From the NCBI GenBank assembly GCA_902806435.1, contig CADCWO010000021.1, positions 1 to 64,000 on the forward strand: 64,000 bases of DNA, read 5' to 3'. Below, one piece after another: positions 1 through 64,000 of the stretch. The position numbers were made by a program, and so were the translations under genes. The notes beneath the pieces are model-generated. The model was not told where the DNA came from and did not search any database. It worked only from the letters and a program-made list of their open reading frames with translations. The first letter of the stretch is position 1. The number at the start of each line of letters is the position of its first letter. The DNA comes from an uncultured Synechococcales cyanobacterium. Its GTDB lineage: Bacteria > Cyanobacteriota > Cyanobacteriia > Thermosynechococcales > Thermosynechococcaceae.

Positions 1-1
1 T

Positions 2-94
2 TTGGACGAAGCTGTCAGCGACGCCTTGGATTTAGTGAGGCTAAAAGACATCAGGAACTGGTTTGCCCATTGCTGCTACTGTACCCTCATATGA
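2..94 (+). mobile_element. IS630-like transposase, C-terminal fragment (cut by window edge)
   Basis: An open frame runs from the left edge to a TGA at 92-94 and encodes 30 residues ending in DIRNWFAHCCYC plus three more. This tail (D-I-R-x-W-F-x-H-C-x-Y) resembles the C-terminus of IS630/Tc1-mariner DDE transposases, which cut and paste at TA dinucleotides. The catalytic residues lie outside the window, so I cannot tell whether the element is intact. The right inverted repeat should lie shortly after base 94, but I could not define it without the left end. The call rests on the short tail only. Confidence 0.6.
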
Positions 95-339
95 TTGAAA
101 GATGCTATAGTGACACATTGTTGTTCTTGATGGCTTAGAGTCTGGCGTCTTGAAAACAGCAACTCTTGCAGCTAGATGAGTTACTAAGGATTGAGTTGTC
201 AGTGGCTAGGGTATTACTAGCATTCCAATAGGAATATGGACATCAGCGATCGCAATATCTGCAACGGTCCCTGAGGCATATCCCGTCTAGCAGTGAAGAT
301 CTCAGCATAAAATTGGGGACTAGCAAGTAATCGTAAGCC
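95..339. other. Intergenic stretch after the transposase tail
   Basis: No convincing coding frame. It presumably contains the right end of the insertion sequence, followed by host DNA with a HIP1 octamer GCGATCGC at about 246-253. The downstream gene is read from the other strand and ends at 340, so the transposase and that gene converge here. I saw no clear terminator hairpin. Confidence 0.4.
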
Positions 340-1041
340 TTAAAACCAAACTTTATTCAAGAAAAAAGCCAAGGCAGCACTACCAAGGGGAACCGTGAGA
401 TTATCAACCCCAATTTTGGAAAAAGTTTCTAAACCTGTTGCAGCCAAAGCAACGGCAACTGGAATTAACCAGGTTTGCCAAGTGTTGCCCTGAACCCCCC
501 AGAGAATCAGACTGCTGACCACATAACTAACAAATACCATTGCTAAGGAGCCTTCCCAACTTTTTTTCATGCCCCAGGCAACATAAGGGTGATGACCAAA
601 TCGTTGACCAACTACAGCCGCAATGCCATCTCCCCAAGTCATGACTAAAACCCCAAGGACAGCGTACTGAGGGAGATCCTGCGGCCAAAACAAAATTGTG
701 AGTAAACCAATGCTGACAGCGTAGAAAAAGGTACCTAGGCTTTTACGTCCGACGCCACTAACGCTGGGCAAAATAGGGAACTTGTAAGACAACAGAGTAA
801 CCCCACTAAACACAACCGAGGCACTAATTCCTACCCACGCTGGAATCTCCAACCACCAAGCCAGCAAAATGACATTGCCAGTGCCAATGTGGACAACTTT
901 ACGGACGATTTCAGGCCCTGCATTTGTGTAGCGGTGTAACCATTCGGCCAACAGAATAACAGCTCCCACCCAAGCACCAACTATCCCTAGCTGGGTAGTC
1001 AGAGCTGGCGAAAGCGGTAGCCAGGAGATTGAAGCGTGCAT
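340..1041 (-). CDS. Phytol kinase-like membrane protein (VTE5/SEC59 family)
   Basis: A 233-residue integral membrane protein with about seven hydrophobic segments. It carries the conserved features of the CTP-dependent polyprenol/phytol kinase family: VRKVVHIGTGNVIL near residue 46, WGDGIAAVVGQRFG in the middle, and KKSWEGS shortly after. Plant VTE5 and its cyanobacterial homologues phosphorylate phytol released from chlorophyll, so that it can be reused for tocopherol or chlorophyll. That function fits a chlorophyll-making host. Family membership is seen in the motifs; the exact substrate (phytol, farnesol or dolichol) is inferred. ATG start; the gene is divergent from the next one, with a shared 190-bp upstream gap. 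Confidence 0.8.
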   Translation of the reverse strand: MHASISWLPLSPALTTQLGIVGAWVGAVILLAEWLHRYTNAGPEIVRKVVHIGTGNVILLAWWLEIPAWVGISASVVFSGVTLLSYKFPILPSVSGVGRKSLGTFFYAVSIGLLTILFWPQDLPQYAVLGVLVMTWGDGIAAVVGQRFGHHPYVAWGMKKSWEGSLAMVFVSYVVSSLILWGVQGNTWQTWLIPVAVALAATGLETFSKIGVDNLTVPLGSAALAFFLNKVWF

Positions 1042-1232
1042 TGTAAGCGTATTAGAGGGCAGAATTGCTTGTAACTCAACTTTAGTAGATTCAGTTGCAT
1101 GGCTTCTAGGAATCTTTGGAGGTGTATTTTTATCAAAGTCAGCGCAATTTACAGTCCTGATAACAGCTAGGCTTTCGCCCTAGGCTCCTATTATGCAGAA
1201 GGCAGGAACTGTCAGCAAAACTTGGTATTGAA

Positions 1233-1622
1233 ATGACGAATGAGCACCAAAAAGTATTAGCAGCTAATGCAGCCTTCTACAGGGCGTTTGAAAAAAAGGA
1301 TATTGAAGCCATGAGCGCCGTTTGGTCACAGGGGACGGGCAGCCTTTGTATTCACCCCGGACGTACTGTACTGCGAGGCTGGCAAGCAACGCGTTCTTCG
1401 TGGGAGCAGATTTTTCGCAATACAAACTACCTTGAAATTGACCTGGAGATCATTTCAACGGAGGTTAGCGGTGATCTTGCCGCCGTTGTCTTAGTGGAGA
1501 ATTTGCTTCAGGTGGTAGGGGGGAGGCGCGTCCAAGCTCAGTCCGTGGCAACCAATATCTTTGAGCGCTTGGGCCAAGACTGGTACCTGATTCATCACCA
1601 CGGCAGTCCCGTAGCTCGGTAA
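1233..1622 (+). CDS. NTF2-like / SnoaL-type fold protein
   Basis: A 129-residue protein with the N-terminal helix pattern NAAFYRAFEKKDIEAMSAVW, then a CIHPG turn and beta strands ending in WYLIHHHGSP. This layout is typical of small cone-shaped NTF2-like proteins of the DUF4440/ketosteroid-isomerase type. Related proteins are common as single-domain ORFs in cyanobacteria, with no agreed function. It is followed after 12 bases by a HAD phosphatase gene on the same strand, so the two are probably cotranscribed. I see no catalytic signature that identifies a substrate. Confidence 0.75.
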   Translation: MTNEHQKVLAANAAFYRAFEKKDIEAMSAVWSQGTGSLCIHPGRTVLRGWQATRSSWEQIFRNTNYLEIDLEIISTEVSGDLAAVVLVENLLQVVGGRRVQAQSVATNIFERLGQDWYLIHHHGSPVAR

Positions 1623-1634
1623 AATACAGGATTA

Positions 1635-2402
1635 GTGTTGCCCTATCAAGAGATATTTGCCTTGGCTACAATTCGCTGTCGAGACAAAACCTTTGAGAAT
1701 ATCCAGGCTGTACTGTTTGATAAAGATGGTACTCTGGCAAATTCTGAGTCGTTCTTAAAGAGTGTTGGGCAAAAGCGATCGCGCCTGGTTGACGCCAAAA
1801 TTCCTGGTGTCCAGGAACCACTACTCATGGCCTTTGGCCTGGAAGGTGACCAACTCAATCCCGCTGGTTTGTTAGCCGTGGCTAGCCGCCGAGATGCTGA
1901 AATTGCTGCTGCTGCCTACATTGCGGAAACGGGCCGGAACTGGGTGGAAGCGTTAGAGATTGCCGCCACTGCTTTTGCGGAGGCAGACCAATACCTAAAG
2001 CGTAAAGCGGACCATACACCACTGTTTCAGGGAGGGTTAAGCTTGGTGGAGTCTTTAGCAGCCGCAAATTTAAAGCTGGGGATTCTCTCGTCTGATACAA
2101 CGGCAAACGTGCAAGACTTTATCCAAAAGTACGGGCTTGCGCAAATTCAACTACCCATGGGTACAGATGCCGGCCTTAGTAAACCTGACCCACTCCTATT
2201 TCAGCAAGCTTGCAGCGCCTTGGAGGTGCTCCCGGCAGCAACTTTGATGATTGGAGACTCTCAAGCTGATGCGGTAATGGCCCGTGCTGCTGGAGCTGGT
2301 GGGTGTGTCGGGGTCACTTGGGGCTGGAGTAGCCTTGTCCACTTGATGAATGTTGATGTTGTGGTTGATCGATTTGAGGAAATTCAAGTCCTAAGCTCCT
2401 AG
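1635..2402 (+). CDS. HAD superfamily phosphatase (Gph-like)
   Basis: A 255-residue HAD hydrolase. Motif I is FDKDGTLA with nucleophile and acid/base aspartates at about D29 and D31. Motif II is in GILSSDTT, the motif III lysine is in SKPDPLLF, and motif IV is MIGDSQAD. A helical cap domain lies between motifs I and II. Members hydrolyse small phosphomonoesters such as phosphoglycolate; the substrate here is not determined. The start is taken as GTG at 1635, because no ATG lies upstream of motif I in a suitable place. It lies 12 bases after the NTF2-like gene and is probably in the same transcript. Confidence 0.8.
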   Translation: MLPYQEIFALATIRCRDKTFENIQAVLFDKDGTLANSESFLKSVGQKRSRLVDAKIPGVQEPLLMAFGLEGDQLNPAGLLAVASRRDAEIAAAAYIAETGRNWVEALEIAATAFAEADQYLKRKADHTPLFQGGLSLVESLAAANLKLGILSSDTTANVQDFIQKYGLAQIQLPMGTDAGLSKPDPLLFQQACSALEVLPAATLMIGDSQADAVMARAAGAGGCVGVTWGWSSLVHLMNVDVVVDRFEEIQVLSS

Positions 2403-2494
2403 TTGCCGCAGAGTAATAGCCACACCTATCCATGCTCTATCTCAAATAGCTAAAAAGTGCATAAGCAGTTTAGGCTAGTTGGACAATTAGCAAA

Positions 2495-2503
2495 TGATAT
2501 AAT
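2495..2503 (+). promoter_or_regulatory. Extended -10 promoter of metK
   Basis: The sequence TGATATAAT combines a perfect TATAAT hexamer (2498-2503) with the extended -10 TGN element. No good -35 stands at 16-18 bases; TTGGAC at 2479 is only 13 bases away. An extended -10 can compensate for that. It lies 54 bases upstream of the metK start, so a short leader is expected. I see no SAM riboswitch fold in that leader. Confidence 0.55.
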
Positions 2504-2557
2504 CTCAGGATTTATTCCAGGTACTTACCTACATTTAGCCAAAGAGAGGAAATTGCT

Positions 2558-3826
2558 TTGTCTCGTCGCTACCTCTTCACATCTGAATCTGTTACAGAAG
2601 GTCATCCAGACAAAATCTGTGATCAAATCTCAGACACAATTCTGGATACACTGCTTGCTCAAGATCCCACCAGTCGCGTTGCGGCGGAAGTTGTGGTTAA
2701 CACAGGCTTGGTCTTAATTACGGGTGAAATTACCTCTAAGGCTCAAGTTAACTATGTGGCACTGGTGCGACAGAAAATTGCCGAAATTGGCTATATCAAT
2801 GCCGAAAACGGGTTTTCTGCCAATAGTTGCTCTATATTGGTCGCCTTAGATGAGCAGTCGCCTGATATTGCTCAGGGGGTGAATGCTGCCCAGGAAAACC
2901 GTGAGCAGGCTAGTGAAGAACAGCTAGACGCTATTGGTGCAGGTGATCAAGGGCTGATGTTTGGCTTTGCCTGTAACGAGACACCTGAGCTGATGCCGCT
3001 ACCAATTAGCTTGGCTCACCGGCTCTCCCGGCAGCTGGCTGCTGTCAGAAAAACGGGCCAATTACCCTACCTGGGTCCCGATGGTAAAACCCAAGTTACC
3101 GTCGCTTACGAAGATGGTCAGCCTGTTGCGATCGATACGATCCTAGTTTCAACCCAACACACCTCTTCAATTGGCAATATCACAGACGAGGCCGCTATCC
3201 AGGCAAAGATCAAGCAGGACCTTTGGACGCAGGTCGTCCAACCTGTGTTTGCCGATGCTGTGATTCAGCCGAGTGAACAAACCCGTTTTCTGGTTAATCC
3301 AACGGGTAAGTTTGTGATTGGTGGTCCGCAGGGGGACTCCGGCCTTACAGGCCGCAAGATCATTGTGGACACCTATGGCGGCTACTCTCGCCACGGTGGT
3401 GGTGCTTTCTCTGGTAAGGATCCAACAAAAGTTGATCGCAGTGCCGCCTATGCCTGCCGGTATGTTGCCAAGAATATTGTTGCGGCTGGGTTAGCGGATA
3501 AATGTGAAGTGCAAATCAGTTATGCGATTGGGGTGGCACGTCCGGTTAGCATCTTTGTGGAAACTTTCGGCACAGGTAAGATTGCTGACGATCGCTTGCT
3601 AGAGCTGGTCAAACAGCACTTTGAATTGCGTCCCGCTGGCATGATTCAAGTGTTTAACTTACAGCATCTTCCGGCTGAGCGGGGTGGGCGTTTCTATCAA
3701 GACGTTGCGGCATATGGTCACTTTGGGCGTGGGGATCTGGATTTACCTTGGGAGCAAATGGATAAAGCAGCGCTGTTGCGGGAAGCCTTGACTCAGAAAC
3801 TTTCAAGTCCACTCCCAATCAGCTAG
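2558..3826 (+). CDS. metK: S-adenosylmethionine synthetase (methionine adenosyltransferase)
   Basis: Makes SAM from ATP and methionine in the cytosol, supplying methyl groups for DNA, chlorophyll (ChlM) and lipid methylation. The 422-residue protein shows [12 protein letters not shown] at about residues 16-27, [26 protein letters not shown] and the phosphate-binding GGGAFSGKD. Length is normal. The start is an unusual TTG at 2558: no ATG fits, and a strong Shine-Dalgarno GAGAGGA at 2544-2550 lies seven bases upstream. The gene appears monocistronic, preceded by its own extended -10 promoter, and converges on xth. Confidence 0.97.
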
Positions 3827-3847
3827 GAAGCCACCTATCCTAAAGCT

Positions 3848-4639
3848 TTAAAGCTCCACTATGACGGGCGCATGGTCACTCGGTTTGGGCAGTTTTCTGG
3901 GTGTGCTGTCAATTGTGCAGGCGATCGCCCGTTTGTAAAGCTCAGGGGTCAAATAGAGATGATCAATCCGCCAGCCCAAGTTTCGCCGAAAAGACCCAGC
4001 GCGATAATCCCACCAGCTAAAGTGGCCTGCATCAGCAGTGAATTTGCGGAAGGCATCGGTCAAACCTAGGTTCAGGATCGCTCTTAAGGCTTCACGTTCT
4101 GGCTCGGAGGCCATAATGTGGTTTGCCTTGCCCTCAGGGTCGTGAATATCTCGATCTTCCAAGGCAATATTGAAGTCGCCACAGACAACTAACTCCGCCG
4201 GTTGCTTTTGGAGTAATAGCCCTATGTATTCTCGCAAGCGCTTCAGCCACTGGAGCTTGTACACATACTTTTCGCTGCCCACGCTTGCCCCATTCGGAAC
4301 ATACAGATTGATGATCCGAATTCCCGCCATCACACCTGTGATGACTCGTTTTTGCTGATCGAGTATCAATGCCTCGTCCTCAGTGCCTAAGACTGGTGTA
4401 AACCCGCTGCTCACCTCAGTCAATGGTATTCGGCTGAGGATGGCAACCCCGTTGTAGGCTTTTTGCCCCGACTGGTAAAGGTGATAACCCAGTGACTCAA
4501 AGGCTGACTTGGGGAAGTCAATATCTACGACTTTTGTTTCTTGCAGACACAGCACATCTACAGGATTCTCCTGCAACCAGTTGATAACCTGTTCTAAACG
4601 GATGCGGATTGAGTTGACATTCCAGGTGGCAATTTTCAT
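3848..4639 (-). CDS. xth: Exodeoxyribonuclease III / class II AP endonuclease
   Basis: A 263-residue DNA repair nuclease that cuts abasic sites and trims 3' ends in base excision repair. The exonuclease-endonuclease-phosphatase fold is evident from WNVNSIR at the N-terminus, the metal-binding Glu in CLQETK, the active-site VVCGDFNIA, GWRIDHLYLTPEL, and the terminal SDHAPV containing the catalytic His. Start ATG at 4639. It lies 34 bases downstream of recG on the same strand, so the two repair genes probably share a transcript with the hypothetical gene upstream. Confidence 0.95.
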   Translation of the reverse strand: MKIATWNVNSIRIRLEQVINWLQENPVDVLCLQETKVVDIDFPKSAFESLGYHLYQSGQKAYNGVAILSRIPLTEVSSGFTPVLGTEDEALILDQQKRVITGVMAGIRIINLYVPNGASVGSEKYVYKLQWLKRLREYIGLLLQKQPAELVVCGDFNIALEDRDIHDPEGKANHIMASEPEREALRAILNLGLTDAFRKFTADAGHFSWWDYRAGSFRRNLGWRIDHLYLTPELYKRAIACTIDSTPRKLPKPSDHAPVIVEL

Positions 4640-4673
4640 GGAGGTGGCAGAATGTTATTGCATTTGACGACTA

Positions 4674-7166
4674 TCAGGTTAGAATCGTACCCCCCATCAG
4701 TCGTTGATGGCGGTACTCTAGTTCTGCTTTGATCAGCGGCCAGCGCTCTAAACTTTCATCCTTAGCCATTACCTTTTCTGCGGCCTCCCGGGCCAGGTCT
4801 AAAACGTCTTGGTCTTCAACTAGGCTTGCCAGGGCTAAGTCCGGCAGACCAGATTGGCGTGTACCCAGCACTTCTCCGGGGCCACGAAACCGCATATCCA
4901 TTTCTGAAATGAAAAAGCCATCCTGAGATTGCTCTAAAACTTTCAAGCGTTGACGCGCGGTTTCTGCCTGTGAACTGTTCATCAAGAGGCAGTAGGACTG
5001 GCTAGCTCCCCGCCCAACACGCCCCCGTAGTTGGTGCAACTGCGATAGGCCAAACCGCTCCGCGTGTTCAATCAGCATTACCGTGGCGTTGGGAATATCT
5101 ACCCCAACTTCGACAACGGTGGTGGAAACCAGGATTTGGGTTTTACCTTGCCGGAACTGGCCGATCGCCTCCTCTTTTTCGGCGGCAGTCATCCGTCCAT
5201 GCAGTAACCCTACCTGGACGTTTGGAAATACGTTTTCATGGAGGCGTTGATGCTCCTCAATCGCAGAGCGCAAATCCAATTTTTCTGATTCTGAGACTAA
5301 AGGCAGGACGATGTAGGCTTGCCGTCCCAGAGAAATTTCCCGCCGGATCAGGTCATAGGCATGGCTGCGATCGCCTTTCTTCAGAACTGTCGTTTGAATT
5401 GGCTGACGTCCGGGGGGTAGCTCATCAATTTGGCTGACATCTAGGTCCCCGTGCAGAGTTAACGCCAGCGTGCGAGGGATAGGGGTTGCGGTCATCGTTA
5501 AAACGTGAGGGTGCTCTCCTTTTTGCTGCAAGCGCGCCCGCTGCTGCACGCCAAACCGATGCTGCTCATCAATTACGGCCAGTCCTAGGCGGGCAAAGCT
5601 TACTGTGTCTTGAATCAGGGCGTGAGTACCGACAAGAACCGATAATTCCCCAGTTTGTAGTTGGGCGTGGATCGTGCGACGTTTAGCGACTTTGGTTGAG
5701 CCAGTGAGCAGTTCTACGGGTAAGTGGAGTTGATTAAACCAGCTGACGAGCTTGCGATAGTGTTGCTCTGCCAGAACCTCTGTCGGGGCCATCAAAGCCG
5801 TTTGATAGCCGGACTGGATTGCTGCTAGCATTGCAACCACCGCGACAACCGTTTTGCCAGAACCGACATCCCCCTGGACGAGGCGGTTCATCGGTGTAGC
5901 CGAATTCAAATCAGCAAGGATATTGTTGACAACCCGCTGTTGGGCACCTGTTAAGGTAAAGGGCAATAACTGGTAGAACTCTTCTAATAGCTGGCCTTGG
6001 GGTGAAAGCACGACACTAACTTGGGCTTGTCGCTGCATCTGGCGGCGCTTCAACAGGCCCAGTTGCAGGTAGAAGAACTCGTCAAAGACCAAACGCCGCC
6101 GGGCTGCTTCTAAGGCGTCACTGTCTGGGGGAAAGTGGATGTGGGTGATCGCCTGGGATAGATCAATCAAACCATATTGCTGGCGGAGCACTGCCGGGAG
6201 GGCTTCCTGAAGTTGAGCAACGGCTGGCAAGGCAGCGATCACCGCCCGTCTGAGCAGATCAGGGCCTACCCCCTCAGTCAGAGGATAAACCGGTACTACC
6301 CGGCCAACGGTGAGCGAATCAATCCCGTCTCTGGTGTGGTCTAAAACTTCCAACTCCGGGTTGTCCAGGGTGAGGCCATACTTGGTTTCCTTGACCAGAC
6401 CGGAAGCAGCAACAACCGCTCCAGAAGGATACAGGCGCTTCTGCTGCTCCTGCCAGCCACGACTCCGATAGCGGGCTCCAGCAAAAAAGCGACTGAGCTT
6501 CAGTTGGCTACTATGGTCTTTAATCACCAACTCAAAAATCGTTAACTTTGGATTGCGGGGACTGTTGAAGCAATTGCAGCGCCGCACCGTAGCTACTAGG
6601 GTCACGGTTTCCCCGGCCACCAGATCGCTGATCTTGACTTGGCGAGCGTAATCAATATGGTCACGGGGGTAGTAGTAAAGTAAGTCCCGCACCGTATAGA
6701 GCCCTAGTTTTGCCAAGCGATCGCCGCTACGAGGGCCAATCCCAGACAATCGCGTCAGCGCCTGCTCTAAAGCAATCCCAGGGTGAGGCTCAACTAGAGG
6801 GCGGGCATGGGGAATCCGAGGTTTTGCCGGTTCTAAAGCTCGCTGTTCACAAGCTTGCTGCACTTGGTGCAGAAACCGTCGCGTATCCGCCACTAAGTGC
6901 TGGCGTTGAGAGATCTCTAACTGTGAATAGCGGGCAAACTGGTTTGCCTTCTCTTGCCAACGATGCTGATCAGCTACTGCTAGCTCCTGGGGGAGGAACT
7001 GCGTCAAACTGAGGCTGAGGAATTCGCTAAAGCGGTATTGCTTGCCTACAAGATCGCTAAATCCCCCCTCAGCTTCAACTGCCAGTGCTCGCTGCAACCG
7101 CAGCCAATCTAGAGAAGTGGTTGGCGTGATGCCCGGTGCAGCGTGATCTGATTTAGGGATTAGCAT
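4674..7166 (-). CDS. recG: ATP-dependent DNA helicase RecG
   Basis: An 830-residue superfamily 2 helicase that reverses stalled replication forks and branch-migrates Holliday junctions. A helix-hairpin-helix segment GIGPRSGDRLAKLGL near residue 142 and an OB-type wedge domain precede the helicase core. The core has Walker A GDVGSGKTVVA, the DEQH box VIDEQHRFG, motif III TATPIPRTLA and motif VI QLRGRVGRG. A roughly 130-residue N-terminal extension before the HhH segment is usual in cyanobacterial RecG. It starts 6 bases after the preceding hypothetical gene, indicating an operon with it and with xth. Confidence 0.96.
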   Translation of the reverse strand: MLIPKSDHAAPGITPTTSLDWLRLQRALAVEAEGGFSDLVGKQYRFSEFLSLSLTQFLPQELAVADQHRWQEKANQFARYSQLEISQRQHLVADTRRFLHQVQQACEQRALEPAKPRIPHARPLVEPHPGIALEQALTRLSGIGPRSGDRLAKLGLYTVRDLLYYYPRDHIDYARQVKISDLVAGETVTLVATVRRCNCFNSPRNPKLTIFELVIKDHSSQLKLSRFFAGARYRSRGWQEQQKRLYPSGAVVAASGLVKETKYGLTLDNPELEVLDHTRDGIDSLTVGRVVPVYPLTEGVGPDLLRRAVIAALPAVAQLQEALPAVLRQQYGLIDLSQAITHIHFPPDSDALEAARRRLVFDEFFYLQLGLLKRRQMQRQAQVSVVLSPQGQLLEEFYQLLPFTLTGAQQRVVNNILADLNSATPMNRLVQGDVGSGKTVVAVVAMLAAIQSGYQTALMAPTEVLAEQHYRKLVSWFNQLHLPVELLTGSTKVAKRRTIHAQLQTGELSVLVGTHALIQDTVSFARLGLAVIDEQHRFGVQQRARLQQKGEHPHVLTMTATPIPRTLALTLHGDLDVSQIDELPPGRQPIQTTVLKKGDRSHAYDLIRREISLGRQAYIVLPLVSESEKLDLRSAIEEHQRLHENVFPNVQVGLLHGRMTAAEKEEAIGQFRQGKTQILVSTTVVEVGVDIPNATVMLIEHAERFGLSQLHQLRGRVGRGASQSYCLLMNSSQAETARQRLKVLEQSQDGFFISEMDMRFRGPGEVLGTRQSGLPDLALASLVEDQDVLDLAREAAEKVMAKDESLERWPLIKAELEYRHQRLMGGTILT

Positions 7167-7172
7167 ATCCGC

Positions 7173-7991
7173 TCAAGATTCGTAGCCATTGGACCAGCTA
7201 GCCCGCCAGACAGCCTCTGCTTCCGCCACCATCCGTTGTCGCTGTTTCTTTGCTAGCTCCCGCTGTACCCCTGTGAGCTGAGTCGAGAGTTTTCGCAGGT
7301 GATTGCGCCAAGCCATGACAGTTGAGTCGACAAACTCTATTTCTGCTAAACGTAGGTAGATCGCAACGATCTCTGTTGCCGTCGATTCCTGCTGCTTGCT
7401 TTCAGGCTTGGCGATCTGGTCTAAGGATTCTACTGACATCAGCAGGGAGCCCTCAGGTAGAGAGTCTTCTTCCTCCATAATTGCGGTGAGAAGGTTGGGG
7501 GGGCCACCAACGGCTCCTCCTAAAGCTTCGGCTTTAGCAGCAACTTCCAGAGCAATTTCGACAGCTGGAGCAGACAAAATATTGAATTCCTCTAAGGTGC
7601 GGTTTGCCACTTGTGAAATCTGCTGTAGCTCCTCCAGAATTGCTGACTCTAGCCGTGCGATCGCTTCAACTAACTTGTCTGGATCGCTTGCATCGCCACC
7701 TGCAACTGGCAACAGCAGCGAGAAAGTTTGGATCTGTTGCTGTGCCTCTTGACCAAGGTACTGCAAAGCTTGCTGCAACTCTTGTTTTTGTTGGAGAGGC
7801 AAACTTAAGAAAGCTTCCGGGTAAGCTTGAGTACAAAGGTGAAAACTGGCCAGGATCAATTGCTGCTGAACTGCTTGGCCTAGAGCGGCAAGATAGGTAG
7901 CGTAAAGGCTGTAAACTTCTTGCGCGATCGCCGCTACCGCCTCTTTTAATGCAGAAATGTCTTTCTCAATTTGCTCACTAACTTCCACCAT
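7173..7991 (-). CDS. Conserved cyanobacterial hypothetical protein upstream of recG
   Basis: I do not recognise a characterised family. The predicted protein (273 residues from ATG 7991) is soluble, helical and rich in Gln, Ala and Glu, with long heptad-like stretches that suggest coiled coil. The opening EVSEQIEKDISALKEAVAA and the segment LILASFHLCTQAYPEAFL look like conserved parts. The frame also opens from a GTG at 8045 (18 more residues); neither start has a good ribosome site. I prefer 7991 because the extra residues look non-native. It sits between the tsf terminator and recG, 6 bases before recG, so it probably leads a DNA-repair operon. Confidence 0.65.
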   Translation of the reverse strand: MVEVSEQIEKDISALKEAVAAIAQEVYSLYATYLAALGQAVQQQLILASFHLCTQAYPEAFLSLPLQQKQELQQALQYLGQEAQQQIQTFSLLLPVAGGDASDPDKLVEAIARLESAILEELQQISQVANRTLEEFNILSAPAVEIALEVAAKAEALGGAVGGPPNLLTAIMEEEDSLPEGSLLMSVESLDQIAKPESKQQESTATEIVAIYLRLAEIEFVDSTVMAWRNHLRKLSTQLTGVQRELAKKQRQRMVAEAEAVWRASWSNGYES

Positions 7992-8063
7992 AGAGATGCC
8001 GCTCGGAATGTACTGGACAACACCCGCAATTGAAATTTTATTCACAGCATACTGCTGCCTAAG

Positions 8064-8101
8064 TTAAAAAGGACAGGCTAGCCGTAACTAACCCGTCCTT
8101 T
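8064..8101 (-). terminator. Rho-independent terminator after tsf
   Basis: Read on the minus strand, 8088-8101 pairs with 8068-8081 in a 14-bp stem with two G-U wobbles, closed by a 6-base loop (8082-8087) and followed by a run of five T. It lies 37 bases past the tsf stop and before the hypothetical-recG-xth block, so it should separate or attenuate transcription between the two groups. Confidence 0.8.
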
Positions 8102-8137
8102 AACCTGATTTATGAGCCTAAATTACAACAGCTCAAT

Positions 8138-8800
8138 TTATTTGTTACCAGACATCTGAGCCGCGACTTCTTCGGCAAAATCAGTCGTTTGCTTTTCAAT
8201 CCCTTCCCCTAGGATAAATCGAGTAAAGCGGCGGACTTGAATGTTTTCACCTAACTGAGCGACCGCTTGCTTCACCAACTCTTCTACGGTGATACTTTGA
8301 TCACGGATAAAGGGTTGATCTAGTAAGCAGAGGTCTCTCAAGGTTTTTTCCACTTTGCCTTGAACAATTTTTTCTTTAATTGCTTCCGGCTTGCCTTGCA
8401 AGGTATCTGACCCCATCGCGATCGCTTTTTCCCGCTCCACGATTTCTGCGGGAATATCACTCAGTTGCACATACTCGACATTTGAGTAAGCAGCAACTTG
8501 CTTGGCAATATCCTGCACAAGCGTCTTGAAAGCGGCATTACGAGCGACGAAATCGGTTTCGCAATTAACTTCTACCAGAACACCAATCCGACCGCCGGTG
8601 TGAATGTAGCTATCCACTAGGCCCTCAGCAGCGACCCGTCCGGCTTTTTTTGCTGCCGAAGCTAAGCCTTTTTTGCGGAGGTGATCTACTGCCTGCTCAA
8701 TATCTCCACTGGTTTCCTGGAGAGCGCGTTTACAATCCATCATGCCTGCGCCAGTTTTATCACGCAGTTCCCGTACACTTTGGGCTGAGATCTCTGCCAT
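8138..8800 (-). CDS. tsf: Translation elongation factor Ts (short cyanobacterial type)
   Basis: Nucleotide exchange factor that reloads EF-Tu with GTP. From ATG 8800 the protein has 220 residues, about 60 shorter than the E. coli form but normal for cyanobacteria and plastids, which lack part of the core and the C-terminal module. Motifs are [15 protein letters not shown] (residues 12-26), the [17 protein letters not shown] helix, and [11 protein letters not shown]. Start choice: the frame continues upstream to 8830, but AGAAGG about nine bases before 8800 acts as the ribosome site and the usual N-terminus [12 protein letters not shown] begins there. Cotranscribed with rpsB. Confidence 0.96.
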
Positions 8801-8842
8801 CTTTTCTGCCTTCTTTACTCTAGGATTCAATCTAATGGATGC

Positions 8843-9634
8843 TTAACCTGCGGATTCCTCTTCCTCTGGTTCTGGTGTATCTGCCATGAAGGCCTCGTCG
8901 GCTTCCGTGTCATAGGCGTCGTAGTCTTCGTAATCTTCTTCAGCTTCCAGTTGGCCGTGGCGACCTTCATAAATTGCGTCGGACAACTTACTCAAAATTA
9001 GCTTCACAGAACGAATCGCATCATCGTTAGCAGGAATCGGAATATCAACCACATCAGGATCACAATTAGTGTCCAGTAAGGAAATAATTGGAATTCCTAA
9101 CTTTTGGCACTCTTGTACTGCGTTGTACTCCCGCTTCTGATCGATAATCACTACCGCGTCTGGAATTTTCCGCATCGCCTTGATCCCGCCCAGGTACTTC
9201 TGAAGCTTCTCCAACTCCCGACGTAGCACCGCTGCCTCTTTTTTGGGCAGAAGATCTAATGCCCCCGATTCTTGACGACGCTCTAAGTCTTTCAGCCGAT
9301 CAACGCGCGTCTTAATCGTCGTCCAATTGGTTAGCATTCCGCCCAACCAACGTTGGTTAATGTAGTAACTACCGCAACGGGAAGCTTCTTGGGCAATGAT
9401 TGCCGCAGCTTGGCGCTTTGTCCCAACATATAAAAAGCGCTTACCCTGCTCGGAAGCAGATCGCATATAATCGTAGGCTTGATCAATCAGTTGGGCGGTT
9501 TGAACTAAGTCAATAATGTGAACCCCATTACGCTCTGTGAAGATATAGGGTTTCATCTTGGGGTTCCAGCGGCGCGCTTGATGACCGAAGTGGACTCCGG
9601 CCTCTAGCATCTGAGGCAAACTAACAACTGGCAT
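8843..9634 (-). CDS. rpsB: 30S ribosomal protein S2
   Basis: A 263-residue small-subunit protein. The N-terminal [16 protein letters not shown] and [17 protein letters not shown], the central [11 protein letters not shown], and [18 protein letters not shown] followed by [15 protein letters not shown] are diagnostic of S2. After the core comes an acidic tail ([18 protein letters not shown]). That tail is longer than in E. coli, as is common in cyanobacteria. ATG start, with AAGGAG ten bases upstream. First gene of rpsB-tsf, with a leader that contains a possible regulatory pairing. Confidence 0.97.
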
Positions 9635-9643
9635 ATTGGTTTA

Positions 9644-9713
9644 ACTCCTTCGGGTTTATCCTCCATCCAGGTGCATTTCTTGAAGGGACTTATAACCCTT
9701 GGAAACACCCGAA
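9644..9713 (-). promoter_or_regulatory. rpsB: Candidate structured leader of rpsB
   Basis: On the minus strand the leader contains TTCGGGT (9707-9713) and, about 50 bases later, ACCCGAA (9649-9655). The second copy runs straight into the Shine-Dalgarno AAGGAG. Pairing of the two would partly hide the ribosome site. S2 represses its own mRNA in other bacteria, so a translational operator is plausible here, but this is inferred from complementarity alone. Confidence 0.35.
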
Positions 9714-9850
9714 ATCCCGGATGTGTGATTTAAGACAACCCTTTCAAAATAACACAATAGCTCCCCTCGCCTGGGGTGGAAAACCGAGCTGGTGATGACG
9801 GTTCTTGAAAGTTGTCTTTACACTCAAGTAAGCACTGGTACAGCATATTC

Positions 9851-10729
9851 ATGGCAGTTCGATCCACAGCATTCTGGCCCTGGGCTTTGGGCATTCTGTT
9901 GCTCCTTACCCTTCCGGCTACTGCTCAACAAATCATTAGTCCCGTCCATAAAGCGAGTTACAGCCGGGACGCTGTTTTAACAAAACTGGCGCGGGCCGAG
10001 GTGGTGTACCTGGGAGAAACCCACGATAGCGATCAAGATCATCAAGCTGAACTAGAGATTGTGCGATCGCTCTACGCCAAAAATCCCAGAATTGCGATCG
10101 GTATGGAAATGTTTCAGCGCCCCTACCAGAAAGCGTTGGATCAGTATTTGGCTGGAGAAATAACAGAACTACAACTACAAGCAGCAACCGAATACCAAAA
10201 ACGGTGGGGCTTTGATTGGGAGTACTACGCGCCCCTACTAAGGTTTGCCAAGCAACATCATCTGCCGCTGTTGGCCCTGAATACACCGACTGAGATCACG
10301 CAAAAAGTTGCCCGGCAGGGGCTTGGGAGTTTAACCCCTGCTGAGGAGCGATCGCTGTTGCGCGGGAGTGTTGACACGAATAATCCCGCCTACCGCCAAC
10401 TTATCTTTCGCACCTACCAGGAGCATCAAGGTCACACCAGTCAGGGATTTGAGTTCTTCTTCCAAACTCAGGTTCTATGGGATGAAACAATGGCCGCAGC
10501 GATTACAAACTTTTTGCAAACTGATCCTGACAAGCAAATCATTGTCCTGGCCGGTAAAGGTCATATTCAGTACGGGTATGGTATTCCCAGCCGGGTGGCG
10601 CGCCGGATCAAAGTATCTCAATCTCAGCGGCGGCCACTCGTGCAGTACTCCATTCTCCTCAACCCCACAGACACCCCTACCACTTCGGGCCAGCAACCCG
10701 CTGCTGATTATTTTTGGTACACCGAGTAA
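9851..10729 (+). CDS. ChaN family (DUF399) lipoprotein-like protein, exported
   Basis: A 292-residue protein with a signal peptide: after ATG 9851 come a short basic start and the hydrophobic stretch WALGILLLLTLP, followed by ATAQQ as the likely cleavage site. The domain starts with VVYLGETHDSDQDHQ, followed by GMEMFQRPYQKALDQY and, near the end, VLAGKGHIQYGYGIP. These are hallmarks of the ChaN/DUF399 fold, which binds haem or iron in some bacteria. No lipobox Cys is visible, so it is probably periplasmic and soluble. The frame extends to a TTG at 9812, but ATG 9851 fits the signal peptide better. Confidence 0.8.
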   Translation: MAVRSTAFWPWALGILLLLTLPATAQQIISPVHKASYSRDAVLTKLARAEVVYLGETHDSDQDHQAELEIVRSLYAKNPRIAIGMEMFQRPYQKALDQYLAGEITELQLQAATEYQKRWGFDWEYYAPLLRFAKQHHLPLLALNTPTEITQKVARQGLGSLTPAEERSLLRGSVDTNNPAYRQLIFRTYQEHQGHTSQGFEFFFQTQVLWDETMAAAITNFLQTDPDKQIIVLAGKGHIQYGYGIPSRVARRIKVSQSQRRPLVQYSILLNPTDTPTTSGQQPAADYFWYTE

Positions 10730-10757
10730 CTTGTCGTCCTAGCCCCACTCTTTCTCT

Positions 10758-11804
10758 ATGTTTCCCGCTTACACCCCACCTTGGTTTCTCAGAGATGGCC
10801 TAGCAATGACGCTCCATGTTGCCTTGGCAGCTGGTCGGGAGTGGCAGGCCACTATCAGCGATCCGGAGCCAGATTATCAAGAACACATTTTTACCGGTGC
10901 AGGGGAAGTACCGATTTTTGGTTGGCTTGCGGTGCCTCCTCACCCTCGCGGCACAATTGTCGGCACCTACGGCATCACCGGCACTCTTCATAACCAGTGG
11001 TTTCTAAGACTACTGGGCCGTAAAGCTTTTGCTCAAGGCTATGCCGTTGTTTTATTTGACTGGCGCGCCCACGGTAAGACGGCGGAGTTATCGCCTACCT
11101 TGACCTCAGATGGGCTGTATGAGGGGGAAGATTTTGTTCACATTGCGGCGGCGGCTAAGGCTATGGGTTGCCCCGCCCCTTTCTGGTTCACGGGGTTCTC
11201 TTTAGGGGGCCAGTTAGCGCTGTGGGGAGTTAAAGCGGCACAGGATCTGGCCAATATGGGGAATCTAGGGCTCCAAGAGGCAGACATTGGGGGGGCGGCG
11301 GTGATTTGTCCCAGCTTGGATTCCCAGCGTTCCCTGGCCTACTTGATCAAATCTCCTTTGGGTAAGTACTTAGAGCAGGCGATCGCTCGCGAACTAAAAA
11401 AACTGGCCTGGCGGATCTACCGAGCCCATCCGGGAGCTTTGGATGCTGCGGCAATTGAGCGAGCTAATAGCATCTGGGGTTTTGATCACGAGTTGGTAAT
11501 CCAGCATCTGGGCTTTCCTTCTGTGGAAGCCTACTACAACGCCAGTAGTGGCCTTCACCTGCTGCCCCACCTGCATAAACCGACGCTGATTTTATATGCT
11601 GCCGATGACCCAATGTTTGACCCGGCAATCATCCCTGACTTAGAAGCAGCTTGTGCCAAAAATCCTAGCATTGATCTGTGCTTAACTCGCCATGGGGGAC
11701 ACGTGGGCTATATCAGCAGTCGAGCAGCGCAGAGCCAAGCAAAAGACCCGGACTGCTGGTGGGCCTGGAATCGCGTGTTAGCCTGGTGTGACCAGCAAAA
11801 ATGA
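10758..11804 (+). CDS. Alpha/beta hydrolase (YheT/EMB8-like)
   Basis: A 348-residue soluble alpha/beta hydrolase. The nucleophile elbow is GFSLGG with Ser148; the acid is probably in LYAADDPMFD and the catalytic His in CLTRHGGHVGY. An oxyanion-loop-like segment TYGITGTLHNQW follows the first strands, and the DWRAHGKT turn comes next. The layout resembles the YheT/EMB8 esterase branch, whose substrates are mostly unknown. It overlaps the following transglutaminase-like gene by four bases (ATGA), so the two are translationally coupled and may act together. Confidence 0.8.
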   Translation: MFPAYTPPWFLRDGLAMTLHVALAAGREWQATISDPEPDYQEHIFTGAGEVPIFGWLAVPPHPRGTIVGTYGITGTLHNQWFLRLLGRKAFAQGYAVVLFDWRAHGKTAELSPTLTSDGLYEGEDFVHIAAAAKAMGCPAPFWFTGFSLGGQLALWGVKAAQDLANMGNLGLQEADIGGAAVICPSLDSQRSLAYLIKSPLGKYLEQAIARELKKLAWRIYRAHPGALDAAAIERANSIWGFDHELVIQHLGFPSVEAYYNASSGLHLLPHLHKPTLILYAADDPMFDPAIIPDLEAACAKNPSIDLCLTRHGGHVGYISSRAAQSQAKDPDCWWAWNRVLAWCDQQK

Positions 11805-12412
11805 ATCAAGTGGAACTTACCGTTGATCAGCCCAGAAGTGAATACCTGTCAGCTTCTGAAGTCGTTGATTGCGAGGCTGAGAACATTCAACAGCTGGCTG
11901 CAAGCTTGTCTAAAAATAGTGGCAGCTCGATTGGGCTAGCACAAACGGTATATGAGTATGTTCGCGATCGCATCTCTCATTCCTTTGACATTGATAGTAA
12001 TCAAGTCACCTGCAACGCTTCTGATGTTCTAAAGTACGGCGAGGGAACTTGCTTTGCCAAATCGCATTTGCTAGCAGCGATTTTACGGTGCTTAGAAATT
12101 CCGACAGGTTTTTGCTATCAAAAACTTGTTCTCGATGATTCTGATCATTCCCTGCTCACCCTGCACGGATTGAACGCAATTTATCTAGAAAGCCTGCATA
12201 GATGGATCAGAGTTGATGCCCGTGGCAATAAAGGAGGCGTGCAAGCAGAATTTAGTCTTGAGCAAGAAAAGCTGGCATTTCCAATTAGGGCAAATCTAGG
12301 TGAAGTTGACTATCCATGGATCTATGCAGAACCAAATGCGAAGGTACTTCGAGCGTTGAACAGAAGTCAGTCTCGTGAAGCGTTAATCAGGAACTTACCA
12401 GATGAGTTGTAG
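11801..12412 (+). CDS. Transglutaminase-like cysteine protease-fold protein
   Basis: A 203-residue protein with the transglutaminase core and a complete catalytic triad by position: Cys84 in YGEGTCFAKSHLL, His122 in TLHGLNAIYL, and Asp139 in WIRVDARG. A helical N-terminal part (IGLAQTVYEYVRDRIS) precedes the core, as in many bacterial transglutaminase-like peptidases. No signal peptide is evident, so it probably acts in the cytoplasm. Start ATG overlaps the stop of the upstream alpha/beta hydrolase. Whether it cleaves or cross-links, and on what substrate, cannot be told. Confidence 0.8.
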   Translation: MNQVELTVDQPRSEYLSASEVVDCEAENIQQLAASLSKNSGSSIGLAQTVYEYVRDRISHSFDIDSNQVTCNASDVLKYGEGTCFAKSHLLAAILRCLEIPTGFCYQKLVLDDSDHSLLTLHGLNAIYLESLHRWIRVDARGNKGGVQAEFSLEQEKLAFPIRANLGEVDYPWIYAEPNAKVLRALNRSQSREALIRNLPDEL

Positions 12413-12541
12413 AGGCTACTGAACTAAATTCAATATTGAGAGAACTCATTCTTCTACCGTTGGGAGTACTTTCTAGACGAGTAGTCACAGTACCTTAAGT
12501 GTTAATTGAAACTTGTCCTCCAGAAAGGTTTCTAAGTAACG

Positions 12542-13504
12542 ATGCAGGTTAAGCCTTCGAGCCCAAGTTCATTAGATTCTATAACTTCAACCCAGTACTA
12601 CACCTGGAAGCAGTACCGTTGCGCTTACGAGCTTCATAGCCCCGCTCAGCCAGAAGCAACTAACAATACTTCCTTGCTGTTGATTCATCCAATTGGGGTA
12701 GGTTTATCCCGGCGGTTTTGGGAGCGATTTTGCCGCCAGTGGCTGCAGGTCGGGCAAACTAACCCCATCTACAACCCGGATCTGTTGGGCTGTGGCGAAA
12801 GTGACATGCCCCGCTTGGCCTACACACCCAGCGACTGGGCAGAGCAGTTACAACACTTTTTGCAAACCGTTGTTCAAAAACCTGTAGTTTTGGTGGTGCA
12901 AGGGGCGTTGTTACCTGTAGCAATTGAGCTAGTCAAACTGCAAGCTAATCAATCAAGCAATTCAAAAAAATGGATCCGTGGATTGGTACTGGCAGGCCCG
13001 CCGGCCTGGGCACTAATTACACAACCTACTCCCGCTTGGCGGCACCAAGCTGCATGGAATTTACTTGATTCCCCAGTGGGCAGCATTTTTTACCGCTATG
13101 CACGGAGTCGAGACTTTTTACGCTCTTTCTCAACGCGAGAACTTTTTGCCCAAGCCAGTAATGTGGATAGTGAATGGTTAGATACTTTGTCGCAAGGTGC
13201 GGCTAACCCCGCTAGCCGTTACGCGGTTTTTTCTTTTCTAGCTGGTTTCTGGCGTCAGGATTATGGAGCAGCTCTGACCAAGATTTCTGAGCCAACCTTT
13301 GTCGTATATGGGCAGAGAGCCTCAAGTATTAGCCGCACCGGCGAGTCAGAGACCCCCGATCAGCGCTTAAGCAGCTACCTGGAGCATTTACCTGATAGTA
13401 AGGGAGTGGAAATTATCGGCCGCAACGTTCTGCCTTACGAGTCCACAAAGGAATTTGTGACTGTGACTTCTTCCTTCATCAACGGCCTTGACCATGGATC
13501 TTAA
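12542..13504 (+). CDS. Alpha/beta-hydrolase fold protein, nucleophile apparently missing
   Basis: A 320-residue protein with alpha/beta-hydrolase layout: an early LLLIHPIGVGLSRRFWERF oxyanion segment, the strand-turn NPDLLGCGESDMP, and a late PTFVVYGQRAS. At the expected nucleophile elbow the sequence reads VVQGALLP, with no Ser, Cys or Asp in the G-x-S-x-G position. It may therefore be a non-hydrolytic family member, possibly a binding protein or a lyase. Similar proteins occur in many cyanobacteria as I recall, but I know of no assigned role. Gap to the preceding gene is 129 bases, so it may have its own promoter. Confidence 0.7.
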   Translation: MQVKPSSPSSLDSITSTQYYTWKQYRCAYELHSPAQPEATNNTSLLLIHPIGVGLSRRFWERFCRQWLQVGQTNPIYNPDLLGCGESDMPRLAYTPSDWAEQLQHFLQTVVQKPVVLVVQGALLPVAIELVKLQANQSSNSKKWIRGLVLAGPPAWALITQPTPAWRHQAAWNLLDSPVGSIFYRYARSRDFLRSFSTRELFAQASNVDSEWLDTLSQGAANPASRYAVFSFLAGFWRQDYGAALTKISEPTFVVYGQRASSISRTGESETPDQRLSSYLEHLPDSKGVEIIGRNVLPYESTKEFVTVTSSFINGLDHGS

Positions 13505-13513
13505 TAGCGGCTG

Positions 13514-13699
13514 CTATTCATCTTGCTTAATATCGCCTCTTAGGTTGTCTCCTTCATTGATCATGGGTGGCGCGAAGGGCACGTTATTAGGTATTTCTTC
13601 TGGCTTGAGGGTCGCTTGCCGCTCCACTTCTTCCGCAGTAGGTTCAGCATCAATGTCAGATTGCTCATTCAACCCATTAGTCTCTTGATCAGGATTCAT
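13514..13699 (-). CDS. Small acidic hypothetical protein
   Basis: A 61-residue, very hydrophilic frame (MNPDQETNG start; rich in Glu, Asp, Asn, Pro) with no hydrophobic core, so probably disordered. It lies 9 bases past the end of the alpha/beta-fold gene, on the opposite strand. The composition is unlike random frames in this GC range and the region is otherwise unexplained, which favours a real gene. No clear Shine-Dalgarno is seen, so confidence is modest. Confidence 0.45.
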   Translation of the reverse strand: MNPDQETNGLNEQSDIDAEPTAEEVERQATLKPEEIPNNVPFAPPMINEGDNLRGDIKQDE

Positions 13700-13822
13700 A
13701 TTAACTATCTTAAAACCGTAGATGTTATTGATTTAGTTTATCGGAGCCTGTTGTGAAGCAAGCACTACCTTAGACTTAACTTCTATGATCATTTTGAGCA
13801 CCCCTGCTGTGGCGGAAAGCCT

Positions 13823-14149
13823 GTGAAATACTTCTTCTTGTCCGACGGCTGGACTGTTGGCCGCGTCTGGCAGCTCGGCGGTCTCTGGAATGAAAATGCT
13901 TGGAGGCGCCCTCCGGAAATTCAAAAAACAGCGCTACGGATCATAGAGCAAGAAGAAATTCTCTGGCTTTACCAGGTGGAAGATGCGGTGCTGATGGTAG
14001 AAGTTCAACCGACCTCACATCTCAATAGCTCCACTGCTCAAACGATTGGTCAGGTCGTCCTGAAGCGACTAATCAGCGCCGAGCAGGTGATTGAGAGGCT
14101 AGTCACAGCCAAGGTCATCCAATCTAGTTTGGCAGAGCTAGTCAGTTAG
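13823..14149 (+). CDS. Conserved cyanobacterial hypothetical protein
   Basis: A 108-residue protein starting at GTG 13823 with KYFFLSDGWTVGRVWQLGG, followed by WNENAWRRPPEIQ and LWLYQVEDAVLMVEVQP. The Trp-rich first half looks conserved and compact, and the second half is helical. I do not recognise a domain of known function. The gene ends 8 bases before the stop of the penicillin-binding protein gene on the other strand, so the two transcripts converge almost end to end. Confidence 0.7.
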   Translation: MKYFFLSDGWTVGRVWQLGGLWNENAWRRPPEIQKTALRIIEQEEILWLYQVEDAVLMVEVQPTSHLNSSTAQTIGQVVLKRLISAEQVIERLVTAKVIQSSLAELVS

Positions 14150-14157
14150 GGACACTC

Positions 14158-16242
14158 TTATTCGTCTTGCTGGTAGTAATCACTATCACCAGAGCTGCCA
14201 TCTTCATAATAGGAACCGTCACCAGAATCACCTCCGTAAGCAGAGTCGTCGCTAGGTGCCTCCTCTGCCGTGGGTAGAGTACCGGTATAAGCACTCTTGG
14301 GCCGGATTGGCTTAGCTTTGATGCTACCTTTGCGACCTTCTAGTTTGGGTAGCGAGGGAAACTTTTCAACAGGCAACCCTTTGACGACTGGAGCCATAAA
14401 TTCGTGCCAGGTATAGGCGGCTGTGCCACTACTGCCTGAGGTGGGATAGTTATCATCGTTGCCTAACCATACACCCGTTACTAGTTGCGGGATGTAGCCT
14501 ACAAACCACAGGTCGCGAGCTTGCTCAGAAGTACCGGTTTTACCTGCTACAGGTCGTCCAATTTGGGCTGGGGTACCTGTACCACTGGTTACAACGCTCT
14601 CTAACATCCAGGTGACGATCGCGGTGGTATCTTTATCAACCACCCGCTTTGGCTTAGCCGCTGCATTGTAGATCACCTTGCCTTGGCGGTTGAGTACGCG
14701 ACGGATACCATGCGGCTTAGCATGCATCCCTTGCGCCGCCAGCGTACCGTAGGCATTGGTTAGTTCTAGCAGGCTGACCTCTGTAGAGCCCAGGGCCATC
14801 GAGTAAATCGGTTGTAGTTTCGATTGAATGCCCATGGTGTTTGCCATTTTCATAACTGGCTCAAACCCGACATCAATTAATACTTTGACTGCCACCACAT
14901 TAATTGATTTGGTGAGAGCATTCAGCATGGATACCCAGCCACTATGGGTTTTGCCGTAGTTGTTGGGTTGGTAGCCATCGACAACGTAAGGGGCATCCAG
15001 GTAACCATCGTAGGGCGAGAAACCAGCAGCGATCGCCGTAGTGTAGACCACCCCCTTAAACGTCGAACCCGGTTGCCGCCGTGCTTGGGTGACACGATTA
15101 AACTGGCTTTGCTCAAAGTTCGAGCCCCCCACCATTGCCTTGACTTCTCCAGTGCGAGGGTCGAGCGCCACCAGAGCTGCTTGCTCAAAGCCTTGACCAG
15201 GCCCATCGTAGTAGACCGCGTCCTCAACTGCTTTCTGTGCCGACTCCTGCCACTTCAGATTGAGAGTTGTCTCGACTGTTAATCCACCCGCTTTTATTTC
15301 CTGAGCTGAAATTACCCTTGGTAACTGTTCCTGAATGTAGGAGGTGAAGTAAGGCGTTTCATTCGTCAGATTTTTAGGGGTACTGGGCTTAACCTTAATC
15401 GGGGTTGCTTTAGTGGTTGCGGCTTGGGCGGCAGTGATATAACCCACACTTTGCATCCGGTCCAGTACTAGATCCCGGCGCTGGCGCGCCCTTTGGGGGT
15501 CAACTAAGGGAGAGTAAACGCTCGGGGCAGCGGGTAAACCTGCCAGCGTTGCCATTTCCGGCAGAGTTAAGTCTTTGACAGGCTTACTAAAGTAAACCCA
15601 GGCAGCATCGGCGACACCGTAAGCACCACCACCTAGGTAGACCAAGTTCAGGTAGCGCTCTAAAATTTCCTTCTTGCTCAGCTTGCTCTCAATTTTCTGG
15701 GCTAAGCGTGCTTCCCGAATTTTACGTAGAGCACTATGCTCTTGATTTAAGAAGGTGGTGCGGGCAAGTTGTTGCGTGATTGTACTGCCCCCCTCAACGA
15801 CGCTACCGGAGAGGACGTTGCTGCTGACGGCTCTCAGAATTCCTTGCAGATCAATACCGTGATGTTGATAAAAGCGGCGATCTTCAGTGGCAATAAACGC
15901 TTTTTCTAGCTGATCCGGAATTTGCTGCTGGGTTAACTGCTCACGAGAGGCCGGCCCGGACTGGTGCAAAATGAAGCCGTCTGATGACTTGATGGTAATC
16001 GTGCCGCTGCGAACCGCCGTAACGGTTGCCAAGTTAGAGGTATCCGGCAGGCTTTGCTCTAAAGTTAGCCAGCCAATAGCGACAAGCGCGACTCCCCCTA
16101 GTCCCGCAGTTAACCACAGGCGATCGCGGAGGGTTTGTTGTCGGCGGAGTCGCCGTTTATTCCTCAGGGACGTTGAGGAACCTTCGGGTTTTGGTTGCCC
16201 CTTACCCGCCGTACTCTTGAACCTGGAGAGAAACTTTGTCAC
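14158..16242 (-). CDS. Class A penicillin-binding protein (PBP1a-type)
   Basis: Bifunctional peptidoglycan synthase. Numbered from the alternative TTG start at 16248, a membrane anchor lies at about 45-63. The GT51 glycosyltransferase domain follows, with catalytic Glu122 in TEDRRFYQHHGID and GGSTITQQLARTTFL. The transpeptidase has STFK at 395-398, SIN at 448-450 and KTGT at 570-573. A low-complexity acidic Gly/Ser/Tyr tail ends the protein. I prefer GTG 16242, because GAGGG at 16249-16253 lies six bases upstream; for the TTG at 16248 the ribosome site would touch the start. Works in the periplasm in wall growth and septation. Confidence 0.93.
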   Translation of the reverse strand: MTKFLSRFKSTAGKGQPKPEGSSTSLRNKRRLRRQQTLRDRLWLTAGLGGVALVAIGWLTLEQSLPDTSNLATVTAVRSGTITIKSSDGFILHQSGPASREQLTQQQIPDQLEKAFIATEDRRFYQHHGIDLQGILRAVSSNVLSGSVVEGGSTITQQLARTTFLNQEHSALRKIREARLAQKIESKLSKKEILERYLNLVYLGGGAYGVADAAWVYFSKPVKDLTLPEMATLAGLPAAPSVYSPLVDPQRARQRRDLVLDRMQSVGYITAAQAATTKATPIKVKPSTPKNLTNETPYFTSYIQEQLPRVISAQEIKAGGLTVETTLNLKWQESAQKAVEDAVYYDGPGQGFEQAALVALDPRTGEVKAMVGGSNFEQSQFNRVTQARRQPGSTFKGVVYTTAIAAGFSPYDGYLDAPYVVDGYQPNNYGKTHSGWVSMLNALTKSINVVAVKVLIDVGFEPVMKMANTMGIQSKLQPIYSMALGSTEVSLLELTNAYGTLAAQGMHAKPHGIRRVLNRQGKVIYNAAAKPKRVVDKDTTAIVTWMLESVVTSGTGTPAQIGRPVAGKTGTSEQARDLWFVGYIPQLVTGVWLGNDDNYPTSGSSGTAAYTWHEFMAPVVKGLPVEKFPSLPKLEGRKGSIKAKPIRPKSAYTGTLPTAEEAPSDDSAYGGDSGDGSYYEDGSSGDSDYYQQDE

Positions 16243-16366
16243 GTACAACCCTCATTTCACACGAGATCCTTCATTCTAAAGCTGAAATTGGGCCTCAAGT
16301 CCAGATCGGTTGCTAGATTTAAACATTGGTTGCCCCACAATCACCCACCAAGTAGCAGAAGCGGGA

Positions 16367-17413
16367 TCACACACTGACGTGGCCCAAGGCCAGGCCTGTG
16401 ACTAACATCCCCAGAACCAGAAAAGGCTGGGCACTGGCTTGATACTTGACATCATTTTCCACGGGGTTCCGCAGAAAGTACATATCTTGTAAGGTAATCT
16501 GCGGAATGATCAGCAGGATTAAAATCGTAGCGTACAAGTTTTCGTGCACACCAATTAAGTAAGCGGCGACTCCGGCTTGAAAGACATCGATCATCAACAC
16601 ACAAATCCAAGCTGCAGTGTTAACCCCAAACATCACAGGCAGGGACTTTAATCCCAGCTGGCGATCGCCTTCTACACTTTTAAAGTCGTTAACTACAGCA
16701 ATCCCTAAGCCAGCCAAACTATAGAACAGGGTGAGAATCACAATCTTCCAATTCAAATTGCCAAACAGGGCATGACCTGCCCACCAGGGTAAAGCAATGT
16801 AGCTAGCACCAAGCGCATAGTTCCCCAGCCAACCGTTTTTCTTCAGTTTCAGAGGAGGGGCAGAATAGATATAGGAGAGGAAGGAGCCACCCAACGCTAG
16901 TGCCGTAATGGTTGGAAAGGGGTGACCAGCCCAGCGGTCAAGGGCGTAGGCGACTCCTGTGCCGGCAGCTAATAGAACCAGAATCTGAGTAGTAACCTGC
17001 GGAACAGAAATCGCTCCAGAGGGAATGGGACGATAGGGTTCGTTGATTGCGTCGAGATCGCGATCGTAAAAGTCATTCAAGGTTTGGGTATAACCCGCCA
17101 GCAAGGGACCTGATAACAACATACAGGCAGCTGAAACCAGCACATTTTCTAGCTTCCAAACAAAGTTACCAGAAGACGCGGCCCCACAGACCACTCCCCA
17201 AATCAAGGGAATCCAGGTGATCGGCTTCATCAGTTGTAGGCGGATCTTCCAAATGTTCGTCTCTCCGGCTCCTGCTCCCCGCATCCCTAGCAGTTGCCGG
17301 GTACTGGCACTACGGTTGGCCGCTAAAGGCGCAGCAGTTGGATTCATTTCCACTGCTTCTACAGCGTCTTGAATATTAGGATCTGAAGGCAGCTCAGAAA
17401 TAGGGTCAGACAT
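16367..17413 (-). CDS. chlG: Chlorophyll synthase
   Basis: A 348-residue UbiA-family prenyltransferase that esterifies chlorophyllide a with phytyl or geranylgeranyl diphosphate, the last step of chlorophyll a synthesis, in the thylakoid membrane. The first Asp-rich motif is NDFYDRDLDAINEPYRPIPS, which is diagnostic of ChlG; a second motif is VNDFKSVEGDRQLGLKSLP. About eight or nine membrane helices follow a roughly 60-residue soluble N-terminus. Its presence confirms an oxygenic phototroph. ATG start at 17413; 124 bases separate it from the upstream end of the PBP gene, so it probably has its own transcript. Confidence 0.96.
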   Translation of the reverse strand: MSDPISELPSDPNIQDAVEAVEMNPTAAPLAANRSASTRQLLGMRGAGAGETNIWKIRLQLMKPITWIPLIWGVVCGAASSGNFVWKLENVLVSAACMLLSGPLLAGYTQTLNDFYDRDLDAINEPYRPIPSGAISVPQVTTQILVLLAAGTGVAYALDRWAGHPFPTITALALGGSFLSYIYSAPPLKLKKNGWLGNYALGASYIALPWWAGHALFGNLNWKIVILTLFYSLAGLGIAVVNDFKSVEGDRQLGLKSLPVMFGVNTAAWICVLMIDVFQAGVAAYLIGVHENLYATILILLIIPQITLQDMYFLRNPVENDVKYQASAQPFLVLGMLVTGLALGHVSV

Positions 17414-17495
17414 AGCACGTACAGAGATTAAGGCATCTGCTGATCACTGTAATTCATATTGCTCGTTCTAGAGCAAGGAGCAGCTGTCTTCGGCC

Positions 17496-19361
17496 CTAGG
17501 ATTCCATTAAGAACAGCCGCAGCGGATCTAAGTGAATGTGCCAGGGAAACGGCTGATCTTTGAGTACTGTCCACTTTTCTTTAAACACCTCTGCTTGCAG
17601 GTGGTAATCTTGGGCGCTACAGGGTGACGTGTGTAGCTTTAGATAAAGGGTGACCCGGTGCGGGGTTTCACTAGTCTGCACCAGCCAGCAGGGAAACGTA
17701 TTTTCTTGCTGCGGATTTTCAGTGAAAGTTAGATGATGGGCACGAATCCCGACGTAGCTCAAGGAACGGGGAATCGATTCGACAACCTCAAGGGTGCAGT
17801 CCCACTCCCCGGCCTTAATGCTTTGCAATCCAGCCGCTTGGGCCCGGGCAAAGTTTTTGCAGCCTGTGAGCTGAGCAACGTTGTAAGTAGGGGGGCGCTC
17901 AAAAATATCCTGTTTAGGCCCATAGGCCAGTACTTTACCGGCGCAGAGCACTAACAGGTTGAAGCAGAGTCGGTAGGCTTCTTCTAGGTTATGGCTCACA
18001 AATAAAGTCACACCCTCATAACAGGCCAACGTCTCAATCAGTTGTTTTTCTAGTTGGCTGCGTAGGTGGGTATCCAGGGCCGAAAAGGGTTCGTCCAACA
18101 GCAGAGCCTCTGGCTCGATCGCCAGGGCTCGCGCTAAAGCAACTCGCTGCTGCTGACCGCCAGAAATCTGGTGCGGGTAACGGGCTTCTAGACCCTGCAA
18201 CTGCATCAGTGCCAGGTACTTCTCCAGTCGCCGGGCGCGTTCTGCTGGTGCTAGTTTCTGAAGACCAAAGGCAATATTTTGGGCCACACTCATGTGGGGA
18301 AACAAAGCATAGTTCTGAAAGACCACCCCAATCCGTCGCTGGCGGCAGGGAATATTAATCCCCTGTTCTGCGTCAAATAGGATGCGTTGATTCAAAATGA
18401 TCTGGCCGCGATTCGGGGTCTCTAATCCGGCAATGCAGCGTAGAATCATTGTTTTGCCACTGCCGGAAGCTCCCAAAATCCCTAAAGGAGCACCTGCTGC
18501 GCTAAAGGCGGCCTCTAGCGTAAAGCCAGGAAGGTTCTTTTGCAGGTGCACCAACAGTTGGCTGCCACACCTGGTAGCTGGATGAGATGGCCTACGCTGC
18601 CGGGAGGAACCTTGATCGGCTGCTCTCCTAGCGATCGCCGTATACCTCAGAATCAACCAGCCCCACAGAGAGTCGAGTAAGGGATTTGCTAGAACGACGA
18701 TTTGTCGAGAGGGTTGGGAGCCAGACCAGTAGTTGAGTCCAGCAATCACTCCCAGGGCGATCACCACCATGATCACCGTCCAAACTAGAGCCGTATTCAT
18801 TTCTCCGGCTTCTGTTGCAAACCAGATCGCAATCGGGATGGTTTGGGTGCGGCCAGGAATGCTTCCGGCTAGCATCAAAGTGGCTCCAAACTCCCCTAGG
18901 GCTCTAGCAAACGCCAGAATCATTCCAGCTACTATTCCCGGCCAAGCCAAAGGTAAAAGAAGCTGCCAGAAGATGGTGCCTTCATTTGCTCCCAAGGTGC
19001 GAGCAGCCTGGGGGAAATCAGGATCAACTTGCTCAAAAGCTGCCAGCACCGTTCTATACATCAACGGAAAAGCAACTACCGTCGCCGCAATCACCGTCGC
19101 GGGCCAGGAAAAGATAATCCTAATCCCCAGTTTTGTGAGCAGTTGCCCCACGGGGCTGTTTCTGCCCAGCAGTAGCAGGAGCAAGAAGCCAACCACCGTT
19201 GGCGGCAACACTAGGGGAAGCGTTAATAAGCCATCAATTAGCCCCCTCCCTTTACCTCGATAGCTAAACATCCAGTGGGCGACAGCGATCCCGACAACAA
19301 AAGCAAGGCAGGTGGCAGCTGCAGCAGTTTTGAGCGAGATCCACAGGGGAGAGAGATCCAT
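17496..19361 (-). CDS. modBC: Fused molybdate ABC transporter permease-ATPase ModBC
   Basis: A 621-residue fusion. Residues 1-215 are the ModB permease with about five membrane helices and the EAA loop QAARTLGANEGTIFWQLLLP. After a basic linker (about 240-265), residues 270-500 form the ModC ATPase: Walker A GASGSGKT at 297-304, signature SGGQQQR at 400-406, Walker B LLLDEP just after, and D-loop SALD. The last 110 residues, where ModC normally carries a molybdate-binding TOBE/Mop domain, show only weak similarity. The modBC fusion is known from Anabaena. It starts 6 bases after modA. Confidence 0.93.
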   Translation of the reverse strand: MDLSPLWISLKTAAAATCLAFVVGIAVAHWMFSYRGKGRGLIDGLLTLPLVLPPTVVGFLLLLLLGRNSPVGQLLTKLGIRIIFSWPATVIAATVVAFPLMYRTVLAAFEQVDPDFPQAARTLGANEGTIFWQLLLPLAWPGIVAGMILAFARALGEFGATLMLAGSIPGRTQTIPIAIWFATEAGEMNTALVWTVIMVVIALGVIAGLNYWSGSQPSRQIVVLANPLLDSLWGWLILRYTAIARRAADQGSSRQRRPSHPATRCGSQLLVHLQKNLPGFTLEAAFSAAGAPLGILGASGSGKTMILRCIAGLETPNRGQIILNQRILFDAEQGINIPCRQRRIGVVFQNYALFPHMSVAQNIAFGLQKLAPAERARRLEKYLALMQLQGLEARYPHQISGGQQQRVALARALAIEPEALLLDEPFSALDTHLRSQLEKQLIETLACYEGVTLFVSHNLEEAYRLCFNLLVLCAGKVLAYGPKQDIFERPPTYNVAQLTGCKNFARAQAAGLQSIKAGEWDCTLEVVESIPRSLSYVGIRAHHLTFTENPQQENTFPCWLVQTSETPHRVTLYLKLHTSPCSAQDYHLQAEVFKEKWTVLKDQPFPWHIHLDPLRLFLMES

Positions 19362-19367
19362 CAGAAC

Positions 19368-20156
19368 TTACTGGTGGATGGTGATAAAGCCAGCTTGTTT
19401 AAACGTTGCCTGTGCTTGATCACTAGAGAGAAAATCAACAAATTTTTTAGCAGCATCAGGCTGTTTGCTGTCTTGCAAGATGGCTACTGGATAGGCAATC
19501 GGCGAATGGGAGTTTTTCGGGGCTGTGGCAACAATCTTGACTTTCTGGGAGGTTTTGGCATCAGTGGCATAGACAATCCCCGCATCGACGTTACCCGTCT
19601 CGACATAGGAGAGTACTTGGCGAACATCCTTGGCAAAAACCAGCTTGGGTCTAAGAGTGTCAAACAGGTTTAGAGTAGTCAAGACTTCCTGACCGTATTG
19701 TCCAGCGGGCACACTTTTAGGTTCAGCGATCGCCACTTGCTTCACCTGATCTCGCTTTAAATCAGCAAAGCCTAAAATCTTGGCGTTCCCAGAGGTGATT
19801 AAGACAACTTCATTCCCCAGCAAGTCTTTGCGGGTGCCTGCGAGTAGGAGGTTTTTCTGCTCTAGAGCATTCATCTGCTTCCGGGCTGCAGAAACAAAAA
19901 CATCAACGGGGGCTCCTTGTTCAATTTGCTGTTGCAGCGAACCAGAGCTGGCAAAGTTGTAAGTAATATTCGTCTGTGGCTGTTCCTGGCTATAAGTTGA
20001 CTGGATATCTTGCATCACATCTTTCAGGCTGGCCGCTGCCGATACGGTCAAAGTCACGGTTGAAGAGGGAGTAGTGACTGTGTTCTGGTCGCAACTAACT
20101 ATTGCGACTACCATCGCTATTCCAGTGAACCAGCTCAAGACTTTTCTCCGATTCAT
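19368..20156 (-). CDS. modA: Molybdate ABC transporter substrate-binding protein
   Basis: A 262-residue periplasmic binding protein that captures molybdate (or tungstate) for ModBC. It has a signal peptide with a lipobox-like VAIVSCDQN (Cys near residue 23), so it is probably a lipoprotein. The mature protein opens with LTVSAAASLKDVMQDI, followed by YNFASSGSLQQQIEQGAPVDVFVSA; the two Ser-containing loops bind the oxyanion in this family. VGIVYATDAK-like sequence (DAGIVYATDAK) is the third ligand loop. It leads modA-modBC and is divergent from the RHH-Mop gene, with a 19-bp palindrome in the shared region. Confidence 0.93.
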   Translation of the reverse strand: MNRRKVLSWFTGIAMVVAIVSCDQNTVTTPSSTVTLTVSAAASLKDVMQDIQSTYSQEQPQTNITYNFASSGSLQQQIEQGAPVDVFVSAARKQMNALEQKNLLLAGTRKDLLGNEVVLITSGNAKILGFADLKRDQVKQVAIAEPKSVPAGQYGQEVLTTLNLFDTLRPKLVFAKDVRQVLSYVETGNVDAGIVYATDAKTSQKVKIVATAPKNSHSPIAYPVAILQDSKQPDAAKKFVDFLSSDQAQATFKQAGFITIHQ

Positions 20157-20213
20157 GGGCCAAAGTTCTCAGTTCTTACCTGGATTAATCCATGGCTGCC
20201 AAGGGTTGCTAGG

Positions 20214-20256
20214 ATCGTACCAGCTAAACGAACTAAATTACCAACTTAGTTGGTAA
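20214..20256. promoter_or_regulatory. Candidate molybdate operator: 19-bp palindrome plus modA extended -10
   Basis: TTACCAACTTAGTTGGTAA (20238-20256) is a perfect 9-bp inverted repeat around one central base, ending five bases before the RHH-Mop start. A second nested repeat, AACTAA (20231-20236) with TTAGTT (20246-20251), overlaps it. On the minus strand an extended -10 TGGTACGAT (hexamer at 20214-20219) points to modA, and the TTGGTA in the palindrome could serve as a loosely spaced -35. A protein bound here would block both divergent genes. Confidence 0.6.
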
Positions 20257-20261
20257 CCTCA

Positions 20262-20684
20262 ATGCCAAGAAAACAGCAAGGGTGGGTGACCTTTCAATCC
20301 TCCGAGGAAGAACGACAAATTCTGGAGCAGCACTGCCAAGTTTCTCAGCGCTCAAAGACAGAGATCTTGAGGGAACTATTACGCAGCCTTAAATCTCCCT
20401 CCGGTTTAATCGAGTCCTCAAGTGATCAGGGCCAGAATAAGGTAGGGTTGAGTCAACAGTCTGAGTCTAAAGTGATGAAGATTAGCGCCCGCAATACCCT
20501 GAGGGGAAGAGTAAAGCAAATTGTCATGGGGTCAGTTAACGCTGAAGTGACCTTAGAGATTGCACCTGGGGTCGAGATCACCTCGATCATTACCAAAAGC
20601 TCAGCAGAGCAGCTTGATTTAACGGAAGGGAAAGAAGCCTACGCCATGATCAAAGCCAACAACGTGATGATTGCTGTGGATTAA
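20262..20684 (+). CDS. Ribbon-helix-helix-like / Mop (TOBE) fusion protein, candidate molybdate regulator
   Basis: A 140-residue two-part protein. Residues 7-43 (strand WVTFQS, helix EEERQILEQHCQ, turn VSQRS, helix KTEILRELLRSL) have the pattern of a ribbon-helix-helix DNA-binding domain. A Ser/Gln-rich linker follows. Residues 72-138 (KISARNTLRGRVKQIVMG ... AYAMIKANNVMIAV) are a Mop domain, which binds molybdate in molbindins, ModC and ModE. The gene is divergent from modA-modBC and preceded at once by a perfect palindrome. Inference: a molybdate-sensing autoregulated repressor replacing ModE. ATG 20262 is preferred, since upstream starts fall within the palindrome. Confidence 0.75.
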   Translation: MPRKQQGWVTFQSSEEERQILEQHCQVSQRSKTEILRELLRSLKSPSGLIESSSDQGQNKVGLSQQSESKVMKISARNTLRGRVKQIVMGSVNAEVTLEIAPGVEITSIITKSSAEQLDLTEGKEAYAMIKANNVMIAVD

Positions 20685-20742
20685 GTTTCAGCTAGTTTTG
20701 CTGCGGATTGCTAGCAGAAGATGCTGCAATCTGACTGCCACT

Positions 20743-21837
20743 CTAAAAAGAAATAATCAAGTAGCCGTCTTGAAACTTCGCGCCGGTAACTTGCTTGCCG
20801 CGCAACTCCGGTGGGAGAAAAAGGTTGCGCCGCTGATCGCCTGCTTCTACAGTGACTTCCGGTCCATACTGTGTCAGTTTCACCTGCTTTTTATCAAAGC
20901 CGGGCAAGAAAAGACTGACTTTGCGTCCGGGGACATCTACGGTAACGGGTTTAGGAGCCTGCGCGGCTTGGCTGAAATCAGGTAAGGCGTTGATCAGCGG
21001 TTGCCAGTCATCTGAGGATTTAGTGGGCAAAGCGCTGACCTTCAGGGGAGAAAAGTTGCTGCTTATCGCTTCAGTGACTTCCGCTTGATTGAGTAACACA
21101 CCGCCCACTGTCAAACTGACTTGTTGGGCACTGCCCCAGAGATAGCGAGCCGTGGCGATCGCGATTGGATCGTCGGTAACCACGAGATAAGCCGCAGCGC
21201 GGTTCGGGTCAGCAACTGCCGCTTTGCCTTGCTCTAGCAGACTATCCACTTGGCCCTTCGGTTGGGCAAAGTTATTACTGGCCCAGTTGACATTCAGTAC
21301 CGCACTGGAAACGGGTTGGATGAAGGGTGACACGGTTTTACCCAGGTCGGAATCAGCAAACACTTTGCTAAAGCGCCGGATGTACCAACTGAAAATCTCA
21401 GGTATACCAATGGTCCGTAGAGCAGTTTGGTCACCGGGGCCGTCGTAGACAATCACGTCGTAGTTACCACTAGCGTCGTACTCCCGCACCGCATTCATCA
21501 TCAGTGCATTGTCCATCCCCGGGAGCACTCCCAGTTCTTCCCCAAACACTTGTTTAAAGAACGGGGTACGGAGGTACTGAGCTTCCAGCTTTTTCACGTC
21601 TGACCAACTGCGCTCTAGCAATACAGTCGCTTGGAATTGGACTGCCTGGAGGTTTGAGCTAATTTCTTGGGGGTCAGGACCAAGGGAAGCACCTAGCTGT
21701 AAACTCAAAGCTGGTCCGGGTTCCTGGCTTGCCAGAAGTACTCGCTTGCCTTGAGCAGCCAACTGCTTGGCAGCGGCGATCGCCACAGTCGTGCGGCCCA
21801 CACCACCTTTGCCTAAAAACGTCAAAATCAAGCTCAT
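20743..21837 (-). CDS. Get3d-like ArsA-family ATPase with alpha-crystallin domain
   Basis: A 364-residue protein of the ArsA/Get3 family, of the type found in cyanobacteria and plastids and called Get3d. The N-terminal deviant P-loop reads GKGGVGRTT: the signature Lys is kept but the second, usually invariant, Lys is Arg. Switch-like YDVIVYDGPGDQTALR follows. The last 85 residues (VDVPGRKVSLFLPGFDKKQ ... GYLIISF) form an HSP20/alpha-crystallin domain. Get3 proteins target tail-anchored membrane proteins in eukaryotes; the bacterial role is not settled. A hairpin lies 29 bases upstream of the ATG. Confidence 0.85.
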   Translation of the reverse strand: MSLILTFLGKGGVGRTTVAIAAAKQLAAQGKRVLLASQEPGPALSLQLGASLGPDPQEISSNLQAVQFQATVLLERSWSDVKKLEAQYLRTPFFKQVFGEELGVLPGMDNALMMNAVREYDASGNYDVIVYDGPGDQTALRTIGIPEIFSWYIRRFSKVFADSDLGKTVSPFIQPVSSAVLNVNWASNNFAQPKGQVDSLLEQGKAAVADPNRAAAYLVVTDDPIAIATARYLWGSAQQVSLTVGGVLLNQAEVTEAISSNFSPLKVSALPTKSSDDWQPLINALPDFSQAAQAPKPVTVDVPGRKVSLFLPGFDKKQVKLTQYGPEVTVEAGDQRRNLFLPPELRGKQVTGAKFQDGYLIISF

Positions 21838-22141
21838 CTCAAACGTCCTTATTTAACAAACCCCAGAAAACTGCCTGAATAAGGCAGTTTTCTCATAGTA
21901 GCGGTCTCAACACCAGCAATGCCAGCGTTGGCGGAAATCTTTAGACCAGTAGACGCTCACCCAAATTGTGATCAGAGATTACAATCGACAGCCTCTGATG
22001 GAGCAAATCTGAGGAACGATGGCTGCGTTTCAGGGTAGATGTGGTTAAGCAATCTAGCTACCTTTTGTTTTTCTGACCCGATGCGCTAGAAATTACACGC
22101 AATCGAGGCGGCAGCCCTAGGATGAGCGAACCGACAACACG
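21838..22141. other. Intergenic region between gyrB and the Get3d-like gene
   Basis: 304 bases without a convincing frame. Besides the perfect hairpin at 21866-21892 it holds a weaker inverted pair GGTAG/CTACC near 22033-22062. It is expected to contain the gyrB 3' untranslated region and the promoter of the Get3d-like gene. I saw no small RNA signature I could name. Confidence 0.4.
21866..21892. terminator. Perfect 11-bp hairpin between gyrB and the Get3d-like gene
   Basis: GAAAACTGCCT (21866-21876) pairs exactly with AGGCAGTTTTC (21882-21892) around a 5-base loop. On the minus strand the 3' arm ends in TTTTC, giving a modest U tract. It is most simply the gyrB terminator, about 250 bases after the stop, but it also lies 29 bases upstream of the next start and could be a leader structure. 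Confidence 0.5.
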
Positions 22142-24085
22142 CTAGATATCAAGATCACCCAGGTTGAGTTGCGGCCCATAGGTTTCAATGAACTCCCGGC
22201 GCGGAGCCACGCGATCGCCCATCAAGATTGTAAAGATCCGGTCGGCTTCAGCGGCGTCCTCAATCGTAATTTGCTTGAAAGTACGAGTTTCTGGATTCAT
22301 CGTGGTGTCCCACAGTTGGGTCGCCATCATCTCTCCTAGCCCTTTAAATCGCTGGATCGTGTAGTTGGCATTGGGAGGGAATTCGTGTCGTACCAGGTTC
22401 GTCAGTTCGCGCTCGCTGTAGCAGTAGTAGTGCGATCGACCCCGCTCAATCTTATACAACGGTGGGCAGGCAATATAAATGTAGCCAAGCTCCACCAGTT
22501 GTCGCTGGTAGCGGTAGAAGAAGGTAAGGAGAAGCGTCCGGATGTGAGCACCATCGACGTCAGCGTCGGTCATCAGCACAATCCGGTGATAGCGCAATTG
22601 GGAGGCATCAAACTCCTCTCCTCTAATGCCCAAACCCAAAGCCGTGATCAGCGCCTGGATTTCTGCATTTTTGTAAATCTTGGCATCGTCGGTTTTTTCA
22701 ATGTTGAGGATTTTACCGCGCAAAGGTAGAATCGCCTGGAAGCGGCGATCACGCCCCTGCTGAGCACTGCCCCCGGCAGAATCCCCTTCTACTAAAAAGA
22801 TCTCTGACTCTGCAGGATCACGGGAGCTACAGTCCTTTAACTTGCCAGGAAGGGTAGAAGATTCTAAAACTGACTTGCGCCGTACTAATTCCCGAGCCCG
22901 TCGCGCTGCTTCTGCAGCATTAAAGGCTTGAATCGCCTTTTCTAAAATGGCATCGATTACGTTGGGCCGGAATTCTAAGTATTCCGTCAGGACCTCCCCA
23001 ACCAAGGAATCGACAATCCCCCGTACTTCCGTATTCCCTAACTTGGTCTTTGTTTGGCCTTCAAACTCTGGATCGGGAACCTTAACAGATATAACGCCTG
23101 TTAGTCCCTCCCGCACATTCTCCCCAGCTAGGTTGGCATCATGGTCCTTTAGCTTGTTGCGCTTGCGGGCGACTGTATTCATCGTCCGCGTCAAAACTGC
23201 CTTCAAGCCTTCCAGGTGAGTACCACCATCAATCGTGCGAATATTATTGGCAAAGCCTAAGAGGTAATCCGTGTAAGCATCAACACACCACTGCAAGGCA
23301 ACCTCCACTTGCACATTATTACGTTCACCCTGAACGTAGATGATTTCTTCGTGGATTGGCTGCTTGTCGCGGTTCATATAGGCGACGTATTCTTTAATAC
23401 CGCCATCGTAGCGATAGGTTTCTACCCTAGGCTCATCTTGCTTCAGCAGCTCCAGGCGGCAGTCGCGGAACGTAATCTCAACTCCCGCATTTAAGTAAGC
23501 TAACTCCCGCACCCGGCCTGCCAAGGTGTTGTAGTCAAACTCTGTGCCTGAGGTAATGAATATTTGAGGATCCGGCTTGAAGGAAATTGAAGTACCCGTG
23601 CGCGGTTGCGAATTAGGTTCAGCCACCAGCTCTGTCACTGGAATGCCGCGCTCAAACCGCTGCTTGAAGACAGTGCTTTCACGCCAAACTGTCGCCTCTA
23701 CCCATTCTGAAAGTGCATTGACAACAGAAATACCCACACCATGTAGGCCACCAGAGACTTTGTAGCCGCCGCCGCCAAATTTACCCCCAGCATGGAGTAC
23801 CGTCATCACGGTTTCTAAGGCAGACTTCCCAGTCCGCGGATGTACATCTGTCGGAATGCCGCGGCCATCATCGGTGACCGTGACCGAACCGTCGGCATTC
23901 AAATCAACTTGAATTTGTTTGCAGTAGCCTGCCAGTGCTTCATCAACGGAATTGTCTACAACCTCGTAGACTAAATGATGAAGTCCTCGTGGGCCTGTAG
24001 TACCGATATACATTCCCGGCCGCTTACGAACGGGCTCAAGACCCTCAAGAACTTGAATCTGATCAGCACTGTAACTGGTTGTCAT
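22142..24085 (-). CDS. gyrB: DNA gyrase subunit B
   Basis: A 647-residue type IIA topoisomerase subunit that powers negative supercoiling with GyrA. GHKL ATPase motifs: [25 protein letters not shown] and [16 protein letters not shown]. The transducer domain follows. The TOPRIM domain has [18 protein letters not shown] and [17 protein letters not shown], and the Gly-rich ending [19 protein letters not shown] is typical of GyrB. Length matches the cyanobacterial form without the E. coli insertion. ATG at 24085; divergent from miaA across 126 bases. Confidence 0.96.
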
Positions 24086-24211
24086 AGAGGTCGCAGTTTG
24101 ATAAAGATTATGAACCCTTGCAGATCCAAAAATGATAAATCACATCAAAATTTTAGCACAAAAGGGTTTGGCGCGATTCTAGGCCAATTTCAGGCGCAAA
24201 TTTGAATAGGG

Positions 24212-25150
24212 ATGGAACGACTTTCAGGGCGTCCGGGTTTAGTGGTTATTTGTGGTCCAACGGCGACAGGAAAGTCTGGGCTCGCGATCGCGCTGGCCCA
24301 ACGCTTAAATTCCCCCATCCTCAGCGCGGATTCACGGCAAGTTTACCGGGAGTTTGACATTGGCACTGCCAAGCCGACCCGACAAGAGCGCCAGCAAGTA
24401 CCCCATTACTTAATTGACATCTGTGATCCTAGGGAAACCTTGACCTTGGCAGAGTACCAGGAACAAGCCCAAAGCTGGATTGGTAATTTTCATGACCAGG
24501 GGCAACTGCCTCTACTAGTAGGCGGCACGGGCCTCTATATCCGCGCTATTATCCAAAATTTGCAAATTCCTAGAGTGTCACCACAACCACAGTTGCGATC
24601 GCAACTTCAAGCTTTAGGCCAATCCGAGATTTATGCCTGGTTGCAGCAGGTCGATCCCGCTTCGGCCGAGAAGATCCATCCCCACGACCAGGTACGCACC
24701 TTGCGCGCTTTAGAAGTCTTTTACGTCACAGGCATTCCGATTTCCCAGCAGCAGGGTAAGCAATTACCGGAATACCCAATTCTCCAGATTGGCTTGGACT
24801 GTCCGGGTGACTTAACCCCACGCATTCACCACCGCACAGAACAGATGATTGCTGCGGGCTGGCTAGCTGAAGTGGAATTTTTGTGCCAGAAATACGGTAC
24901 AGATCTACCACTTTTACAGACCTTGGGCTACCACGAACTAACCCGGCATTTAACTGGAGAAATCCCTCTAGCCCAGGCGCAGGCGTTAACGATTCTGCAC
25001 ACGCGTCAGTTTGCTAAGCGCCAACGCACCTGGTTTAGAGCTGATTCCCAAATTCAATGGTTTAACGCCGACGATCCGGCTTTGCTGGATCAGGTTTGGT
25101 TACACATCCAACAATTTAGAGGCTGGTTAAGCCAGGCTCTAAGGCAATGA
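24212..25150 (+). CDS. miaA: tRNA dimethylallyltransferase
   Basis: A 312-residue enzyme that transfers a dimethylallyl group to N6 of A37 in tRNAs reading codons that start with U. P-loop GPTATGKSGLA lies at residues 16-26, then SADSRQVYREFDIGTAKP (catalytic Asp in SADS) and LLVGGTGLYIRAII. The C-terminal half has TLGYHELTRHL and HTRQFAKRQRTWFR, both conserved in MiaA. Length is standard. It is followed after 31 bases by an AI-2E-type permease gene on the same strand. Confidence 0.95.
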   Translation: MERLSGRPGLVVICGPTATGKSGLAIALAQRLNSPILSADSRQVYREFDIGTAKPTRQERQQVPHYLIDICDPRETLTLAEYQEQAQSWIGNFHDQGQLPLLVGGTGLYIRAIIQNLQIPRVSPQPQLRSQLQALGQSEIYAWLQQVDPASAEKIHPHDQVRTLRALEVFYVTGIPISQQQGKQLPEYPILQIGLDCPGDLTPRIHHRTEQMIAAGWLAEVEFLCQKYGTDLPLLQTLGYHELTRHLTGEIPLAQAQALTILHTRQFAKRQRTWFRADSQIQWFNADDPALLDQVWLHIQQFRGWLSQALRQ

Positions 25151-25181
25151 GCAGTTCATCCAGTTCTTACCCGGAGCCAGT

Positions 25182-26219
25182 ATGAGGGAACCGCCAGCAA
25201 AAAATTTCTGGGAGCAGCTAAACAACCTGGCATTGGTGCGCTTTCTGTTGTTCTTTGCGGCGGGTTGGGCCCTCGTCCAGTTATTGGCTTACTTTGAGAC
25301 TGTAATTGTCATCTTTGCCTTTGCCACTGTTCTCGCTTTTTTGCTCAACTACCCGGTGCGTTGGCTAGAGCGCTACTTGCCTCGAAGTTTTGCCGCGATG
25401 CTTGTTTTCTTGTTGAGCATCCTGATTATCGGGGGGCTAATGGTGACTGTTGGTCTAGCAGTTTTGGCTCAGGGCCAGCAACTGATTAACAGTATTACTA
25501 ATTTTCTAATTGCTTTGGTTCCTCTGGTTGAAAGGTTAGAAGGAGCACTACGGGAACGGAATATTCAAGTTGATTTAGCCGCGATTGAAGTGCAGGTTCG
25601 TAACCAAGTTCTGCGCGGAATTGGGATAAGCTTAGCGATTTTTCAAGGATTTCTGGCTAATTTAGTCACCTTGATCTTGGTTCAAGTTGTTGCCTTTTTT
25701 ATGGTGCTGGATGGTCAGCGGCTTTGGGGTTTAGCGCTGAGAATTGTCCCTAAAAAACTTCGTGGTCACTTTGCCGCCACCATCCGGCAGAAATTTTTGG
25801 GTTTTTTCCGAGGGCAGTTAATCTTAGTTTTATTTCTGAGTGTCTCTACTTTTATTGTCTTCTTACTCTTAAAAGTACCGTTTGCCTTAACCTTGGCAAT
25901 CATTGCCGGAGTGTTTGACCTAATCCCTGGCATTGGAGCCACTTTGGGGATTGGGATCATTTCTTTGATTGTCCTATCTCAAAATGCTTGGTTAGCCCTA
26001 AAAGTTTTAATTGCTTGCATTGTGCTACAGCAAATTCAAGACAACCTGATTTCTCCCCGGATCATGCAAAACTCATTAAATGTGAATCCGGTTGTACTAT
26101 TTTTTGCCCTACTTGTTGGCGCGAGAGTTGCTGGGTTACTAGGGGTTTTTCTAGCAGTGCCGATTGCCGGAGTGATCGTCAGCCTATTTGAAATCGAGGA
26201 AATGAAAGGCGAGTCTTAA
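25182..26219 (+). CDS. AI-2E family (PerM-like) transporter
   Basis: A 345-residue membrane protein with about seven or eight hydrophobic helices and a soluble central part (residues 110-150). The C-terminal half carries the conserved signature LTLAIIAGVFDLIPGIGATLG and, later, LQQIQDNLISPRIMQ, both typical of the AI-2E/PerM family. Members have been linked to autoinducer export, Na+/H+ exchange or small-molecule efflux; the substrate cannot be read from sequence. It lies 31 bases after miaA and is probably cotranscribed. Confidence 0.85.
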   Translation: MREPPAKNFWEQLNNLALVRFLLFFAAGWALVQLLAYFETVIVIFAFATVLAFLLNYPVRWLERYLPRSFAAMLVFLLSILIIGGLMVTVGLAVLAQGQQLINSITNFLIALVPLVERLEGALRERNIQVDLAAIEVQVRNQVLRGIGISLAIFQGFLANLVTLILVQVVAFFMVLDGQRLWGLALRIVPKKLRGHFAATIRQKFLGFFRGQLILVLFLSVSTFIVFLLLKVPFALTLAIIAGVFDLIPGIGATLGIGIISLIVLSQNAWLALKVLIACIVLQQIQDNLISPRIMQNSLNVNPVVLFFALLVGARVAGLLGVFLAVPIAGVIVSLFEIEEMKGES

Positions 26220-26384
26220 CAACAGCATTTGTCGTCTTTACTATTTCCTAGGTTATTTCCTGGGCATAAAGCTAGCCTCTGCCCTATCTGACGTACTGTG
26301 CTGAGATTTTGCCCCTAAACTGAGGAGACTGTTAGCTTCTATAGCAGGCAGTGATGGTGCTAGCTGCAGATGTCTTGGTGAATT

Positions 26385-27146
26385 ATGAATCCTCAAGAAC
26401 TCTATTTATTTGACTTAATGGGCTATCTAGTTGTTGAATCTGTCTTGACAGAACAAGCACTGGTCAGCCTCAATGAGATCTTTACCCAACGCCAGCAGGC
26501 AGAAGCAGACCCTAACGCCTGTAAGTGGCGGCTGGGCTGCCGGGAAATTGGCGGTAGCGGCAGCGATCTACTGGAGTGGGGTGAGCCTTACCTACAATTA
26601 CTCAACCATCCCTGCTTGATGCCTTACCTACGGACCTTGCTGGGGGATCGCCTGCGCCTGGATCACACCTATGCCGAATACATGCGCCAAGGGGCACAAG
26701 GTCTCTACTTGCACGGTGGTGCCACACCCTACGATCCGGCACAATACTACCATTGTCAAAACGGCAGAATGTATAACGGCCTAGTGGCAGTTGTTTGGGC
26801 ACTAGAGGATGTGCCACCTGGTGCTGGAGGATTTTGCTGCATTCCTGGTAGCCACAAAAGTCAGTTTTTTTGCCCAGAAGCAGTTCGTAGTCTAGACCCG
26901 CTCTCGCCCTGGATTCAGCAGGTACCTGTGAAAGCAGGTTCAGTGATTCTATTTACGGAAGCTTTAACCCACGGGGCTTTACCCTGGGTCGCCAACTCAG
27001 AACGGCGATCGCTCTTTTACAAGTACAGTCCCGGTCACCTCTCATGGGCAAAGCGCTACTATGCCAACCACGATGGTTTAGGACTGGTGGAACAGCAGCT
27101 GCTGGAACCACCCTATGTGCAGCAACGAACTGCAATTAAGGATTAA
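26385..27146 (+). CDS. Phytanoyl-CoA dioxygenase (PhyH) family protein
   Basis: A 253-residue non-haem Fe(II)/2-oxoglutarate oxygenase of the PhyH type. The double-stranded beta-helix is indicated by DHTYAEYMRQGAQGLYLHG (proximal His region), then VAVVWALEDVPPGAGGFCC, the conserved turn IPGSHKSQF, and the distal LFTEALTHGALPW followed by SERRSLFYKYSPGH (2-oxoglutarate-binding Arg). The usual H-x-D is not obvious in YLHGGATPYD, so the metal ligands need modelling. These enzymes hydroxylate lipids, amino acids or small metabolites; the substrate is unknown. It ends 7 bases before the next gene. Confidence 0.75.
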   Translation: MNPQELYLFDLMGYLVVESVLTEQALVSLNEIFTQRQQAEADPNACKWRLGCREIGGSGSDLLEWGEPYLQLLNHPCLMPYLRTLLGDRLRLDHTYAEYMRQGAQGLYLHGGATPYDPAQYYHCQNGRMYNGLVAVVWALEDVPPGAGGFCCIPGSHKSQFFCPEAVRSLDPLSPWIQQVPVKAGSVILFTEALTHGALPWVANSERRSLFYKYSPGHLSWAKRYYANHDGLGLVEQQLLEPPYVQQRTAIKD

Positions 27147-27153
27147 AACCTGC

Positions 27154-28425
27154 ATGACGGAATTGGCTCGATTACTCTGTCTAAGCAATGGTCATGGTGA
27201 GGATGAAATTGCTGTGCGAATTTTACAAGCGTTGCAGCAACAGTGTCCTGGTGTTGAGGTTGCTGCTTTGCCGATTGTCGGGATGGGACGAGCTTATCGG
27301 CAACAACAAATTGCTGTGATTGGGCCTGTGCAAGCCATGCCTTCCGGGGGGTTTATCTATATGGATGGGCGGCAATTGGCGCGAGATGTGCAAAAAGGCT
27401 TACTGCAACTAACAGCTCAACAGCTTCAAGCTGTGCGGGTCTGGGCAAAGCAGGGAGGGCTAGTTTTAGCAGTAGGTGATATCGTGCCGCTGTTGTTCGC
27501 CTGGTTGAGCGGTGCTCCCTATGCCTTTGTCGGTACCGCGAAGTCGGAATACTACCTGCGAGATGAGTCTGGTCCCCTACCAAGACGTGGATGCCAGCGC
27601 TGGGAAGGATGGTCCGGCTCTGACTACCTACCTTGGGAGCGTTGGCTGATGGGTCATCGTCGCTGTCAAGCCGTTTTCCCCCGCGATCGCCTGACCACTG
27701 AGATCCTGAAGCAGTGGTCTCTTCCTGCATTTGACATGGGCAACCCGATGATGGATGACTTGGAACCGCAAGCCGCCAATTTATTCCAAGGGATACCAGC
27801 TACTCTGACCATCCTATTGCTGCCTGGTTCTAGGTCTCCAGAAGCCTATGCCAACTGGCAGCAAATCACCCAGGCGCTGACCAGGTTAGTGCAAACTTTT
27901 GAATCAATTCTGTTTTTGGGCGCGATCGCACCAGGGTTAGACCTAGAACCCTTAACCCAGACGTTGCTAGCAGAGGGCTGGCAAAGGAAAGCCTCTGCAC
28001 CCGTAGTTGACGCCCATGATCCCACTGCTCTGACATTTACCCAACCGCAGGCAACCCTAATTCTGATCCAGCAAGCTTTTCGGGAATGCTTACACCAGGC
28101 TGATCTGGCGATCGCAATGGCCGGAACCGCTACCGAACAATTTGTCGGGCTGGGAAAACCAGCGATCCTAATTCCTGGTAAAGGGCCACAATTCACAGCT
28201 CGGTTCGCCGAAGCTCAAACTCGGCTGCTGGGTCCCTCAGTGACTTTAGTTGAGCAGCCGCAGCAAGTTGCGGATGTCGTAAAAACGCTCTTGAGTGATT
28301 GCCATGGCCCTCAGTCGATCGACAACCGCCCTCTGAATCTGTTCGCTGAAAATGGCCAGCAGCGCATGGGAAAACCGGGGGCTGCTCATCGGATTGCCAA
28401 GTACTTACTGGAAGCCTCTCGCTAG
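27154..28425 (+). CDS. Lipid-A-disaccharide synthase-related protein (TIGR03492-type)
   Basis: A 423-residue GT-B-fold protein related to LpxB, of a separate branch found in cyanobacteria and plants. N-terminal LLCLSNGHGEDEIAVRIL replaces the LpxB opening. Later features include AVGDIVPLLFAWLSGAPYAF, MDDLEPQAANLFQG, LLLPGSRSPEAYANWQ and an LpxB-like donor-site stretch VGLGKPAILIPGKGPQFT. The real acceptor is unknown, and cyanobacterial lipid A needs a separate LpxB. ATG 27154 is chosen: it follows AAGGAT and sits 7 bases after the PhyH-like gene, whereas the frame upstream overlaps that gene. Confidence 0.75.
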   Translation: MTELARLLCLSNGHGEDEIAVRILQALQQQCPGVEVAALPIVGMGRAYRQQQIAVIGPVQAMPSGGFIYMDGRQLARDVQKGLLQLTAQQLQAVRVWAKQGGLVLAVGDIVPLLFAWLSGAPYAFVGTAKSEYYLRDESGPLPRRGCQRWEGWSGSDYLPWERWLMGHRRCQAVFPRDRLTTEILKQWSLPAFDMGNPMMDDLEPQAANLFQGIPATLTILLLPGSRSPEAYANWQQITQALTRLVQTFESILFLGAIAPGLDLEPLTQTLLAEGWQRKASAPVVDAHDPTALTFTQPQATLILIQQAFRECLHQADLAIAMAGTATEQFVGLGKPAILIPGKGPQFTARFAEAQTRLLGPSVTLVEQPQQVADVVKTLLSDCHGPQSIDNRPLNLFAENGQQRMGKPGAAHRIAKYLLEASR

Positions 28426-28712
28426 CTCCCTTCAATATCTGAGGACAGGAAAAACTATCGATGGCAAACGCATAAACAATTCGGTTTAATTCGTAGCCCT
28501 GTGAGGCCTTTTTCCTAGCAAAGCGTGGATTGAAAATAAAAAAAACGTGTAGGAATATACTGAGCAAGTGTAACGTCGCCCTTGCCATAGCTGATATAAA
28601 TTGAGGTGCTTAGCCAACCCTTTGAGTTACTTTGTCGGGCTCCTTTGGGATAGCTGCCCTGATTCAAAAGCTATTGTCTAACCATTACAAAATCTTTGGG
28701 GGATCTTGTTTG

Positions 28713-30038
28713 ATGTCTAGTGTTTCTCGATGGTCATCTAGTAGTGCAGTGCTGCTTGCGCTGGGCGTAGTAGCTGGTACAGCCGCGCCCTTGGTGACCT
28801 CCGCTCCAGCTTCAGCACAAGTTAATTTTTCCGATGTCCGGAACCACTGGGCTCGGGAATTCATTACTAAGCTAGCGGCTGAAAATGTAATTGCGGGTTT
28901 TCCCGACGGTACCTTCAAGCCTGATGCGCCCGTTACACGTGCCCAATTTGCCGCAATCGTTCGTCAGGCATTTAACCAAAATGCTGTGCGCCAGTCTCGC
29001 GGATTCACCGATGTTCCCACGAACTACTGGGCAGCACCTGCAATTCAGGAAGCTTATGAATCTGGATTTATGGCAGGTTACCCCGGCAATCGCTTCCTGC
29101 CTAGCCAGGAAATTCCTAAGGCTCAGGTTCTGATCTCTTTATCCAGTGGCCTGCGGTACTCGCCTACCCCTCCAACGTCCAGCGATTTAAGCGTCTATGC
29201 CGATGCGTCCCAAATTCCTGACTATGCCGTGAATGGTGTTGCAGCCGCGACAGAGAAGAAGCTTGTCGTTAACTATCCCAACGTCAAATACCTGAATCCG
29301 ACCGAAACTGCAACCCGTGGAGATGTTGCCGCTTATATCTATCAGGCGTTAGCGAGTCAGGGTGAATTCCAACCCCTGCCGGCGAGAGCAGAAGGGGCGC
29401 AGTATATTGTAGGCGGTACGGGTAGTACTACTCAAACCGGGGGGACGAATACAACCCCCACCACTCAAACTGGGACGAATACAACCCCCACCACTCAAAA
29501 TCCTGATCTAAAAGTTGCACGCGATACACCTATAGATGTGCAATATGTCGGTGGGCGCAAGGTTTTAATGCCGGTCTCTCGTGGGGAAACCGTGGCTGTG
29601 ACGCTGGAGGTTGCCACTGATGTAAAGAACAGCAAAAACCAAGTTTTGATTCCCAAAGGGAGCCAAATCAAAGGTGAGTTAAAACCTGTTAAAGCCACAG
29701 GTGGTTCCACATTGGGTACCCAGTTTGATGCCCAAGAAGTTGTTATTGGGGGTAAGTCGTATCCTCTTAATGCAACTTCCGGTATCGTAACCACAGGTTC
29801 AGCTCAGCAGCCTACCCAAAGTACATCACCGCAGAATGTGGTGACTTCTGCCGCAACCAGAGCTGTGCTAGGGGCCATTTTGGGAGGCCAGATTAACACA
29901 GGTAGCATTACCAGTATTTTGACGGGCGAAGCTTCAAAAACACCTGCTGATAGTGCCAATGACATTATCTATATTGACCCAGCAACTGACTTGGATTTGA
30001 AGATAAATTCTGATTTCTACGCCAGTTCAGCTTCTTAG
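28713..30038 (+). CDS. SLH-domain envelope protein with C-terminal beta domain (copy 1)
   Basis: A 441-residue exported protein. ATG 28713 follows GGGGGAT and starts a signal peptide ending in APASAQ. Three SLH repeats (VNFSDVRNHWA, FTDVPTNYWA and a degenerate VYADASQIPDYA) occupy the first half and should bind the cell wall polymer. Next comes a Thr/Gly linker with two copies of GTNTTPTTQT. The last 170 residues (about DTPIDVQYVGGRKV to DLDLKINSDF) include LIPKGSQIKGEL, recalling the VirB10/TrbI beta-barrel. Likely tethers the outer membrane or forms part of an envelope assembly. First of two tandem copies. Confidence 0.85.
   Translation: MSSVSRWSSSSAVLLALGVVAGTAAPLVTSAPASAQVNFSDVRNHWAREFITKLAAENVIAGFPDGTFKPDAPVTRAQFAAIVRQAFNQNAVRQSRGFTDVPTNYWAAPAIQEAYESGFMAGYPGNRFLPSQEIPKAQVLISLSSGLRYSPTPPTSSDLSVYADASQIPDYAVNGVAAATEKKLVVNYPNVKYLNPTETATRGDVAAYIYQALASQGEFQPLPARAEGAQYIVGGTGSTTQTGGTNTTPTTQTGTNTTPTTQNPDLKVARDTPIDVQYVGGRKVLMPVSRGETVAVTLEVATDVKNSKNQVLIPKGSQIKGELKPVKATGGSTLGTQFDAQEVVIGGKSYPLNATSGIVTTGSAQQPTQSTSPQNVVTSAATRAVLGAILGGQINTGSITSILTGEASKTPADSANDIIYIDPATDLDLKINSDFYASSAS
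29010..29131 (+). repeat. 122-bp block almost identical to 30474-30595
   Basis: Inside the second SLH repeat of copy 1. By eye, 118 of 122 bases match the block at 30474-30595, while the flanking coding sequence is much more diverged. Synonymous sites match as well, which suggests gene conversion or recent recombination rather than protein-level selection. Confidence 0.8.
29442..29499 (+). repeat. Tandem 30-bp repeat, two copies, in SLH gene 1
   Basis: Two exact copies with a 30-base period (first starts 29442, second 29472) encode a repeated GTNTTPTTQT decapeptide in the linker between the SLH region and the C-terminal domain. The unit keeps the frame, so copy number can change the linker length without breaking the gene. 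Confidence 0.85.
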
Positions 30039-30084
30039 GCCCAGTAAGAATTGGTTGCAACAATACAACTTAATGTCAATTCTG

Positions 30085-30128
30085 ACCCAGTACAACTTGC
30101 TTCGGCCAATCTGTACTGGGTATTTTTT
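30085..30128 (+). terminator. Rho-independent terminator after SLH gene 1
   Basis: ACCCAGTACA (30085-30094) pairs exactly with TGTACTGGGT (30112-30121), loop of 17 bases, followed by ATTTTTT. It stops transcription between the two tandem SLH genes, so the second probably has its own promoter or depends on read-through. Confidence 0.85.
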
Positions 30129-30158
30129 GAGTACTAATCGTGTGGAGGATGGTGTGAA

Positions 30159-31454
30159 GTGTCTAATCTCTTTGGGCGATCGCTGCTAAGCCTAGGCACA
30201 CTCAGTCTTGGGATCGTAGCTTCTCTAGTTGATTCTCCTCCAGCTTTTGCTCAAGCTAATACTCCGGCTTCAGCAGTTAGCTTCTCTGATGTTGAGTCTA
30301 GTTACTGGGCACGACCCTTTATAGAAGCTCTAGCGACAAGCAATGTTGTTTCTGGCTATCCCGATAAAACCTTTAGGCCGAATCAGCCGGTAAATCGGGC
30401 TGAGTTTGCAGCCATGATTCAAAAAGCTTTTGACCAAAGACCAGTGCGTGAGTTGGATGCTAATCGATTCGGCGATGTTCCCACGAACTATTGGGCAGCA
30501 ACTGCAATTCAGGAAGCTTATGAATCTGGGTTTATGGCAGGTTACCCCGGCAATCGCTTCCTGCCTAGCCAGCAAATTCCTAAGGCTCAGGTTCTCGTTT
30601 CTTTAGCAAGTGGTCTAGGATACTCTCCTAGCCGCCCTCCGGCAACCACCTTAAACCTCTATACTGATGCGGGGCAAGTTCCCCCATACGCTGTGAATGG
30701 CATTGCAGCGGCGACAGAGAAACGGCTTGTTGTCAACTATCCAGACCTCAAGCTTCTTAATCCAACTGAGACAGCTACCCGTGGAGCCGTTGCCGCCTAT
30801 CTTTATCAAGCTCTCGTCAGCAAAGGCAAGTTACAACCTTTCACAAAAGCTATGGCAGTCTCTCAGTACATCGCAGGTAGTGCGCCTGAGAGGGGTACTG
30901 CCACTCTAGGTGTCACTACTAACCCGAGTCCGCCGAAGCCTGAATTCAAAGTGTTTAAAAACACAAAGATTAAGATCAAGTCTTTGAGTGCTGGTAGTGA
31001 CAGGATCATCGTCGCCCCAGGCGAAACTGTGCAAGTTACTCTAGAGGTGGCGGATGATGTCAAAAATCTGAAGCGGGAGGTTTTGATTCCGATCGCCAGT
31101 CAGGTTGAAGGGCGTTTAGTTCCCACGAGCGTCGGCTCTCAGCCTGGAGTTCAGTTTGTGGCCCAGAAGCTGACCATTGGCAGTCAGACCTATAGAATCA
31201 ATGCCACTTCTGAGCCGATAGCTGTTACTAGAACTGTAAGCCGGATAACTATTAGGGGGGGGGTTGCTACCGATGCTGCAAAGCAAGCCTTAAGACGCAT
31301 CTTGGGTAGTAATACCAATCTTGGTAGTACACTATCTACACCTTTCCCCGGCAAGGTGATTACGCCGCCGACAAATACCAGTCCAGCTAGCGTGATTGTG
31401 ATTAACGCCCAAGACGATTTGCTATTAACCCTGCAATCTGATTTAGGTGATTAA
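30159..31454 (+). CDS. SLH-domain envelope protein with C-terminal beta domain (copy 2)
   Basis: A 431-residue paralog of the preceding gene. The start is GTG at 30159 with a strong ribosome site GGAGG at 30144-30148. Signal peptide ends near PPAFAQ. Three SLH repeats (VSFSDVESSYWA, FGDVPTNYWA and LYTDAGQVPPYA) lie in residues 35-230, then a shorter Ser/Thr/Pro linker, then the C-terminal domain with KNTKIKIKSL, VLIPIASQVEGRL and the ending VIVINAQDDLLLTLQSDL. The ending matches the same element in the other two SLH proteins here. It shares a nearly identical 122-bp block with copy 1. Confidence 0.85.
   Translation: MSNLFGRSLLSLGTLSLGIVASLVDSPPAFAQANTPASAVSFSDVESSYWARPFIEALATSNVVSGYPDKTFRPNQPVNRAEFAAMIQKAFDQRPVRELDANRFGDVPTNYWAATAIQEAYESGFMAGYPGNRFLPSQQIPKAQVLVSLASGLGYSPSRPPATTLNLYTDAGQVPPYAVNGIAAATEKRLVVNYPDLKLLNPTETATRGAVAAYLYQALVSKGKLQPFTKAMAVSQYIAGSAPERGTATLGVTTNPSPPKPEFKVFKNTKIKIKSLSAGSDRIIVAPGETVQVTLEVADDVKNLKREVLIPIASQVEGRLVPTSVGSQPGVQFVAQKLTIGSQTYRINATSEPIAVTRTVSRITIRGGVATDAAKQALRRILGSNTNLGSTLSTPFPGKVITPPTNTSPASVIVINAQDDLLLTLQSDLGD
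30474..30595 (+). repeat. 122-bp block almost identical to 29010-29131
   Basis: Partner of the block in SLH copy 1. Four base differences were found by eye (TAC/TAT, CCT/ACT, GGA/GGG, GAA/CAA). A 21-base core (ACTGCAATTCAGGAAGCTTA and the next base) is also present in the third SLH gene near 57740. Confidence 0.8.
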
Positions 31455-31490
31455 GTATTAGCTTCACTTGTCTCACTAATCAGCACCACT

Positions 31491-32783
31491 TTAAGCCGGG
31501 GTATTACTTGCATACCAGGTGTGAAGGACGATTCGTTGAACTTCACGCCAAGCAACATCATGTTGCTTGGCTAATCGAGCACAATCCTCGTACTCGGGCT
31601 GAACATTGACGATCGTACTGCCTTGTCGCGCCACCTTGACTCGCACTGGGCCATACTCTGTCTCAATTGATTGGATCTGCCGTGCTAGAACCGTGCGCTG
31701 TTGTTGTGATCGCCGGATACCTAGAGTGCTGGTTTCTCGAAACAGAACCGTTTCACAATCGGTTGACTTTTCTGGCTGGCAAAGAACGGTAATCAGCACC
31801 CCGGGACGTGACTTTTTCATCCCGATCGCTTGTGTGAATACATCCAGAGCCCCAGCAGCAAATAAAGCATCGAAGGTGTAGCCAATTGCCTGCGGATTCA
31901 AGTCATCCACCTGGGTTTCTAAAACGATGATTGTCTCTAGGCCAGGGTCAGTGGCGCTGAGATCAGAACTCTCACCAATCCACAACCGCAGCCTATTCGG
32001 GAGCGGTAGCTGGTGGGACCCGGCGCCCAAGCCAATCTTGTGCAACGTGATTGCCGGGGGAGGACCAAAGCTGTGGCTTAAGGTAACGGCGATCGCTGCG
32101 CCGGTGGGTGTAACCAATTCCCGCTCGATGCCGTTGCTGTATACCGGAACTTGATGCCGTTCCCATAGCTTTAGCACTGCCGGAGCCGGAACATTTAAGC
32201 GACCGTGCGCTGCCCATACAGTCCCCCCACCGGTGGGTAAAGGTGAACAGTAAACCCTGTCGATGCCTAGCCAGTCTAGGCCCAGAGCCGTGCCAACAAT
32301 ATCGACAATTGCATCTGTGGCCCCGACTTCGTGGAAATGGACGCGATCTCGCTCAACACCATGTACTGCCGCTTCTGCCTCTGCTAGCTCTTGGAATATC
32401 GCGAGGCTCCACTTTTTGGCACGGATGGGCAAAGCTCCATTTATAATTAACTGCTCAATTTCTGGTAAATGGCGTGCCCTTGGCAAGTCGATTGGAATGG
32501 CACTACCGGAAGTAAGATGGTTAGAAGCATTTGCTTCGCTAGCATAGCTATGCTGGGAAATATCTCCAGCAACATTGGGTCTACCTGTGAGGGTGACATG
32601 AACTTTGGTTGCCTGCTGGGCGTTCTGGTGAACCTGCTCAGCGTGTAATTGGTACTCTGAACCAATCCCTAGCGCTTGTAGCTTGTAGGTTAGGTAGTCT
32701 AAAGGTACCCCAGCATCAACCAGGGCTCCAAGGCACATATCACCGGAAATTCCAGTCAGACACTCTAGATACGCTATTTTCAT
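31491..32783 (-). CDS. larC: Nickel-pincer cofactor biosynthesis protein LarC
   Basis: A 430-residue protein that inserts nickel into the pyridinium bis-thiocarboxylate cofactor of lactate racemase and relatives, using CTP. Opening ECLTGISGDMCLGALVDAGV and the central VHFHEVGATDAIVDIVGT are diagnostic. The C-terminal half has VDDLNPQAIGYTFDALFAAG and GMKKSRPGVLITVLC. In some lactobacilli the gene is split by a programmed frameshift; here it is one uninterrupted frame. No larA, larB or larE lies nearby, so the user of the cofactor is unknown. Divergent from the Sua5-type gene by 41 bases. Confidence 0.9.
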   Translation of the reverse strand: MKIAYLECLTGISGDMCLGALVDAGVPLDYLTYKLQALGIGSEYQLHAEQVHQNAQQATKVHVTLTGRPNVAGDISQHSYASEANASNHLTSGSAIPIDLPRARHLPEIEQLIINGALPIRAKKWSLAIFQELAEAEAAVHGVERDRVHFHEVGATDAIVDIVGTALGLDWLGIDRVYCSPLPTGGGTVWAAHGRLNVPAPAVLKLWERHQVPVYSNGIERELVTPTGAAIAVTLSHSFGPPPAITLHKIGLGAGSHQLPLPNRLRLWIGESSDLSATDPGLETIIVLETQVDDLNPQAIGYTFDALFAAGALDVFTQAIGMKKSRPGVLITVLCQPEKSTDCETVLFRETSTLGIRRSQQQRTVLARQIQSIETEYGPVRVKVARQGSTIVNVQPEYEDCARLAKQHDVAWREVQRIVLHTWYASNTPA

Positions 32784-32824
32784 AGTTCAGCCCATAGGTG
32801 GCCCCTTTAGGTCTTCTGCTTTTT

Positions 32825-33472
32825 ATGGCCGCTATCTACCAAATCCATCCCCAGAATCCCCAACACCGCCAAGTCGAACAGGTGGTCAAAGCCTTGCAGG
32901 ATGGCGCGGTGATGCTCTATCCCACGGATACGGTGTATGCGATCGGTTGTGATCTTAACGCTAAGTCAGCGATAGAGAGGGTTAGGAAGATCAAGCAGTT
33001 GTCCAATACGAAGCCTTTGACCTTTTTATGTGATTCTCTCTCCAATATTGCCACCTATGCCCGGGTAAGTGATGCCGCTTACCGGATCATGAAACATTTA
33101 GTTCCGGGACCTTATACATTCCTGCTGCCAGCGACAAAGTTAGTCCCCCGCTTAGTTCAAGACCCCAAGCGTAGAACAACGGGTATTCGAGTACCGGATC
33201 ACTCCGGTTCTCTCGCCTTAATCGCTGCCCTGGGTAATCCGATCATCTCCACTTCCGCCCACCTAGCTGACGAGGATGAGTCAGTGCCAACAAGCTTAAT
33301 AGATGTGCGTCTGGAGCTGTTCGAGCGGCTTGATAAGCTGGTGGATTTAATCATTGATGACGGTTTAGAGCCTGGATATCAAGTCTCTACGATTCTCGAT
33401 CTGTCTAGTTCCCTGCCCAGTGTGGTTCGGCGAGGACTGGGATGGGAGGCGGTTGCTGATTGGGAGCTTTAA
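32825..33472 (+). CDS. Threonylcarbamoyl-AMP synthase family protein (Sua5/YrdC/YciO)
   Basis: A 215-residue protein that makes, or is related to enzymes that make, threonylcarbamoyl-AMP for the t6A37 modification of ANN-reading tRNAs. Features are GAVMLYPTDTVYAIGCDL (about residues 27-44), RVRKIKQLSNTKPLTFLC, GPYTFLLPATKLVP, TGIRVPDH and NPIISTSAHLA. The family has several subgroups; the lack of a C-terminal Sua5 domain and the YciO-like LFERLDKLVDLIIDDG make YciO possible. ATG 32825 gives the normal N-terminus MAAIYQIHPQNPQH; a GTG at 32798 would add an unusual extension. Confidence 0.85.
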   Translation: MAAIYQIHPQNPQHRQVEQVVKALQDGAVMLYPTDTVYAIGCDLNAKSAIERVRKIKQLSNTKPLTFLCDSLSNIATYARVSDAAYRIMKHLVPGPYTFLLPATKLVPRLVQDPKRRTTGIRVPDHSGSLALIAALGNPIISTSAHLADEDESVPTSLIDVRLELFERLDKLVDLIIDDGLEPGYQVSTILDLSSSLPSVVRRGLGWEAVADWEL

Positions 33473-33544
33473 CAACAGGACCCACGGAGCAGAGTCAGTC
33501 ACCTTCCAGGCTCAGGGTAAGCTGTCATTAGAGAGCATCTGGAA

Positions 33545-34990
33545 ATGAATACCTTGATTGGCAAGTCACTTCAGGATGGTAAGTACACCATCGACCAGGA
33601 GCTAGGGCGCGGGGGGTTTGGGGTGACATTTAAAGCGACTCACCACTATCTCGGTCAAACGGTGGTGATCAAAACCCTGAATGAGGCCTTGCAGCAGCAT
33701 CCTGAGTTTGAGCAGTTTCAACACAAATTTCAAGCGGAAGCGCGGCGCCTAGCCCTGTGCGTGCATCCTAATATTGTGCGAGTTAGTGACTTCTTCCTGG
33801 AAGCAGGGCTCCCCTATATGGTGATGGACTACATCCCAGGCTCAACTCTAGAAGCCGTTGTTTTTCCTCGCAACCCTTTACCAGAGGCCGTGGCGGTTGA
33901 CTATATCCGACAGGTTGGTGCCGCTCTCAGCGTTGTTCATGACAATGGCTTGCTCCACCGGGATGTAAAGCCACAAAATATCTTGCTGCATGAGAAGACC
34001 CGGCAGGCAGTACTGATTGACTTTGGTATTGCGCGGGAATTTACGCTAAATGTGACTCAGACCCACACCAATATGATGTCACCAGGCTATGCACCAATTG
34101 AACAATACCTAGCTCAGCAGAAACGAACGCCAGCCACAGATGTTTATGGCCTGGCAGCAACTCTGTACGCTCTGCTGACTGCTCAAACTCCGGTTGCCTC
34201 AATTTTGCGAGATCGGCAACCGATGCCGGAGCCCCGGCAGCTTCAACCCCAGTTGAGTGCAGCGCTAAACCAGGCTGTGATGCAAGGGATGGCGATAGAA
34301 CCTCAACACCGACCTGCCACGATTGCGGCTTGGCTGTCGCAGTTGCCACTACCAAATCCGGTAGCTGCTACACCAACCGCTGCTACCTTGGCCGCGGGTC
34401 GGCCCGCAGTAGCTAGCCGTCGTCTGCCAACACCTAACCCCTGGCTGCGTGGCTTAGGCGCGATCGCTATTTTGGTCGGTACAGGGGTAGCTTTGGGGTC
34501 CTTGGTTTCCCTAAGCTCTGATCGGGACCAGCCACCTACTCCCGCTGCTCAACCAACCCGTAGGAGCACGACCACCGGGACTGCTGACAGCAATCCTGGT
34601 GCATCTACTATTCAGCGCCCGAGCACTCCAATTCCCTCCCCTCTAGACCGATCCGCCGCCAGCGGCAACTCTCCCCAGCCAGCGACAACGACGGTTGAAA
34701 CAGCACCCCTGCCCCTGCCTGTGTTGGATTTCCCGGCGGTTACTGATTCCCAACCTCCGGCTTCCCAATCATCACCACAACCGGCTTCAACAGCACCCCT
34801 ACCTTCCCCCAAGATAGAACTATCACCGGCTGCCCCCGTAACATCACCCAGATCCAAGGAAAAGCCGGATAAAGACCGTACCAAGGCTAAATCGACAAAA
34901 GAAGGAACTAATAAGCGGTCTCAGCCTGCGCTTCTCAGTCCTAAAGATGAAAAGGAAGATGAGCGCAAGCATGAGCGCGAAGACGACTAG
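33545..34990 (+). CDS. Eukaryotic-type serine/threonine protein kinase, membrane-anchored
   Basis: A 481-residue kinase. The Gly-rich loop [13 protein letters not shown] is at residues 19-31, the ATP Lys is K43, the catalytic loop [13 protein letters not shown] has Asp140, and DFG lies at 159-161; all are intact, so it should be active. A single membrane helix at about 300-325 ([20 protein letters not shown]) follows the kinase. The rest is a long Pro/Ser/Thr/Gln-rich outer region ending in a highly charged Lys/Glu/Asp tail. There is no PASTA or sensor domain. The tail may bind wall or polysaccharide. It lies just upstream of a degenerate sensor kinase gene. Confidence 0.9.
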
Positions 34991-35104
34991 AGAGACATCT
35001 GGTTTAATCCTGGGCCAGGCTGGGTATTCTAAAGACTTGGAAAGTATTTCGGTACCCCCATAGCTCAGCTTAAAAATCGCACGGGTTATGAGGGACTTGC
35101 CGTC

Positions 35105-37905
35105 TTGGAGGAGTTTCTTCAGATTCTCCGCGAACAAGATCAGCTTGAAGTACTGATTCAAGCAACACTGGATTATCTGAGTAGTGAGTTTGACTTTGAT
35201 CTAGTCTGGATTGGCCTATCTGAGCGCGCCAACCTGGGGCTAAGCGGCCAAGGAGGGCTGATACCCGCAGGAGATCCGGCATTTTTGAAGCGGCACTTTC
35301 GGCTTTCACCAGGCGACTTACTCGATCAAGTATTGGTCCAGCAACGTCCAGTGGGAGTGCCTGATCTGCGGCAGGAAAGCCGAGCTGGAGAATGGCGTCA
35401 GGCAGCACAGAAATTTAATATTCAAGGCACGATTCTCTTCCCAATCCTGTATAAAGATCACTGCTTTGGCTTGGCGTTGCTGGGGTCCCACCTCTGGGGA
35501 GGCTCCCCTCGCTCAGAGGAAACGGCTAAACTTTCGATGATCTTGAGGGCCTTGGGAGCAGCGTTGCACCAGGTGGAAGCTGATGCCCAACGCTATAAAG
35601 CAAAGCGTCCCGATCAGCCACTGCTGGCGTTACTTACTCAGCTAGGCATTTTACCCACGTTGACAAAGCGCTTAGAAGCTGTGGTTCAGCAAACCCAAGA
35701 GTTTGTGGTTCCAGCGCGCACCCATGTTTACTGGTTTGAACCCCAAAAGCGCTATTTCTGCGGCGGACAAGCAATTTAGCCAAACGGAGTGGTCGCCAAG
35801 AAGCAGCGGCGAGCTTAGAAATTGCGGTTCAGGATGTCAACGGGTTTTATCAAACCTTAAGTGCTGGTGGAATGATTGTGGTCGGTGAAGCCCAAAGTAC
35901 GCTGACTGAGATTACAGGCCGTTTGATGCAATTGCTGAAGGCGAGATCGCTGCTGGCGGCCCCAATTCTCTGGCAAGGCGAGTTGTTAGGATTTTTGGCC
36001 GTTGAAGGCACAGAACCGCGAATTTGGGAAGAAGCAGAAAAAACCTACCTGCGGGGAGCCGCCCAACTCATTGCCCTCACTGCCCCTTTGGCCCAAATGG
36101 AACAAACTGTCCAGCAAACACAGCAATATCAGGTGCTAACAACTGGGCTAACCCGTGCCATTTGTAGCCAGGAGGGCTGGAATGACACCCTTCAACAATG
36201 TGCTGAGCAGCTATGTCAACGCCTGCAAGTTGAGCGGTTTCTAGTGCTTTTACCCAGCCCCAAAACGGGTCGATTTTCAGCCTACTACCAGCATCAAGGT
36301 TCTCTACGCCCCTTTCAAGAGTCCCTAGATCGCCTGAGCGAGGTGGACTGGCAAATGTTACAGCGCAGTGTGGAACCAATCGCGATTGAGAACCTGAGCG
36401 AAGATCTAAAATTACTGGCCTGGCGGCAAACCTTGTTAGATTTGGGGGTGCGATCGCTGCTGGTTTGTTCTACCTCCCTAGGACGGCCGGAATCAGGACT
36501 GCTGCTGATTGGCCACGAAACCAGTCGCACCTGGAGCACCCAAGAGCGCCAGCTTGTCCAAGGCATTAGCCAACAATTGGGCTTGATTCTGTACCAGTGG
36601 CACCTCCAATGCCAAGGCGAACAACAGCAGCAGCTCCAGCAAGCGATGCGGCAAGGGCTGGCAATCATCCAGCGTGCCCAAAACTTAAAGCACCTACAAC
36701 AGGTTAGCCTGCAACAGTTCACCCAGATTCTGCAAGTTCCCGTGGCTGCCTTGATCAGTTGGCCTGTTAACCAATACCAAGGCCAGCGACAAGGTTAGAT
36801 TATCACATCCCCAACTGTCAACTCGCAGTTTGCCCTCCGCACAGAGGTAGCGGTTGCCGTGGATACTGACCCCCTAATTCAAGCTGTATTAGAAGAGCAA
36901 ACGCCCAGCAAGACCCAGGCTGGCCTACTTCTTCTGAGCGTTGAGGAGCTGGCACCGGAAACGCGAGCCTGGCTGCACGGTAGCGACATTGGCCAGATTG
37001 GGGCAATCGCTTTGCAAACTGCCCCTGAGCATCAACCCGCTGGTGTTGTCTTAGTGGCCGACCACCAACAGCGCCGCTGGAGTGACTTGCAACTGGAAGC
37101 TTTTTTTACCTTGGTCCAACAGTTGGCTTGGTCCTATCGCTCAACTCATTTAACAGCCCTCTTGAAGCAGCAATGCCAAAGTTTGGAATGCTTCAATTGG
37201 TATCGACAGCGGCGGCTGGAAGAAATCTATCGTACGGTTGCCAAGGACACTCAACGATTGCACAAACTGATTGCCCAAAGAACGCCTGCCGCCTTTGCTG
37301 GAGCAGGAATGTCTTCTGGTCAGGGGGTGGGTAGCAACAACCATCAGCCTGCCCTAGGCCAACTCCAGCAGGGGCTCGATAAGATACTCAGCCTGATCCA
37401 AAGCAAGGATTGTCAGTTTCATTCCCAACCGGAATCGATTGGTTTAGCCACTCTGCTGAAGCGGGTGCTGGAAGATATTAACCCGTGGATTCACCAACGT
37501 CAGCTTTGGCCACAAGTTCACAACCGGGTCAATATTACCCTCAGCGGCGATATTGAGAAAATTCAGCTGGTGCTCTATGAGCTATTGGATGCCGCTTGTC
37601 GTCGTTCGCCAGTCGAGGGACGGATTGATATCTGGTGTCAACCCTTGGATCAGCACTGGTTAGAGCTGTCGATCACCGATAATGGAGTGCTGGAACCAGA
37701 GCTGCTATTCGATCTCCAACAGGGTGACCGTCTGGACTTGCTCGCCACTTCTACCCTCAACCAGCCTCCAGGTAAGTCCTTAAAAGTAATTCAGGCGATC
37801 GCGAAGCAACTGGGGGGCCAAATAGAATTTAACCAGTTAGAAGATGGTCGAGGATTAAGCCGTCTCACCTTGCCTTTGGTCGCAACGCCTCAAACTGAAC
37901 CCTGA
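35105..37905 (+). pseudogene. Multi-GAF sensor histidine kinase, broken by frameshift and stop
   Basis: Three consecutive frames make one protein of about 930 residues. 35105-35779 is the first GAF domain. The continuation starts in another frame between 35740 and 35779, as expected from one deleted base. It reads GRQEAAASLEIAVQDVNGFY and two more GAF-like domains up to a TAG at 36796-36798. The same frame then resumes and holds another GAF part, a dimerisation helix and an ATPase domain with TDNGV. The frame is open upstream to 35033 without ATG or GTG; only a TTG is available. Codons are otherwise well kept: recent decay, or sequencing error. Confidence 0.75.
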
Positions 37906-38137
37906 GCCGAACTCTAGAATACTACTCCCAGGATATGCCCAGAGATTCTGGTCCCCACCGTGGATTAGATAGCTGGGGCTTGGCACAACATTAAGTTCTC
38001 AAACATTTGCTAGCCTGGAGAAACAGAATTTCTGTAACATATACTACAGAAAATAATGTGGTTTGTCCCCATGGCTGTGCTGCCTCCCCTCAGGATGTAG
38101 TGCGTCTTAGTAGCAACCCGGAATCGCAGACAGGATA

Positions 38138-38389
38138 ATGAAATTTCATTCTTCTAAGCTTGATGGCGTTCAACAAAGAGCATCTGTTCTATGGGCCATC
38201 AAGCCTTACACTAACTCCTCTCAGCAGTCGTTTGGCGCTGATACTTGGGTGCAACTGCTGGAACTACCCAGTTCCTATAGTTCTGAGGAAGCACTGCTGC
38301 TGTGTCATGAATTTGGAGACCTATGGCTGGCCTGGGTTCCTAGTCACGGTGAAACTGTGCTTCATAGTAGTCAGTTCTACCACGCTTGA
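38138..38389 (+). CDS. Small conserved cyanobacterial hypothetical protein
   Basis: An 83-residue soluble protein. The second half LLELPSSYSSEEALLLCHEF and DLWLAWVPSHGETVLH looks like a conserved, compact domain. An overlapping frame (38160-38507) lacks such a pattern. AGGAT lies just upstream of the ATG. It converges on the LCP gene with 13 bases between stops. I know no function. Confidence 0.65.
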   Translation: MKFHSSKLDGVQQRASVLWAIKPYTNSSQQSFGADTWVQLLELPSSYSSEEALLLCHEFGDLWLAWVPSHGETVLHSSQFYHA

Positions 38390-38402
38390 ACGGCTCCTCA
38401 GA

Positions 38403-39815
38403 CTACTGCCCTTGCCTATGAGCTTCAACCCAATCTTCACCAATTCGAATTGTCAAGTCAGACTCAAGACTACCGGTGGAATCAGCTTCGACATGACCAC
38501 TACCTAAAGTTGCTTGCAGTGTTTTTGCAGCCTCTAAATCGCCGCGTTGAACAATTACCTGGGTTTGACTCTGGGTGTCCGGCCAATCATCCTCAATGTA
38601 TATGTTAGAGATGCCCTGAGTTTCTAAGTAACTAGCCATCCAACTAGCTGCTTCTGGTTGGCTGGAGGCATTTTGGATCGCGATCTTGAGATTTTGGAGG
38701 TCTGGTGTGTCTAAGCTTAATGCTGTAGTGCTATCAGTCTGAAAGTAGTTCTGCACCACCCGCTCCATGCCCTCAGGGTCCATGATCCAGTAGCTAGCTT
38801 CAAACTCATCAGGACCACTAAACCGTCCAGGCAATAAAACCATCTTCAGTTCGTCTGGCTTTGTTTGCAACCCAAGTTGCACCATTGATACCATTTCACC
38901 AAGGCTTAAATTGGTGTCAACGTACTTCTGCATTACAGTAAAGATTTTAGGCAGCCGGGTCAGCACCAGGGGATTGGTTAACCGCTTGCGTAAAGCTTTC
39001 AAAAGCGCTTGTTGCCTTTGAGCGCGACCAATATCGCCGTATTGATCATTGCGGAAACGAGCAAATTGTTCCGCTTGATCTCCGTTCAGGGTTTGGAGGC
39101 CTGGCTGTAAGTCAATGTTTAACTTTTGGGTCTGGTCCTCGTACTTCATGCGTTGCGGCACATAAACTTCTACACCACCCAGTAAGTCAACCAATTCCCG
39201 GAATGCACCAGTACTGATGCGTACATAGCGCTCAACAGTGACACCATTTAGGGTTTGACTAACGACTTGTGAGGCTAATTCTGCTCCCCCTTTCCAGTTG
39301 GCGTGGTTTATTTTGGTAATCCCCAGCTCAGGAATGTCTACCTGAGTATCGCGGGGGATAGAGAGAATATTGATATTTTTCTGATCGGGGTCCACCCGCA
39401 TCAGCAGCATTGTATCGCTGCGACTGGCAAAGATTGCCTCTGAGCCAGGGCTGGCACCAGGTACCTCATCAATCCCCATCACCAGAACATTGGTTGGACC
39501 TGTAATACCGTACTGAAGGCCGTCACGAAACCAATCAGCCAGCGATCGCTCATGGCGGTCAGTATTGTCAGTATTGGCTCCACCGTGCAAGGGGGCAACC
39601 AGGGCCAGCGTCGCCCCTAAGGTTGCGGAAACCATCGTTACCAAAATGAATGTAAAGCTCCACAAAAGCCACCGAGAAGCCGTGGCTCCAGCTGTAGCAG
39701 TATCACCCCTTAAAACTCGATATTGTTTAGAATTAGCAGTGTTCTGCCCATTCTTCTGGTTTACAGGTTTTTTCAACTGACTACTACCACTGATGCGTTC
39801 TACTCCTCTTGCCAC
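38403..39815 (-). CDS. LytR-CpsA-Psr (LCP) family glycopolymer ligase
   Basis: A 470-residue membrane-anchored enzyme that in this family moves polyprenyl-linked glycopolymers onto peptidoglycan or other acceptors. A cytoplasmic N-terminus of about 47 residues precedes one helix (LLWSFTFILVTMVSATLGAT). The LCP domain follows with NVLVMGIDE, RSDTMLLMRVDPDQK, LSIPRDTQVDIPELG and ARFRNDQYGDIGRAQRQQ. The last 100 residues are a LytR_C-type domain (LKIAIQNASSQPEAASWM ...). Start is GTG with AAGG upstream. Role in wall or capsule assembly fits the other envelope genes in the window. Confidence 0.9.
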   Translation of the reverse strand: MARGVERISGSSQLKKPVNQKNGQNTANSKQYRVLRGDTATAGATASRWLLWSFTFILVTMVSATLGATLALVAPLHGGANTDNTDRHERSLADWFRDGLQYGITGPTNVLVMGIDEVPGASPGSEAIFASRSDTMLLMRVDPDQKNINILSIPRDTQVDIPELGITKINHANWKGGAELASQVVSQTLNGVTVERYVRISTGAFRELVDLLGGVEVYVPQRMKYEDQTQKLNIDLQPGLQTLNGDQAEQFARFRNDQYGDIGRAQRQQALLKALRKRLTNPLVLTRLPKIFTVMQKYVDTNLSLGEMVSMVQLGLQTKPDELKMVLLPGRFSGPDEFEASYWIMDPEGMERVVQNYFQTDSTTALSLDTPDLQNLKIAIQNASSQPEAASWMASYLETQGISNIYIEDDWPDTQSQTQVIVQRGDLEAAKTLQATLGSGHVEADSTGSLESDLTIRIGEDWVEAHRQGQ

Positions 39816-40051
39816 GGATGCCCTACCTTAGTAACGTTGCCTTGGGTAACCTATAGTAGTTCTGTAGGTCAAGGTATAGCCGCTAATATAAAGCTTCAAT
39901 GTTGAAAGTGCAAAGAGGTAGCTTGGAATAACTCAATATCCAGGTCGTAGGTATCCGCCAGTTAGAAGAGTGTCACTGTTCCAAATATTTTTTATGACGC
40001 AGCTCTAGCCTAAAGTGAGTAGTAACTTCAGCAAGTAACCTATATACAAAG

Positions 40052-41044
40052 ATGCAGGCTGTCATTATTGCAGGTGGAAAAGGTACGCGTCTAGCTCCCT
40101 TGACCTATAACAAGTGCAAACCAATGCTAACCCTTGTAGAGCGACCATTCCTAGACTGGATGGTTGGGCGGTGTCGGGGAGCAGGCATTACAGATATCCT
40201 GATCAATGTTTACTACCAAGGGCATCAGGTCCAAGATTACTTTGGCGATGGGAGCAAGTTTGGGGTACAGATTCGTTACATTGAAGAAGCAAAACCCTTA
40301 GGTACGGCGGGGGCAATGAAGCTAGCTGAACCCTATTTCACAGGGGATTCACTGGTTGTATTTAACGCAGACATTCTCACTGACTTGAACCTGCAAACGT
40401 TAATTCAGGCGCACCAGCAATCTCAGGCAAAAGCGACGTTGGCGTTAGCACGGGTTGATAATCCTACTGCCTATGGGTTGGTAGAGTTAGCCCCAGCCAA
40501 TACGAACAGTCCAACAGATAGCATGGTCCAACCCGTTAAGGCTTTTCGGGAAAAGCCATCAGCTGAGGCTGCGGCACAGTTAGGGATTGATACGATTAAT
40601 GCCGGCACCTATGTTCTAGAACCAGATTTGTTCGCTGACTATCCTGTTGACGTACCCCTCAGTTTTGAGCAAACCGTTTTTCCCAGGTTACTAGAACAGC
40701 AACAGCTCATGATGGGGTTTGTTTGGGATGGCTACTGGCGAGATTTAGGAACTCCAGCTAAGTACTACCAGGGCCAGATTGATATTTTGACTGGAAAAAT
40801 GTCCTACAACCTAAAGGCGATCGCCCAGGAACAAGCGCCTAGCGTTTGGGTAGCTGCATCTGCAGAGCTAGATCCGGCAGCACAGCTGGTGGGTCCTTGC
40901 TATATTGGCGATCGTGTCCGCTTGGGACCGAACGCCGTGATTCCGGCAGGAACTATTGTGGGTGCCAACTGCCTGATTGATCAACCGCTGGGGTTCGGCA
41001 TCTATCCCCCCGGAACGCTGGCTGTGGCAGGTGGTGACGTTTGA
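40052..41044 (+). CDS. NDP-sugar pyrophosphorylase (mannose-1-phosphate guanylyltransferase-like)
   Basis: A 330-residue nucleotidyltransferase that activates a sugar phosphate for polysaccharide synthesis. The signature loop is AGGKGTRLAPLTYNKCKPML at residues 8-27. The metal site is FNADILTDLN, and substrate-binding features are EEAKPLGTAGAMKLAEP and DTINAGTYVLEPDLF. The C-terminal 80 residues form a short left-handed beta-helix (VGPCYIGDRVRLGPNAVIPAG). It resembles GMPP-type enzymes, but nucleotide and sugar are not certain. Located between the LCP gene (divergent) and an ABC1 kinase gene (same strand, 79 bases on). Confidence 0.85.
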   Translation: MQAVIIAGGKGTRLAPLTYNKCKPMLTLVERPFLDWMVGRCRGAGITDILINVYYQGHQVQDYFGDGSKFGVQIRYIEEAKPLGTAGAMKLAEPYFTGDSLVVFNADILTDLNLQTLIQAHQQSQAKATLALARVDNPTAYGLVELAPANTNSPTDSMVQPVKAFREKPSAEAAAQLGIDTINAGTYVLEPDLFADYPVDVPLSFEQTVFPRLLEQQQLMMGFVWDGYWRDLGTPAKYYQGQIDILTGKMSYNLKAIAQEQAPSVWVAASAELDPAAQLVGPCYIGDRVRLGPNAVIPAGTIVGANCLIDQPLGFGIYPPGTLAVAGGDV

Positions 41045-41123
41045 CGTGTTTAGTTCAGCCCCCTGGGATGTGGAGATACCAGGCTAAGCTGCGGATACCC
41101 AATGGGTGTAACCAGGAGGCAGT

Positions 41124-42779
41124 GTGTTTTCAGGATTGAGTAAAATTAGTACTCGTCAGCGGGCGATCGCAGAAGTGGTGTTCCGCAATGGTTGGGGCTA
41201 TATGCGCCAACTACTGCTCGGCGGTAAAGCGGAAGAACCGCAGTTGCCGCCACCTGCTGTGCTCCGCAACATTTTGGTGGAACTGGGACCTGTCTATGTG
41301 AAATTGGGGCAACTGCTGAGTACGCGGCCCGATCTGCTACCGCCTGAGTACATTGAAGCATTGACTGCTCTGCAAGCGGAAGTTCCACCAGTTGCCTGGG
41401 AAGCAGTAGAAGTAGTGATTCGCCAGCAGCTCCAACAACCGTTGGAAGCCACCTTCGCTACCATTAACCCCCAGCCCGTTGCTGCTGGCTCAATTGCTCA
41501 GACCCATCGTGCCACTTTAATTGATGGCCGTGAGGTTGCTCTTAAAATTCAGCGACCGGGAATTGAAGTAACGATTGAGCAAGATCTTGCTCTGTTGCGC
41601 GGAATCGCCCAATTGGTTGGCCGCACTGATTTTGGTCAATACTACGACCTAGGCTCTTTAGTTGAAGAGTTTTCTGCTGCGCTACGAGCAGAGCTCAGCT
41701 TTTCTCAAGAAGCCAGTTATACCGACCAGTTGCGGCGCAGTTTGTCTAAAAGTCGTTGGTTTGATCCCAAACGGATTGTCGTACCGGAGATTTATTGGGA
41801 TTTAACCACAGAAAAGCTGCTGGTGATGGAGTGGTTATATGGGGTTCCCCTATTATCAGCAAACTTTGGCAGCAATGGGTATGAGGGTAATGCCTTGGCC
41901 GAACGGCAGGCGATCTCTGTTCTATTGGTGCGTGTTTTTTTCCAGCAGATCTATATTGATGGTGTATTCCATGCCGATCCCCACCCTGGTAACTTGTTTT
42001 ACCTAGATGATGGCCGGATTGCCCTGATCGACTTCGGTATGATGGGCAGCCTGGACCCGCGATCGCAACGGATTTTAACGGAATTGCTATTAGCGATCAT
42101 TAACCTGGATGCCCAACGGTGTAGTCAGTTAACGTTAGAACTCGCAGACTCGGTTCAACCGGTTGACATGGCTCGCTTAGAAGGCGACCTAAGCCGCTTA
42201 CTCCGGCGCTACTATAATCTCAACTTGTCACAGGTCAACTTTAGTCTACTGATTTACGAGGTGCTGCAAGCCGCGCGCAATAACAAAATTCGCCTGCCCG
42301 GTAGTATGGGCCTCTATGCCAAAACCGTTTCTAATCTGGAGGGAGTTGCCCGCAAGTTGGATCCAGAGTTTAACCTGTTTGAGGTAGCAAAACCCCTGAT
42401 GGGGGAACTGTTCCGCCGGCAATTGATTGGGAATACGCCCCAGCAAGATTTACTAAAGGTCGCCTTGGATCTCAAAAGCTTATCCTTAGAATCACCCCGT
42501 CGAGTTGGGCTTCTGTTAGATCGCATCACTTCAGAAACCTTACAGTGGAATGTAGCGCTGCGAGGGATTGAGCCACTACGCAGCAGTTTAGACTCCTCGG
42601 CGAATCGGCTCTCCTTTAGTATCGTGGTTGCTGCTTTGATCATGGGTGCCGCAACAATCTTTTCTCAAGATCCCAGCAATAAGCTGTTCTTTTGGGTGAG
42701 TGGGCTGCTATTTTTAACGGCTAGCCTGTTTGGATTTTGGTTGCTGATCGGTATTCTTAGAACGGGCCGACTGCGTTAA
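41124..42779 (+). CDS. ABC1/AarF/UbiB family atypical kinase
   Basis: A 551-residue protein. Conserved elements are GPVYVKLGQLLSTRPDLLPP (family KxGQ region), the Ala-rich nucleotide loop AAGSIAQTHRATL with the Lys in VALKIQRPGI, the catalytic FHADPHPGNLFYL, and the metal-binding LIDFGMMG. Two hydrophobic helices end the protein (residues 510-550). Members regulate quinone or prenyl-lipid metabolism; in plants the plastid homologues act in plastoglobules. GTG start at 41124 with AGGAGG at 41114-41119, four bases upstream. Ubiquinone is absent from cyanobacteria, so plastoquinone or tocopherol is the likelier setting. Confidence 0.9.
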   Translation: MFSGLSKISTRQRAIAEVVFRNGWGYMRQLLLGGKAEEPQLPPPAVLRNILVELGPVYVKLGQLLSTRPDLLPPEYIEALTALQAEVPPVAWEAVEVVIRQQLQQPLEATFATINPQPVAAGSIAQTHRATLIDGREVALKIQRPGIEVTIEQDLALLRGIAQLVGRTDFGQYYDLGSLVEEFSAALRAELSFSQEASYTDQLRRSLSKSRWFDPKRIVVPEIYWDLTTEKLLVMEWLYGVPLLSANFGSNGYEGNALAERQAISVLLVRVFFQQIYIDGVFHADPHPGNLFYLDDGRIALIDFGMMGSLDPRSQRILTELLLAIINLDAQRCSQLTLELADSVQPVDMARLEGDLSRLLRRYYNLNLSQVNFSLLIYEVLQAARNNKIRLPGSMGLYAKTVSNLEGVARKLDPEFNLFEVAKPLMGELFRRQLIGNTPQQDLLKVALDLKSLSLESPRRVGLLLDRITSETLQWNVALRGIEPLRSSLDSSANRLSFSIVVAALIMGAATIFSQDPSNKLFFWVSGLLFLTASLFGFWLLIGILRTGRLR

Positions 42780-42856
42780 GCGGTTTACCATTATGGCAGA
42801 AGCAAGACAGCCACACTCTCTGTACTTTGATTTAAAGCATCAAGCAACGAATAGAG

Positions 42857-43153
42857 ATGACACAAACCATCGTCGCTCCCAAACAGCAACAGGCTCAAAA
42901 GACCACGCGCCAGCTTTATCCTAACTACAAGGTGATCGTGTTAAATGATGACGTCAACACCTTTGAGCATGTTGCCAAGTGTTTGATCACCTACATTCCC
43001 AATATGACTAGCGATCGCGCATGGGAACTCACCGAGCAAATTCACTTTGAAGGTCAAGCAATTGTCTGGGTCGGGCCACAGGAGCAGGCTGAACTCTACC
43101 ATATGCAACTACAACGGGCTGGTTTAACAATGGCTCCTTTAGAAGCAGCGTAG
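42857..43153 (+). CDS. clpS: ATP-dependent Clp protease adaptor ClpS
   Basis: A 98-residue adaptor that delivers N-degron substrates to ClpC-ClpP. The core YKVIVLNDDVNTFEHVAKCL, then ITYIPNMTSDRAWELTEQIH and the helix EQAELYHMQLQRAGL, contains the N-end-rule pocket. A 25-residue flexible N-terminus precedes it, as usual. It may be ClpS1 or the cyanobacterial ClpS2; the conserved Asn-Asp-Asp pocket favours a functional binder. Followed after 6 bases by the DUF2103 gene in an apparent operon. Confidence 0.93.
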   Translation: MTQTIVAPKQQQAQKTTRQLYPNYKVIVLNDDVNTFEHVAKCLITYIPNMTSDRAWELTEQIHFEGQAIVWVGPQEQAELYHMQLQRAGLTMAPLEAA

Positions 43154-43159
43154 AAACAG

Positions 43160-43447
43160 ATGGCTGATAGCGGTAGGCTCGTCCTGAATCACTCCACCCA
43201 TATTCCTGGCCTGATCAGGACTTTGGAGCGCTTAACAAGCATTGACGGCATTCACACCATTACTCCTGGCGTAATTGGTCCGGTTAAAAGCCACTCTCCC
43301 CAGCTGCGCCTGAAGATCTCTGTACCGATTGCTGGCGGCTTCAAATTAATCGCCCGCCGCGGCAAAAGTGTTCAAGAAGTTTTTGTTCTAACAACCCTAA
43401 GCCAGGAAGCTTTAGATGTTCAGATAGGGCAAGCCCTAATGCGGTGA
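43160..43447 (+). CDS. DUF2103 family protein
   Basis: A 95-residue protein beginning GRLVLNHSTHIPGLIRTLERL, with the central TITPGVIGPVKSHSP and IARRGKSVQEVFVLTT. The pattern matches the DUF2103 family, listed as predicted metal-binding because of conserved His/Ser residues, but no function is proven. It starts 6 bases after clpS, so a link to proteolysis or tRNA-like folding is possible but only suggested by position. Confidence 0.7.
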   Translation: MADSGRLVLNHSTHIPGLIRTLERLTSIDGIHTITPGVIGPVKSHSPQLRLKISVPIAGGFKLIARRGKSVQEVFVLTTLSQEALDVQIGQALMR

Positions 43448-43550
43448 TAGTTCCACCAGGAACAGCGGCTAGAGAAGTGTCTAGACCGTCCAAAACAATA
43501 ACGTTCTCAGTACAATCGCTCTAGACAAACATAAGGGATCGTTAGCAACA

Positions 43551-43889
43551 ATGGCTCGACTGAAGATTATCAACAACTTTGATGGCAGTTTTGTCCTAGA
43601 CCCAGACGCGAAACAAACGCTGTTTAGTCTTTTGAAGGGTGAAAGCTTTATGCGACAGGTGGCTGAACAGGTACATTGTCAGCGGGTAGAGTTTACAGAG
43701 TTGGTTTTTCAGCCTGTTCCCTACAGCCAAGCTACCCCAAAAGGGATGCCCGCTCTATATGAGCAGTACCACAAGTCGAGTGACTATGCGATTATCAATG
43801 TACCTCCCAACTTCATGTTTAAAGCTAAAGTATTTAACCCCAATCGCCTTTGTGCTATCTATCGAAAAGTTCAATCTCCTAGTCAGTAG
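43551..43889 (+). CDS. Conserved hypothetical protein
   Basis: A 112-residue soluble protein. LKIINNFDGSFVLDPDAKQ opens it, and TELVFQPVPYSQATPKGMP and IINVPPNFMFKAKVFNPN follow. No domain I recognise; it looks like a compact mixed fold found as a stand-alone gene in cyanobacteria. ATG start with the weak site AAGGGAT about 18 bases upstream. It is 103 bases from the DUF2103 gene and may have its own promoter. Confidence 0.65.
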   Translation: MARLKIINNFDGSFVLDPDAKQTLFSLLKGESFMRQVAEQVHCQRVEFTELVFQPVPYSQATPKGMPALYEQYHKSSDYAIINVPPNFMFKAKVFNPNRLCAIYRKVQSPSQ

Positions 43890-44013
43890 TTACTAGGTTA
43901 CTGAAGTAATTTAACTGGAATGCTAGAGCAAGTCGTTAAGACACTCAAGTGATGACTGGGTATGATCAAGATAGTTGGAATGCAGACAAAGACTTACTCT
44001 GGAGAATACTGGA

Positions 44014-44358
44014 ATGTATGAAACGTATGATGTGGATAAGCGAAAGCTGCTTTCCGCGCTCAGTCATGGGTCCATCTTTTTAAGCTCTTTGGTTTTTTCT
44101 GTAGGAGTCCCAATCGCAATTTTGTTTGTATCGGAAGACCCTGTTGTGAAGGAGAACGCCAAGGAAGCGATTAACTTTCACTTTAATGTCTGGCTCTATG
44201 GCGTGATCTTTGGCCTGCTGTGCATTATTTTAATTGGGTTTCCCTTACTAGCTATTTTGTTTGCTGTCCATTGGACACTGCCGATTTTGGCAATTTTTCA
44301 ATGCCTGAGCAATCCTAATCAGGCGTACCGCTACCCCTTCATTTTTCGCTTGGTATAG
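44014..44358 (+). CDS. DUF4870-type small membrane protein
   Basis: A 114-residue protein with three or four hydrophobic helices. DKRKLLSALSHGSIFLSSL opens the first, VKENAKEAINFHFNVWLYG lies between helices, and AIFQCLSNPNQAYRYPF ends the protein. This order (ALSH..., ENAKEAINF..., N...YRYP) is that of DUF4870/TM2-like proteins of unknown role. ATG 44014 is chosen, because GGAG lies nine bases upstream; the frame itself extends to 43975. Confidence 0.8.
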   Translation: MYETYDVDKRKLLSALSHGSIFLSSLVFSVGVPIAILFVSEDPVVKENAKEAINFHFNVWLYGVIFGLLCIILIGFPLLAILFAVHWTLPILAIFQCLSNPNQAYRYPFIFRLV

Positions 44359-45185
44359 CAGGTTGTAGGCAAGCCTAGCCAGCCTCCCCATAGAAACAAA
44401 TTTGCCACTTAATCCTCCTGGCTCGGAGTTTAGTTGAATTTCCATGACTGTACTCCTAGCTCTTGAGTGTAGTGGTACTAACTATGCTGCTGTAGTTGCT
44501 TTTGGAGAGTGCCAGTGCAACCATACTGGCGTGCTCTTTTACCAACCGATGTGAGTGCAAGACCTCTAAGAATTGCGTGGGCGTTGATCCAAGGCTTGCT
44601 AGATGGACTGAGGCCAGAGCCAATTGGGTCGGCTTCGGTGGTCCTATGAATGCTGAGAGGGGAACGATATACCCATTCTATCTTTGGCAGAATACTCTCC
44701 TGCGTTAGTACAAGAAGCGGTATTAGTGCGCCGCATTGCTCCGGAAGCAGCCTTGCCTGATGTAAGCTTTCACATCCTACTACCTGCATTCTTTGTAATC
44801 GGCACCACTATAGGGTTCAATTGCGCTGGCGGAAGATTTGCTGCAAGTGAGGCCAAGAAGTGGGAAATAAGTTAACCAGTCTGAGGCTTAGCTACAAGGA
44901 TGCATAGCACTGTGATCTACTTACTCAGATGGAGACGTCAGTGGCACCATTTCTCATATTTCTCCTCAACGCAAAAAAATTGAGGTCCAGGATAGGCCCC
45001 TTGTTTGATAAGTCCAAATAGGTAGTTTCGGTATTGTCAAACCAAGGGATTTCTAAGTGCTTCTTAAAGGATTGTAAAGATTACTATTTACTGTTAAGGA
45101 ATGTTGCAGTCTGTTTCTGCTCTTGTTAGCGTGTGATTGTAATGGCACCAGTAGTAAGTATTATTACCTACAACAAGGAGGGGCT
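44359..45185. other. 827-bp region without a convincing gene
   Basis: Several short frames occur on both strands, but none has a ribosome site together with a protein-like composition. Near 44500-44550 GCCAGT and ACTGGC can form a weak hairpin with internal loops, followed by CTTTT. The region becomes AT-richer toward 45000-45120. It looks like decayed or non-coding DNA; I cannot say what it was. Confidence 0.4.
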
Positions 45186-45401
45186 ATGTGGATATCCATC
45201 CTGGCGATCGCAGTAACCTTGATCAACATCTGGTTAGTGACGCTATTTCTCACCTCAGTGACCAATACTTGGCGTCATTCCCCAGACAAGACCCGTAAAT
45301 CCTTTACTTCCCCTCAGCAGGGCGTTTCGTTGTGGTCATTCATTTTGCTGCTGTTCACGGGTTCATCTCCGAAGCCACCTTCACCTGATCTTTCTCGCTA
45401 G
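45186..45401 (+). CDS. Small single-pass membrane protein, hypothetical
   Basis: A 71-residue protein with one strong helix (MWISILAIAVTLINIWLV, residues 1-24) and a polar tail containing NTWRHSPDKTRKSF, then a short second hydrophobic stretch WSFILLLFTGSS. The start is well defined: AAGGAGG at 45176-45182 lies three bases before ATG 45186. The frame also opens upstream, but no other ribosome site is seen. Function unknown. Confidence 0.6.
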   Translation: MWISILAIAVTLINIWLVTLFLTSVTNTWRHSPDKTRKSFTSPQQGVSLWSFILLLFTGSSPKPPSPDLSR

Positions 45402-45800
45402 CGCTCTTAGCCTCAGTACTTTGACATGAATAGCTGGCAGCAAAGTCAGTACTTTGTTCCTCTTGCGTCACGCTCAGAAAGCCAGGATTCAAAGTGCTAA
45501 TTACACAAGTATTTTAGGCTTCGACCTCTGCCGTCATTTTTGGAAGAATACATCTAAAGCATTGCTGAGTAGGTTGAAGGGCACCAGAGACAGCATAGAT
45601 TAAGAAGTTTCCACACTGAAACTGCAGATTGGTATTAGAAGCTAAGATTGGAGATTGCTATAACGCTGTGTTTCACGATCTCTGAATTCTCAAGCCTGTT
45701 TAGATCAGGTGGTAGAAGCTCCTCACCCCCACGGTTGCTGGCTGTCAATGTCCGTTCTGGAGCTTTCATCTGTGTCCAGCACTAATTTCCACTTAGTCAA
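45402..45800. other. Intergenic region before mug
   Basis: 399 bases with no plausible gene. It contains an 11-base direct repeat TCAGTACTTTG at 45413-45423 and 45446-45456, 33 bases apart. The mug promoter is expected near the right end, but I could not pick a clear -10. Confidence 0.4.
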
Positions 45801-46355
45801 ATGACCCTTGCGGATCAACCGACAAAAGATGAGATTCGAGCTGCGGTTGGTAAGACTGTTCCAGACCTGATTGCGCCTGAGTTACAGGTTTTGTTCTGCG
45901 GCATTAATCCCAGCCTCTACAGTGCAGCAGTAGGGCATCACTTTGCGCGACCAGGTAATCGCTTCTGGAAGACCTTACATGGGGCAGGTTTTACAGAGCG
46001 ACCACTATCACCGTTTGAAGATCGAGACCTCGTGCACTTGGGGTATGGCCTCACAAATATTGTGGAACGGGCAACAGCAAGAGCTGATGAATTAGATGAT
46101 CATGAACTCGTTGTAGGCCAACAACAGTTAGCAGCTAAATTACAGCATCTGCGACCTCGGTTTCTTGCTGTGTTGGGAATTGGTGCCTATCGCACAGGCT
46201 TCCGTCAACCAAAGGCAGTTATGGGACGACAGGGCGATACATTCCATGGTGCAATCCTCTGGGTGTTGCCTAATCCCAGTGGATTGAATGCCCATTATCA
46301 ACTGGAAGATCTCAAACGAGCGTATCGAGAACTGCTGATCGCGGTTCAAACCTAG
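45801..46355 (+). CDS. mug: G/U(T) mismatch-specific DNA glycosylase, Mug/TDG family
   Basis: A 184-residue uracil-DNA glycosylase superfamily 2 enzyme that removes U or T opposite G and exocyclic adducts. The active-site motif is FCGINPSLYSA (catalytic Asn after GI) near residue 32. The wedge/intercalation motif is LPNPSGLNAHYQ near 153. HHFARPGNRFWKTL between them is also conserved. Length is normal. It stands alone between a non-coding stretch and purU (convergent, 39 bases between stops). Confidence 0.9.
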   Translation: MTLADQPTKDEIRAAVGKTVPDLIAPELQVLFCGINPSLYSAAVGHHFARPGNRFWKTLHGAGFTERPLSPFEDRDLVHLGYGLTNIVERATARADELDDHELVVGQQQLAAKLQHLRPRFLAVLGIGAYRTGFRQPKAVMGRQGDTFHGAILWVLPNPSGLNAHYQLEDLKRAYRELLIAVQT

Positions 46356-46394
46356 GGTTGGGTATTCTTAGACGGATAAAGCTATTTGAATCCT

Positions 46395-47276
46395 CTAATC
46401 AAACACCACGGTTCGGTTCCCATAGACCAAGACGCGATTTTGAAGATGCAGCCTGACTGCTCTAGCCAAAACGACTCGCTCTAAGTCCTTGCCTTTGCGA
46501 ATTAGAGCAGCGGTGTTATCCCGGTGGCTAACCCGGACCACATCCTGCTCAATAATTGGTCCTTCATCCAGAGCAGCAGTGACGTAATGGGCTGTAGCTC
46601 CAATGATTTTGACGCCTCGTTCGTAGGCTCGCTGGTAGGGGTTGGCCCCGGCAAAGGCAGGCAGAAAGGAGTGATGAATATTAATGAGCTGTGAGAACTG
46701 AGCTGTAAATTCAGGACTCAAAATTTGCATGTACTTTGCTAGGACAACTAGATCAACGTTGTACTGCTGTAGTAACTCCAATTGCTTAGCTTCCTGAGTG
46801 GATTTGCTGTCCTTGGTAATTGGGATATGGTGATAGTCAATGCCAAATTGCGCCGCTACCGCTTGCAGGTGTGGATGGTTACTAATAATTAAGACAATTT
46901 CGGCTGCGAATTCCTGAGCTCGCTGTCGCAAAATCAGATCAAATAAGCAGTGGTCTTGACGGCTAACCCAGACGGCTACACGGGGCACTGTATCAGAAAA
47001 ATGGAGCTGCCAATTAGCTTGCAGCGGATGAGCTAGTCCATCACGAGCGTTGATAAATGCTTTAAAAGCAGACGCGATCGCCTCACGGGGTAACTTAAAC
47101 CCCTCCAGTTGCCACTCAATCCGGCTCAGGAATAGACTCGCAGTGAAGTCTGTATGATGATCAGCATGGACAATATTGCCCCCGTTCGTGTAGACAAAGT
47201 TGGCCAACTTAGCAACCAGACCTCGTTGATCAGGGCAAGAAATCAGTAGAGTGGCAGTGGGGCTGAAGTCATTCAA
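46395..47276 (-). CDS. purU: Formyltetrahydrofolate deformylase
   Basis: A 293-residue enzyme that hydrolyses 10-formyl-THF to formate and THF, balancing one-carbon pools. An N-terminal ACT domain (ATLLISCPDQRGLVAKLANF, residues 8-27) precedes the formyltransferase-like catalytic domain with NIHHSFLPAFAGANPYQRA and ATAHYVTAALDEGPIIEQD; the Asn-His-Asp catalytic triad residues are present in these two segments. Start is a TTG at 47276, since a stop lies three codons upstream and no ATG precedes the conserved N-terminus. Confidence 0.93.
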   Translation of the reverse strand: MNDFSPTATLLISCPDQRGLVAKLANFVYTNGGNIVHADHHTDFTASLFLSRIEWQLEGFKLPREAIASAFKAFINARDGLAHPLQANWQLHFSDTVPRVAVWVSRQDHCLFDLILRQRAQEFAAEIVLIISNHPHLQAVAAQFGIDYHHIPITKDSKSTQEAKQLELLQQYNVDLVVLAKYMQILSPEFTAQFSQLINIHHSFLPAFAGANPYQRAYERGVKIIGATAHYVTAALDEGPIIEQDVVRVSHRDNTAALIRKGKDLERVVLARAVRLHLQNRVLVYGNRTVVFD

Positions 47277-47307
47277 GCTTGGCTACAAACCTCAATTTGT
47301 TATCGAT

Positions 47308-47335
47308 AATATACTTGCGCAGGTCTTGCCGCCAA
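47308..47335 (-). promoter_or_regulatory. purU: Candidate sigma-70 promoter of purU
   Basis: On the minus strand, -35 TTGGCG (47330-47335) and -10 TATATT (47308-47313) are separated by 16 bases. The -10 lies about 31 bases before the purU start, giving a very short leader. Not confirmed by anything beyond the match. Confidence 0.45.
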
Positions 47336-47549
47336 TCTTATGGCAGTCGGAATGTTGAAGGTTGTTGTAGCTATAGTGTTCCATCAAATTAAAACCAGCA
47401 ACTAATCCCAATGCAGGCACTTAGGGCTTAGCTCTGCTCATTTTCTAAGCTCTAGAGCTTCCTCCTTCATTTAGAACCTTACTTGAGTATCTCTTAAATG
47501 GCTCAAGCCCTCTAGCTAATAGGTTATCTAGGCTTTAGCCTAAGTTTAT

Positions 47550-48164
47550 TTAGTCTGGATCTACAGGAACAGGTTGATCAGAATTACCCCATTTCCATTC
47601 GGGCAAGGGACGATTCACGGCATTTTCAAAGGTTGTTGGCACTAACAGTACTTGGATATTTTTAGGGATTTGAGGTGGCGGGGAACCCTCTGCTGGACTA
47701 ATAGCTTGGGCATAGAGCGAACTGTGATTGAAGTCAGGCTTTCCCAAAACTAGTTGATGGGTTTCTTGGTTTTTGAGCTTGACGATAATAGTTGCTAGGG
47801 GTCGGTCTAAACCAAACTCTGAGCGCTGGCTGACTGATACGTTTAACTGGCGATCGCTTCTCGCACTTACCAGCAAATTTAGCAAGTAGGCAACAGAGGC
47901 CTCACTGGCTGGAGCTTTCAGCGGTGTTGTCATCAACCATTTACTTTGCTGCTGTGGTTGGCGAGGCCGCTCAGACCGGACAAACGCTAGCGTTTGCTGG
48001 CGGGTCTTGATTGTTAAGGCCTGCACCTGGTCTTCTTCAAACGTAAAAATAGGTTCTCCTGAAATTTCGCTTTGGGAAGAAGGGTGACGTTCTAATAGGT
48101 AGGCCGTCCCGCCTAGACCCAGGGCAATGACTATCAAGATCAAACTGCTGGCCTGCAATTTCAT
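47550..48164 (-). CDS. DUF4340 domain protein, last gene of Gld-like ABC operon
   Basis: A 204-residue protein with an N-terminal signal anchor (SSLILIVIALGLGGTAYLL) and a beta-rich outer part: EEDQVQALTIKTRQQTLAF, a VAYLLNLLVSARSDRQL segment and QLVLGKPDF. DUF4340 proteins are regularly encoded next to GldG-type proteins and are thought to be part of the same exported complex. It starts 6 bases after the GldG-like gene, the fourth gene of the operon. Confidence 0.8.
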   Translation of the reverse strand: MKLQASSLILIVIALGLGGTAYLLERHPSSQSEISGEPIFTFEEDQVQALTIKTRQQTLAFVRSERPRQPQQQSKWLMTTPLKAPASEASVAYLLNLLVSARSDRQLNVSVSQRSEFGLDRPLATIIVKLKNQETHQLVLGKPDFNHSSLYAQAISPAEGSPPPQIPKNIQVLLVPTTFENAVNRPLPEWKWGNSDQPVPVDPD

Positions 48165-48170
48165 AAGTTC

Positions 48171-49712
48171 TTAGCGGCGGCGCCACCAAAACGCAGCAGC
48201 GGTACCAAAGGCAGCTAAAGGTAGACCAAATGCAATTACTGTGATCAGACGGCTCGTTTGGGGTGTCAAGTTAATTCGCCGGTTTGTTTGCTCCTTTGGC
48301 CGGATGGAGAGCGTTTGATTATCACGGTTACTCAGCCAAGTGACGGAATTCAGAAAGACATCCCCATTGAGTTGTTGCTCAAACAAGTTGCCGGCGGCAA
48401 AGTCAACATCACCAATCACAACCATCCGTGATTCACGTGATTTTTGCCCTTGAGTTGAGGAGCGTCTGAGGGCAACGCCCAAGGCCAAGGGTCCTTGGCG
48501 ATCACTACCGGGGTTAAACTCCAGCGCTTCACTTTTAGGATTGCTTTCCGCCCAGCTTTTATCTCCGGTAAGCAGCAGCTTGGTGGCTTGCTCGTTGGGC
48601 TTTTGCTGGGTTTGTATAGATTGAGCAGTGGGATAAAAAGAAGTAGTACCCCGAAAGTCTTGGGTAATTGGATGCTCTCCATATTGATTGACTAAAGGTA
48701 CAGCAGGACCAAGGCCCACCTGTTGCCCCTGACCAGAAGCGTCAATCACTAAGCGATTATCAAGCTGAACACCCCAATCTTTGAGCAACGCTTCTAATCC
48801 AGGATTCGTTTGTGGCTCCACCAGCAACAACATACTACCGCCCTGGTTAAGATAGTCTTGCAACTGTCGCACCTCTGCTGGAAAGAAGGCTTTAGCTGGT
48901 GCGGCAATAATTACTACCGAAGCATCCTCCAATCTTTGAGGTTGCTGGAGCAAGTTCAGCGGTTGCGCTGTAAAGTTCCTCTCTTTCAAGGCATTTATAG
49001 CCCGATCTAAACTGCCTTTCTCTCCTGACTGGTCTACTTCTAGGGTGCGTTCGCCATGCCCTTGCAGGACGTAAATTTTGGCTAGTGGCGTCGTCGCTTT
49101 TTCAAGGGCTGCTGTTAAACTTGGCTCGGAGATCTGTTCTAGGCGCTGCACGCGCTCGCCCACTTCTAAGAAAGTATCCCCAGGATTTCTAACGTTGTAC
49201 TTCTGGGCCAAATTTGGTTGGGCTTGTGGGTCAACAAATTCAAAACTAAATCGTTGTCCCTGTCGCTGGTACTCCTCTAATAAAGTTCGGGTTGGGGGCT
49301 GAGGTTGGCGATCAAATACTAAAACTTTGACAGGCTGCTGGAGATTGCGTAAAACCTGCTGGGTTTGGGGAGCCAGCGTAAAAAATTGGTTTTCACTTAA
49401 ATCAATCCGGGTCGTGTAGCGAGTTCCCAAAAAATTGACCAACCCCAAGATTGTCAACACTGCCAGAACTGAAATCAAAGCATTTGTACTGGCTTGAGTA
49501 GAACGCTGTTGCCAAAAACGTTGAGGCTTCTTGAGGTTACCTCCTATTCCTAGAAGTAGCAGCCCTAGACTAAGCACCACAACGCCAGCAATCAGCAACC
49601 CTAAGGGTAAAGCTCCCCAGGTGCCAGAGACAACCCCAGCGGACAAGCCTATGACCGCCAAGACTAACCCCAATCCAAGTACGTAGTTTAAATTTGTCTT
49701 AATTATCTTCAC
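48171..49712 (-). CDS. GldG-like ABC transporter auxiliary protein
   Basis: A 513-residue membrane protein with two N-terminal helices (residues 10-60), a third at about 80-95, and one C-terminal helix (VIAFGLPLAAFGTAAAFWW). The large periplasmic part has the GldG marker RIDLSENQFFTLAPQTQQVL, then YVLQGHGERTLEVDQ and LLLVEPQTNPGLEALLKDW. These are typical of the DUF/GldG family, related to the gliding-motility ABC transporter of Bacteroidetes, but also common elsewhere. GTG start. It works with the ATPase and permease encoded upstream; the exported substrate is unknown. Confidence 0.85.
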   Translation of the reverse strand: MKIIKTNLNYVLGLGLVLAVIGLSAGVVSGTWGALPLGLLIAGVVVLSLGLLLLGIGGNLKKPQRFWQQRSTQASTNALISVLAVLTILGLVNFLGTRYTTRIDLSENQFFTLAPQTQQVLRNLQQPVKVLVFDRQPQPPTRTLLEEYQRQGQRFSFEFVDPQAQPNLAQKYNVRNPGDTFLEVGERVQRLEQISEPSLTAALEKATTPLAKIYVLQGHGERTLEVDQSGEKGSLDRAINALKERNFTAQPLNLLQQPQRLEDASVVIIAAPAKAFFPAEVRQLQDYLNQGGSMLLLVEPQTNPGLEALLKDWGVQLDNRLVIDASGQGQQVGLGPAVPLVNQYGEHPITQDFRGTTSFYPTAQSIQTQQKPNEQATKLLLTGDKSWAESNPKSEALEFNPGSDRQGPLALGVALRRSSTQGQKSRESRMVVIGDVDFAAGNLFEQQLNGDVFLNSVTWLSNRDNQTLSIRPKEQTNRRINLTPQTSRLITVIAFGLPLAAFGTAAAFWWRRR

Positions 49713-49757
49713 ATTGATTCAATGAAGTTCCAATCTACGGAATTTTAAAGTTAGCTA

Positions 49758-50543
49758 TCAAGACCGCTGAAATCGTAGGGCATGAATGGACTGAGCGGTT
49801 AAATATATTCCTAAAAGAATATAGCTGGCAAACAAAATTAAACTACTGGTGTCTATCACCCCTTGCGATAAGTTTGTATAGTGCTTGAGCAAGGACAAGT
49901 GGTTCAGTGCGGCACCTACTGGGCCGCCAAAGTTTTGTCCAATCAAATCCAACACCCATAATACTAAGACGAGGGCAAAGGTTAAGATTGCTGCCAGAAT
50001 CGAGCTCTCTGTCAAGGAGGAGATAAACATCCCCAGCGACAAAACTGCAGCTGCTAGAAGAATCAGGCCACCATGCCCGACTAACATTACCCAGGGACGG
50101 ACCGGTGGATTAGCCGCACTAAAAGCGATTGCCTCATAGATTAGCAGCGGCACCACTAAGGTCGTAAAGAACGTTAGAACCCCCAGCCACTTCCCCAGAG
50201 CGATCGCCCAGTTAGTGATTGGTGATGTTGCCAGCAGCTCTAAGGTACCGCGCTTGCGTTCTTCCGCATAAAGTCCCATTGAGAGAATCGGCAGAATCAT
50301 TAACCCCAAGGTGCCCATTACCTGCAAAAAACCCTGAAGAACAATTGTAGGCAAATCAACAGGTTGCTGGCCCTGTAAATCTAGGGTAGCCACTTGTTGA
50401 ATTGCTGTGCCTAAGATTACGACAAAAAACAACCCAGCTAACAGCCAGAAAACCCCAGCAATCACGTAAGCCAAGGGCGAGGCAAAATAGCTCTGTAGTT
50501 CCTTACGATAAATTGCCACAACGTTGTGAATCAGTATACCCAT
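49758..50543 (-). CDS. ABC-2 type permease (GldF-like)
   Basis: A 261-residue membrane protein with six predicted helices. N-terminal YRKELQSYFASPLAYVIAG and the cytoplasmic loop SMGLYAEERKRGTLELLATS are characteristic of the GldF/NosY branch of ABC-2 permeases. Start ATG at 50543, immediately after the stop of the ATPase gene with no gap, so they are translationally coupled and form one transporter. The downstream GldG-like gene lies 45 bases on. Confidence 0.88.
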   Translation of the reverse strand: MGILIHNVVAIYRKELQSYFASPLAYVIAGVFWLLAGLFFVVILGTAIQQVATLDLQGQQPVDLPTIVLQGFLQVMGTLGLMILPILSMGLYAEERKRGTLELLATSPITNWAIALGKWLGVLTFFTTLVVPLLIYEAIAFSAANPPVRPWVMLVGHGGLILLAAAVLSLGMFISSLTESSILAAILTFALVLVLWVLDLIGQNFGGPVGAALNHLSLLKHYTNLSQGVIDTSSLILFASYILLGIYLTAQSIHALRFQRS

Positions 50544-51542
50544 TTAGGCTACGTCCTCAGCTTGTGATGATGACTGGAAATCAGGCTGATCAGCGGCGGC
50601 CAGAGTTCTTTCTTCCGTCGTCAACTCCAAAAATACATCCTCAAGACTGGCGCGAACTCGCCGCATTTCATAGAGACTAATCCCAGCCTTGACTAGGGTA
50701 GCAGCAATCTCCTGCCCCATTTCCACTCCTAAATCTGGCACAACCCGGCACTGGAGGCGTTCCCCTCCCGGGAGCAGGCTACATTCAATCTGGCGAACAC
50801 TACTTAAAGATTGCAGACTTAACTGGACTTCGGTCGTATCGCCCGCAACTTCCAACTCATAACTAATGCCCCCGGTGAGTTGGTGCATCAAATCCGCCAA
50901 ACTGCCTGTGGTGACGACGTGACCCCGGTTAATAATTGCGACACGGTTACAGGTCATACTCACTTCCGGCAGGATATGCGTTGAAAGAATCACTGTATGA
51001 CTACCGGCTAAGCTTTTGATTAAATTGCGAACCTCAATGATTTGCCGAGGATCAAGCCCTACCGTTGGCTCATCTAGGATAATCACTGGCGGATCGTGGA
51101 CAAGGGCTTGGGCAATCCCAACTCGCTGGCGGAATCCCTTAGATAGCTTCCGAATCAAAACCTGCCGCTTTTCCTGTAAACTACAGCGCTCTAAAGCAGA
51201 ATTGACCTGCCGGGCGCGATCGCCTGCTGCTACTCCTTTAATTCGGGAGACAAAATTGAGAAACCCTTCCACGGTCATGTCAGGGTAAAGCGGCGGGGTT
51301 TCAGGTAAATAGCCAATGCGTTGGCGCACTGCCATGGGGTTGGTATGTACTTCGTAGCCAGCAACTTGAGCTGTGCCTGTTGTTGCCGGCAAATAGCCCG
51401 CCAAAATTCGCATTGTGGTTGTCTTACCGGCCCCATTGGGTCCTAGCAGCCCCAAAATTTCTCCCGGTTCAACTCTAAAAGACAAATCTTTAATTGCAGT
51501 GGTTGAGCCGTAAACTTTGCTCAACTGCTCAACTTCAATCAT
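50544..51542 (-). CDS. ABC transporter ATP-binding protein (GldA-like)
   Basis: A 332-residue ATPase. Walker A is GLLGPNGAGKTTTMRIL (residues 33-49), the signature is LSKGFRQRVGIAQAL, Walker B is VIILDEPTVGLDP, and the switch His is in ILSTHILPEV. A C-terminal 110-residue extension after the ATPase core is typical of CcmA/GldA-type proteins. First gene of a four-gene operon on the minus strand. The function in cyanobacteria is not settled; possibilities are export of a polysaccharide, lipid or peptide. Confidence 0.88.
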   Translation of the reverse strand: MIEVEQLSKVYGSTTAIKDLSFRVEPGEILGLLGPNGAGKTTTMRILAGYLPATTGTAQVAGYEVHTNPMAVRQRIGYLPETPPLYPDMTVEGFLNFVSRIKGVAAGDRARQVNSALERCSLQEKRQVLIRKLSKGFRQRVGIAQALVHDPPVIILDEPTVGLDPRQIIEVRNLIKSLAGSHTVILSTHILPEVSMTCNRVAIINRGHVVTTGSLADLMHQLTGGISYELEVAGDTTEVQLSLQSLSSVRQIECSLLPGGERLQCRVVPDLGVEMGQEIAATLVKAGISLYEMRRVRASLEDVFLELTTEERTLAAADQPDFQSSSQAEDVA

Positions 51543-51788
51543 CTGGTCTCCACATTTACTGGATAGTTGCTGCGTCTATCCCTGACATGGTCGCACAACT
51601 TTTGCTGTATCAATCCCCAAACAGCATTGCCAAGCTTCCAGAATACAGAAATTTTTGATTTAATGCCCACTAAAGCTTACCTAATCCCAGATAGAGACAG
51701 GTGCTAAGTTGCATTGTCAGGTTCCTCACACCTACCGTAGTAGGTCAAGCTGTTCGAACAGATATTAACGATTGCTAACGGACTCTGG

Positions 51789-52796
51789 CTATTGACTAGC
51801 GTTCAGTTGCGGTTGTACCTTCGCCGAACAGGTTTTTTGAGGCTTGGGCCGGCTGAAGTGTTTTATTCGCCATAGAAATAGAGGACTGAGCAAGCTACCA
51901 GAGAAGAGTTCTACTTCACAAGCAGCAACCAAATCAGTCTTAATCGCACCTCGGTACTTAATTAAGCACAGGATCAGCTTACGCAAGTCATTGGCAGCGT
52001 AGAGTGGCATAGCCAGAGGTCTTTGCCAAGCGCTTAAAGGCATCATCCGCAGATGATGCCGACTGAGGCCCACACAGCGAAATGAACGCATTAGGTACTC
52101 TCTTTTGAGGCGCCAAGCTGGAATTTTATGGGAAACACACATTTCAGGGTTGTACCAGATTTCCCAACCTGCTTGCTGGATATGTAGAAGGACTTCTAAA
52201 TCTTCACTCGCTAAGCCAGCTTCCTTACCGGTGTGGTTGAGTGTCAGTTGGCTGGGGACGGTTTCACACCAAGCCTGTTTGCGAACAACCAAACCTGCGC
52301 CGGGCGGCAGGATTTTCTTACGAGGTTCGTAGGGGTGTGCTTCTGGCCCACGATTCGTCAGCGCCAAGATATAGGCAATTCTCTGAAAATCTTCCGGCGG
52401 CTCAACTTCAAACTCTCCTTGAATTTGGCTACCGTAGGCACCAACCTGTGGATGGGTTACACCAAACGTGTAGGCTGCCGCAACCCAATCAGAAGCCGGT
52501 ACATTGTCATCGTCTAGAAAACCGATGTATTGTCCTTGGGCTTCTTCAACGGCCCGTTGTCGCGCGAAAGCAGCTCCCTGCTGAGTTTCTAGGCAGTACC
52601 GTAACTGATGACCTTGAGACCAGGTTGCCTGGTAATTCTGAACAACCTGAGCCGTGTTGTCGTTACTATTGTTATCCACAACAATAACTTCCCAACTTAG
52701 GTGTTCAGTCCCGCTTTGCGATCGCAATTGGTTAAGAACCTCCGGTAGTCGTTGTGCCCCATTGTAAGTAGGAATTGCTACCGTAAAATCGGTCAT
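51789..52796 (-). CDS. Glycosyltransferase family 2, HpsE-like
   Basis: A 335-residue inverting glycosyltransferase of GT-A fold. FTVAIPTYNGAQRLPEVL opens it, VIVVDNNSNDNTAQVVQ is the nucleotide-binding site, and GFLDDDNVPASDWV carries the DxD metal motif. The second half, with GLASEDLEVLLHIQQAGWE and VSHKIPAWRLKREYLMR, resembles HpsE, a gene of the hormogonium polysaccharide cluster in filamentous cyanobacteria. It lies next to a tyrosine autokinase gene (42 bases apart), so both probably serve exopolysaccharide production. No Hps cluster is visible otherwise. Confidence 0.8.
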   Translation of the reverse strand: MTDFTVAIPTYNGAQRLPEVLNQLRSQSGTEHLSWEVIVVDNNSNDNTAQVVQNYQATWSQGHQLRYCLETQQGAAFARQRAVEEAQGQYIGFLDDDNVPASDWVAAAYTFGVTHPQVGAYGSQIQGEFEVEPPEDFQRIAYILALTNRGPEAHPYEPRKKILPPGAGLVVRKQAWCETVPSQLTLNHTGKEAGLASEDLEVLLHIQQAGWEIWYNPEMCVSHKIPAWRLKREYLMRSFRCVGLSRHHLRMMPLSAWQRPLAMPLYAANDLRKLILCLIKYRGAIKTDLVAACEVELFSGSLLSPLFLWRIKHFSRPKPQKTCSAKVQPQLNASQ

Positions 52797-52838
52797 AGTT
52801 ACTGATACCTCAGATTACTTTTTTCCGTTGTATCGGTT

Positions 52839-55088
52839 TTATCCGCGTCGTCGTAAGTTGTTTAAGCTTTCTTGGCTAGGGGAAGCAGGTCTTTCCTCAA
52901 TATCTTCTGGAGGCTTGGCCCCATTTTGAGGCAACTCAGGCACGGGTTCATCGTAGTAGGAAGAGTAGTAGCGGTAGAATGAGCCACCATCACTTCTGTT
53001 CATGAAGTTGACCACTAAACCAGCTAAATCACTGCCACTGGCTTGTAAGATCTCGGCAGCACGAGAAACCATCGGACGAGTCGTGCGCCCAATACCAGCT
53101 ACTAAAATTGTTGCATCCACCTTAGAGATTAAGCTGCGAGCATCTGCCAGTCCCACGACAGGGGGAGTATCAATCAGCACATAATCATAAGTTTGACTAC
53201 ATTCTCTGAGAATGTGGTGCATTTTGGCAGAGTTAAGTAGCGTGATTGGATTAGGACGTAGCGGCCCAGAGGTTAAAATGTCTAGGTTCTCTAGACCACT
53301 GGAGTGGACAGCTTGTTGCCAAGGACGGTCTGTCGTAATTGCGGTGGTCAGTCCAATATGATTTGGCAGTTGGAGAAACTTGTGGAGTGTGGGTTTGCGT
53401 AACTCAGCATCAATTACAATTACCCGCAATCCCAACTCTGCTAACACAACACCCAAGTTGTAAGTGATTGTGCTTTTGCCTTCCCCAGGAATCGTAGAGG
53501 TTAAAAGGATAGTTTTAATCCTGTTATCAGACTCTAAATGGCGCAAATTAAAAGCCAAAGCATATAGCGCTTCCTTAAATTCAGGATTATAAGGCTGGGG
53601 TAGCCTATCGTCATTCAAACTCATGACCCCGGCAGAGGGTTTGTAAACGGTTAACTGTCCAGCGCTTTTCTTTGCTCTCGGCAGCGACCCTAATAGCGGA
53701 AGCCTGGCTAGATCTCTGGCTTCTTCTATACCCTCAAGCCGTTGATCAAGACTTTCTAGTAATGCAGCGAGGCCTAGCCCTAAGAGAATACCGGCGATCG
53801 CGCCTAATAACAGGTTGCGGCCGACATCTGGTGAGATGGGACTAGTCGGTAGATAAGGTGGGCTGAGAATATCCCAAGCATTGTTCTCTTGGGCTGCAGC
53901 AACTCTCAATTCTTGTAACCGCTTTTGTAGGAAATTGACGTTGTCAGAATTGAGCTGAAACTGGCGTTGCAGTTCTGTGTAAGCAAGCTGGAGGCTGGGA
54001 ACTTGCTTGAACCGTGCTGCCGTCTCCGCCTCGGCCCGCCGGATGCCCGCTAGCTCGGCTTGTTGGGCAATCAGATTGTTCTGAGCATCTAGGAGTTTAC
54101 TCGTCAGTCCTTGTTGAATATCCTGAAAGCGAGAAGTTGGCCTTAACCCAGCAGCTTGACTTCCCAGCACAGTCCCCGCGCGGCTTTTAATTTGGTTCAG
54201 TATTTCATCACGGCGGAGCCTCAAGGTTTCTGCCTGAGGTGAATTTTCAGTGTAGGTCTGCAGTGCTAAAGCATACTCAGTTTGAGCTTTATTGTACTGA
54301 TCTAATAAAGATTGGTAGCCAGGATCTTGGCTGAGCACTGTGTTTGCTAGGGCAATATCAGGATTTGCACCAACTTGGCGACGCAGTGCTTCATAAGTGC
54401 GCTGGCTAGCATTGAATTTTATTTGGGCTGCTTGAGCTTGTTGTTGTAGTGCTTCCCTTGATTCTGAGACAGATGCTGCATAGTTTTCAGGATCAACTAC
54501 ACCATAGCGTTGACGGAATTCTCGTAACGCAATAGAGGAAGTGTTGAGTTGATTTTTCGCTTTAGGAAGTTGGCCTTCAATAAATTTAACGGCGTTCTGA
54601 GGCTGTGATTTGTTGTTCTCTGCACTATATTCCACATAAGTAGCTGCTAAAGCTGACAGTACAGCCTGAGTTCTTTCAGGATCCGTATCACGATAGCTAA
54701 CTACTAAAACACCTGTGTCTTTATCAACCTGACTGACGTTAAGCTTTTGGGATAGCTCTGCGGTTGTGACGTCGTTGTAGGGGGGGCCCAGCTTTTTAAT
54801 TGCCTTGTTCAGCAGAGGCTTACTTTTGATGATTTGAATTTCTGTAAATAAATCTTTGACTGGTACTTCTGTGGGAACAACTGGTACAGCAGTATCAGTG
54901 TTATCTACCAGAATTGAAAAGTCAGACTGGTAAATTGGCACTCTTGTTACCGTGTACAGTGCGACCCCAGTAAAAACTGTTGCTGCTACCCCTAAAGCAG
55001 GTAACCAGCGTTTGCGTAGCGTGCGTTGCAGATTAAACGTACTAGGAGAGCTATTCGCAGTATCGACAGCAACAAAATCACGTGTCAT
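52839..55088 (-). CDS. Wzc-like polysaccharide co-polymerase and BY-type tyrosine autokinase
   Basis: A 749-residue single-chain protein. An N-terminal Wzz domain starts with a helix (LPALGVAATVFTGVALY, residues 31-47), continues with a long periplasmic coiled-coil region (about 150-400) and ends with a second helix (LLLGAIAGILLGLGLAALLE). The cytoplasmic kinase follows: Walker A TIPGEGKSTITYNLG, Walker A' VIVIDAELRKP and Walker B YDYVLIDTPPVVG. A Tyr cluster FYRYYSSYYDEP lies near the C-terminus and is the likely phosphorylation site. Controls chain length and export of exopolysaccharide. Precedes the HpsE-like gene. Confidence 0.92.
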   Translation of the reverse strand: MTRDFVAVDTANSSPSTFNLQRTLRKRWLPALGVAATVFTGVALYTVTRVPIYQSDFSILVDNTDTAVPVVPTEVPVKDLFTEIQIIKSKPLLNKAIKKLGPPYNDVTTAELSQKLNVSQVDKDTGVLVVSYRDTDPERTQAVLSALAATYVEYSAENNKSQPQNAVKFIEGQLPKAKNQLNTSSIALREFRQRYGVVDPENYAASVSESREALQQQAQAAQIKFNASQRTYEALRRQVGANPDIALANTVLSQDPGYQSLLDQYNKAQTEYALALQTYTENSPQAETLRLRRDEILNQIKSRAGTVLGSQAAGLRPTSRFQDIQQGLTSKLLDAQNNLIAQQAELAGIRRAEAETAARFKQVPSLQLAYTELQRQFQLNSDNVNFLQKRLQELRVAAAQENNAWDILSPPYLPTSPISPDVGRNLLLGAIAGILLGLGLAALLESLDQRLEGIEEARDLARLPLLGSLPRAKKSAGQLTVYKPSAGVMSLNDDRLPQPYNPEFKEALYALAFNLRHLESDNRIKTILLTSTIPGEGKSTITYNLGVVLAELGLRVIVIDAELRKPTLHKFLQLPNHIGLTTAITTDRPWQQAVHSSGLENLDILTSGPLRPNPITLLNSAKMHHILRECSQTYDYVLIDTPPVVGLADARSLISKVDATILVAGIGRTTRPMVSRAAEILQASGSDLAGLVVNFMNRSDGGSFYRYYSSYYDEPVPELPQNGAKPPEDIEERPASPSQESLNNLRRRG

Positions 55089-55794
55089 AGCTTAAGTACC
55101 AACTGAAATTGCCTTGTAAACCGAGACCTCGGTAAAAGTTATAAGTAACGATGCCAGCAAGAACTGCTGTTATCCACGCAACGATCGGCCCTTATAACTG
55201 ACCGAATGGGGGTAAGAAAAAATTACACTAGTACCTTTACCTATCACACGGGACAACAGGGGAAGTGTTTTTCATCAATTATTTCATCACTCAAATATAG
55301 GTTTATGAGTGCCATTAAGATTAAATGAGCAGCATAGGGCATTTTGGTGAATTAACATACTACATTGAATGCTCCATACTCTATCGTTAACTACCCCATT
55401 GCTTGCAAAAACTCGAGTAGAATGTATTGGGGAACACCTGTCTGCAATATCAACCTTTAGGTTTTAATATCAACATTTCCAGCTAGGAAAACTGTTGCTA
55501 GAGGCTAAAGCATCTGAGCAGGCAAGCTACTTAACCAACTTGTCTGACTTGTAAAGAATTTATGGCCTTGACACATCGTAGATGAATATAGTCAAGGGTA
55601 GTAATTTTAGTCAATAAACTTGTATTACATGATTCCCTTTTTTCTGTTCTAGAGCAATAATCGTGTTTTCGAGACGATTTCACTACTAGCAATTATCTAA
55701 GGTGGGGGACGCTTGCTATAGGTTTTTGTTCCACCGTGGATAGGTTCAAGTTTAATCTAGATATCTGAAAACCTGCTTCGTTACTTTAGAAGGT
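55089..55794. other. 706-bp AT-rich region between the tyrosine kinase gene and bioF
   Basis: Noncoding on all frames I examined. It should carry the promoter and regulatory sites of the minus-strand exopolysaccharide genes and the 3' end of bioF. It holds two AATATCAAC copies within 55440-55490 and an inverted pair GGTGG/CCACC near 55701-55737. It is markedly richer in A+T than its neighbours. Confidence 0.45.
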
Positions 55795-56991
55795 TTAAGA
55801 GCATAGACTTGTAAGCGCTGTCACTAGTTGCTGACAATCAATAGCTGTATGGTTTGCCATTACGCTGAGGCGAATCCGGCTGGTAGGCACTGTAGGCGGC
55901 CGAACGGCGGCGACAAAAATTCCAGCTTGTTGCAGATCACAACCGGCTTGTAAGACCGCATCAGTACTGGGCATTTGCAGGCAAATAATCGGTGAGTTTG
56001 AGGGTAATAGTTTGGGGACAGCGCCAGCGCTGTTAAACGTATCAAAAAGCCTTGACAGTTGCTGTTTGAGATAACTGACGTTATGCCACAGTTGGCTTCG
56101 CAACCAGGGTTCTGCCTGGACGATGGCGATCGCGGCTAGGGCCGCTGCCGTATCAGCCGGCGAAAGAGCGGTTGTATAGATCCAGCTAGGTGCCCGGTTG
56201 CGTAAGAAATCAATTAAGGTACTTGAGCCAGCGACATACCCTCCCAAGCTACCTAACGCCTTACTCAGGGTACCAACTTGAATCACTGGCCCGGTACAGC
56301 CAAAATGTTCTACAGATCCAGCTCCCGTCGGTCCCAGTACCCCAGTAGCATGGGCTTCATCGATCAGGACCATACAACTAAATTGCTCAGCGATCGCCAG
56401 TATCTGCGGCAATGGACAAAGGTCGCCATCCATACTAAACACACTATCGCTGAGAATTAAGCAGCGTTGATAGCGATCGCGGTGCTGCTCTAGCTTAGTT
56501 GCGAGATCTGCCATATCGCTGTGGGCATAATTTATTACGGTCGCCTGGCTGAGAGTTGCGCCGCTCCTTAAGCTGGAGTGATTGTACTGGTCAGATAAAA
56601 TTAAATCGCGGGCTCCTACCAAAGCTGCTACTGTTCCCAGGTTGGCTAGGTAGCCAGAACTAAAAACCAAGGCATCTTCAGTTTGCTTCAAATCGGCAAT
56701 GGCCAATTCCAACTGGCGATGTAAGGGACGATCACCGCTGAGTAACCGTGAACCTGTACTGCCTGTGCCAAATTCCTGAATCGCAGCGATCGCAGCTACC
56801 GCCAAGCGGTGATCAGCGGCTAGACCCAAGTAATCATTACTGGCAAAATTTAAAACATTCTGCTGCTTCAACACTACCGCTGGACCAGGGCGGCTGTGGA
56901 TCGTCTGGACAGAACGGTGCCAGTTAGCTCGGTGTATTCTTGCGAGGGCTTTATCTAGCCAGCCATAAGGATCACTCAGGATGATAGACAT
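55795..56991 (-). CDS. bioF: 8-amino-7-oxononanoate synthase
   Basis: A 398-residue PLP enzyme that condenses pimeloyl-ACP (or -CoA) with alanine, the first committed step in the biotin ring. Key features: [53 protein letters not shown] (PLP-ring Asp and His), and [20 protein letters not shown] with the Schiff-base Lys. It ends with [12 protein letters not shown]. No other bio genes are nearby; cyanobacterial biotin genes are usually scattered. ATG at 56991. Confidence 0.93.
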
Positions 56992-57410
56992 TGAATGAAT
57001 GAGAACTTTTGTCCTCTAATGGTAGGCAATTAGCATGCCTGGCGTTGTTCCTGACTGATTGCTCTTTCCATCAGCGGCCTCTCATTAATCATGATGATGC
57101 CTCTCATTAGGTTGCCCTGAATAGTTTTGATTGGCTTCGCGGCGTATCCCACTCTTTGGCGAGTGCTTTGGCGAGTAGACAATGAGTAGTCTCTAGGCAC
57201 TAGATTGGAAATAGTACGTCTTAAAGCTGTTACTACGCGCTCAAAGCTCAAGAAGCGGTCAGGGCGATTAATGGCATTTATGACTGGTTTTGAACATTTA
57301 CTCCTCAAGAGTGATCCTTAACTCGCAATACCTAAGTCTAGAAACTTTTTGGTTTTGATAGCGTCATCTAAGGTGTTATAGGCATGTATTTTGTTGGGAG
57401 GAGACATACA
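56992..57410. other. Intergenic region before SLH gene 3, with a 12-bp tandem repeat
   Basis: No convincing gene. CTTTGGCGAGTG (57154-57165) is followed by CTTTGGCGAGTA (57166-57177), a nearly exact tandem repeat. CCTCTCATTA also occurs twice, at 57077 and 57102. A minus-strand frame across the region has a basic, unstructured product and only a TTG start, so I do not count it. Promoters of bioF and of SLH gene 3 are expected here. Confidence 0.4.
57154..57177. repeat. 12-bp tandem repeat
   Basis: Two adjacent 12-base units that differ only in the last base. Non-coding by my reading. Could arise by slippage. Confidence 0.6.
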
Positions 57411-58787
57411 ATGCTTAATGCTCGCAAGTGGCAATCCGGTACAGCACTATTTATGACATTGGGAATGACAACTAGTGCAGTTGCACCCTTAGTTGTCACC
57501 GTTTCGGCTTTTGCTCAATCAACTTTTTATGATGTTCGAGGAAACTGGGCGCAGGCCTGTATTGAAGACCTGGCCCAGCGCAATATTATTAGCGGTTACC
57601 CTGATAACAGTTTCCGGCCTGGTTCACCAGTCACTCGGGCTGAGTTTGCTGCGATGACGCGCAAGGCATTCCCCAATGCCGCCCGCGTTCGCAATTCTCC
57701 AGTCCAGTTTGGGGATGTCCCAACTAATTACTGGGCCTCTACTGCAATTCAGGAAGCTTATCAAACAGGATTCTTATCAGGCTATCCGGGGAATACCTTC
57801 AGCCCAAATCAAAATATCCCGCGCGCTCAAGTTCTAGTTTCTCTGGCCAGTGGATTAAGGTATACTCCCTCAGGGGCTGCAACAACCACTTTGAACAATA
57901 CGTTTGCTGATGCCAGTGCTATCCCTGATTATGCTCGCAACAGCATTGCTGCAGCTACCCAACGGCGACTGGTTGTCAACTATCCAGATGTGAGGTCACT
58001 CAGTCCAAACCGGCTGGCTAGCCGAGCAGAAGTTGCCTCTTTCTTATGCCAGGCTCTAACTGGACCTGGACAAGCTTCATTGGTACCAAGTCAGTATGTT
58101 GCAGGAGTATCCACTCCTGGAGGGATTAGCCAGACTCCACGGCTACCGGCAGGAACTTCCATTCCGGTACAATATGCTTCCGCCAAACGGATTATTGTGG
58201 CACCTACTGAAACGGCACCCTTAACCCTAGCCGTAGCTCGTAACATCACCAATGCTCAGGGGACGGTAGTGATCCCAGCAGGTAGTCAAATTGTGGGTCA
58301 ACTGCGACCGGCCAACAATGGCTCTCAGTTTGTGGCTAGCGAATTGATTGTCAATGGTCGGCGAACCCCGATTAATGCTTCTTCAGATGCGATTACATCG
58401 ACTCGCAATGTCCGCGATCGCGACTTCAAAACAATTTTAGGTGGCGCGGCATTAGGCGCAGGCGCAGCGGCCGTCATTTCTGCAGTCACAGGTGATGTCG
58501 ATGCATCAGAAGTCTTGACTGGGGCAGGGGTTGGTGCAGCGGCTGGAGCAAACAAAAATCGCAACATTAGAAATGTGATTCGAGATGCGGCAGTTGGGGC
58601 TGGTATTGCAGCCGGAGTCTCCGCTGCAACAGGAAATGAGATTACTGCCCAAAACGTTTTGGGTGGTGCGGCGGCGGCCGCCACGATTGGTGGGGTTGTC
58701 GATCCTGGCAAAACTAAAGAAGTTGTGGTGATCGATCCAGATGCAGACCTTACGCTGACCCTCAATAGCGATTTGGCGTTCCAATGA
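57411..58787 (+). CDS. SLH-domain envelope protein with glycine-zipper C-terminal region (copy 3)
   Basis: A 458-residue exported protein, paralogous to the two near 29-31 kb. ATG 57411 has a very strong ribosome site GGGAGGAG seven bases upstream. Signal peptide ends near VSAFAQ. Three SLH repeats follow (FYDVRGNWAQACIEDLAQRN, FGDVPTNYWA, FADASAIPDYA). Then comes the beta domain with VIPAGSQIVGQLRP. Unlike its paralogs it inserts two Gly/Ala-rich units (GAGAAAVISAVTGDVDASE and GAGIAAGVSAATGNEITAQ) like glycine zippers that insert in membranes. The ending VVVIDPDADLTLTLNSDL is shared with the others. Confidence 0.85.
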   Translation: MLNARKWQSGTALFMTLGMTTSAVAPLVVTVSAFAQSTFYDVRGNWAQACIEDLAQRNIISGYPDNSFRPGSPVTRAEFAAMTRKAFPNAARVRNSPVQFGDVPTNYWASTAIQEAYQTGFLSGYPGNTFSPNQNIPRAQVLVSLASGLRYTPSGAATTTLNNTFADASAIPDYARNSIAAATQRRLVVNYPDVRSLSPNRLASRAEVASFLCQALTGPGQASLVPSQYVAGVSTPGGISQTPRLPAGTSIPVQYASAKRIIVAPTETAPLTLAVARNITNAQGTVVIPAGSQIVGQLRPANNGSQFVASELIVNGRRTPINASSDAITSTRNVRDRDFKTILGGAALGAGAAAVISAVTGDVDASEVLTGAGVGAAAGANKNRNIRNVIRDAAVGAGIAAGVSAATGNEITAQNVLGGAAAAATIGGVVDPGKTKEVVVIDPDADLTLTLNSDLAFQ

Positions 58788-58870
58788 TAGAAACTAGGGT
58801 TGTTTGGGCCAGAACAGCTTAGAACGATAAAAAACTAGGTACAGCAATTGGATTGAAAACTGCTGTCATA

Positions 58871-58902
58871 CAAGCACTGGCTTCGAGTGAAGCCAGTGCT
58901 TG
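58871..58902. terminator. Perfect 14-bp hairpin, terminator of SLH gene 3
   Basis: CAAGCACTGGCTTC (58871-58884) pairs exactly with GAAGCCAGTGCTTG (58889-58902) around a 4-base loop, followed on the plus strand by TTGCTTT. It sits between two convergent genes (stops at 58787 and 58939) and can serve both, though the T tract on either side is interrupted. Confidence 0.7.
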
Positions 58903-58938
58903 TTGCTTTACTAGACTTTCCTCTATCTCAGGAGCTTT

Positions 58939-59841
58939 CTAAAGCCCTAATTTCTCTAAGACTGGGTGAGTAGAGACAACATGTAGATCTAGGCCCAACT
59001 TCTTGGGTGAAATACCCAAGGCCAGAGCTACAAGTTGCGGTAAGTGCAACACAGGCAGACCCAGCTTTTCACCGATCACCTTTTCTACCTCGGGCTGGCG
59101 GGAATCTAAATTCAGGTGGCATAGCGGACAAGGGGTGACCAGGCAGTCAGCCCCCGCAGCGATCGCATCCTTGATCCGGGCTCCAGCCATCTTAAAAGAT
59201 TCTGTCGTCGCATAACTGGAAAGAGGCCAGCCACAGCACTGGGCACGACCACCGTAATAGACCGGAGTAGCTGCGATCGCCCGGAATAAATTCTCCATAG
59301 ACTCCGGTTGATAGGGGTCATCAAAGGCCAGCATTTTTTGCGCCCGTAGTAGGTAGCAGCCATAGAAAGAAGCACAGCGTAGTCCTGATAGCTTATGGGT
59401 TACCCGCTTTTGAATCTCGGCCAGTCCGTAGTCACTCACCAAAGCCCAGAGTAAATGCTTGACCTCTGTACTGCCTTGGTAAGGAGAGCACCCCTGTTGC
59501 TCTAGCAAGTGATTCACCTGCTGTACATAGGCCGGATTACTATTGTGGAATTCTTTCAGGCGCTCGTCTACCCGTCCAATTACTCCCTGACAAGTACTAC
59601 AGTGGGTTAGTAGCGGCAGATTGAGTTGCTCCGCTAAAGCAATGTTACGAGCGTTTACCGTATCTTCCAGCAGCCACGAATCTTCTTTGAAGGTACCAGA
59701 ACCACAACAGGACGCTTTTTTTAGTTCTACCAACTTGATGCCCAGAGCTTGGGTAAGTTCATGGGTTGACAGGTGAAGTTCACGGCAAGCACCTTGGGCA
59801 ACACAGCCTGGAAAGTAAGCATAGGTCAGCGAGGCAGACAT
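58939..59841 (-). CDS. HdrB-like iron-sulfur protein (two CCG domains)
   Basis: A 300-residue protein with the paired Cys-rich CCG domains of heterodisulfide reductase subunit B. Seen are YFPGCVAQG, KKASCCGSGTFKE, HCSTCQGVIG, CASFYGCYLL, AQCCGWPLSSYATTESF and CPLCHLNLDSRQ. In methanogens such domains bind a noncubane [4Fe-4S] cluster that reduces disulfides. In cyanobacteria the partner is unknown; an annotated role in succinate dehydrogenase is common, but no HdrA or HdrC lies nearby. ATG 59841 is preferred to a TTG at 59865 since the domain starts immediately after it. Confidence 0.85.
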   Translation of the reverse strand: MSASLTYAYFPGCVAQGACRELHLSTHELTQALGIKLVELKKASCCGSGTFKEDSWLLEDTVNARNIALAEQLNLPLLTHCSTCQGVIGRVDERLKEFHNSNPAYVQQVNHLLEQQGCSPYQGSTEVKHLLWALVSDYGLAEIQKRVTHKLSGLRCASFYGCYLLRAQKMLAFDDPYQPESMENLFRAIAATPVYYGGRAQCCGWPLSSYATTESFKMAGARIKDAIAAGADCLVTPCPLCHLNLDSRQPEVEKVIGEKLGLPVLHLPQLVALALGISPKKLGLDLHVVSTHPVLEKLGL

Positions 59842-60048
59842 AATTTTATTGAAACTCAGCTGCAAAGAGGTTTTTGTTTCCCTTAGATAAAGTGTAGTTG
59901 TTACTGCTGCTGTGACGCTTTCGGATAAGATGAGGAAACGTCTAAAATCCTGGGACTTTTAAGGTCCTAAAACTGGAAATTTAGCGCGGATTGTAAGGCA
60001 GCAAGTGCCTCACAGAAATTGGTACCGAATCGTTGAAGTGTGACACCT

Positions 60049-60294
60049 ATGAGCCAAGAAGAAATTTTTCAGAAAGTCCAAGGCATTGTTACTGAGCAGC
60101 TGGGGGTTGACTCTAGTGAAGTCAAACCAGAAGCCAGCTTTGCCAATGACCTGGGAGCTGATTCGCTAGATGTGGTTGAGTTAGTAATGGCTTTAGAAGA
60201 AGAATTTGACATCGAGATTCCAGACGAGGCTGCTGAAGCAATTGCGACTGTGCAAGATGCTGTAGACTATATCGGTAAGAAAGCTACAGCTTAA
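60049..60294 (+). CDS. acpP: Acyl carrier protein
   Basis: An 81-residue acidic protein that carries fatty-acyl chains on 4'-phosphopantetheine. The attachment Ser is in [19 protein letters not shown], at about residue 39. ATG 60049 is preferred ([11 protein letters not shown] is the usual start) over a GTG three codons upstream. Cotranscribed or closely linked with fabF, 208 bases downstream, as in many bacteria. Confidence 0.96.
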
Positions 60295-60356
60295 GAACTG
60301 TACAGTTAACTCTCCTAGATAGGGTTCCTAGCTTCTCAAATTTTTAAAGGTAGGAT

Positions 60357-60376
60357 CTTTGTGTATAATCACAAAG
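60357..60376. promoter_or_regulatory. Palindrome enclosing a TATAAT box between acpP and fabF
   Basis: CTTTGTG (60357-60363) and CACAAAG (60370-60376) flank TATAAT exactly. It may be a weak terminator for acpP (the arm is followed by TTTT) or a fabF promoter whose -10 lies inside an operator dyad. No good -35 is visible 17 bases upstream, so I cannot decide. Confidence 0.45.
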
Positions 60377-60501
60377 TTTTCCCTGGAAGTAGTAACCTAG
60401 GGGGTAGCTCTGGGGTATAACTGAGAACTGATAAAAATTGGTTTCTTTGGTTTACTCTTGATAATTTTTAATGTTGGCGCGTTTAAGCTTTTGCTGACCT
60501 G

Positions 60502-61755
60502 ATGATGAACTTGGAACTCAAGCGGGTTGTTGTTACTGGTCTTGGTGCAATTACACCGATTGGCAACACCGTAAAGGACTACTGGGAGGGCTTGGTAAGT
60601 GGTCGTAATGGCGTCGGGCCTATTACCCTGTTTGATGCGTCGCGGCATGCCTGTCAAATTGCCGGTGAAGTTAAGGGGTTTGATCCCCACGACTACTTAG
60701 ACCGCAAAGATGCCAAGCGAATGGATCGCTTTGCGCAGTTTGCAGTTTCGGCTAGTCAGCAGGTGATAGCAGATGCTCAGTTTACGATTAATGAACTGAA
60801 TGCAACCCAAGTTGGTGTGATGATTGGGACAGGCATCGGTGGCTTGAAAGTGTTAGAGGAACAGGAAGAAGTTTACCTGACGCGGGGGCCTGATCGTTGT
60901 AGTCCTTTCATGATTCCGATGATGATTGCGAACATGGCAGCGGGGCTAACAGCCATCCATCTTGGTGCCAAAGGTCCTAACTCCTGCCCAGTGACTGCCT
61001 GTGCTGCTGGCTCCAACGCTGTGGGAGATGCCTTCCGGTTTATTCAACGCGGCTATGCCCAGGCGATGATTTGTGGTGGTACTGAGGCTGCCATTACGCC
61101 CTTATCAGTGGCAGGATTTGCCGCTTGTAAAGCTCTTTCAACTCGCAATGATGACCCTGCTCACGCCAGTCGGCCCTTTGATCGTGATCGCAATGGATTT
61201 GTGCTGGGTGAAGGAACAGGAATTTTGCTGCTTGAGGAGCTAGAGCAGGCATTGCAGCGAGGCGCTCAGATCTATGCAGAAGTTATAGGGTACGGTATCA
61301 CCTGTGATGCGTACCACATGACGGGTACAGCACCAGGAGGTGAAGGAGCGGCCAGGGCAATAGAACTATGCCTCAAGGACGCTAACTTGACCCCTGATCA
61401 GGTTAGCTACATTAATGCTCACGGTACAAGTACGGCAGTAAATGACCCTTCCGAAACTGCCGCCATCAAAAAAGCCTTGGGGAACAATGCTTACCAAATC
61501 CCGGTTAGCTCTACCAAATCGATGACGGGCCATTTGCTGGGTGGTTCTGGTGGCATTGAGTCTGTGGCGGCGATTATGGCTATAGCTAAAGACCGAATCC
61601 CTCCTACTATTAACTTAGAGAATCCTGATCCAGCCTGTGATTTAGATTACGTTCCCCACCAAAGCCGAGCCCACAATGTTGATGTTGCCTTATCCAATTC
61701 TTTTGGGTTTGGAGGCCACAACGTCACCCTGGCGTTTAAGAAGTACACCAATTGA
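60502..61755 (+). CDS. fabF: 3-oxoacyl-[acyl-carrier-protein] synthase II
   Basis: A 417-residue condensing enzyme that elongates acyl-ACP with malonyl-ACP. The N-terminus LKRVVVTGLGAITPIGN is typical. The nucleophile Cys is in CPVTACAAGSNAVGDAFR, and the catalytic His residues are in YINAHGTSTAVND and SMTGHLLGGSGG. C-terminal SNSFGFGGHNVTL is conserved. The start may be ATG 60502 or ATG 60505, which are adjacent. Part of a fatty-acid locus with acpP; transketolase follows after 75 bases. Confidence 0.95.
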   Translation: MMNLELKRVVVTGLGAITPIGNTVKDYWEGLVSGRNGVGPITLFDASRHACQIAGEVKGFDPHDYLDRKDAKRMDRFAQFAVSASQQVIADAQFTINELNATQVGVMIGTGIGGLKVLEEQEEVYLTRGPDRCSPFMIPMMIANMAAGLTAIHLGAKGPNSCPVTACAAGSNAVGDAFRFIQRGYAQAMICGGTEAAITPLSVAGFAACKALSTRNDDPAHASRPFDRDRNGFVLGEGTGILLLEELEQALQRGAQIYAEVIGYGITCDAYHMTGTAPGGEGAARAIELCLKDANLTPDQVSYINAHGTSTAVNDPSETAAIKKALGNNAYQIPVSSTKSMTGHLLGGSGGIESVAAIMAIAKDRIPPTINLENPDPACDLDYVPHQSRAHNVDVALSNSFGFGGHNVTLAFKKYTN

Positions 61756-61830
61756 CTTCTTTTGTCTGCATAGCTGGCTGCCTAAACCCGATGAATCGTA
61801 CTGCACCCTAAATTGAAGTAGAGGAAGACT

Positions 61831-63834
61831 ATGGCTGTCGCAACCCAATCCCTTGAAGAACTTTGTATTAACGCTATCCGTTTTCTAGCTGTCGATGCAG
61901 TTGAGAAGGCAAACTCTGGTCATCCAGGTCTACCTATGGGTGCCGCGCCAATGGCCTTTGTCCTCTGGGACCGGTTTATGCGGTTTAATCCCAAAAATCC
62001 TGCCTGGTTGAATCGCGATCGCTTTTTGCTATCTGCTGGCCACGGCTCGATGTTGCAGTATGCCCTCCTCTACCTAACGGGCTACGAAGATCTCACCCTA
62101 GAAGATCTGAAGCAATTTCGGCAGTGGGAGTCGAAAACCCCCGGCCACCCGGAAAACTTCATGAACCCCGGAGTTGAGATTACAACTGGGCCTTTGGGGC
62201 AAGGGATTGCGAATGGTGTTGGAATTGCCATGGCTGAAGCTCACCTCGCAGCCACATTCAACAAACCCGATTTTCCAGTTATTGACCATTACACCTATGT
62301 GATCATGGGAGATGGCGATCATATGGAGGGTGTCTCCGGCGAAGCCTGCTCCTTGGCGGGCCACCTGGGATTAGGTAAGCTGATTGCGCTCTACGATGAC
62401 AATCACATTTCGATTGATGGCTCCACTGATCTAGCATTTACAGAAGATGTGGGTAAGCGCTTTGAGGCCTATGGTTGGCACGTTCTGGTTGTTGAAAATG
62501 GCGACACCGACCTGGATGCGATTCATCGGGCCATTGAAACTGCAAAATCTGTCACTGACCAGCCTTCTTTAATTAAAGTTCGGACAACGATTGGCTACGG
62601 TTCTAATAAGGCTGGTACCCAAGGTATCCATAGCGATGCGTTGGGAGAGGCTGAAGTCAAGGCAACTCGTGAGAACCTAGGCTGGCAACACGAGCCTTTT
62701 GTCATTCCAGAAGATGCTCTCAACCATTGGCGTCAGGCGATTGAGCGTGGGGCAAAGATAGAAGCAGAGTGGAATCAACGCTTTGCTGCCTATAAAGAGC
62801 AATATCCCGAAGCAGCTCAGACTCTTGATCGGATGCATGAGGCTAACCTTCCAGAGGGCTGGGATGCGGTTCTACCTACCTACACTCCAGAAGATAAGGG
62901 TGATGCTACCCGCAACCACTCTGGCAAAATCCTCAATGCTCTAGCCGACGTTTTACCAGAACTGATTGGTGGTTCTGCGGACTTAGCCCCTTCTAATAAG
63001 ACCTTGCTGAAGTCTTCTGGTGACTTCCAAAAGGGACAGTACGAAAATCGCAATATCCGGTTTGGGGTGCGCGAACATGGCATGGGCGCTATCTGCAATG
63101 GTCTTGCCCTGGATGGCTCCGGGTTGATTCCTTACGGTGCCACGTTCATGTGCTTTACAGACTATATGCGGGCGGCAATTCGTCTGTCTGCTTTGTCTGA
63201 AGCAGGCGTAATTTACATCATGACTCATGATTCCGTGGCGCTGGGTGAGGATGGTCCAACCCACCAACCGGTTGAACATATAGCCTCACTCCGAGCCATT
63301 CCTGATTTGTTGGTGATTCGGCCGGCTGATGGCAATGAAACCTCTGGCGCTTATAAAGTGGCGATTGAGAACCGGACTCGGCCTTCGATTCTTGCCCTGT
63401 CGCGCCAATCTCTGCCTAACTTGGCGGGAACCTCAATTGAAGGAGTGACTAAGGGTGGTTACATCTTGTCAGACAGTGACGGTACACCGGATTTAATTCT
63501 GATTGGTACCGGTAGCGAAACCCAACTCTGTGTTAAAGCAGCAGAGCAGTTGCGGAGCGAGGGTAAGAAAGTACGTGTGGTTTCGCTGCCCTGCTGGGAG
63601 CTGTTTGAAGAGCAGGATGAGCAATATCAAGAGTCTGTATTGCCTAAAGCCGTGACAAAAAGAGTTGCGGTGGAAGCAGGCGTCAGCTTCGGTTGGTGTC
63701 GTTATACAGGCAGCGAAGGCGCCACAGTCAGCATTGACCAATTTGGTTCTTCAGCCCCTGGCAATATTTGCTTAGAGAAATTTGGCTTTACTGTGGACAA
63801 TGTAGTAGCTAAAGCAAAGCAGTTATTCAGCTAA
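61831..63834 (+). CDS. tkt: Transketolase
   Basis: A 667-residue thiamine-diphosphate enzyme that moves two-carbon units in the Calvin cycle and pentose phosphate pathway. TPP binding is seen in [20 protein letters not shown], with [20 protein letters not shown] near residue 30. The pyrimidine domain has [18 protein letters not shown] and [18 protein letters not shown]. The C-terminal domain follows ([12 protein letters not shown]-type region [18 protein letters not shown]). Start ATG with GAGGAAG upstream. Ends with a terminator 67 bases after the stop. Confidence 0.96.
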
Positions 63835-63900
63835 CCTATTCAGTTAACCAATCAACTGCCAGCTATTAAGACTGTTGGTGTTGATGAATAGAAATGAATT

Positions 63901-63934
63901 AGACCTTCTATAAATAGGGGGTCTTTTTCTTTTT
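63901..63934 (+). terminator. Rho-independent terminator after tkt
   Basis: AGACCTTCTAT (63901-63911) pairs with ATAGGGGGTCT (63914-63924), with two G-U pairs, leaving a small loop once the end pairs open. It is followed by TTTTCTTTTT. The position, 67 bases past the tkt stop, fits. Confidence 0.75.
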
Positions 63935-64000
63935 GATGCTTTCACACAAAACCTGCAGTAGCTTAGCAATTTCCAATCGCTTTGGTTCTTTATCCCAATA

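Follow-up and report, generated by a model that had tools for sequence, protein, structure and literature searches.

A probable recent unitary pseudogene of a conserved four-GAF, kinase-like cyanobacterial sensor

Reading-frame analysis of the stretch considered here (the window: the first 64,000 nucleotides of contig C21, part of a 4.79 Mb draft genome of an uncultured Synechococcales cyanobacterium in 278 contigs) shows two forward-strand frames at 35033-37905 that encode one protein. The question raised by this arrangement is whether the gene has been lost by the organism, is intact there and wrong in the draft, or works as it stands, in pieces. An earlier sequence-only reading described a multi-GAF histidine kinase inactivated by at least two lesions, and left the choice between very recent loss and assembly error. 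Comparison with orthologues now indicates that the locus is probably a recent unitary pseudogene, derived from a conserved cyanobacterial sensor with four GAF domains and a kinase-like end.

The ancestral gene occupies 35060-37905 (+) and was a single frame of ~945 codons. Frame A is without a stop from 35033 until a TAG at 35777-35779 (+), just past the frame change; frame B runs from 35740 to a TAG at 36796-36798 (+), and then onward in the same frame to the natural stop, a TGA at 37903-37905 (+). The closest orthologue, L031 (943 aa, 53% identical to the window copy), covers both frames in two adjoining tblastn matches, residues 1-233 to 35060-35758 in frame 2 (55.6% identity) and residues 233-936 to 35755-37902 in frame 1 (50.6% identity). 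In multiple alignments, homology ends at ...KRYF in frame A and resumes at about RRTSN... in frame B. From the abutting matches and the residue alignments, the shift lies at ~35756-35763 (+), with a net difference of -1 base to the orthologues; the TAG at 36796-36798 corresponds to orthologue residue ~579, where the column is mainly Arg, Gln, or Lys. Alignment with intact orthologues, which the sequence-only reading had proposed as a check, thus places both lesions, and its description of one long frame split by a shift and a TAG, with intact codons between the lesions, is borne out.

A third lesion likely affects the start. The ATA at 35060-35062 (+), suspected from the outset of being a lost ATG, lies opposite the first Met of L031 in a gap-free pairing (IAQLKNRTGY / MAQPTSRTGY). 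The accompanying statement that the upstream frame has no ATG or GTG is true of its 5′ part only: in the ORF listing, the first remaining in-frame start candidate of frame A is a TTG at 35105-35107 (+), followed by GTG codons at 35351 and 35357 and an ATG at 35537. Since the TTG would begin translation 15 codons in, the start lesion by itself might be tolerated; the frame shift and the TAG, unlike it, would not.

The lesions leave three fragments. The first (35060-35758, +, frame A) carries GAF1 and the beginning of GAF2 (Pfam GAF, 9.1e-07). The second (35761-36795, +, frame B) carries the remainder of GAF2, GAF3, and the start of GAF4, as assigned from the reading frames, Pfam, alignment, tblastn, and an orthologue model. 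The third (36799-37902, +) holds the remainder of GAF4, a long helical hairpin, and a HATPase_c-like domain (Pfam HATPase_c, 1.7e-07), assigned also from the orthologues and the model. Neither internal lesion is at a domain border. Both are inside GAF folds: in the orthologue model the frame change, at residue 233, is within a GAF2 strand (232-238), and the TAG, at residue 579, is within a GAF4 strand (577-580). TAG is an ordinary stop in this window, where it terminates nine of the 24 genes tallied.

What the intact protein may have been can be judged from its relatives. Pfam finds GAF in window fragments 1 and 2 and four GAF stretches in each of the intact orthologues L031 and L033, as expected of a GAF sensor, and the multi-GAF part of the original description stands. 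The term histidine kinase fits less well. The C-terminus is kinase-like, but HisKA has no Pfam match in the three window fragments or in L031 and L033, and degenerate ATP-binding motifs are seen throughout the orthologues. HATPase_c scores 32.1 bits in the window copy (cut-off 26.4), and 25.0 and 15.8 bits, below the cut-off, in the two intact orthologues; the NCBIfam models for histidine kinases (CreC, PhoR, and others) give weak matches that stay far under their cut-offs. A helix motif NWYK-x has His at the last position in 35 of 52 orthologues, and Gln, Asn, Tyr, or Met in the rest. The N-box Glu is present in all 52, and 50 lack the expected Mg-binding Asn; in the G1 box, D is found in 50 and the first Gly in 52, with the second Gly replaced by I, V, M, or L in every case. 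These residues are presumed here to have their usual roles in the kinase-like domain. The His of a VH motif is kept in 52/52 orthologues, and that of a PPGxH motif in 50/52. In L072 and the other orthologues, the kinase-like C-terminal ~250 residues include invariant W, H, C, and R positions despite the degenerate ATP-binding motifs.

An AlphaFold2 model of L072 built with 49 sequences (mean pLDDT 83, pTM 0.49) has four GAF-like regions, a hairpin of helices 678-743 and 748-770, and a kinase-like domain at ~780-928; a model of window fragment 3 made without an alignment (mean pLDDT 40) was left out. On this basis the ancestral product would have been a protein of ~945 residues in which four GAF domains are followed by a long helical hairpin and a degenerate HATPase_c-like end, the hairpin resembling the dimerization part of a histidine kinase without a recognizable H-box. 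In the relatives it is probably a dimeric signaling protein, responsive to a ligand or to redox state, whose kinase-like end might act through conformation or binding and without histidine autophosphorylation. Taken together, the members of the family do not seem to be standard histidine kinases.

The gene is intact in most related cyanobacteria and far from universal in the phylum. Among 39 genomes searched, the window's own included, 35 (again including its own) match at 1e-20 or better. Without the window's genome 34 remain: three are frame-broken (G013, G022, and G029), and in 31 a single frame is open over 913 aa or more. At the same threshold, matches were obtained in 57 of 291 genomes of a phylum sample that partly overlaps with the first, leaving 234 without one. 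Of the 56 matching genomes besides the window's own, 55 contain an open frame of 858 aa or longer; the remaining one (G105) has 377 aa, starting with the very first bases of the contig, and looks cut at the contig end. Three of the phylum-sample genomes (G074, G206, and G307) have one TAA each within the match, and open frames of 935-978 aa. A contig search with nothing but the fragment from the window yielded no relative, and a second one, with alignment A1, kept 80 named loci of 140 relatives, all with cyanobacterial titles. Seventy-six of these are intact, one is edge-cut, and three are frame-broken (L087, L107, and L116).

A natural split of the orthologues, which would have spoken against a lesion, is ruled out by the 76 of 80 intact loci, and those that are split break mostly elsewhere. 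Breaks in the six other broken copies are at residues ~305; ~416 and ~814; ~712 and ~905; 128; ~280 and ~582; and ~270. None coincides with the shift of the window copy; the break at ~582, in L107, is near the position of the window TAG, but is a frame change. The copy broken at residue ~305 (L042, 3762-6640) is in G022, a genome in one contig of 2,659,739 bases.

In the window's own assembly (completeness 99.98% by the tool's figure) no second copy was found: after the gene itself, at 817.8 bits, the best match scores 30.6 bits. Nine flanking window proteins were sought at the 76 named loci with an intact gene; a nucleotidyltransferase had matches at 10 loci, at 22-29% identity, a Ser/Thr kinase at three, and the other seven at none, so that no conserved neighborhood was seen within ~3-5 kb.

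The extent of decay was estimated with 52 orthologues, dereplicated from 85 at 85% identity, excluding the start column. At 46 columns invariant in all 52, the window copy is altered at four: Ser for Tyr at 35219-35221, Arg for Lys at 37204-37206, Lys for Glu within 37405-37413, and Ile for Cys at 37789-37791 (all +). One of the four, the change of Lys to Arg, is conservative. Two further changes are at positions conserved in 51 of the 52, a Cys for Trp, also within 37405-37413, and an Asp for Arg at 37474-37476 (+). Scored in the same way, 33 orthologues have no change, 16 have one, and three have two, for a pooled rate of 22/2414, at which the binomial probability of four or more changes is 8e-4. 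The excess is limited to the strictest columns, since with the start column counted the window copy ranks first of 53 for changed positions at 98% conservation, third at 95%, and tenth at 90%.

Divergence overall is not raised. In a FastTree tree with midpoint root, the window copy has the smallest root-to-tip distance of the 53 tips, although its unshared branch is the fourth longest; distances to the node common with L031 are 0.45 and 0.47, about equal for both. The level distances and the shortest root-to-tip path argue against any general acceleration, and a few changes at constrained sites with unraised divergence fit recent loss better than long decay. The original impression of lesions without wider decay holds for divergence, but not for the four invariant positions.

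Assembly error is the main rival: the organism would carry an intact gene, and the draft would be wrong in two or three positions, by misassembly, a consensus error, or mixed strains in the bin. We consider this unlikely, but it has some support. The draft is in 278 contigs, and the frame-broken loci L087, L107, and L116 are on contigs with stated coverages of 1.89, 2.37, and 3.33, respectively; with three of 80 loci broken on such low-coverage contigs, it is suggested that assembly error can imitate breaks of this kind. A purU-like window ORF with a Formyl_trans_N match (46395-47282, −) likewise shows neither ATG nor GTG close to its 5′ end; it could begin at a TTG at ~47276, or may have a disturbed 5′ end.

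The error explanation would require two or three errors within 2.85 kb, and no such error was seen in 22 family-matched ORFs, ~27 kb summed. These came from a scan of 30 other window ORFs at cut-offs of 1e-40 and 1e-15, with ~20 further ORFs outside the scan; none of the 22 looks truncated or split, and most match their profiles over almost the full length. The least covered are tsf, whose best stretch spans 1-100 of 293 (the whole protein scores 236.9 bits), and ArsA_ATPase (3-248 of 305). Also against it, one lesion is a start-codon substitution, and several invariant codons are changed as well. Because the window genes checked are unbroken, error looks less likely than the sequence-only reading allowed, and of its two alternatives recent loss is favored. 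A codon-based scan was also run over 416 kb of the same genome, and of 83 abutting pairs on one strand it flagged 14, including two at this locus, which is weak evidence; applied to six known-break loci, it detected L042 and missed L046, L049, L087, L107, and L116, and with one break found in six it is not a strong control.

Two other features were noted in passing. On contig C32 of the same genome, L052 5614-6914 (−) consists of three abutting coding stretches whose first start codons lie well inside the coding signal, and is perhaps another decayed gene. In the window, the neighboring ORFs at 28632-30038 and 30159-31454 (+), which may be SLH-like, resemble each other over long stretches and could be tandem paralogues.

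The last explanation, that two or three separately translated pieces (from TTG 35105, ATG 35872, and GTG 36859) are functional, or that the frames are joined by programmed frameshifting and readthrough, is very improbable: strong codon bias throughout all three pieces, the unraised divergence, and the L107 break near the TAG could be cited for it, but both breaks are inside GAF domains, TAG is a normal stop here, and programmed frameshifting is ruled out because the six other broken copies are broken elsewhere.

The reading as a recent pseudogene starts from what is directly seen: three lesions, of three different kinds, within one gene; no second copy in the assembly; intact orthologues; and altered invariant residues. 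As in a unitary pseudogene, the frame is damaged where relatives have it whole, and no intact copy lies elsewhere in the assembly. In this genome the start would have been changed, the frame broken in GAF2, and a stop introduced in GAF4, and with these three changes no full-length product is expected from ordinary translation. We infer that the organism itself, and not just its assembly, carries the lesions, and that the function has been lost in vivo. Such a loss is ordinary in kind; inactivation of sensor genes is frequent in bacteria. No publication on this gene was met in a limited literature search.

For annotation, the three predicted ORFs should be corrected to one broken gene, and a strain with a natural loss is a handy starting point for asking what the family does. 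An intact family is found in many cyanobacteria, yet without a histidine kinase H-box. Tentatively, it might be a conserved family of pseudo-histidine kinases, without an H-box and with the Mg ligand mostly lost, that is dispensable enough to have been lost repeatedly through point lesions, in this genome and in G022. If so, four GAF sensors would sit on a kinase-like end that keeps other residues invariant.

Among known systems, the nearest are intact cyanobacterial orthologues such as those of Aphanocapsa sp. GSE-SYN-MK-11-07L (L072), Scytolyngbya sp. HA4215-MV1 (L073), and Thermosynechococcus sp. M98_K2018_005 (L098), which have the same domain order and motifs as the window copy and a similar length, but unlike it have one uninterrupted frame. 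Phytochrome-type and GAF sensor kinases resemble the orthologue model in their serial GAF-like domains, long signaling helices, and kinase-like end. Its top Foldseek matches are Cph2 (4bwi), bacteriophytochromes (8upk and 9eut), and plant phytochrome A (8isj), with low TM-scores by query length of 0.16-0.35 and identities of 10-19% among the best 50 matches listed; Cph2 also matches by sequence, at 5.8e-05. The family here differs from phytochrome-type and GAF sensor histidine kinases in having no HisKA match. A comparable loss may be that in Thermosynechococcus lividus PCC 6715, where a GAF (fhlA)-containing histidine kinase gene is reported as a pseudogene (PMC9953108). The paper describes a duplicated fhlA domain and a cluster that it calls unique to thermophiles, features that differ from the window gene; the likeness is that of a GAF-containing kinase gene recorded as broken in the same cyanobacterial group.
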